DNA of 26,265 nucleotides from a virus, in IMG/VR virus record IMGVR_UViG_3300024353_000025, positions 1 to 26,265 of that record, one strand, 5' to 3'. Below the pieces are notes generated by a model. That model had not been told where the DNA came from, searched no databases, and saw nothing but the letters and a program-made list of their open reading frames with translations. A program made the translations under genes and the position numbers. This document shows positions 1 to 26,265 of this stretch, one piece after another. Position 1 is the first letter of the stretch; every line of letters begins with the position of its first letter.

Positions 1-2
1 GA

Positions 3-530
3 GTGTCAGATATAAATTTAGATGAATTAGTAAGAATTGTAGTTGGGATAGATCCTGCAGGGACTGGTAAGGAAACTTCTAGTGAAACAGGGATTATGGT
101 TTGTGGAGTAGATAGCAATTTAGAAGGCTATGTTATAGATGATTTAAGTTGTAGAAAAAGACCTAAAGGATGGGCATCTATAGCAATTAAAGCATATTAC
201 AGATATAAAGCAGATAGGATAATAGCAGAAGTAAACTTTGGTGGTGATATGGTAGAAAGTGTAATAAGGAATGTAGATAAAAATGTTAGTTATAAATCTA
301 TATATGCTTCGAGAGGTAAGAGAGCGAGAGCTGAACCTGTTAGTGCTTTATATGAACAAGGAAGGATACATCATGTTGGAGTGTTTAAAGATTTAGAAGA
401 TCAGCAATGCAACTTTACTCCAGAGACTAAAACAAGTCCCGATAGAATAGATGCTTTAGTATGGTGCTTTACAGATTTAATAATAAATAGAACAGAAAGA
501 AGAATAGTAAGAGCAAAATCAGTTAGGTGA
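3..530 (+). CDS. terL: Terminase large subunit, C-terminal nuclease domain (5' partial)
   Basis: This is the DNA-packaging motor nuclease, which cuts concatemeric phage DNA during head filling. The 175 visible residues match the RNase H-like nuclease domain of phage large terminases. A first acidic motif is VVGIDPAG (Asp17), a second is RIIAEVNFGG (Glu76), and the final motif is SPDRIDALVW (Asp147 and Asp150). The N-terminal Walker ATPase half is absent, and the reading frame runs off the left edge. The GTG at position 3 is therefore probably an internal codon rather than a start. The portal gene follows 4 bases after the stop, the usual terminase-portal order. The family call is confident; whether the gene is whole upstream cannot be seen. 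Confidence 0.88.
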   Translation: MSDINLDELVRIVVGIDPAGTGKETSSETGIMVCGVDSNLEGYVIDDLSCRKRPKGWASIAIKAYYRYKADRIIAEVNFGGDMVESVIRNVDKNVSYKSIYASRGKRARAEPVSALYEQGRIHHVGVFKDLEDQQCNFTPETKTSPDRIDALVWCFTDLIINRTERRIVRAKSVR

Positions 531-534
531 AATA

Positions 535-2196
535 ATGCCTTATAAAAATAAAAAGAAACAAAAAGAATATCAAAAGAGATATAGAGAGAAAAAAAGGGTT
601 TCTAAAAGTTTACAAAAAACCCAAGAAACCTTTAGTAGAAAACCCTTCTGTTATGTGACAAAGACAGGGAGGACTGTTAGACAGGAGCAGTTAGATGAGT
701 TTGCTTTAAAGACAGAAGATTCAAAGCAGATAAAAGATATATTTGCAGAGAAATATGGAACAAAAGAATTGATTGAACCTCTTTATAATCCTGCAATATT
801 AGCCTCTCTTTTAGAGATGAATGCTTATCATGCTAGATGCTGTGATGTAAAAGCTAAGGATACAGCAGGATTGGGGTTTTCATTATTTTCTCAAGTAGAA
901 AAACCAAACGAAGCAAAGAAAGAAGAAATAAATAATTTTCTTATATCTCAAAAACCTCCTATAACAGTTTTATTTTCAAGGATGCAAAAAGATTGTGAAT
1001 CTATCGGATATGGAGCTATGGAAATGGCAAGAGTTGGGAATGTTCCTACAGGACTTCCTAAATCATTACATCACATGCCTGCTCATACTATAAGAATTCA
1101 CAAAGATTGGAATAAGTTTGCTCAGATCAGGGGAATTAGAACTCGTTGGTTTAAGAGAATAAACTATGAAAAAGATATAGATTGCAATAATGGAACTGAA
1201 CATGAATTGGGATCTCTTGATCCAAAAGATAGAGCAACTGAGGTTCTTTGGAATACAGATTATACAACTAGATCAGATTATTATGGTCTTACTTGTGTTG
1301 CTCCTGCTATCGGAGCTATTTATGGAGATTTAGGAAGGAGAGATTATAATATTGCTTTCTTTTCAAATTTTGGAGTTCCTGCTTATGCTGTATTTATAAG
1401 TGGAGATTTTGATCCTGGCAAAGAAGATGCTGAAGGAAAAACTGAATTAGAAACAACAATAAGCGAACATTTAAAAGAACTTATTAAATATCCTCATTCT
1501 ACCTTAGTTTTGTCAATTCCTACAAGAGTAGCAGGAGAAGGTAAAGTTAAAATTGACTTTGTCCCATTGTCTACTGATGTTAAGGAAGCTTCGTTTAGAC
1601 TTTTTAGAAAAGATAATAGAGATGAAGTTATGATAGCTCATGGTGTTCCTGGATATCGGATTGGAATAATTGAAACAGGTTCTTTGGGAGGCAGTACTGC
1701 AAGAGAATCTACAGAGATTTATAAAAGGTCTGTTATTGATCCTCGCCAAACAGTTATAGAACAACTTATAAATCAGGAAATAATCTGGCATGAAAATGGA
1801 TTTGACACTAAAGACTGGAAAGGTAAATTTGCTGAGATAGATACAACCGATGAAACACATGAAAAAGAAATGATAGGCTTTTTATTTGATCAGGGAGCAA
1901 TGACAATAAGAAATGTAATTAAACATTATGCTGATAAATTTGGGCTTGAAGATGATCCAGATGATCCTTTGCTTGATATGAGATTTGTTAAGGGAATGCC
2001 ATTAACAGAACAATTTATTCATACTGCAGAATTTAAATCAGTAGTAAAGAGCTTGCGAAATAAACTTTTAGAGAGGGTAAAGAAAAGTGAAAAATCTGAT
2101 AATGATATTGGAAATAGAGAAATCATTAAAGCAATTGGAGATCTCGGAGCATTGGTTGAGATGGGAGAAAAAAGCCGAAATAGAATTAACGCATAA
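535..2196 (+). CDS. Phage portal protein, PBSX/XkdE-like
   Basis: Portals form the dodecameric ring at the capsid vertex through which DNA enters and leaves and onto which terminase docks. The 553-residue length is typical. The core begins near residue 80 with a segment (LLEMNAYHARCCDVKAKD, about 92-109) characteristic of PBSX-type portals, followed by the mixed alpha/beta clip and stem region and a charged C-terminal tail. The first 22 or so residues are very basic (PYKNKKKQKEYQKRYREKK) and are not usual for the family. They resemble the N-termini of small phage nucleic-acid-associated proteins, so they are either an added tail or a start called too early. The gene lies between terminase and the MuF minor head gene, whose 5' end overlaps its last codons. 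Confidence 0.9.
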   Translation: MPYKNKKKQKEYQKRYREKKRVSKSLQKTQETFSRKPFCYVTKTGRTVRQEQLDEFALKTEDSKQIKDIFAEKYGTKELIEPLYNPAILASLLEMNAYHARCCDVKAKDTAGLGFSLFSQVEKPNEAKKEEINNFLISQKPPITVLFSRMQKDCESIGYGAMEMARVGNVPTGLPKSLHHMPAHTIRIHKDWNKFAQIRGIRTRWFKRINYEKDIDCNNGTEHELGSLDPKDRATEVLWNTDYTTRSDYYGLTCVAPAIGAIYGDLGRRDYNIAFFSNFGVPAYAVFISGDFDPGKEDAEGKTELETTISEHLKELIKYPHSTLVLSIPTRVAGEGKVKIDFVPLSTDVKEASFRLFRKDNRDEVMIAHGVPGYRIGIIETGSLGGSTARESTEIYKRSVIDPRQTVIEQLINQEIIWHENGFDTKDWKGKFAEIDTTDETHEKEMIGFLFDQGAMTIRNVIKHYADKFGLEDDPDDPLLDMRFVKGMPLTEQFIHTAEFKSVVKSLRNKLLERVKKSEKSDNDIGNREIIKAIGDLGALVEMGEKSRNRINA

Positions 2197-3697
2197 GTTA
2201 AAGAAGTTATTTAAGATTACATTTGAAAGGACAATTTCAAAGCTTCAAGAAATGAAGTCTGTTCCTTCAAGTGATATTATAAGAAAACCATTGCTTTTTG
2301 AAATAGAAAGTTTAAGAGAAGAATTTAAAGAAATTATTAGTGAGAGCGTAATAGAATCTGTAAATGTAGGTAGAGAAAGAGTTTTGTTATTTGCTGATTC
2401 TTTAGCAGTAGAAACAGAAATGCACTTTGAAAATTTAATAATGAAACAAGCAATTGTTGAAATTCCATTATTAGAATATTCAAAACAATTTGAGAAATTG
2501 ATTAGAGATAGTGTATTTATAGCTAGTGATGCGACAATGGATCGAATAATGGGAGATATAATGGAGAATCTTGCTGATAGTTATGTTCAGGGATTAGGGA
2601 TTGGAGAAGCTTCAAATCGTTTGAAAAAAGTATTTGATTCTATAGAGGATTATAGATTAGAGCGTATAGCGAGAACAGAAATTCAATCATATCAGAACTT
2701 AGGATCTCATCATACCTGCATAGATTTAGGAGTTCAATATGAACAATGGTGGTCTGCAAGAGATGAAAGAGTTAGAAGTAGCCATGCTTATCTTCATGGT
2801 CAAATTGTAAGAACAGGAGATAGTTTTAGTAATGGATTAATGTATCCTGGTGATAGAAGTGGTCCTATTGAAGAATGGATTCAATGTAGATGCAGGTTAG
2901 TTCCTTTTCTTATGCCTTTCGGATATACAGCTCCTGTAGGACAACCATATTTTTATGAAGGAGATTTAATAGAAAGTGGACTGGAAGAACCTGAATTTGT
3001 GCTAGCAACAACAACAGAAGAAGCACAGGAATGGGCAGAGATAAATTTAGGTGTCAAAACAAAAGGTTATAAAAATTTAGAATTAGATCTGATTAATGAA
3101 TTACATAAGGAATATTCGGATTTAATGAAAAAATATCCTTCAGGAACAAAAAATTTGTCAAGAATTTTTGTTAGTAAAGCTAAAGGGAATGCTCGTGCAG
3201 GTGTTAGTGGAACTTCTAATATTTGGGGAAATTATAATCTAAATATTTATATGCAACATATATATGATAAAGAGTCTTTAATTTCAACTGTTAAATATGC
3301 TAGGGATATAGGATATTTAACTAAAATTGATAAAGCAAATGAAATGAAAGGTCTTTTTACTCATGAATATGCTCATTTATTATTTCAGACTTATAAAATT
3401 CCAAAAATAGTGATAGACTTACCTGTAGGATATATGGAATGTGAAAGTGGATTAGAGAAGATAAAAAAATCTTATGAATATGCAATAAGAGATTTAAAAA
3501 AGAAATGTGAAGATGGAATATTAAGCCGAAGTGAATGGCAAAGCGAATATGGAAAAATGTTTATTTCAATGCGTGCTGAAAAGAATATTGATGAATTTTT
3601 GGCTGAAAGTTTTGTACAGGTAGAATTAAATAAATCACCTTCAAGATATGCAATTGATGCTGTTAATATTTTAATGAAGTTTTTAGGAAAGCAATAA
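2087..3697 (+). CDS. MuF (SPP1 gp7-like) minor capsid protein fused to a HEXXH metallopeptidase-like domain
   Basis: The N-terminal ~300 residues are a phage head morphogenesis protein of the Mu gpF/SPP1 gp7 family. Markers are an arginine-rich helix ending LERIARTEIQ (191-200), ARDERVRSSH (224-233) and the closing QCRCRLVPF (267-275). Such proteins bind the portal and can enter the host with the DNA. From about residue 310 there is an unrelated domain with HEYAH (426-430), a HEXXH zinc-peptidase signature, and a downstream acidic helix DEFLAESF (502-509) that could supply the third zinc ligand. MuF proteins with variable C-terminal toxin domains are known phage polymorphic toxins, and this one fits that plan. 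The start is uncertain: GTG 2087 overlaps the portal by 110 bases, while TTG 2156 has a GGAG six bases upstream and begins nearer conserved sequence. Confidence 0.85.
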   Translation: MKNLIMILEIEKSLKQLEISEHWLRWEKKAEIELTHKLKKLFKITFERTISKLQEMKSVPSSDIIRKPLLFEIESLREEFKEIISESVIESVNVGRERVLLFADSLAVETEMHFENLIMKQAIVEIPLLEYSKQFEKLIRDSVFIASDATMDRIMGDIMENLADSYVQGLGIGEASNRLKKVFDSIEDYRLERIARTEIQSYQNLGSHHTCIDLGVQYEQWWSARDERVRSSHAYLHGQIVRTGDSFSNGLMYPGDRSGPIEEWIQCRCRLVPFLMPFGYTAPVGQPYFYEGDLIESGLEEPEFVLATTTEEAQEWAEINLGVKTKGYKNLELDLINELHKEYSDLMKKYPSGTKNLSRIFVSKAKGNARAGVSGTSNIWGNYNLNIYMQHIYDKESLISTVKYARDIGYLTKIDKANEMKGLFTHEYAHLLFQTYKIPKIVIDLPVGYMECESGLEKIKKSYEYAIRDLKKKCEDGILSRSEWQSEYGKMFISMRAEKNIDEFLAESFVQVELNKSPSRYAIDAVNILMKFLGKQ

Positions 3698-3710
3698 TAT
3701 AATATTAAAA

Positions 3711-3935
3711 ATGGATTATATGAATATGAGAAAAATTGAAATTCCTTTATGTTTAGAATGTAAGCATTTTTATAAAAATGAGTATGAAGAGTTTTGTTGT
3801 AAAGCATTTCCTGAAGGAATTCCTGACAAAATTATTGAAGGGAAAGTAAATCATAAAAAGCCTTATAAAGGAGATAATGGAATACAGTTTGAGGAAAAAT
3901 ATACAGTTTCAATATTGAAAAGAAAAAAGGAGTGA
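3711..3935 (+). CDS. Small Cys-rich protein, possible partner of the MuF metallopeptidase
   Basis: This 74-residue protein starts 13 bases after the MuF gene and ends just before a terminator, so the two form one short transcriptional block. It has CLECKH at 14-19, CC at 29-30 and a patterned stretch AFPEGIPDKI followed by NHKKPYKGDNG and FEE. The Cys/His spacing would suit a zinc site. I recognise this as a recurrent small phage/bacterial family with conserved CxxCKH and AFPxGIP motifs, but I know no proven function for it. By position it could protect the producer from the metallopeptidase or chaperone the MuF protein; both are inference. Start choice is soft, since ATGs also occur at 3720 and 3726 and no strong ribosome site precedes any of them. 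Confidence 0.65.
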   Translation: MDYMNMRKIEIPLCLECKHFYKNEYEEFCCKAFPEGIPDKIIEGKVNHKKPYKGDNGIQFEEKYTVSILKRKKE

Positions 3936-3977
3936 TAATTTAATTTACTAAAATAAATAATTTTATTAACTAACATT

Positions 3978-4001
3978 AAGAGTCTGTAAGGACTCTTTTT
4001 T
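3978..4001 (+). terminator. Intrinsic terminator after the MuF/small-protein pair
   Basis: A 7-bp stem AAGAGTC / GACTCTT surrounds a 6-base loop and runs into six T residues. It lies between the small Cys-rich gene and the prohead protease gene, with no recognisable promoter before the next gene. Confidence 0.8.
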
Positions 4002-4036
4002 AATTGCAATCAAAAATTGAAAGGGGGTGAAAAAAA

Positions 4037-5911
4037 ATGAACATGAAATTACAAGGAGATAGTTTAGAAAGTAGAATAGATCGAATTCAATGGGGAATAA
4101 GGGAATTGTTTGAAAATATTTCTACAGTAGAAGGAGAGATAGTTAGTATAGGAGTTATAGCAACCTTTGATGATGTAGTTATTGTTAAAGATTATAATTC
4201 ACAAAAATTATATTCATTGGAATATTCTGAATTAGATGGAGAAATAAAATTTGGAAGTCCTAAAGAAGTAGATAATGTTTATGTAGTAAAACAACTTATA
4301 AATGCGAATCCTGATGTAACTCTAAAAGATATGCAGGATCTTCTTGATAGTTGGGATGATTGGTCAGATTCATTAGAGAAATATATGGCTGTAATTAAAG
4401 GGAAGTCTGGGATTAATAATCCTAAGGCTTTATGGACACAGTTATATTTTCAAAAGAAAGAAGAATGGCCTGTTGAAAAAATTGAAATGAAATCTAAAAG
4501 TCTTATAGAACTTACTGGTCCGATAGTATTTAAGAATGTTAAAAAAAGAATTGCTTTCGCAGCAGTTCTAGTTCCTGGAGAAGAGGATTCAGATGGAGAA
4601 ATTGTATCAAAAGAGAAAATTGAAGATGTGGCTCACGAATGGATGGAAGATTATCAGCATATTGATTTAAAGCATAGTTTAAATGCTGTTGGAAAACCTG
4701 TTGAAAGTTATTTAACTTATTCGGAAAGAACAGTAAAGAGCATTGATGGTGAAGAAATTACTTTACCTGTAGGAACTTGGATTTTAGGTAGTAAATTAGA
4801 TGAAGAAACTTTTGAAGCAGTAGAAAAAGGTGAATTGACAGGATATAGCATTATGGGAGTTGCAAGAAAAGCATTGAAAGAAAAGGATTTGAAAAAAGCA
4901 TTGAAATCTCTTCAAGATGATACAGATATACTAAAAGTTTTAAAGAAAACATTACTTAAAGATTTAGGTCCAGACTGGGTTCCAGTTGCTGTGGCGGTTG
5001 TAGGTTCTCCAGCAGTTCCAAAGTCAAAGTGGTTTGCATTGAAAAGTAAAGCTGTTAAACCTAAAGAAAATTTATGGGACAAAATTATAAAAACTTTAAA
5101 AGGAGGTAAAAAAGAAAATAAAATAAAAATTATTGTTAAGGAAAAGAAACCAAAAGAATGGACTAAAGCTGATGCAAAAAGTTGGTTGAAAGAGCATGAT
5201 TTTAAGCATGGAGATTACGAAAAAATTGCGAATTACCATGCTTTCAGGCAAGAAGATCCAGGAAAATATGATGAATTTAGAGCTGATAAAAAACCATTTG
5301 ATTTTGAGAAGGACGATGGAGTAATAGTAGTTTATGGGATATATAAGAAAGATGGTAAAAGAACATCTGAAATTCAATCAATTAAATTCTTTCATGGTGA
5401 AGAAGCAGAAAAATCAAAAAGTAAAATTAAATTAATAAAGAAAGGAGGAAAAACTGTGAATGAGGAAAGGAAAAAGAAAATAAAAGAAGTTTTGAAATCT
5501 ATCAAAGATGAGAAGGGAGAAGTAGAAGAGGAAAAACTTGAGGTAGCAATAGAAAAAATAGTAGAAGAAGAGATAGAGGGTGTTGCACCTGTAAAAGAAC
5601 CTATCGATGAAAAAATAGCGGAAAAGATAGAAGAAACAGTGAAGGAAGTGATAGAAACAAAACTGAAAGAAGCAATGGAAAACGTGCAGAAAGAGATTGA
5701 GACTTTGAAAACTCAATTAACAGAATTTGGAAAAGGTATGGCGACAGAAAAAGAAGTAATAAAGGAAATGGCCAAAGTTTTAAAAATTGATCCATCTAAA
5801 GCCTTAAAAGGTCAAGATGGTGGTGATGATGACGATAAAGCCAAAAAAGGCAAAGCCTTAGATTTTGGTGATCGTGATGGCTTTGGTAGAAAAAAATCTA
5901 AAAAAGAATAA
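4037..5911 (+). CDS. XkdF-like prohead protease with C-terminal scaffold region
   Basis: Maturation protease of the prohead, in the same slot as PBSX XkdF (Peptidase_S78_2-like). The protease core spans roughly residues 160-280. It includes AFAAVLVPGEEDSDGEIVS (173-191), candidate catalytic His residues in QHIDLKH (207-213) and Ser271 in GYSIMG. WVPVAVAVVGSPAVPKSKW (314-332) follows. Residues about 374-455 form a small separate domain (KSWLKEHDFKHGDY, then FRQEDPGKYDEF) known from many phage head proteins. From 474 on the protein is highly charged coiled coil, as in scaffolds. The start ATG has a strong AAAGGGGGTG site. The major capsid gene lies 28 bases downstream. An internal in-frame GTG at 5456 with a near-perfect ribosome site probably produces the scaffold part alone. 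Confidence 0.82.
   Translation: MNMKLQGDSLESRIDRIQWGIRELFENISTVEGEIVSIGVIATFDDVVIVKDYNSQKLYSLEYSELDGEIKFGSPKEVDNVYVVKQLINANPDVTLKDMQDLLDSWDDWSDSLEKYMAVIKGKSGINNPKALWTQLYFQKKEEWPVEKIEMKSKSLIELTGPIVFKNVKKRIAFAAVLVPGEEDSDGEIVSKEKIEDVAHEWMEDYQHIDLKHSLNAVGKPVESYLTYSERTVKSIDGEEITLPVGTWILGSKLDEETFEAVEKGELTGYSIMGVARKALKEKDLKKALKSLQDDTDILKVLKKTLLKDLGPDWVPVAVAVVGSPAVPKSKWFALKSKAVKPKENLWDKIIKTLKGGKKENKIKIIVKEKKPKEWTKADAKSWLKEHDFKHGDYEKIANYHAFRQEDPGKYDEFRADKKPFDFEKDDGVIVVYGIYKKDGKRTSEIQSIKFFHGEEAEKSKSKIKLIKKGGKTVNEERKKKIKEVLKSIKDEKGEVEEEKLEVAIEKIVEEEIEGVAPVKEPIDEKIAEKIEETVKEVIETKLKEAMENVQKEIETLKTQLTEFGKGMATEKEVIKEMAKVLKIDPSKALKGQDGGDDDDKAKKGKALDFGDRDGFGRKKSKKE
5441..5458 (+). promoter_or_regulatory. Internal ribosome-binding site and GTG start for nested scaffold
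   Basis: AAAGGAGG at 5441-5448 is followed 7 bases later by GTG at 5456, which is in frame with the protease gene (codon 474). Site strength and spacing equal those of the major capsid gene. Confidence 0.65.
5456..5911 (+). CDS. Nested in-frame capsid scaffold protein
   Basis: Starting at GTG 5456, this gives a 151-residue protein identical to the protease C-terminus. It is almost wholly helical and charged, with long Glu/Lys heptad-like stretches (for example KIAEKIEETVKEVIETKLKE). It ends in an acidic patch (GGDDDDKAKKGK) and a basic tail (RKKSKKE), a composition typical of phage scaffolds that bind capsid through a short charged C-terminus. In lambda, scaffold Nu3 is made from an in-frame start inside protease gene C, so the arrangement has precedent. 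The evidence here is the ribosome site and composition. The independent product itself is inferred. Confidence 0.6.
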   Translation: MNEERKKKIKEVLKSIKDEKGEVEEEKLEVAIEKIVEEEIEGVAPVKEPIDEKIAEKIEETVKEVIETKLKEAMENVQKEIETLKTQLTEFGKGMATEKEVIKEMAKVLKIDPSKALKGQDGGDDDDKAKKGKALDFGDRDGFGRKKSKKE

Positions 5912-5939
5912 ATTTAACTAAGAAAGGAGGTAAATAGAC

Positions 5940-6965
5940 ATGAAGTTTACAAATAAAGAACTATTAAATGCTTTAGCGTTCAAACAGATCATAACAGTAG
6001 ATGATTTAGGTAAAGCTATCTTGCAACCTGAAAAGTTTGCTGCTTTCGTAAGAGCTATGCAACATAAAACAGTAATATTGGATGAAGCAAGATTTATCAA
6101 AATGGATGCTCAAATAGTGGATATTGATAGAGTAGGGTTTGTAGGAAGGATACTGCGTTCAGGAACAAAATGGAATCCAGATACTTCAAAGTGGGAACAT
6201 AGAAAATTGACAGATGAAGAACATACAAAACCTCAGTTTGCTACTAATCAACTTATTGCTAAAGAATTGCAAGCAATCACTGGTTTAAGAGATAAGGCTC
6301 TTAGAAGGAATATTGAAAGAGGTAATTTCGAAACTACCTTAGTAGATCTCTTTGGTGAAGCAGCTGGCAGGGATATGGAGGAATTTGCTATCTTAGCAAA
6401 TACTGATATCTCTTATACTGATGATGATATTCTTTCTCTAACCGATGGTTGGATTAAACTTGCAGCTAACAAAGTTTATGGTTGGAATGCAGGAAAAGAT
6501 TTCGATCCTAGTGCTGCTACATTCCCTGAGAATATGTTCCAGGCTATGATTGATGCATTACCTAAACAGTTTTTGCAGAATGAAAGTGAGTGGAGAATTT
6601 ATGTTGATTGGGATGTGAGAGATGATTACATTGATTTGTTAAGAGAAAGACAGACTGATCTTGGAGATAGGGTTTATGTTGCGGCAGCAGGACTTGTTCC
6701 TCCATACAAAGGAATAGCAATCAAATATGTACCTATGTTCAATCGAAGTAAAACAAAAGCAGAAGGTGGGGTTGGAAGAGTTGCATTACTTTCTCATCCT
6801 GCTAATATGGCTTGGGGAGTATTTCATGAAGTGACTGTAGAACCTGATAGAATTCCATCAGATAGAAGGACAGATTTCGTTCTTACACTTGAAGGTGATG
6901 CTCATTATGAAGATGAAAATGGTGCAGTTGCTGCTTTAATTGATCAGAAAAAACCTGTTAGCTAA
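5940..6965 (+). CDS. Major capsid protein (HK97-fold type)
   Basis: The 341-residue length, the position right after protease/scaffold and a strong AAAGGAGGT site mark this as the coat subunit. The sequence has the general order of HK97-fold coats seen next to XkdF-type proteases. An N-terminal helix is followed by a segment like the E-loop (VGFVGRILRSGTKW), then an acidic region with GEAAGRDMEEFAILANTD. The C-terminal A-domain contains LLSHPANMAWGVFHEVTVEPDR and the closing beta strands. No large N-terminal delta domain is present, consistent with scaffold being a separate part of the upstream gene. An intrinsic terminator follows, which would favour high expression of this gene relative to the cassette beyond it. 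Confidence 0.85.
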   Translation: MKFTNKELLNALAFKQIITVDDLGKAILQPEKFAAFVRAMQHKTVILDEARFIKMDAQIVDIDRVGFVGRILRSGTKWNPDTSKWEHRKLTDEEHTKPQFATNQLIAKELQAITGLRDKALRRNIERGNFETTLVDLFGEAAGRDMEEFAILANTDISYTDDDILSLTDGWIKLAANKVYGWNAGKDFDPSAATFPENMFQAMIDALPKQFLQNESEWRIYVDWDVRDDYIDLLRERQTDLGDRVYVAAAGLVPPYKGIAIKYVPMFNRSKTKAEGGVGRVALLSHPANMAWGVFHEVTVEPDRIPSDRRTDFVLTLEGDAHYEDENGAVAALIDQKKPVS

Positions 6966-6978
6966 ACAATAAAATAAT

Positions 6979-7024
6979 GGCTACTTTTTAAACATAAAAA
7001 ATTTGAAGAGTAGCCTTGTTTTTT
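6979..7024 (+). terminator. Intrinsic terminator after major capsid gene
   Basis: The outer stem GGCTACT (6979-6985) pairs with AGTAGCC (7009-7015). It extends inward through T/A and G-T pairs to about 14 bp, and TTGTTTTTT follows. It separates the capsid gene from the glycosyltransferase cassette. Confidence 0.8.
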
Positions 7025-7039
7025 AAAAAAGGGGTTTAG

Positions 7040-7579
7040 TTGATTTATACCTTTATCCCATATTCTATAGAAGGGAATTTGGTAGTAGCTTATGAAAAAT
7101 GCATGAAATTAATAAGGGATGATGATTGGGCATTGTTTTTGGATTATGATGTTATGTTCACTCGCAGAGATTGGTATGTTTTATTTGTTAAGGCAATTAA
7201 AAGATATCCAGAAGTTGGAGTTTTCACTTGTTACACAAACAGGATCAGAACAAAGTTTCAAAAAGCTCCTGGAATAGATAGAAATAATCATGATATGGTC
7301 TATCACATGAAGTTTGGGCAAAGACTTTATGAAAAGAATGGGGATTCTATTACCATTTTTCCTAAAGGAGAACATCTTGGTGGATTTGTAATGTTAATCA
7401 GGAAAAGTGTTTGGAATAAGATTAGACCTCTTAAAGAAAAAGGTATTGAGTATGTTGATATTGAAATAGGAAGAAAATGCCATGCTAGAGAAATCAAGAT
7501 AGCTCGATTAGATGGACTTTATGCATATCATTGGAGAAGGGGGCTTAATGAAGGTCCTCCTAAGAAAATAGAAGGATAG
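7040..7579 (+). CDS. Compact GT-A fold glycosyltransferase
   Basis: A 179-residue family 2-like sugar transferase. It begins with IPYSIEGNLVVAYEKCMKLI, then DDWALFLDYDVMFT, where the DYD is the metal- and nucleotide-sugar-binding DxD-type motif. FTCYTNRI, GGFVMLIRKSVW and the acceptor-side segment EYVDIEIGRKCH follow. This short layout recurs in environmental phage genomes. The start is TTG 7040 with AAAAAAGGGG five bases upstream. It is the first gene of the cassette after the capsid terminator. The sugar donor and acceptor are unknown; virion protein or host envelope polysaccharide are both possible. No membrane segment is seen, so it is probably cytoplasmic. Confidence 0.78.
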   Translation: MIYTFIPYSIEGNLVVAYEKCMKLIRDDDWALFLDYDVMFTRRDWYVLFVKAIKRYPEVGVFTCYTNRIRTKFQKAPGIDRNNHDMVYHMKFGQRLYEKNGDSITIFPKGEHLGGFVMLIRKSVWNKIRPLKEKGIEYVDIEIGRKCHAREIKIARLDGLYAYHWRRGLNEGPPKKIEG

Positions 7580-7607
7580 TTTATTTTTTAAATAGTGGAG
7601 ATATTGA

Positions 7608-9473
7608 GTGTATGACAAAATATTAAAAGAAGAGAAAAAAGTCATTGTAAAAAATATTGCTCCTTTTGATGTAGAAAGAGCAGGACAGATTTTTAAAGCA
7701 GGAAAAGAAAGATTTGTGCATTTTTCACATAAATTAAATCTCGAAATAAGTGCGTGTTCACATTTAGTTATTATAACAAATAGGCATATATTAGATAAAC
7801 AAATTGAAGAAAAAATAGAAAAGAAAGCATCTACTATAAGTAAATATTCAGAACATTCTAAAGTTAGAATAGGATTTGTACCCCATCAGAGTATAGATGA
7901 TAAACAAATTGCAGCAGGAACAAGAATTAGAGTATTAAATGTAGTAAAGCATCTTGAGAATTGTGTAGTAAGTTATGAATATGAGGATTTAAAAAATTGT
8001 GATGTGGTTATATTTCAAGCCCGATGGTTGTCTGGAGATATAGAACTTGCCAAGAAATTAAAAGAACAGGGAATAAAATTAATGTTTGATACTACTGATC
8101 CTCATTGGGATACTATAAATTTTGACCTTACAGGTAAGAAAAGAAAAGCATTTGATGAGCTTCTTCCATATATAAGTGTGGTGATGTTTCCAACTAAAGA
8201 GTTGGAACAATCTTTTTTGAAGTATAGACAAGATAAAAGGGTTGTGATAATTCCTGATTGCATAGATTTAGAAAAGCATAATGAAATTAAAAAGCATGAA
8301 AAGAAGAATCAATATAATATAGCTTGGTATGGATGTAGAGTTAATATATGTTCTCTTGATTTAGCAAGGCAAGATTTAGAAAAATTGGGTAAAGAATTTA
8401 ATCTTAAAATGATAGCAGTATATGATCAAGGATATAACGATAAGCAAGGTAATTTATGGGAAGTTAAACCATATAAAAATCTTGATCTTGAAATTAGAGA
8501 ATGGTCAGATGAGATTACCATAGAAACTATACTTGAAAGTGATGTGGTAATAAATCCCAGATTCGAAGATTGGAGAGTTTACAAATCACATAACAAAACA
8601 ATTAAAGCGTTGGCTTTAGGAGTTCCCTGTGTAGAGAAAAATTACTACGAAGAAATTAAAAGATATTTATTATCTGCAAGTTTGAGAAATAAAGATGGTA
8701 AAAAAGGTAAAAAGATTGCAGCCAAATTTTGTAGTAAAAAAATAGCTAAAAAAATATCTGATTTATGTAATGAATTAGTTAGTAGAGAAATAACTAAAAG
8801 AAAAAGAAAAAGAGAAATTGCAGTAGTGACAGCGATAACAGGGGGATTTGATAAATTACATGAGCCAAAGTATTTTGATGAAAATGCAGATTATTTTGCT
8901 TTTATGAATCAGAAGGTAAAATCCAATGTTTGGCAAATAATACCAGTAGAATATACACATTTTAAACAGCCTCGTATGTCTGCTAAAATTTATAAAATAC
9001 TTATACACAAATATCTTGATTATGATTATTGGCTTTGGATAGATGGTTCATTAGTTTTAACTGATTCTATAACTGAATTGATAGATAAATATTTAGATGA
9101 TACAGATATGGCTTTATTTAAACATAGGTTTAGAGATTGCATATATGAAGAACACTTAGCTTCAATTAGAAACACTCAACATGCAATAGGCGAATCCATA
9201 AATGTAAGGAAAAAGCAAATAGAAAGATATAAAAGTGAAGGTTTTCCTAAAAAATATGGATTATATGAATGCACTTTTATTTTAAGAAAAAATAACAAAA
9301 ATATTCGAAAATTTAATAATGATTGGTGGGCTGAAATATCTATCGCCTCTTCATCTGACCAAGTGCCATTTATGTATACTTTGTGGAAAAATCCAAATAC
9401 TAAAGTAGCAAATATTGCCCCAGGTGATTCACATAATAGTAAATGGGCTCATTATATAAAACACGGAGCGTAA
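7608..9473 (+). CDS. Two-domain glycosyltransferase: small N-terminal domain + GT-B-like + DUF616
   Basis: Three parts are visible. Residues 13-56 are a small beta-type domain (VKNIAPFDVERAGQIFKAGK ... CSHLVII) that is duplicated in the gene at 10889. Residues about 85-385 look like a GT-B/GT4-type transferase: VRIGFVPHQ at its start, NCDVVIFQARW, VVIIPDCIDLEKH, YNIAWYGCR and KALALGVPCVEKNYYEE. Residues about 402-615 match DUF616 (TOD1/MUCI70-like), with REIAVVTAITGGFDKLHEP, YWLWIDGSLVL and a late SSDQVPFMYTLW. Each catalytic half would transfer a sugar, so the protein may build a disaccharide. The start is GTG 7608 with GTGGAG 8 bases upstream. The fusion is unusual, and substrates cannot be read from sequence. 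Confidence 0.72.
   Translation: MYDKILKEEKKVIVKNIAPFDVERAGQIFKAGKERFVHFSHKLNLEISACSHLVIITNRHILDKQIEEKIEKKASTISKYSEHSKVRIGFVPHQSIDDKQIAAGTRIRVLNVVKHLENCVVSYEYEDLKNCDVVIFQARWLSGDIELAKKLKEQGIKLMFDTTDPHWDTINFDLTGKKRKAFDELLPYISVVMFPTKELEQSFLKYRQDKRVVIIPDCIDLEKHNEIKKHEKKNQYNIAWYGCRVNICSLDLARQDLEKLGKEFNLKMIAVYDQGYNDKQGNLWEVKPYKNLDLEIREWSDEITIETILESDVVINPRFEDWRVYKSHNKTIKALALGVPCVEKNYYEEIKRYLLSASLRNKDGKKGKKIAAKFCSKKIAKKISDLCNELVSREITKRKRKREIAVVTAITGGFDKLHEPKYFDENADYFAFMNQKVKSNVWQIIPVEYTHFKQPRMSAKIYKILIHKYLDYDYWLWIDGSLVLTDSITELIDKYLDDTDMALFKHRFRDCIYEEHLASIRNTQHAIGESINVRKKQIERYKSEGFPKKYGLYECTFILRKNNKNIRKFNNDWWAEISIASSSDQVPFMYTLWKNPNTKVANIAPGDSHNSKWAHYIKHGA
7644..7775 (+). repeat. Domain copy 1 of the duplicated 44-residue segment
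   Basis: This encodes residues 13-56 of the GT-B/DUF616 protein. It matches the segment at 10982-11107 in about 24 of 42 aligned residues, with runs FDVERAG, FKAGK and CSHLVII identical. Many codons are also the same or differ only at the third base. Confidence 0.8.
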
Positions 9474-9478
9474 TAAAT

Positions 9479-10354
9479 ATGTATGAAGATGAAAAACGAA
9501 GATTTAAAAACATGCAGGGATATGAATTAAATCTTGATAATCCGCAGACTTATAGCGAAAAGATTGTATATAAGAAATTATTTGATAGAAACCCTTTATT
9601 AATATTAACAGCAGATAAATATAGGGTAAAACAATATGTTAGAGATAAAATAGGTTGGGAAGCAGACAATCATTTTGTCCCGTTATTATACGTTACTGAC
9701 AATCCTGAAACAATACCATTTGATAGACTACCTGAAGAATACATTATCAAGCCAAATAATGGAGCTGGAAGATGGATTCTTGTTGAAAAAGGAGAGGGAT
9801 GCAAAAAATATGAATTTAATTCTACACGTGAAGAATATATAAATTTAAGTAATGAGCAGATAATAAATCTTTGTAAAGAATGGTTTAAAACAATTCACGC
9901 AATTCAATGGTATGAATGGGCATATCAAGAAATTAGTCCATTGATTATAGTTGAAAAGGTATTACGTGAAAAAAAAGGTAATATTCCAAATGATTATAGG
10001 GTTTGTATGTTTGGTGGAAAATGTAAAATGATATATGTGACAAGTCAGCATCAGACTACTTTTAATTTTTATGATGAAAATTGGAAGTTAATGAATATTA
10101 AAAGACGTGGACACGAAATTATTTCAGATTTAAAGAAACCTAAAAATTTTAATAAGATGATAGAACTTGCTGAGAAATTAAGCAAAGGATTTGATTTTAT
10201 ACGGATTGATTTTTATTTAGTAGATGAATATATCTATTTTAGCGAGATAACACATTATCCAGCTTCTGGACACGCCACATATCCTAAAGAGCTTGACTTA
10301 AAATTAGGGAAATACTGGAAGATAGGAAGTGGTGTATATGATAGATATATATAA
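9479..10354 (+). CDS. TupA-like ATP-grasp enzyme
   Basis: The 291 residues match the TupA-like ATP-grasp family, found in polysaccharide loci and named from teichuronopeptide synthesis, where an amino acid is ligated to a polymer carboxylate. Visible family marks are LDNPQTYSEKIVYKKLFDR, LTADKYRVKQYV, YIIKPNNGAGRWILV (ATP-binding lysine and glycine loop), VCMFGGKCKMIYV, and FIRIDFYLVDEYIYFSEIT, which carries the metal-binding acidic residues. The ATG at 9479 was chosen because the longer in-frame start at 9443 would overlap the previous gene by 31 bases; GGAG lies 10 bases upstream. Next to two sugar transferases, it probably adds a decorating group to the glycan. Confidence 0.78.
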   Translation: MYEDEKRRFKNMQGYELNLDNPQTYSEKIVYKKLFDRNPLLILTADKYRVKQYVRDKIGWEADNHFVPLLYVTDNPETIPFDRLPEEYIIKPNNGAGRWILVEKGEGCKKYEFNSTREEYINLSNEQIINLCKEWFKTIHAIQWYEWAYQEISPLIIVEKVLREKKGNIPNDYRVCMFGGKCKMIYVTSQHQTTFNFYDENWKLMNIKRRGHEIISDLKKPKNFNKMIELAEKLSKGFDFIRIDFYLVDEYIYFSEITHYPASGHATYPKELDLKLGKYWKIGSGVYDRYI

Positions 10355-10892
10355 ATGGGCAATAGAAAATAATCTTATTAAGGCTTCTGCTCTACCAAGT
10401 TTGAAAGTAATGAAGGATTTTTTCTGTAATTTAAAAATTAATATTGCAGTAGAAATTGGAACATTTTATGGAGTTTCTGCTACTTGTATTGCTCGGTTTG
10501 CAAACAAAGTGCATACATTTGACATTATAGATCATCCAGAAAAAGATAAAGTGTGGAGCAAATTTAAAGTTGAAGATAAAATTTCTTTTCATCTTATAAA
10601 AGGTAGAAATGTGGTGGATAATACTTTTAAAGATTTTGAGGGGATACATACACTTACTGGCAAAGAAGGAGATATTGAAACAATACTTAATACTATAAAT
10701 TTTGATTTTGCTTTTATAAATGGTAGCCATACCTATAAGGATGTTAAAGCAGATTTTGAACTGGTAAAAAAATGTGGAAGAGTATTATTCCACGATATTG
10801 ACCCTGAATTTGTAGGTGTGCATAGGTTTACAAATGAAATAGGAATTAAAGTTATTTGTCATAATATTGGTTATTGGGAGGGATTAAAATGA
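10338..10892 (+). CDS. Class I SAM-dependent methyltransferase
   Basis: A 184-residue Rossmann methyltransferase of the Methyltransf_24/CmcI-like type. AVEIGTFYGVSA carries motif I of the SAM site, VHTFDIIDHPE the acidic strand 2 end, FDFAFINGSHTYKDVKADFE the metal-binding-like region typical of this subgroup, and GRVLFHDIDPE the following strand. ATG 10338 is preferred because AGGAAG lies 8 bases upstream; GTG 10329 would sit within that site. It overlaps the ATP-grasp gene by 17 bases and the next gene by 4 (ATGA), so translation is coupled. The likely role is O-methylation of the glycan or its acceptor, inferred from neighbours only. Confidence 0.78.
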   Translation: MIDIYKWAIENNLIKASALPSLKVMKDFFCNLKINIAVEIGTFYGVSATCIARFANKVHTFDIIDHPEKDKVWSKFKVEDKISFHLIKGRNVVDNTFKDFEGIHTLTGKEGDIETILNTINFDFAFINGSHTYKDVKADFELVKKCGRVLFHDIDPEFVGVHRFTNEIGIKVICHNIGYWEGLK

Positions 10893-11128
10893 AAAAAAGT
10901 AAGAAAAAACCTGTTAGTAAAAAGCAATATATAAGCATAGATGAAGATAAGAAAAAACCTGTTAATAAAAAACAATATATTTATGTTAAAAATATTGTTT
11001 CATTTGATGTTGAAAGGGCTGGTAAAAAATTTAAGGCGGGAAAGAAAACTCGTATTCCTAAAGAATTAGAAAAACAAATTAGACCATGCTCACATTTGGT
11101 TATTATAAAAAAGCAGGTTAGGGAATGA
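10889..11128 (+). CDS. Small Lys-rich protein with domain shared with the upstream transferase
   Basis: This 79-residue protein starts at ATG 10889 in an ATGA overlap, with GGGAGG upstream. Residues 1-31 are a lysine-rich tail made of a partly repeated unit (KKKPVSKKQYISIDED then KKKPVNKKQYIYVKN). Residues 32-73 are the small beta-type domain also found at the N-terminus of the GT-B/DUF616 protein (VKNI, FDVERAG, FKAGK, CSHLVII). Short beta-rich proteins of this look are common between capsid and connector genes in phages, where some decorate or join the head. A capsid-associated role is therefore reasonable but unproven. It ends in another 4-base overlap with the connector gene. Confidence 0.68.
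   Translation: MKKSKKKPVSKKQYISIDEDKKKPVNKKQYIYVKNIVSFDVERAGKKFKAGKKTRIPKELEKQIRPCSHLVIIKKQVRE
10901..10981 (+). repeat. Tandem 48-bp repeat (about 1.7 copies)
   Basis: The 33-base stretch starting AAGAAAAAACCTGTTA at 10901 recurs at 10949 with three mismatches, giving a 48-bp, 16-residue period. It encodes the Lys-rich tail. Confidence 0.75.
10982..11107 (+). repeat. Domain copy 2 of the duplicated 44-residue segment
   Basis: This is the counterpart of 7644-7775. The two copies bracket the central part of the accessory cassette. Confidence 0.8.
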
Positions 11129-11529
11129 ATAATGAATTATATTACTCTACTCCTGAAGATGTAATAAATGCTACAGGAGTGGAACATAAAGATTTTAAGC
11201 ATATAGAAACAGAGGAAGAGCTAAAAGCAATGATAGAAGGGTGGCTCGTCGAGATAAAAGATTTTATAGATCAAGATCGAAATAGGGATTATCATCTTGA
11301 AGATAAAATCCCTAAAGGAATACACAGCATAGCGAGAAGAGCATGTATTAATATGGTAATTTATGCTATACAAAGTCAGCGTTCTCCTGTTATTAGAATT
11401 GGTGATTGGTCTATTCGAATGGTAGAAGAGCGTGTATTCACACCATCACTTTTGGCAGACTTACATAAATTTCCTGCAAAGCCATTATTTAGGATATATA
11501 GAATTGAAGGGGAAACAATAAGTGAATGA
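11125..11529 (+). CDS. Head-tail connector/adaptor protein
   Basis: A 134-residue protein in the adaptor slot (gp6/SPP1 gp15-like, as PBSX XkdH). It opens with YYSTPEDVINATGV, a common start for these proteins, followed by an all-helical pattern (EEELKAMIEGWLVEIKDFID, RRACINMVIYAIQSQ) and a short beta region near the end (IRIGDWSIRMVEE). Adaptors form a ring under the portal after packaging and provide the tail docking site. It overlaps the previous gene by 4 bases and the next by 8, so the accessory cassette is stitched into the structural operon without a gap on this side. Confidence 0.7.
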   Translation: MNNELYYSTPEDVINATGVEHKDFKHIETEEELKAMIEGWLVEIKDFIDQDRNRDYHLEDKIPKGIHSIARRACINMVIYAIQSQRSPVIRIGDWSIRMVEERVFTPSLLADLHKFPAKPLFRIYRIEGETISE

Positions 11530-11986
11530 GGGATTCAAAATTAATTTTAGGTGGAAAATTAAAGATATAGAAAGAATGAAGGAATTGCCTCTCTATAGTT
11601 TTGAAAGAGCTTTAAAATATATAGCTATTTGTGTCTGGGGAGAGATGGGAAAAGAAGCTCCTTATGATCATGGAAGACTCGCAGGTTCGTTTGATTTAAA
11701 ATCGATAAGAAAATTTGCTTGGGGAATTTACAGTGGTGTTCTTTACTCAATATTTGTCCATGAAGGAACTGGAGTACATGGACCTGTGGGGCAACCATAT
11801 TTCATATCCCCTGTTACTAAAAAAGCATTACATTGGAAAAAAGGGGGAGTAGATTATTTTTCTAAAGGACATTGGGTTTTTGGTCAAAAACCTGATCCTT
11901 ATGCTGATAGAGCTGTAGAAACAGCTCAAAACCGAGTAAGTGAATTTATAAAAAGAGCAATAAGAGAAACAAAATGGTTGGATTAA
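11522..11986 (+). CDS. HK97 gp10-like tail completion / head-tail joining protein
   Basis: A 154-residue member of the HK97 gp10 family (PBSX XkdI-like). The family pattern is a helix with APYDHGRLAGSFDL, then WGIYSGVLYSIFVHEGTGVHGPVG (a loop and strands present in nearly all members), followed by DPYADRAVETAQNRVSEFIKRAI, the C-terminal helix. The protein sits at the head-tail interface and completes the connector. The start is GTG 11522, overlapping the adaptor stop. In this protein the segment between the two core halves is lengthened (YFISPVTKKALHWKKGGVDY), as in many gp10-like proteins of Firmicutes phages. Confidence 0.82.
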   Translation: MNEGFKINFRWKIKDIERMKELPLYSFERALKYIAICVWGEMGKEAPYDHGRLAGSFDLKSIRKFAWGIYSGVLYSIFVHEGTGVHGPVGQPYFISPVTKKALHWKKGGVDYFSKGHWVFGQKPDPYADRAVETAQNRVSEFIKRAIRETKWLD

Positions 11987-12004
11987 TATTAAAATGGAGA
12001 AATA

Positions 12005-12469
12005 ATGCCAATTACTAAACGATTAGATGAAGTTATTATTGAAATATTGGATGGAGTAGTAAGTGTAATTGAAAGTGAGATCAAAGAAGGTGGATTATTA
12101 GAAGGAATAAAACAGGTTCTTGTAGGAGATCGTACTCGTGAAAATCCAGATCCTCCTATGATTTGGATTATGTGTGATCCTGCGACACCAACTCATACTC
12201 ACAGAGCATTAGCTGAAACTTGGACTTTACCAGTTATGTTGATTTGTTTTGTAAAAACTCTTGAACCTGAAGAAGGATATAGAGAAGCTAGTAGATTAGC
12301 GGCTCTTACAAGATCAGTATTATTAAAAGATAGGACTTTAGGAAAACGTGATTATATACAGGATATACAAAGTGGAATATTTAATTTAGCACAAAGAGAT
12401 CCAGAGAATGAAATTATCTTTGGAGCGGCAGCAGTAATCAATATAATCTTCACCATCTTAGAGATCTGA
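12005..12469 (+). CDS. Tail terminator protein (gpU-like position)
   Basis: A 154-residue protein between the gp10-like protein and the tail tube, the expected slot for the tail terminator. The terminator caps the tube and fixes tail length by stopping polymerisation. The pattern fits: an N-terminal helix (LDEVIIEILDGVVSVIESEI), a strand with PPMIWIMCDPATPTHT, TWTLPVMLICFVKTL, a helix REASRLAALTRSVLL and a closing strand AAAVINIIFTILEI. These alternating helix/strand elements match small terminator folds. The start ATG has GGAG 7 bases upstream. The assignment relies on position and general fold pattern more than on motifs. Confidence 0.65.
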   Translation: MPITKRLDEVIIEILDGVVSVIESEIKEGGLLEGIKQVLVGDRTRENPDPPMIWIMCDPATPTHTHRALAETWTLPVMLICFVKTLEPEEGYREASRLAALTRSVLLKDRTLGKRDYIQDIQSGIFNLAQRDPENEIIFGAAAVINIIFTILEI

Positions 12470-12474
12470 TTAAT

Positions 12475-12549
12475 ATGGAAATAAAGAGATGTAGTAAATG
12501 CAAAGAAATAAAACCGATTAATTTTAGAAACTTAAAAGAAAGGAGGTAA
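12475..12549 (+). pseudogene. 24-codon Cys-pair minigene, possible relic of an HNH endonuclease N-terminus
   Basis: ATG 12475 opens a 24-codon frame beginning MEIKRCSKCKEIK and ending in LKERR. Its start resembles that of the HNH endonuclease at 25171 (MKTKICSKCGEVK), including the CSKC pair and spacing, but nothing of the rest survives. The last codons (AAA GAA AGG AGG) double as the ribosome-binding site of the tail tube gene. It could be the stump left after loss of an intergenic homing endonuclease, or a tiny functional peptide; no clear ribosome site precedes it. Confidence 0.35.
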
Positions 12550-12554
12550 ATTAA

Positions 12555-13568
12555 ATGGAAAGACTACGTTATTTTGGATTCGCAGAAGAGTCAGATTATG
12601 GAGAATCCTCACCACCAGAGGCTACAATTATAGTAGATCAAGCTTCTTCAGGTCTTGATACACCTGCAGACACACAACTTTTGTATGAAGGTGGACTGAC
12701 TAGGGGAATACGAACACACAGACCAGGCTTTTATGCACCAACTGGAAATATTGTTTATGCCTGGGATATAGGAACTATTGGATGGTTGTTAAAATGGGCA
12801 TTGGGAGGATATGTTTTCACTTCAGCAGGTGGAGAAGGAGGATTAAATTTGCACGAACTTTATGGATCAGAAGAATCAATTATGAAAAGTTTTTGTGCAA
12901 GATTGGGAAAAGATGTTTTAGAGCATATTTTTAGCGGTTGTGCTATAAATAGTCTAGAACTTGTAGCAGATGCTGATTTTTGTAATGCTACAGTAGATGT
13001 GATAGCTGCAAAAGATGCAAAAGGTACTATAAAAACTATAGCAGCTGTAAAAGCACTTCTTCCTGTTGGATATCCTCTTGCATATCATGAGTTATCTGTG
13101 GAAAGAATTGGAGCATCAGATATATCTGCAAGAATAAAAAGCTTAACACTGTCTATTGGAAACAATTTAGATGCAATGAGTGGCAAAACAATGGCTCACA
13201 GACATCCTCAGCGAGCGATAGCAGGAGCTAGAGATATAACTTTATCTATGGACGTATTTTATGAGGATTTGGATATGTTAGAGTTGTTATGGGGAGATGC
13301 TGCAGGTCCAGCAGTAGCAGGTTCTACAGAATATGGATTGCAGTTGGTATTCAATAGTGGAGCACATGGAACTTTAACTATACAATTGCCAAAACTCATT
13401 AATACTCAGGTTCAACAGCAACCTTCAGGCAGAGATGAAATAGTTCAAGCTTTAGCTGGAAGAAGTATGGTAGGAGAAGTAACTTTGAAGGATGGCTCTA
13501 CTAAAATTGAAACTGATATCTATTGCAAATTAGAGAATGTAGAAAGCAATATGATAGTAGGTTCTTAA
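12555..13568 (+). CDS. Major tail tube protein
   Basis: This 337-residue protein begins the tail module after the terminator gene and precedes the assembly chaperone, the standard tube position. Its opening LRYFGFAEESDYGESSPP, then LLYEGGLTRGIRTHRPGFYAPTGNI and TIGWLLKWALGGYVFT, follow the pattern of lambda-like tube proteins (Phage_tube_2-like). In that pattern an early beta sandwich carries a conserved Gly-Arg segment before a long hairpin. Late segments (ISARIKSLTLSIGNNLDA, ITLSMDVFYED) repeat this strand pattern, suggesting two tube domains per chain. No sheath gene is adjacent, so the tail is non-contractile. The start has an excellent AAAGGAGGT site. Confidence 0.8.
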   Translation: MERLRYFGFAEESDYGESSPPEATIIVDQASSGLDTPADTQLLYEGGLTRGIRTHRPGFYAPTGNIVYAWDIGTIGWLLKWALGGYVFTSAGGEGGLNLHELYGSEESIMKSFCARLGKDVLEHIFSGCAINSLELVADADFCNATVDVIAAKDAKGTIKTIAAVKALLPVGYPLAYHELSVERIGASDISARIKSLTLSIGNNLDAMSGKTMAHRHPQRAIAGARDITLSMDVFYEDLDMLELLWGDAAGPAVAGSTEYGLQLVFNSGAHGTLTIQLPKLINTQVQQQPSGRDEIVQALAGRSMVGEVTLKDGSTKIETDIYCKLENVESNMIVGS

Positions 13569-13586
13569 AATAAAAAAGGAGGTTTA

Positions 13587-13979
13587 ATGGTTACGAGAAA
13601 AGATTTTTCACAGACTGTCTATCCAAAGCGGATCGCAGTAATCGAAAAAGAAGAAATAGATGTTTCAAAAATTTCAACAAGAGTAATGCTCAATCTTGTC
13701 GAACTCAAAGACAGGCGAGAAGAGTTGGAAGCTGGTGGAACAGGTATTTTCTATGAACTTATTGAAATAATAGCACAGGCTTGTAAAGCAAATAAAAAAA
13801 TAACTGCTGATTGGTTAATAGATAATACTGATATAATGCAACTCCTTGATCTTATGGAATACATAATTGAGCCATTAACAGTAAAAGTAGAAGATGTAAT
13901 GGTAAAAAAGGATGAAGAAATATCAAAAAACTCGGAAGCTCCTCCGGGGGATCAGAAGCAAGAATCCTCAGAAAAATAA
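13587..13979 (+). CDS. Tail assembly chaperone, short (gpG-like) form
   Basis: A 130-residue cytoplasmic chaperone that coats the tape measure before tube assembly. The N-terminal basic strand (YPKRIAVIEKEEIDVSKIST) and helical core (RVMLNLVELKDRREEL, LIDNTDIMQLLDLMEYIIEP) fit the family. The start has AAAAAAGGAGG just upstream. A slippery A AAA AAC near codon 113 lets some ribosomes enter the -1 frame and make the long form. If translation does not shift, the protein ends in a hydrophilic tail rich in Glu, Lys and Pro. It lies between the tail tube and tape measure genes, as in most siphophages. Confidence 0.78.
   Translation: MVTRKDFSQTVYPKRIAVIEKEEIDVSKISTRVMLNLVELKDRREELEAGGTGIFYELIEIIAQACKANKKITADWLIDNTDIMQLLDLMEYIIEPLTVKVEDVMVKKDEEISKNSEAPPGDQKQESSEK
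13908..13931 (+). promoter_or_regulatory. Programmed -1 ribosomal frameshift site (A AAA AAC) with upstream SD-like stimulator
   Basis: The heptamer A AAA AAC at 13925-13931 is phased TCA AAA AAC in the chaperone frame, the correct phase for a -1 slip. AAGGA at 13908-13912 lies 12 bases upstream, similar to the SD stimulator of E. coli dnaX. The -1 frame is open from 13916 to 14131. A GC-rich patch follows, but no convincing hairpin was found. Confidence 0.72.
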
Positions 13980-14131
13980 TAAATAGAGTAATTTTAATGT
14001 ATGGATTTTCGGAGGAGTATCTTCTGGATGAAAAAGACTTTAGGGAAGTTTTGGATTTTTATGATGATGGTATCGATTTTGAAATTTTTAAAACAGAAAT
14101 ATTAGTTGGTAAAATTACGAAATTTAAATAA
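13931..14131 (+). CDS. Frameshift extension of tail assembly chaperone (gpGT-like)
   Basis: After a -1 slip at 13931 the frame continues LGSSSGGSEARILRKIINRV, then ILMYGFSEEYLLDEKDFREV, and ends at TAA 14129-14131. This gives a 181-residue fusion with the upstream chaperone. The Gly/Ser linker followed by a helix and a YGF-x-EEYLL segment is what the second half of phage tail chaperones usually shows. No good independent start exists: the ATG at 13997 has no ribosome site and would remove most of the linker helix. The extended form would bind the tape measure and the short form the tube, as in lambda G/GT. Confidence 0.72.
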   Translation, partial: LGSSSGGSEARILRKIINRVILMYGFSEEYLLDEKDFREVLDFYDDGIDFEIFKTEILVGKITKFK

Positions 14132-14155
14132 GGAGTCCGAAAGGGCTCCTTTTTT
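14131..14155 (+). terminator. Intrinsic terminator after the tail chaperone
   Basis: Stem AGGAGTCC / GGGCTCCT (8 bp, one G-T pair) on a GAAA tetraloop, followed directly by T residues. It starts on the stop codon of the frameshift product. The tape measure gene begins 35 bases later with no promoter evident. Confidence 0.88.
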
Positions 14156-14189
14156 ATTTGGGTTATAAATTTAAAAGGATTCAAGAAAT

Positions 14190-17108
14190 ATGGTAAGAAT
14201 GCTAGGATTAGGAACAATAGCGAAATTACTTGTCGATATTAGTGCAGATACTACAGGAATTGAACGTTCATTAGGTAGTGCAGAAGCTAGAGTAAAGAGT
14301 TTTGCGGCAAGTGTAGAAAAGAAAATAGATACAAGAGCTTTCTTGGCAGTTGGAGCTGCAATTACTGGTGTTGGTGTAGGGCTTGTAGGATTGTTAGTGC
14401 ATACAGGATTATTTGCTGCTCGAGTTGAAGTTTTAGAAACAGTAATGAAAACTGTTGGAAAAACAGCTGGGATTTCAGCAGAAACTTTAGCTGAACAAGA
14501 AGAGGTAATCAAGAAACTTGGTATCACTACAAAGTCAGCCAGAGAAATTTTAATTTTATTTATGCAGAGTCAACTTGATGTTGCAGATGCAGCTAAAATC
14601 GCTCGTGTTGCTCAAGATTTAGCTGTTATTTCAGGACAGAACAGTTCTGATGCTGCTGTAACTTTAACAAATGCAATTGTTGCTCAGCGACCTGAATTGT
14701 TAAAACAATATGGAATAGTAAAAACAATAGATGATATTTATTTGAAATATGGTAAAGATTTAAAAATAGTTACCGAGAAAGTAGATAAATCTGGGAAAAC
14801 AACGAGAAGTTGGTCAAGAGATTTAACCGAAGCAGAAAAGAAACAAGCTTTCTTAAATGAGATTTTAGAAGAAGGTAAAAAAGTAGCTGGAGTTTACGAA
14901 GAGGCAATGGGAGATGTTGGGAAAAAATTAACTTCTCTTCCAAGACTTATTGAGGACGCTAAAGATGCTTTCGGAAAAGCATTTATTCCAATAATAGGAA
15001 AAGCAGTTGACATATTATCAGAACTTTTAAAAAGATTCACTGACCTGTCTCCTGAAACTAAAACCATGATAACCCATATTGTAATGTTTGCTGCTGGTCT
15101 TGCTTTGGTTGTTGGTCCAATTTTAACATTAATCGGACTTTTGCCAACTTTAATTGCAGGTTTTGGGGTTTTATTAGGTCCTGTTGGTTTAGTTACTGGG
15201 GCAGTTACAGCTTTAGTGGCAACGATTGGAATTTTAGTCTGGAAACATTGGGATGAGATAAAAGCCAAAGTAACTGAAACAGTTAAAGCAATTATTGAAA
15301 AATTTGGTGGATGGGAAACTATCATGGGCAGAGTTAGGAATTTTATTGAAAATACAGTAAGACCAACAGTTGAAAAAATAACTGGAAAAGTAAATGAGTT
15401 AGGAAAGAAATTTGCGGAAGTTGGGAAAAAAATATCCGAAAAATTTATAGCTATAGAGCCGGATCTTATAGATGCAATAGATAATATGAAAGAGGCAATT
15501 AAGAAGTTTGGAGAAAAAGCAGGTCCTATTATAGAAAAAGGAATTGAATTTTTGGAATTATTAGCCAAAGCTGCAATAGATTCAATACCTAAAATAGTTG
15601 ACAAGATAGGTGATTTAGTGGGATGGCTTGCGAAACTTGATCCAAGATGGATAGAGATAATGTTAGGAGTTATTGGATTTGTTGTTGTGCTTACAACTCT
15701 TTCGGTTGCCATAGGCAAAGTCTTAGGACTTTTTAAAATTTTATCATTACCCCTTGTAAAGATTGGGACTGTAATAGGTGGAATTATAGTATTTATTAAA
15801 ACATTTGGAGCTGCAATTGTCGGGGCATTTGAGACTCTTTATATAGTGTTTTTAGGTATTCCAGAACCTATTACTAAAATAATATTAGCTATTATTGCTC
15901 TCATAGCAGTAGGGATATTGATTTGGAAAAATTGGGATAAAATAAAAGCTAAAGCAATACAAATCTGGGGAGCAATAAGGAATTTTTTAGTAAATCTTTG
16001 GGTTACTATAGGAGAAAAAGCTATAGGAATATGGAATTCAATAAAAGAATTTTTTGTAAATCTATGGGGAGGCATTAAAGAAACTATTATAACTAATTGG
16101 GATTCAATTGTAGAATGGTTTGGTGAAATGTGGGAAAGAGTAAAGGAAGTTTTTAAGAAAAAAGGAGAAGATATTTGGGCGTGGATGCGTGATTGGATTC
16201 CTTTTCTTAATATTATTGTAGAAAATTGGGATGAAATAATCGCTAAGCTAAAAGAGGGTTGGGATAAAATATTAGGATTTTTTATAGAAAAAGGAACTGC
16301 TATAAAAGAGTTTTTAGATGAAACTTGGGAGAGTATAAAAGAGAAAACAATTGAAGTTTGGGATTCAATTAAGGAGTTCTTTGGAGATATTTGGGAGAGT
16401 ATAAAAGAGAAAGCGATAGAAATTTGGGAAGCAATCAAGGAATTTCTAATTAATATTTTCGATCCAATAAAAGAGAAAGCAATTGAAATTTGGACTTCGA
16501 TAAAAGATTTCTTTATAGAAACTTGGGAGAGTATAAAAGCCAATATTATCGAAACTTGGAATTCAATAAAAGATTTCTTTGTTGAAACTTGGAATAGTAT
16601 TATAACTGCAATAAATACTTTTAAAGAAAATTTTCTAAAAGTCTGGGATAAAATAAAAGAAGGCTTGAAAAGACCAATAAATGCAATGATCAGATTAATA
16701 AATAGTTTTTTTAGCAGAATTCAATCAGGTATGAATAATATGATAAGTGCTTTAAATAGAATAGGATTTAAAGTTCCTAGTTGGCTTGGGAAGATAATAC
16801 CTGGACTTGCAGGTAGAGAATTCAGCATTAGTATATCTAAGATAAGTATTCCGAGAATTCCACAACTTCAACTTGGAGGCTATATAACAGAACCTGGATT
16901 TGTAGATGTAGGTGAAAGAGGAAGAGAAAGAGTTTTTCTTCCTGGAGGAGCAAAAGTTGTGCCTTTAGAAGGAACTCAAACTCAAAAAGTAGTTAAATAT
17001 GTTATTGGAAATGTAACAATAGCAAATAATTTAATGAAAAGTGAAGAATTTATAAAAAAGATTGCAAGAGAAGTATCAGCAATTCAAGGAAAGGAAGTGA
17101 CAATGTAA
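14190..17108 (+). CDS. Tape measure protein
   Basis: A 972-residue tail length ruler inside the tube; at the usual ~0.15 nm per residue it predicts a tail near 145 nm. The N-terminal part has the coiled pattern VDISADTTGIERSLGSAEARVKSF common in these proteins. Hydrophobic blocks occur at about 45-72, 295-352 and 487-585 and may insert in the host membrane during ejection. Between 15966 and 16605 (about residues 593-805) Trp recurs every 11 residues. The C-terminus (LQLGGYITEPGFVDVGERGR then ERVFLPGGAKVVPL) is the family's standard ending. The start is ATG 14190 with AAAAGGA 11 bases upstream. The following gene starts 1 base after the stop. Confidence 0.92.
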   Translation: MVRMLGLGTIAKLLVDISADTTGIERSLGSAEARVKSFAASVEKKIDTRAFLAVGAAITGVGVGLVGLLVHTGLFAARVEVLETVMKTVGKTAGISAETLAEQEEVIKKLGITTKSAREILILFMQSQLDVADAAKIARVAQDLAVISGQNSSDAAVTLTNAIVAQRPELLKQYGIVKTIDDIYLKYGKDLKIVTEKVDKSGKTTRSWSRDLTEAEKKQAFLNEILEEGKKVAGVYEEAMGDVGKKLTSLPRLIEDAKDAFGKAFIPIIGKAVDILSELLKRFTDLSPETKTMITHIVMFAAGLALVVGPILTLIGLLPTLIAGFGVLLGPVGLVTGAVTALVATIGILVWKHWDEIKAKVTETVKAIIEKFGGWETIMGRVRNFIENTVRPTVEKITGKVNELGKKFAEVGKKISEKFIAIEPDLIDAIDNMKEAIKKFGEKAGPIIEKGIEFLELLAKAAIDSIPKIVDKIGDLVGWLAKLDPRWIEIMLGVIGFVVVLTTLSVAIGKVLGLFKILSLPLVKIGTVIGGIIVFIKTFGAAIVGAFETLYIVFLGIPEPITKIILAIIALIAVGILIWKNWDKIKAKAIQIWGAIRNFLVNLWVTIGEKAIGIWNSIKEFFVNLWGGIKETIITNWDSIVEWFGEMWERVKEVFKKKGEDIWAWMRDWIPFLNIIVENWDEIIAKLKEGWDKILGFFIEKGTAIKEFLDETWESIKEKTIEVWDSIKEFFGDIWESIKEKAIEIWEAIKEFLINIFDPIKEKAIEIWTSIKDFFIETWESIKANIIETWNSIKDFFVETWNSIITAINTFKENFLKVWDKIKEGLKRPINAMIRLINSFFSRIQSGMNNMISALNRIGFKVPSWLGKIIPGLAGREFSISISKISIPRIPQLQLGGYITEPGFVDVGERGRERVFLPGGAKVVPLEGTQTQKVVKYVIGNVTIANNLMKSEEFIKKIAREVSAIQGKEVTM
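15966..16605 (+). repeat. 33-bp / 11-residue Trp repeats in the tape measure gene
   Basis: Units such as WESIKEKTIEV, WDSIKEFFGDI, WESIKEKAIEI, WEAIKEFLINI, WTSIKDFFIET and WNSIKDFFVET follow one another in exact 11-residue register. An earlier, more diverged block starts with WGAIRNFLVNL. Identity is also visible at the DNA level in the GAAACTTGGGAGAGTATAAA type units. Confidence 0.85.
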
Positions 17109-18830
17109 ATGCCGCAAACAATTAAAATTAATGAATTAGATGTTAATACTGGTAATTATGAAACAACTATATTTACAGTTCCTTATTCAATAGAAAAAGA
17201 AAAAACAAAAAGAATAAATTTAAACATTGCTATAAAAGGAAACTCTCCAGATGATATATTAGCAAATTTTAAATTATTGATTAATGAGCTTTATAAAGTT
17301 AAAGATGAAAGTAAGGATTGTATTTTAGAAATTAAAGCTGATACTACCCATTCAACTTTTTTTGAAATTCTGAATTATGAAATATTAATGGAAAATTTAG
17401 ATATAGTTAATGTTGATTTATTTGTAGATAACTTTGGGTATAGTGCTTCAATAGAAATAGGTAATGCAGGATCACCCCACGCAACAAAAACATTACCTGA
17501 TTATTTTGACACCACTGCTTCAAAAGGAGATGTTTCTGCTTTTACAGAATTCTTTATGAAATTATTATCTGCAGATGATATTTATAATATTTATTATGGT
17601 TTAAAAAGCGAAAAATTAATTTCAGATATTACAAACTTCCTACCAATATTAGAGGCAGAAGACATTTATTTTTTTGATTTTTTCGAAGATGACGGAAAGT
17701 GGATTTTAAATAATGCCACAATATCTGGGGGACTTTTAAATATTAATATTGTTGGTGGTTATGGACAACGCATTCCAGATGCTGATTGGTTATCAGGTGT
17801 TGATGATGATTTTGAGATTGAAATAGATTTTAAACAAGATAGCACTCCAGAAGACAATACGATGGTAATATATTTATATTTAGTAGGAGATGCAAACCCA
17901 ATTAAATTTTTCATAGAAGGTTATGACGATGAGATGCAGATTTATTATCCACCTTCAATTAGAGCATTTCAAGCATTTGTAGATGATACAAGTGGGCATA
18001 CTGCTAAAATCAGACGAGTTGGAACAACTTATTATTATAGCATAGATGGTGGTAGTGAGATTAGTTGGGATTATGGAATAGCGAGGGCATTGGAATATAT
18101 AAATCTTTCTATGGAAGGTTGCACAGGAGAATTTGATGATTTTAAGTATTATTGGGTAAAACAACCAATCTTAACTAATATGACTTCTACCGGAGACGCT
18201 GATTGTAGAGGAGGAAACAAAGCATATACTGATGCAACTTTTCCTACAGCAGGTTGGGCTACTTATATTACATTTACTCTTAATAATGCAAATTACAAGG
18301 GCAGATATTTAGTTCTTGTAAGATGTGAAAGTGAAAGTGAAAGTGATGATGTTATAAAAATAAGATTAAAATGTGGTAATTTATATAATGATGAGTATTC
18401 ATTTAAAGCAACTGATGCTAATTTATGGCGTTTAATTGAGCTTGGAGAAATTCAAGTTCCTTATTCAGAAACACAAGCAGCCACTTCTGATTATGAAATT
18501 CAGTTGATAGGAAATGCAGCAGATAGAATAGGGATTGATTATATAGCATTAATTCCCATTGACGAAAGTTTTGGAATTAGAAAAAGCGAAGTTAATGCTA
18601 TTTTACAAAATGAAATTTATGAAATAGATACTATTAAAAAAATTATTTCAACTTATGTTCAAGATGAAAATGATAATAATAATTATGATAGAGGCAATTT
18701 TGTTTATCTTCCTAAAGGCGATTGTAGAGTAGTAGTAGTTTCAGATAATAATGATGAAAATGTAATTACTGATCAGATGGCATTTTGGCTAAATTATAAA
18801 GCAAGATATAAATTTTTAAGGAGTGATTAA
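17109..18830 (+). CDS. Distal tail (Dit-like) protein with inserted LamG-like module
   Basis: This gene directly follows the tape measure, the Dit position. Residues 1-120 are beta-rich (TIKINELDVNTGNYETTIFT, then IAIKGNSPDDILANFKLLIN) and probably form the ring-building part. Residues about 137-188 and 352-485 look like the two halves of one beta-sandwich tail domain (GDVSAFTEFFMKLLSADDIY; then YKGRYLVLVRCESESESDD ... IGIDYIALIP). Between them lies a separate ~160-residue LamG/concanavalin-like module (DGKWILNNATISGGLL to GEFDDFKYYW) that also occurs in the next gene. Such modules bind glycans, so the protein likely helps attachment. The exact subfamily is uncertain. ATG 17109 is preceded by AAGGAAGTGA. 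Confidence 0.62.
   Translation: MPQTIKINELDVNTGNYETTIFTVPYSIEKEKTKRINLNIAIKGNSPDDILANFKLLINELYKVKDESKDCILEIKADTTHSTFFEILNYEILMENLDIVNVDLFVDNFGYSASIEIGNAGSPHATKTLPDYFDTTASKGDVSAFTEFFMKLLSADDIYNIYYGLKSEKLISDITNFLPILEAEDIYFFDFFEDDGKWILNNATISGGLLNINIVGGYGQRIPDADWLSGVDDDFEIEIDFKQDSTPEDNTMVIYLYLVGDANPIKFFIEGYDDEMQIYYPPSIRAFQAFVDDTSGHTAKIRRVGTTYYYSIDGGSEISWDYGIARALEYINLSMEGCTGEFDDFKYYWVKQPILTNMTSTGDADCRGGNKAYTDATFPTAGWATYITFTLNNANYKGRYLVLVRCESESESDDVIKIRLKCGNLYNDEYSFKATDANLWRLIELGEIQVPYSETQAATSDYEIQLIGNAADRIGIDYIALIPIDESFGIRKSEVNAILQNEIYEIDTIKKIISTYVQDENDNNNYDRGNFVYLPKGDCRVVVVSDNNDENVITDQMAFWLNYKARYKFLRSD
17673..18155 (+). repeat. LamG-like module, copy A
   Basis: Encodes residues 189-349 of the Dit-like protein. 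It shares with copy B (21081-21575) the patterns DDGKW, GG-L, PD-DWLS, FEIE-DFK-DS, RRVGT-YY-SIDGG-EISWDYG-ARA and G-FD-FKY in the same order. Confidence 0.85.
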
Positions 18831-21800
18831 ATGATAACACTCCGAATTATTGATACAAATTTTAATAATTATTTTCCTCAAAAAGTTGAAAATCTTAACT
18901 TCAAAAAAGTCCACTATGGTGGAGCTTCTGAACTTAGTTTTAAGCTTAATGAAAATCCTTCTTTCCAAAATCACAAAGTGGAATTATTTAACAATATATA
19001 TCTTTATTATCATTCTAATTTAATTTGGCAAGGATACATCACAGAATTCCAAAGAGATTATACAAATTTAAACTACAACCTAAAAGCATCTGGACTTCTT
19101 ATTGATTTTAAAAACAAAAGAATTAAAAAAACTTATATTTTAGATGATATAGGTGAATTTAAAAGTTGGAATGAGAAAAACAATAAAGAAAGTTCTGAAA
19201 TTTTATATGGTTATTCTCAAGCAGAAGGTGAAAAAGGAGTTAAAATTTCTCTTTCACAAAGAAGTTATAATGCAGAAGAGGATGGATTATTTGAAATAAA
19301 AATTGATGAGAATATAGAGAGATTGAAGGCGAGAATATTACTCAATCAGCCTGCTAACTTTACTACAAAACTTATTACATTAGATGAAAATCATAACAAC
19401 CCCAACGAAGAGATAAAATGGGAAAATGCTCAAAAAATAGATGAAGATGTAATAATTGATATTGATGAAAGAGCATTTTATGAAGGGACAGAAGAGGTAG
19501 GGGGAGGAACTTTTACAAAAAAGATTTATCCTTCTGATGATGCTGAAGTATATAACAGAGCGGCTGGAACTAATTTTGGTTCTTCTACACAATTAAGAAT
19601 AAAAGAATATGTATATCTTCATAGAATTTTTATGAAGTTTCCTACTGCTAAAATTCCGCCAAACGCAACAATTTTATCAGCAACTTTAAAAGTTTATAAA
19701 TTTCATCCTTATTGGGGTCCGAACGCTGATGGATATAGAGTGGCAAGTAATTGGTCTGAAGATACAATTACCTATAATAATCAGCCAGGAATAACAGGAA
19801 GCAAAATTTGCACTTATCTTGGACCACTTCCTGTTGGTTGGAAATCTATGAATATTTTTAGCACTTTTAAAAATTGGTGGAATGGAACTTGGGCAAATTA
19901 TGGTTTGCGATTTAGAGCAAATACCACTTCAGGTATATTAGATAGATTTTATTCAAAAGAAGCAATATCTTCTTATCGTCCTTACATAGAAGTAAAATAT
20001 TCAATTCCATTGATTCCAGGAGAGGAAGGTTATGATGTAGAAGTCAATAAAAGGTATCTTCAATTTCGAGTGGAATGCACATCAAATCAAGTTATTTCAA
20101 CTGATAAATATTTTTCACAACTTGAAAATTTAAAATTGCTAACTTCCGATGACGAGATAAATGCTTCAAATATTTTAAAAGATTTATTGTTTAATCACAC
20201 ACAAAAATTAGACCGCAATACTTCATTAATTCAAGATTGTTTTAATTTTAAGGATATTGAATTGTGTGAAAGTTTAGATGGATGGTCGGTTAGTGATGCT
20301 GTTGATTTAACTCTTTCATTAGAAAACACAATTATAAAGGAAGGTTCTCATTCCATAAAAACTATAGTTGCAGCAAATAGTATAAATAAATATTTACTCA
20401 AAACTTTATCATCTACACAAAATCTACAAGATAAAAATCTATTTAGATTTTGGGTTAATTCTACAATAACTGGAGATATTTTAAAAGCAAAATTTGGAGA
20501 AAATTTAAGATATCAATTTGAGCCAGATTGGTCTTGTCAATATGAAGCAGACCAAGAACCGCCTGCTGCTGATCCAATTTGGACTTTAGCAGGAGTTGAT
20601 TATGCTTCTGTTGCTGATGGAATTTTAACTATTAATAAAATTGCAGCAAATGAATGTAATTATAAAAGAGAAGATGTGGGACATAATACAAAGGGAAACA
20701 CATTGATAACAAGGATGAAATGCACTAATGCAGCAAAAACAACTTTCCTTATATTGCGTGATGGAATAGTGGGAGCAGTAATGGCAATTTATTCTAATAA
20801 AATTGAGGATTGGTATGATGCAGCAAATTCTTATTCAATTGATATGACTGAATATAGAGAACTTTGGCTAACTATGAAAAGTAATTTTTGGATTTTATAT
20901 GTAGATGGGGTTTTTGCCCTTTGTGGAGAAACTCAAACTTCAGCAGAAAAAACATTTCGATTTGGTATGGATAGTTCTGCAAATTTAGGAATATCTTATT
21001 GGGATTATGTTTATTATTACAATTTAGGATTTTTAAGAAATAAAAGAATAGAGAAAATAATTAATATTACAGGTAATATTTATGGATTTGATTTTACTTC
21101 TGACGATGGAAAATGGTATTTATCTGATGCTGTTATTACTGGAGGAGTTTTAGATATTGTTGCTTCTTTTGGTTCTGGAACAAGATATCCTGATATTGAT
21201 TGGTTATCAGATGCTAATGATAATTTTGAAATTGAATTTGATTTTAAATTTGATAGTGTAGAAGCTGGAGATAAAAGAAAAGCTATTATGATATACCTAA
21301 ATGGTGATACACATCCTATCTATTTCCAAGTATTGAAGGTAACAAATAAAATGAGTATTTATTATGACCCATATACCAAAGCAGAACAAAGTTATACCCC
21401 TGATACTAATTGGCATACTACGAAAGTGAGAAGAGTTGGAACAATTTACTATTTTTCAATAGACGGCGGAACAGAAATCTCTTGGGATTATGGTACAGCA
21501 AGAGCAATTAACTATTTTAAATTACGCTATACAGGTGTAACAGGAGATTTTGATAATTTTAAATATTCTTATAAAGATGCTTGGCAAGAACAAATAATAG
21601 ATTTGAACAATTTCCCAATAGAAACAAGAGATGCTATTAAATATATACAATTCGAAGTTTTAACTAATGATGCTTTCACTTTCTATATTGATTGGATCAG
21701 AAGTAATTTTGAATTGACTTCTGCTTATTATAGGGATAGGACTGCTCCATTAAGTATTCTTGAAAATGCTTTAGCATATCAAGATTATGAATGGACTATA

Positions 21801-22310
21801 ACAAAAGACAGAAAAGTTAAATTTTTTAAAGTAGATAGAAATAAAATTGATTATATCTGTCCTATAAAAAATCTTACATTAGAGGAAAATTCTGTCAGTT
21901 ATTTCAGTAAAATATTTCTTGTCTATTTCGACGAGATGATGAAAAGACAAGAGATTGAATTAATAGACGAGGATTCAAAAATTCCTTTTGACAAAGAGCA
22001 TGTAATTGGTCTGGGTGGAATTTCAGATGTAGGAGCAAAGGCGATTGGTGAAGCACAGTTTGAATTTCATAAAAAGCCGAGATATCAGGTTAGTTGTTCA
22101 GTTGAAGATTTTGTCTTTGACAAAAATGGTGGAAGAGTTAATCCAATTGAAATTGAACCTAATAATAATGTTAAATTTTTAGGAATTGCTAATTTGCCTA
22201 TTTTTAGAATAATTAAAACTGATTATGCTGATGGGATTTGTAGATTAACTCTTGAAACATTAGAAGAAACAACTCCAAATATAATTAAAAGTGTAATTGG
22301 GGTGATTTAA
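18831..22310 (+). CDS. Tail hub / Tal-like baseplate protein with nested carbohydrate-binding modules
   Basis: A 1159-residue protein. The N-terminal ~220 residues are hub-like: beta barrel segments GGASELSFKLNENPSF, HKVELFNNIYLYYHSNLIWQ and GYITEFQRDY. Residues about 228-392 match the DNRLRE/CBM96-type domain (YPSDDAEVYNRAAGTNFGSS, RIFMKFPTAKIPPNATI, SNWSEDTITYNNQPG, YSKEAISSYRPYIEVKYS). Residues 475-560 and 915-955 read as two halves of one jelly-roll (LDGWSV, EGSHSIK, FRFWVNST, then IIDLNNFPIE, FTFYIDWIRS). Two LamG-like modules sit between these halves (about 565-735 and 751-915). The last ~200 residues return to hub sequence. It probably closes the tail tube and carries the host-binding surface. 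A strong AAGGAGTGAT site precedes the ATG. Confidence 0.72.
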   Translation: MITLRIIDTNFNNYFPQKVENLNFKKVHYGGASELSFKLNENPSFQNHKVELFNNIYLYYHSNLIWQGYITEFQRDYTNLNYNLKASGLLIDFKNKRIKKTYILDDIGEFKSWNEKNNKESSEILYGYSQAEGEKGVKISLSQRSYNAEEDGLFEIKIDENIERLKARILLNQPANFTTKLITLDENHNNPNEEIKWENAQKIDEDVIIDIDERAFYEGTEEVGGGTFTKKIYPSDDAEVYNRAAGTNFGSSTQLRIKEYVYLHRIFMKFPTAKIPPNATILSATLKVYKFHPYWGPNADGYRVASNWSEDTITYNNQPGITGSKICTYLGPLPVGWKSMNIFSTFKNWWNGTWANYGLRFRANTTSGILDRFYSKEAISSYRPYIEVKYSIPLIPGEEGYDVEVNKRYLQFRVECTSNQVISTDKYFSQLENLKLLTSDDEINASNILKDLLFNHTQKLDRNTSLIQDCFNFKDIELCESLDGWSVSDAVDLTLSLENTIIKEGSHSIKTIVAANSINKYLLKTLSSTQNLQDKNLFRFWVNSTITGDILKAKFGENLRYQFEPDWSCQYEADQEPPAADPIWTLAGVDYASVADGILTINKIAANECNYKREDVGHNTKGNTLITRMKCTNAAKTTFLILRDGIVGAVMAIYSNKIEDWYDAANSYSIDMTEYRELWLTMKSNFWILYVDGVFALCGETQTSAEKTFRFGMDSSANLGISYWDYVYYYNLGFLRNKRIEKIINITGNIYGFDFTSDDGKWYLSDAVITGGVLDIVASFGSGTRYPDIDWLSDANDNFEIEFDFKFDSVEAGDKRKAIMIYLNGDTHPIYFQVLKVTNKMSIYYDPYTKAEQSYTPDTNWHTTKVRRVGTIYYFSIDGGTEISWDYGTARAINYFKLRYTGVTGDFDNFKYSYKDAWQEQIIDLNNFPIETRDAIKYIQFEVLTNDAFTFYIDWIRSNFELTSAYYRDRTAPLSILENALAYQDYEWTITKDRKVKFFKVDRNKIDYICPIKNLTLEENSVSYFSKIFLVYFDEMMKRQEIELIDEDSKIPFDKEHVIGLGGISDVGAKAIGEAQFEFHKKPRYQVSCSVEDFVFDKNGGRVNPIEIEPNNNVKFLGIANLPIFRIIKTDYADGICRLTLETLEETTPNIIKSVIGVI
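21081..21575 (+). repeat. LamG-like module, copy B
   Basis: Encodes about residues 751-915 of the hub protein; partner of copy A at 17673-18155. It begins GFDFTSDDGKW and ends GDFDNFKYSYKDAW. Confidence 0.85.
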
Positions 22311-22634
22311 ATGTTAATAAGAGGAATAATAAGAGGATTAGAAACAGATAGGATGAGAGTATTATTAGAGAGAACTTCTTTAGATATAGATTATCCTACT
22401 ATTCCTAAAAGAGAAATAATAAAAGAAGTAGTGGAGAGAAAATCAGCAGGTGTGAAAAGTAAGGAATCTCAACGAAAGTCTTCAAATATTCCTATAATAA
22501 CTAAAACTTTAACTTCTAAAAAGATTGTTTCTAATTCAAAGATCACCACAGAAACAACACCTACAAGCACAACCCCAACTGTTATAACAAGAACGATAAC
22601 AACTTATAGTAAAACTAAACCTTATGCAATATAA
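22311..22634 (+). CDS. Hypothetical tail-region protein with Ser/Thr-rich C-terminus
   Basis: A 107-residue protein starting immediately after the hub stop, with GGGGTGAT upstream. The first ~20 residues (MLIRGIIRGLETDRMRVLLE) look structured. A basic stretch follows, and residues 70-100 are a low-complexity Thr/Ser/Pro tail (TTETTPTSTTPTVITRTITT). I do not recognise the family. Its place between hub and lysis genes suggests a minor tail or baseplate accessory part. The Thr-rich tail is a plausible O-glycosylation target for the transferases encoded upstream, but that is speculation. Confidence 0.6.
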   Translation: MLIRGIIRGLETDRMRVLLERTSLDIDYPTIPKREIIKEVVERKSAGVKSKESQRKSSNIPIITKTLTSKKIVSNSKITTETTPTSTTPTVITRTITTYSKTKPYAI

Positions 22635-22643
22635 GGAGAAAAA

Positions 22644-22865
22644 ATGCTTTCTCTTGATGATAGAAAAAAATTAATTGAATATTTGGATAAAAACAAAGAT
22701 GAATTAAAAGATATCCAACAAGACATTAAACTTGCAAAAGAGGAATTAAAAACAAAACCTATTCAAGAAGTTTTAACTAAAAAAAGATTGGGTGAAATAT
22801 TACATATTTTAATTTTATTCATGAGATTTATTAAATCAATTAGTGAAAACTTTGAGGAAGAATAA
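22644..22865 (+). CDS. Hypothetical small helical protein
   Basis: 73 residues with a good ribosome site (TAAGGAGA before the ATG). The first 50 residues are a charged coiled-coil-like helix (DRKKLIEYLDKNKDELKDIQ). Then comes an amphipathic or weakly hydrophobic helix (LGEILHILILFMRFIKSIS) and an acidic end. It is too weakly hydrophobic to be called a holin. It is the last gene before the 22903 terminator. The family is unknown to me. Confidence 0.55.
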   Translation: MLSLDDRKKLIEYLDKNKDELKDIQQDIKLAKEELKTKPIQEVLTKKRLGEILHILILFMRFIKSISENFEEE

Positions 22866-22902
22866 TAATAAAATAAAATAAAACTAAAATTTAAATCAGT
22901 TT

Positions 22903-22926
22903 AACCTCCTTTTTAGGAGGTTTTTT
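22903..22926 (+). terminator. Intrinsic terminator before the lysis genes
   Basis: Stem AACCTCCT / AGGAGGTT around a TTTT loop, running into six T residues. It separates tail genes from the lysis block. Confidence 0.85.
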
Positions 22927-22962
22927 ATTTGCGATTAAAAATTTAAATTTAAGGGAGGAATA

Positions 22963-23214
22963 GTGGTAAAGGAAAAAGATAACAAAAGAAAGAAAGGTAG
23001 AATGAATAAAGATGATTTGATAAAAGAAATTATGGAAAGCAATCACCCTACAAGATATTTAATAGCAAGGATGTACATTGAATTTAAAGAACATTTTTTA
23101 ATACTTAATGGCAAAGTTAATTTTCATGATAAATTTGTTTGGTTATTTATCGGTATTTTAGTTACTGGTTTTGTAGGAGGAATAATAGCGTTATTAGTTC
23201 AATATTTTATTTAA
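22963..23214 (+). CDS. Small membrane protein, XhlA/holin-like candidate
   Basis: An 83-residue protein starting at GTG 22963 behind AAGGGAGG. The N-terminus is strongly basic (KEKDNKRKKGR), the middle is helical, and residues about 58-83 form one transmembrane segment (FVWLFIGILVTGFVGGIIAL). A soluble charged helix followed by a single C-terminal membrane anchor next to the endolysin resembles hemolysin XhlA-type lysis proteins of Gram-positive phages. The motif match is weak, so the call rests mainly on topology and position. Confidence 0.55.
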   Translation: MVKEKDNKRKKGRMNKDDLIKEIMESNHPTRYLIARMYIEFKEHFLILNGKVNFHDKFVWLFIGILVTGFVGGIIALLVQYFI

Positions 23215-23223
23215 GAGAGAATT

Positions 23224-24366
23224 ATGTATATTTATCACTTGCACAACTATAAACAAATAGGGCAGGAAAAATATTATAATGGAGTATGTATCAGATTTCT
23301 ATTAGAAGATGACATTTATGCAGAGAATAATGGTTTAGATTTTTTTGACCTTAAATATGGGACAGCAAGTAGATATGAATTAAGAGATAAAATTTATCCT
23401 GATTTTATGACTTATAGGAAATGGATCGAACTATCAAACAACTATTCCAAAGTAATTTTAAGTTTAAATTTTGACACTTATTCTCAGAAATACAAAGAAT
23501 TTTGTAAAAAGATTTTAAAACAATTCCCACGTAATAAAAATATAATAGTTAGTGCAGTAAACGAATGTTATGAGAAAAGAGGATCAGCAGAAAAAGTTTA
23601 TCAGGCTACCTTAGAAGTCCACCAAGCAATACAAGAGACAGGGAGAAATTATCCGCTTGCGTTTTGGAATCAGAAGATAAAAACAAGCGGAGAAAAACAA
23701 GCACTTGAAACTTTATTAGATGATAGTAGAATAAAAGATATTTGCAAATATTTCGCTTTTCAATCATTAGAAACTACGAGTGCAAATGTAAACAAATATG
23801 TTTGGATCGCTAAATTAAAAGGGTTTTTTATAGTAGAGATAGAATTAGGAAATTTAGTAGATGATTACGATACACTTTTAAAGAGGTTTAAATTACTTAA
23901 AAGTTTAGAAACAGACGATGTGGTTATTATGTGTCCAACCATACATAAAAAATTATCAGATTTATCAAGCATTTGGGGGAAATATACCCTTTCAACTATT
24001 TATAATGGAGAATTTAATATTACTATTAAAAGTAAGCACCAAATAATACAATACGCCCAGCAATTTAAAACAAAAGGAGGAGAAGATATGAGATTAGAAA
24101 AATATTATTACAAAGGAAGATCAGAAGGTTTAATAAAATACGATAAGCAGGGTTATGGTATTAGATTTTTAAGAGCCTGTTTTGGACTTAATGATAGTAA
24201 TGAGTTTGATGTTGTGTTGACAACCGAAGTAGAAGAATATCAATCTGCTAATGGACTTTTAATTGATGGTAAGGTTGGTCCGGAAACATTTGGAAATATG
24301 ATCAAAGTTGCAGATTATCAAAAATACTATTGCTGGGTTCATTCACTTTGGGCAAGGGATATGTAA
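23224..24366 (+). CDS. Endolysin: TIM-barrel glycosidase-like domain + peptidoglycan-binding domain
   Basis: 380 residues. The N-terminal ~275 residues read as a TIM-barrel glycoside hydrolase. Strand ends are VCIRFLLEDD, KVILSLNF, NIIVSAVNECYE (Asn113-Glu114, the usual acid/base pair of clan A-type enzymes), PLAFWNQ, and GFFIVEIELGN, whose Glu205/Glu207 are candidates for the nucleophile. Residues about 305-360 are a PG_binding_1 domain (GYGIRFLRACFG, TTEVEEYQSANGLLIDGKVG, PETFGNM). It has no signal peptide, so release depends on a holin. It ends in a TAATG overlap with the M15 peptidase gene. The precise bond cut is not readable from sequence. An in-frame internal start at 24088 probably yields the binding domain alone. 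Confidence 0.72.
   Translation: MYIYHLHNYKQIGQEKYYNGVCIRFLLEDDIYAENNGLDFFDLKYGTASRYELRDKIYPDFMTYRKWIELSNNYSKVILSLNFDTYSQKYKEFCKKILKQFPRNKNIIVSAVNECYEKRGSAEKVYQATLEVHQAIQETGRNYPLAFWNQKIKTSGEKQALETLLDDSRIKDICKYFAFQSLETTSANVNKYVWIAKLKGFFIVEIELGNLVDDYDTLLKRFKLLKSLETDDVVIMCPTIHKKLSDLSSIWGKYTLSTIYNGEFNITIKSKHQIIQYAQQFKTKGGEDMRLEKYYYKGRSEGLIKYDKQGYGIRFLRACFGLNDSNEFDVVLTTEVEEYQSANGLLIDGKVGPETFGNMIKVADYQKYYCWVHSLWARDM
24072..24090 (+). promoter_or_regulatory. Internal ribosome-binding site and ATG start inside the endolysin gene
   Basis: AAAAGGAGG at 24072-24080 is followed by ATG at 24088, seven bases after the site, in frame with the endolysin (codon 289). It lies in the linker between catalytic and binding domains. 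Confidence 0.7.
24088..24366 (+). CDS. Nested endolysin cell-wall-binding subunit
   Basis: Translation from ATG 24088 gives a 92-residue protein that begins MRLEKYYYKGRSEG and contains the whole peptidoglycan-binding domain without the glycosidase. The ribosome site is as strong as any in the window and sits exactly in the interdomain linker. Several phage endolysins of Gram-positive hosts are known to make such a second product, which joins the full-length enzyme to raise wall affinity. The independent product here is inferred from the start signals. Confidence 0.6.
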   Translation: MRLEKYYYKGRSEGLIKYDKQGYGIRFLRACFGLNDSNEFDVVLTTEVEEYQSANGLLIDGKVGPETFGNMIKVADYQKYYCWVHSLWARDM

Positions 24367-24764
24367 TGGATTACAATAAAAAACTAACAACTAATTTTAA
24401 ATGGGGAGAATTCTGGTCTGGTGATAAAAAACTTGGTGCAAAGTCAATAGAACCACCTAAAGAAATGTTTAACAGTATATTAGAAATGGCAAGACAAATA
24501 CAACCTATAAGAACTATGCTAAACACACAAATTATTATTCGTTCCGGATATAGAACTCCAGAATGGAATAAGTTTTGTGGAGGTGCAAAAAGTAGTTATC
24601 ATCTAAAAGGAATGGCTGTTGATAGTAAAGCATCTGGAATATCAGTTGTAAAATATGCTTTGTATTTGGTCAGATATACTGATTTCAGCGGTTATGGAGT
24701 TTACACATATCAGGACTTTGTTCATTCTGATATGAGGGAAAATTTTCTTGTTTTTAAACCTTAA
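24366..24764 (+). CDS. Peptidase M15-family (L,D/D,D-peptidase-like) lytic enzyme
   Basis: A 132-residue zinc peptidase of the M15_3 type, which cuts peptide cross-links or stems in peptidoglycan. Signature elements are NFKWGEFWSGD, IIIRSGYRTPEWNK (substrate loop with SGYR), HLKGMAVDSK, where His and Asp bind zinc in the HxxGxAxD motif, and the last zinc His in FVHSDMR. ATG 24366 overlaps the previous stop by one base (TAATG), so translation is coupled to the endolysin. Having a glycosidase and a peptidase side by side implies cleavage of both glycan and peptide parts. It has no signal peptide. Confidence 0.85.
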   Translation: MDYNKKLTTNFKWGEFWSGDKKLGAKSIEPPKEMFNSILEMARQIQPIRTMLNTQIIIRSGYRTPEWNKFCGGAKSSYHLKGMAVDSKASGISVVKYALYLVRYTDFSGYGVYTYQDFVHSDMRENFLVFKP

Positions 24765-24780
24765 AAAGGGAGGTGAAATA

Positions 24781-25098
24781 ATGGATGTATTTGAAAGTTT
24801 AGGAAATATAGCATTTGATGTAGTTAAGATAGCATTCGCAGTTGGACTTATAATCTTTGTATTAAAAAAGATATTACCACCTAAAGCAGTAAAATATTTA
24901 GAGGATAATCCATTTGTAGTAAATATAATAGTTTTACTATTCTCAATGGGTTTACCATTTCTTGGAGCTTGGTTAAATGCTATGACATTTAAGTCAAAGG
25001 AGATGGTAGAATATGCTTGGATAGGTTTTTATTCTGCTGGTATTAATACATTCGGTTTTGAAACTGCCAAAAATATTCTAAAAAAGATTAGGAGCTAA
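24781..25098 (+). CDS. Holin-like membrane protein
   Basis: A 105-residue protein starting at ATG 24781 behind a very strong AAAGGGAGGTGA site, which argues against the longer in-frame start at 24748. Two clear membrane segments are visible: VVKIAFAVGLIIFVLKKIL near the N-terminus and PFVVNIIVLLFSMGLPFLGAWL in the middle. A third, weaker one (YAWIGFYSAGINTFGFETA) lies before a basic tail (NILKKIRS). Size, topology, charged C-terminus and position next to two wall enzymes fit a phage holin. It is not assigned to a named holin family. Confidence 0.62.
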   Translation: MDVFESLGNIAFDVVKIAFAVGLIIFVLKKILPPKAVKYLEDNPFVVNIIVLLFSMGLPFLGAWLNAMTFKSKEMVEYAWIGFYSAGINTFGFETAKNILKKIRS

Positions 25099-25122
25099 AA
25101 AATAGTTAGCAATTTAATAATC

Positions 25123-25164
25123 GGTAGGGATAGTATCCTATTCCTATCCCTACCAGAATAGGAG
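25123..25164 (+). promoter_or_regulatory. Inverted repeat with alternative pairing to the HNH gene ribosome site
   Basis: GGTAGGGATAG (25123-25133) and CTATCCCTACC (25144-25154) form a perfect 11-bp stem with a 10-base loop and no T tract. The loop segment TCCTATTC (25136-25143) is perfectly complementary to GAATAGGA (25156-25163), which overlaps the ribosome site GGAG (25161-25164) of the HNH gene. The two pairings compete. Confidence 0.65.
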
Positions 25165-25170
25165 ATTATT

Positions 25171-25623
25171 ATGAAGACAAAAATATGTAGTAAATGTGGA
25201 GAAGTAAAAAATCTAAATAAATTTGTAAAATCAAAAGGACATAAGTTTGGAGTTCATTCTATTTGTAAAGAATGTAAAGAGAAATACCTAAATGAATGGA
25301 GAAAAAATAATTATCATCGTTTTTGGTCAGCACGAACATTAATCCAACATAAAGGAAAAGGATTTTCAGTAAAAATTACTAAAAATGAATTAGAAAATAT
25401 AGCGGAAAAAACAAAATATTGTCTTATCTGTGATTGTAAATTAGACTGGAAATTTGGCACAGGATTGAATGCTAATTCTCCCACTTTAGACAGAATTAAT
25501 AACCAAAAAACCTTAACTTTAAATAATGTTCAAATTATTTGTAGTAAATGTAATAGAATCAAATCTAATATGTCAATGAATGAATTTATAGAATATTGCA
25601 AAATGATTTATAAAAAATTTTAA
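25171..25623 (+). CDS. HNH endonuclease (putative homing endonuclease)
   Basis: 150 residues. The N-terminus has a zinc-ribbon CSKCGEVKNLNKF with a second pair CKECK. The nuclease core has CLICDCKL, SPTLDRINNQKTLTLNNVQI and ICSKCNRIKSNMSMNEFIEYC, the betabetaalpha-metal (HNH) layout with paired zinc cysteines. The usual first His is replaced: TLDRIN occupies the site seen in the SxDRIDxxxGYxxxNVxxxC subgroup. Free-standing genes like this move between phages by cutting unoccupied sites. It follows the lysis genes, is preceded by a stable RNA structure, and starts 6 bases after GGAG. It may instead assist packaging, but packaging HNH proteins usually neighbour terminase. Confidence 0.82.
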   Translation: MKTKICSKCGEVKNLNKFVKSKGHKFGVHSICKECKEKYLNEWRKNNYHRFWSARTLIQHKGKGFSVKITKNELENIAEKTKYCLICDCKLDWKFGTGLNANSPTLDRINNQKTLTLNNVQIICSKCNRIKSNMSMNEFIEYCKMIYKKF

Positions 25624-25732
25624 TTTATGGCTTAATGGCAGCAGGATTATATGATTTAACAAATAAATAATTTAAATGAACGCAGTTCTATTTTATGAAG
25701 AATCATATAGCTATATAAGAATATAGAAAATT

Positions 25733-25774
25733 GGGGAGATATAGATTAATTTAATCTGTCTCCCCATTTTTTTT
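25733..25774 (+). terminator. Strong intrinsic terminator closing the late operon
   Basis: GGGGAGA / TCTCCCC outer stem and AGATTAA / TTAATCT inner stem with a small asymmetric bulge, followed by eight T residues. It is the strongest hairpin in the window and ends the rightward transcript. Confidence 0.9.
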
Positions 25775-25800
25775 ATTTTAAAATATTTTTTGAAAAACAC

Positions 25801-25829
25801 TTGACAATTATACATTTATGATATACATT
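25801..25829 (+). promoter_or_regulatory. Sigma-A/sigma-70-type promoter for the zinc-ribbon gene
   Basis: A perfect -35 TTGACA at 25801 stands 17 bases from TACATT at 25824. TATACA at 25822 is a 15-base-spacing alternative. It lies just after the operon terminator and 22 bases before the ATG. Confidence 0.6.
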
Positions 25830-25850
25830 AATACTAAAAGGAGATTAGAT

Positions 25851-25976
25851 ATGAAAATTAAATTAATAAAATTAAGATGTAAAAGATGTGGAAAAATTTG
25901 GATCCCAAGAAAAGAAGAAAGACCTCGCACTTGTCCAAAGTGTCGTTCTCCATATTGGGATCAGGAAAGAAAATAA
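25851..25976 (+). CDS. Short zinc-ribbon protein
   Basis: A 41-residue protein behind AAAAGGAGA. It holds two Cys pairs, CKRCG (10-14) and CPKC (28-31), with the linking text WIPRKEERPRT and the ending RSPYWDQERK. This is a widespread family of tiny zinc ribbons in bacteria and archaea, with CxRCG..W.PR and CPKCxSPYWD motifs. The function is unknown; nucleic-acid binding or acting as a small regulator are possibilities. It has its own promoter and follows the phage terminator, so it is either host DNA or a phage moron. Confidence 0.75.
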   Translation: MKIKLIKLRCKRCGKIWIPRKEERPRTCPKCRSPYWDQERK

Positions 25977-26046
25977 ATTAAATTAAGATTTTAATGATTT
26001 TTTAATCTAAATAAAAAAACAAAAATTAATAAATTTTTGAAGAAAA

Positions 26047-26075
26047 TTGAGTTAATTATTGTCTATGTATATAAA
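26047..26075 (+). promoter_or_regulatory. Probable promoter for the ABC permease gene
   Basis: TTGAGT at 26047 and TATAAA at 26070 with a 17-base spacer, in a gene-free stretch 65 bases upstream of the permease ATG. The surrounding AT-richness makes chance matches likely. Confidence 0.45.
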
Positions 26076-26140
26076 GAATATTAAATAAGTAATTCTTAAA
26101 AAATAGAATAAGAATTTTTAAAATATAAAGGAGCATGTTT

Positions 26141-26265
26141 ATGGGAACTATTAAAAGAGGCATTAAAAACATAACAAGAAACAGATCTAGAAATATAGCA
26201 GTCTTGTTAATACTAACCCTTGCATTATCACTTTCTCTAATTATGATTAATATGGATTTTTCATC
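26141..26265 (+). CDS. ABC transporter permease, FtsX/MacB-type (3' partial)
   Basis: Only the first 41 codons are inside the window, starting at ATG 26141 behind AAAGGAG. They read MGTIKRGIKNITRNRSRN, a basic amphipathic start, and then IAVLLILTLALSLSLIMINM, one transmembrane segment. A short basic lead-in with the R-N-x-x-R-N pattern followed directly by the first membrane helix is the usual beginning of MacB/FtsX-family permeases, which pump lipids, peptides or antibiotics with a separate ATPase. This is an ordinary host-type gene and indicates that the chromosome begins to the left of it. Confidence 0.65.
   Translation, partial: MGTIKRGIKNITRNRSRNIAVLLILTLALSLSLIMINMDFS

Follow-up and report, generated by a model that had tools for sequence, protein, structure and literature searches.

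Gene content of the locus

The sequence analyzed here (the window) comprises positions 1 to 26,265 of the IMG/VR virus record IMGVR_UViG_3300024353_000025, a stretch of 26,265 nucleotides, and the locus of interest spans positions 7040-11128. As a preliminary description had stated, the genes of this cassette lie tightly packed on the same strand, with an XkdG-type major capsid gene on one side and a connector gene on the other. The features are as follows.

5940..6965, + strand: major capsid protein of the XkdG/psiM2 type (phrog_1623, 2.9e-73; tblastn to Methanobacterium virus Drs3 XkdG, 35%)
6971..7022, + strand: hairpin followed by a T-run, terminator- or attenuator-like (MFE -19.3 kcal/mol, z -4.75)
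7040..7579, + strand: GT1 (TTG start, AGGGG upstream)
7608..9473, + strand: GT2 (single open frame, GGAG upstream)
7635..7781, + strand: fused YQ domain, GT2 residues 10-58, a putative decoration domain resembling FluMu gp35/JBD30 gp39
7995..8648, + strand: GT-B-like glycosyltransferase domain, GT2 residues 130-347 (phrog_7162, 3.1e-6)
8817..9392, + strand: TOD1/MUCI70 glycosyltransferase-like domain, GT2 residues 404-595 (PF04765, 5e-18)
9443..10354, + strand: TupA-like ATP-grasp ligase (PF14305, 5.5e-35)
10329..10892, + strand: class I methyltransferase, Methyltransf_24 (PF13578, 2.8e-11)
10874..11128, + strand: free YQ gene, 84 aa (domain at 10970-11113)
11125..11529, + strand: head-tail connector-like protein, which marks the distal edge of the site (phrog_27112, 3.3e-17)

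On the 3' side of the cassette come the phrog_27112 protein, then a phrog_5 protein of the Neck1 type, and then the tail tube. The connector gene is kept downstream of the site in relatives. The named relatives of the capsid protein are the methanogen viruses Drs3 and psiM2. The host could be a bacterium, judging from an M15 peptidase of the peptidoglycan type, whereas the capsid is closest to these methanogen viruses. Hairpins also lie 3' of the capsid gene in nine relatives, at both cassette-loaded and empty sites. Neither this strong hairpin nor the duplication of the YQ domain had been mentioned in the preliminary description.

Enzymes of the cassette

GT1 is a GT-A-like glycosyltransferase of 179 residues with a DYD motif, which matches the glycosyltransferase family phrog_14179 (1.6e-25) and is 28% identical to Phapecoctavirus/Justusliebigvirus glycosyltransferases. 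GT2 is a single 621-residue protein that joins the YQ domain to a GT-B-like and a TOD1/MUCI70 domain, the latter scoring 65.9 against a cutoff of 21.4. As GT2 carries both the phrog_7162 and the TOD1_MUCI70 domain in addition to the one in GT1, the original count of three catalytic domains in two transferase genes was right. Phage-encoded glycosyltransferases, one feature of virion-glycosylation systems, are recognized here by both Pfam and PHROGs. A tblastn search of phages gave no mycobacteriophage match to GT2.

The identities first given to the TupA-like ATP-grasp ligase (PF14305) and the methyltransferase (PF13578) were also correct. The ligase reaches 121.5 bits, well above the gathering score of 25, and R254, D256, E268, T270 and P273 (numbering of the first aligned sequence) are kept in its relatives. 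It is 67% identical to its counterpart in locus L119 and 58% to that in L120, and among named phages it has only four distant relatives. The methyltransferase is 54% identical to that of L119, and no relative of it was found in named phages. By hydropathy, none of the tested cassette proteins from the window and its relatives has a clear membrane helix. The maximum 19-residue hydropathy is 1.36 in the cassette proteins of the window, compared to 2.55-2.69 for the hydrophobic proteins of the same phage, and the highest value among the tested cassette proteins of relatives is 1.82 (L008).

The YQ domain

The YQ domain is about 50 residues long. It opens GT2, and a second copy forms the small gene immediately 5' of the connector. 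GT2 residues 10-58 and positions 10964-11116 are about 51-53% identical (E 7e-10, z 18.7 over shuffles), and an HMM built from free YQ copies detects the fused copy of GT2 at 1.6e-10. In relatives, the free YQ proteins end in C2H2 or Rho_N/HeH modules. Such tails would fit contact with nucleic acid inside the head better than an outer decoration, which speaks against a decoration role. The free YQ protein of the window is devoid of the C-terminal zinc finger seen in relatives.

A search of PDB profiles with the whole small YQ protein returned only zinc fingers, and we therefore searched with the YQ domain alone. Its sole match was a weak one to 2OUT, FluMu gp35 (E 0.22). The top PDB match of the predicted fold was also 2OUT, with a probability of 0.98 but an E-value of 0.09. 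Mu gp35, which occupies the same gene position, matches YQ at 1e-5 in a test of six proteins, and the match of JBD30 gp39 to the YQ profile is marginal (hhalign P 0.004). JBD30 gp39, proven by cryo-EM to be a capsid decoration protein, covers the capsid as trimers (PMC11445458), and its PDB record describes it as a FluMu N-terminal domain protein. The predicted sheet, hairpin and helix elements of YQ agree with the published description of gp39. Neither Pfam nor PHROGs gives YQ a reliable name. The Pfam FluMu_N model does not match the YQ proteins, and JBD30 gp39 itself falls under its cutoff (22.5 versus 25.8). In the window and its relatives, as in Mu and JBD30, the gene follows the major capsid gene and precedes the head-tail adaptor. 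YQ resembles FluMu gp35 by a weak sequence match that is also the best fold match. ORF14 of psiM2, located between the capsid gene and the next gene, was considered as a candidate and turned out not to be a YQ protein.

The capsid-connector junction in related loci

An IMG/VR search with GT2 or connector peptide patterns returned nothing because exact patterns are too strict, but alignments did find relatives. The comparison set consists of about 85 related loci, whose capsid proteins form 30 clusters at 90% identity. The capsid-connector junction exceeds 1.5 kb in 11 of the 30 clusters, compared to 3 of 112 cases at four other head junctions (Fisher p = 1.6e-6, uncorrected for phylogeny). The placement of cassettes at this junction is not due to chance. 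Different glycan cassettes fill the junction in these 11 clusters, and in relatives that lack a cassette usually just one YQ gene separates capsid and connector.

A fusion of a glycosyltransferase with YQ is present in all 11 loaded clusters, which display at least five catalytic architectures. The enzymes found at the site include UDP-sugar dehydrogenase, TupA, rhamnosyltransferase-like, epimerase, cytidylyltransferase, LicD, FkbM, GT7C and Glyphos proteins. In the close relatives L028 and L030, the DNA is 89% identical over the capsid gene and the first cassette gene, after which the genes differ. The fused YQ domains of L012, L014 and L021 are 51-56% identical to each other, despite a different catalytic part in L012. 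In loci other than the window, the fused YQ shares only 35-43% identity with the phage's own free copy, with the motif kept and in frame, and most of these fused copies are closer to the fused copies of other loci. In L008 and L022, YQ is found only as a glycosyltransferase fusion. Parsimony requires five changes of the loaded state on the tree, of which the starred branches force only one. Multiple origins of the loaded state are not proved by this tree.

The closest TOD1-TupA-methyltransferase module is that of L119, which occupies the same site next to an unrelated Phage_capsid protein. The last transferase of L119 carries a copy of the phage's own adjacent small protein (z 10, 0 of 2000 shuffles), and the TOD1 domain of GT2 is 44% identical to L119 positions 4788-5450. 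The TOD1-TupA-methyltransferase core of the five-gene set recurs in L119, but the whole set is found in no other record. GT2 residues 80-619 are 51% identical to a 738-residue protein of L120, which lies outside the head module and lacks YQ. GT2 residues 89-441 are 66% identical to a transferase of L127, itself directly 3' of an XkdG-type capsid gene. A likeness of the N-terminal ~55 residues of this L127 protein to YqbF found no support from any tool and is not claimed. The small-domain tails of L110-L113 gave no match in the PDB.

Proposed function

We consider it likely that the locus is an exchangeable virion-glycosylation cassette, in which a transferase is tethered to the capsid by a decoration-type domain. 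Comparison shows where the site lies, that enzyme sets are swapped there, that a transferase is fused to YQ and that YQ is like FluMu gp35, whereas we infer docking on the capsid, a virion glycan, its chemistry and its benefit, which may be shielding, adsorption or stability. As a glycosyltransferase is fused to a domain resembling shell-decorating proteins at the capsid-connector site, the enzymes probably sugar-coat the phage's own shell. They would be made late in the cytoplasm of the host, together with the head proteins. The YQ domain of GT2 would dock the enzyme on the capsid at the sites that the free YQ protein uses, where GT1 and GT2 would assemble a short glycan on proteins of the capsid or its decoration. 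The TupA-like ligase would probably amidate a sugar carboxylate and the methyltransferase would probably cap the glycan. Relatives exchange the enzyme set and retain the site and the tether, and the surface glycan would therefore differ between close relatives.

The earlier suggestion that the position favors a virion target is much strengthened by recurrence at one junction, by the decoration-like fusion and by L119 using the same site. In the phage collections searched, cassette homologues were not confined to host polysaccharide loci, an outcome that would have spoken against this suggestion. In contrast, a self-contained pathway for a short, aminoacylated and methylated glycan remains conjectural, as the window holds no sugar-nucleotide synthesis gene and enzyme sets vary. 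Alternatively, the cassette could remodel the wall glycan of the host during infection or lysogeny, causing superinfection exclusion or a receptor change, and its place in the head operon would ensure only late expression. Wall polymer loci typically encode TupA, UDP-sugar dehydrogenase, LicD and enzymes of the CDP-glycerol type, and the set of GT2 and TupA homologues in L120 lies outside the head module. However, we recognized no flippase, polyprenyl enzyme or membrane transferase, and the tested proteins have no clear membrane helix. A head-module domain is fused in every loaded site, and cassettes have landed at the same site beside unrelated capsids, which makes this alternative improbable.

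It is also quite improbable that the fused YQ is a by-product of insertion, created by duplication of a neighboring gene or retained as homology that aids exchange, with no docking role, although the enzymes might then still act on the virion. The fused YQ of the window is most like its own free copy, and YQ lies at the borders of the cassettes or close to them, where recombination would take place. Elsewhere, the fused copies have diverged from their own free copies yet keep motif and frame, and most are closer to fused copies of other loci. A free copy is absent from L008 and L022, and the L120 homologue has no YQ. Modification of phage DNA by these enzymes, through glycosylation or otherwise, is very unlikely. 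DNA-modifying phage transferases do exist (cited in PMC12619734), and the free YQ proteins carry modules resembling nucleic-acid-binding ones, but neither the transferase families nor TupA nor the head-gene fusion points to DNA, and no modified-base synthesis gene was recognized in the window, which is a fragment. A bolder and rather doubtful reading is that virions carry glycosyltransferases as capsid decoration, a design that unrelated phages (L119, possibly L110-L113 and L127) would have reached by fusing a transferase to whichever small head protein adjoins the capsid gene. In L008 and L022, the glycosyltransferase-YQ protein would fill the decoration sites, and the particle would therefore be coated with enzyme.

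Relation to known systems

Virion glycosylation is known in the mycobacteriophages Che8, Corndog and Myrna (Freeman et al. 2023, cited through PMC12363180, PMC12619734 and PMC11256854). These phages also encode their glycosyltransferases, which modify capsid and tail tube proteins. Their transferases may sit away from the capsid gene, at the genome 3' end in the Che8-related Maravista (PMC11256854). The papers considered here describe neither a decoration-domain fusion nor cassette exchange between capsid and connector. The locus shares with JBD30 gp39, Mu gp35 and FluMu HI1506 (FluMu_N) a gene between the major capsid and head-tail adaptor genes, and YQ is closest to 2OUT in sequence and predicted fold. 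The similarity of YQ is below the Pfam cutoff and, unlike these proteins, YQ is also fused to glycosyltransferases and has free copies with zinc-finger or HeH tails. A TupA-like ATP-grasp above the curated cutoff, to which relatives add a UDP-sugar dehydrogenase, recalls teichuronopeptide-type wall biosynthesis, but here it is encoded within the head operon of a phage, together with soluble transferases, and genes for polymer export are lacking. Phage serotype-conversion (gtr) clusters likewise alter glycans, but the present cassette has no membrane flippase or membrane-anchored transferase and differs in its head location and capsid-domain fusion.

In summary, phage virion glycosylation is already known, but the tethering and the cassette exchange look new. 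If the proposal is true, these phages would make a modular choice of surface sugars by combining a constant genomic site and a constant capsid tether with interchangeable enzymes, and the way in which a transferase in the cytoplasm reaches its target on the virion would become directly testable. A transferase that lies beside the capsid gene and is fused to a neighboring small head protein would serve as a genomic signature of glycosylated phages in metagenomes. Furthermore, it would suggest that surface variation is under selection in phages of the environment, where antibodies are never encountered.

A duplicated domain in the cassette

The window is a linear fragment of 26,265 bases from an IMG/VR virus record. 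It carries, in order, genes for terminase, portal, a Mu-F-like head protein, an XkdF-type protease, an XkdG-type major capsid protein (MCP) and the cassette, followed 3' by connector, Neck1, tail completion, tail tube, tape measure and lysis genes. All genes named in the preliminary description were borne out by profile searches. The cassette is as follows:

7040-7579, GT1, match to phrog_14179
7608-9473, GT2, GT-B-like domain plus TOD1/MUCI70 domain
9443-10354, TupA-like ATP-grasp
10329-10892, Methyltransf_24 protein
10874-11128, small gene

The methyltransferase reads INGSHTY where the related locus L119 has VDGRHSY; its Asn stands where 2 of 3 aligned relatives have an acidic residue and, judged from sequence, may alter metal or substrate use. 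Elsewhere in the window, the Mu-F-like head morphogenesis protein (2087-3694), whose gene as called overlaps that of the portal by ~100 bases, has a long C-terminal extension in which an HEYAH motif may mark a zinc metallopeptidase domain, and an HNH endonuclease-like gene (25171-25623) lies close to the contig end.

Besides GT2 itself, a tblastn comparison of GT2 with the window also matched locally at 10964-11116 (51%, E 7e-10), a similarity that the preliminary description had overlooked. One domain of ~50 residues, here called YQ, is present in two copies, in residues 10-58 of GT2 and in the small gene 10874-11128; its approximate motif is VxNxxxxxVxRGGxxFPPxxxxxVxVxxxxxxEIKACxxLxV. In most cassette-free relatives a single YQ gene is the sole gene between MCP and connector, and its product usually ends in a C2H2 zinc finger or Rho_N/HeH module. 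Free YQ proteins of relatives (e.g. L029, 15128-15400) are putative head proteins with such tails; that of the window has neither tail and begins with an extension (10874-10970) containing the internal repeat KKPVSKKQYI / KKPVNKKQYI.

The capsid-connector junction

MCP alignments collected 68 loci from viral contigs plus 16 from genome contigs. Of 30 capsid clusters formed at 90% identity, 11 have an MCP-connector junction longer than 1.5 kb, against 3 of 112 at four other head junctions (Fisher p 1.6e-6, with counts treated without phylogenetic correction). This junction is a hot spot. Two of the three exceptions, L065 and L075, have their glycan enzymes one junction downstream and lack a YQ gene. 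At the contig end of L015, a DNA methyltransferase-like frame (11446-12240) follows a ~150-residue gene at the post-capsid site, and the slot may take more than glycan genes.

The contents vary between relatives, even close ones: L028 and L030 have 89% DNA identity across the MCP gene and the cassette's first gene, and different genes from there on.

Cassettes and connectors of related loci
Largest cassette group: UDP-sugar dehydrogenase, methyltransferase, rhamnosyltransferase-like protein, GT-B enzyme; TupA or epimerase variable
L014, L021, L074: methyltransferase, LicD-type and transferase genes
L014, L021: cytidylyltransferase in addition
L012: single 914-aa FkbM-GT7C-Glyphos protein
L022: GT7C, GT-B, SGNH, FkbM
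L008: single 706-aa GT7C-Glyphos protein
Connectors with mid-protein insert: L026, L030, L033, L097-L101, L104-L106, L108, L109

In connectors of the UDP-dehydrogenase group the profile matches chiefly at both ends, with ~100-150 residues inserted between.

Transferase-YQ fusions

An HMM built solely from free YQ proteins found a transferase-fused YQ in all 11 clusters with a cassette-filled junction (E 6.6e-7 to 5e-16), mostly C-terminal and, in the window, N-terminal. The nearest relative of the window's fused copy is its own free copy. L008 and L022 yielded no free YQ gene, and their transferases contain the entire small protein including its HeH or zinc-finger tail. The fused domains of L012, L014 and L021 share 51-56% identity, whereas the catalytic part of L012 is unlike those of L014 and L021. 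These sequences suggest a fixed tether on which catalytic parts can be swapped, an arrangement probably gained on more than one occasion.

Similar arrangements occur beside other capsids. L119, found by a TupA scan, has a head module unrelated to that of the window (Peptidase_S78, Phage_capsid, Phage_connect_1), and its MCP-connector interval holds homologues of the window TOD1 (44%), TupA (67%) and methyltransferase (54%) in identical order. The last of its transferases carries at its end a copy of the small protein encoded alongside (score 66, shuffle mean 23, z 10, 0 of 2000 shuffles); this small protein is not YQ. In L127 a protein related to GT2 (66% across 360 residues) is encoded immediately 3' of a distant XkdG-type MCP, and in L110-L114 GT-B relatives lie at most a few genes past other capsid proteins, that of L114 being identified by eye. 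In contrast, the L120 protein 51% identical to GT2 is without YQ, and no head gene was recognised near it.

Genes starting MKTIGLIGGMSWES, putative aspartate/glutamate racemases by this signature, adjoin relatives of window cassette genes in L127 (8212-8916), L120 (9554-10243) and L129 (2832-3521); with a TupA-like ligase they would fit D-amino acid attachment to a glycan. L118 (Virus Rctr41k) has a Glyphos-like transferase (6980-7948), annotated only as hypothetical, within its head module between adaptor-like and attachment-like genes.

Resemblance to decoration proteins

AlphaFold modelled YQ confidently in 21 free proteins as strand, hairpin, strand, helix, strand. The top PDB match of the model in Foldseek was 2OUT, FluMu gp35/HI1506 (prob 0.98, E 0.09), and an independent search of 177,635 PDB sequences with the YQ profile returned 2OUT as its sole match (E 0.22). 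In a test of six proteins, Mu gp35, whose gene has the same position as YQ, matched at 1e-5. In the PDB, JBD30 gp39 is described as a FluMu N-terminal domain protein, and it weakly matches Pfam FluMu_N; cryo-EM places it as trimers on the capsid, and its published fold combines a three-stranded sheet with a hairpin (Cys67-Cys72) and one helix (PMC11445458). Since every link is individually modest and the Pfam FluMu_N model does not reach YQ, we claim a resemblance to FluMu gp35-type proteins and not membership. In the predicted model of the YQ-bearing L029 transferase, a GT-B fold that matches GT4 enzymes of known structure (E about 1e-9) leads through a disordered linker to a distinct YQ domain.

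A possible mechanism

In some mycobacteriophages capsids and tail tubes are glycosylated, as cited in PMC12363180, PMC12619734 and PMC11256854. Our incomplete coverage of the open literature found no description of decoration-domain fusions or exchangeable capsid-connector cassettes. A hairpin with a T-run lies 3' of the MCP gene; it would let MCP be made in excess and the cassette enzymes at a lower level, as suits catalysts. No clear membrane helix was found in the cassette proteins tested, so the enzymes probably work in the cytoplasm. The acceptor, the benefit and any chemistry past what the family names imply are inferred. On the simplest reading, the YQ-fused transferase would dock on the capsid and glycosylate it or a decoration protein, while the remaining cassette enzymes would supply or finish the sugar.
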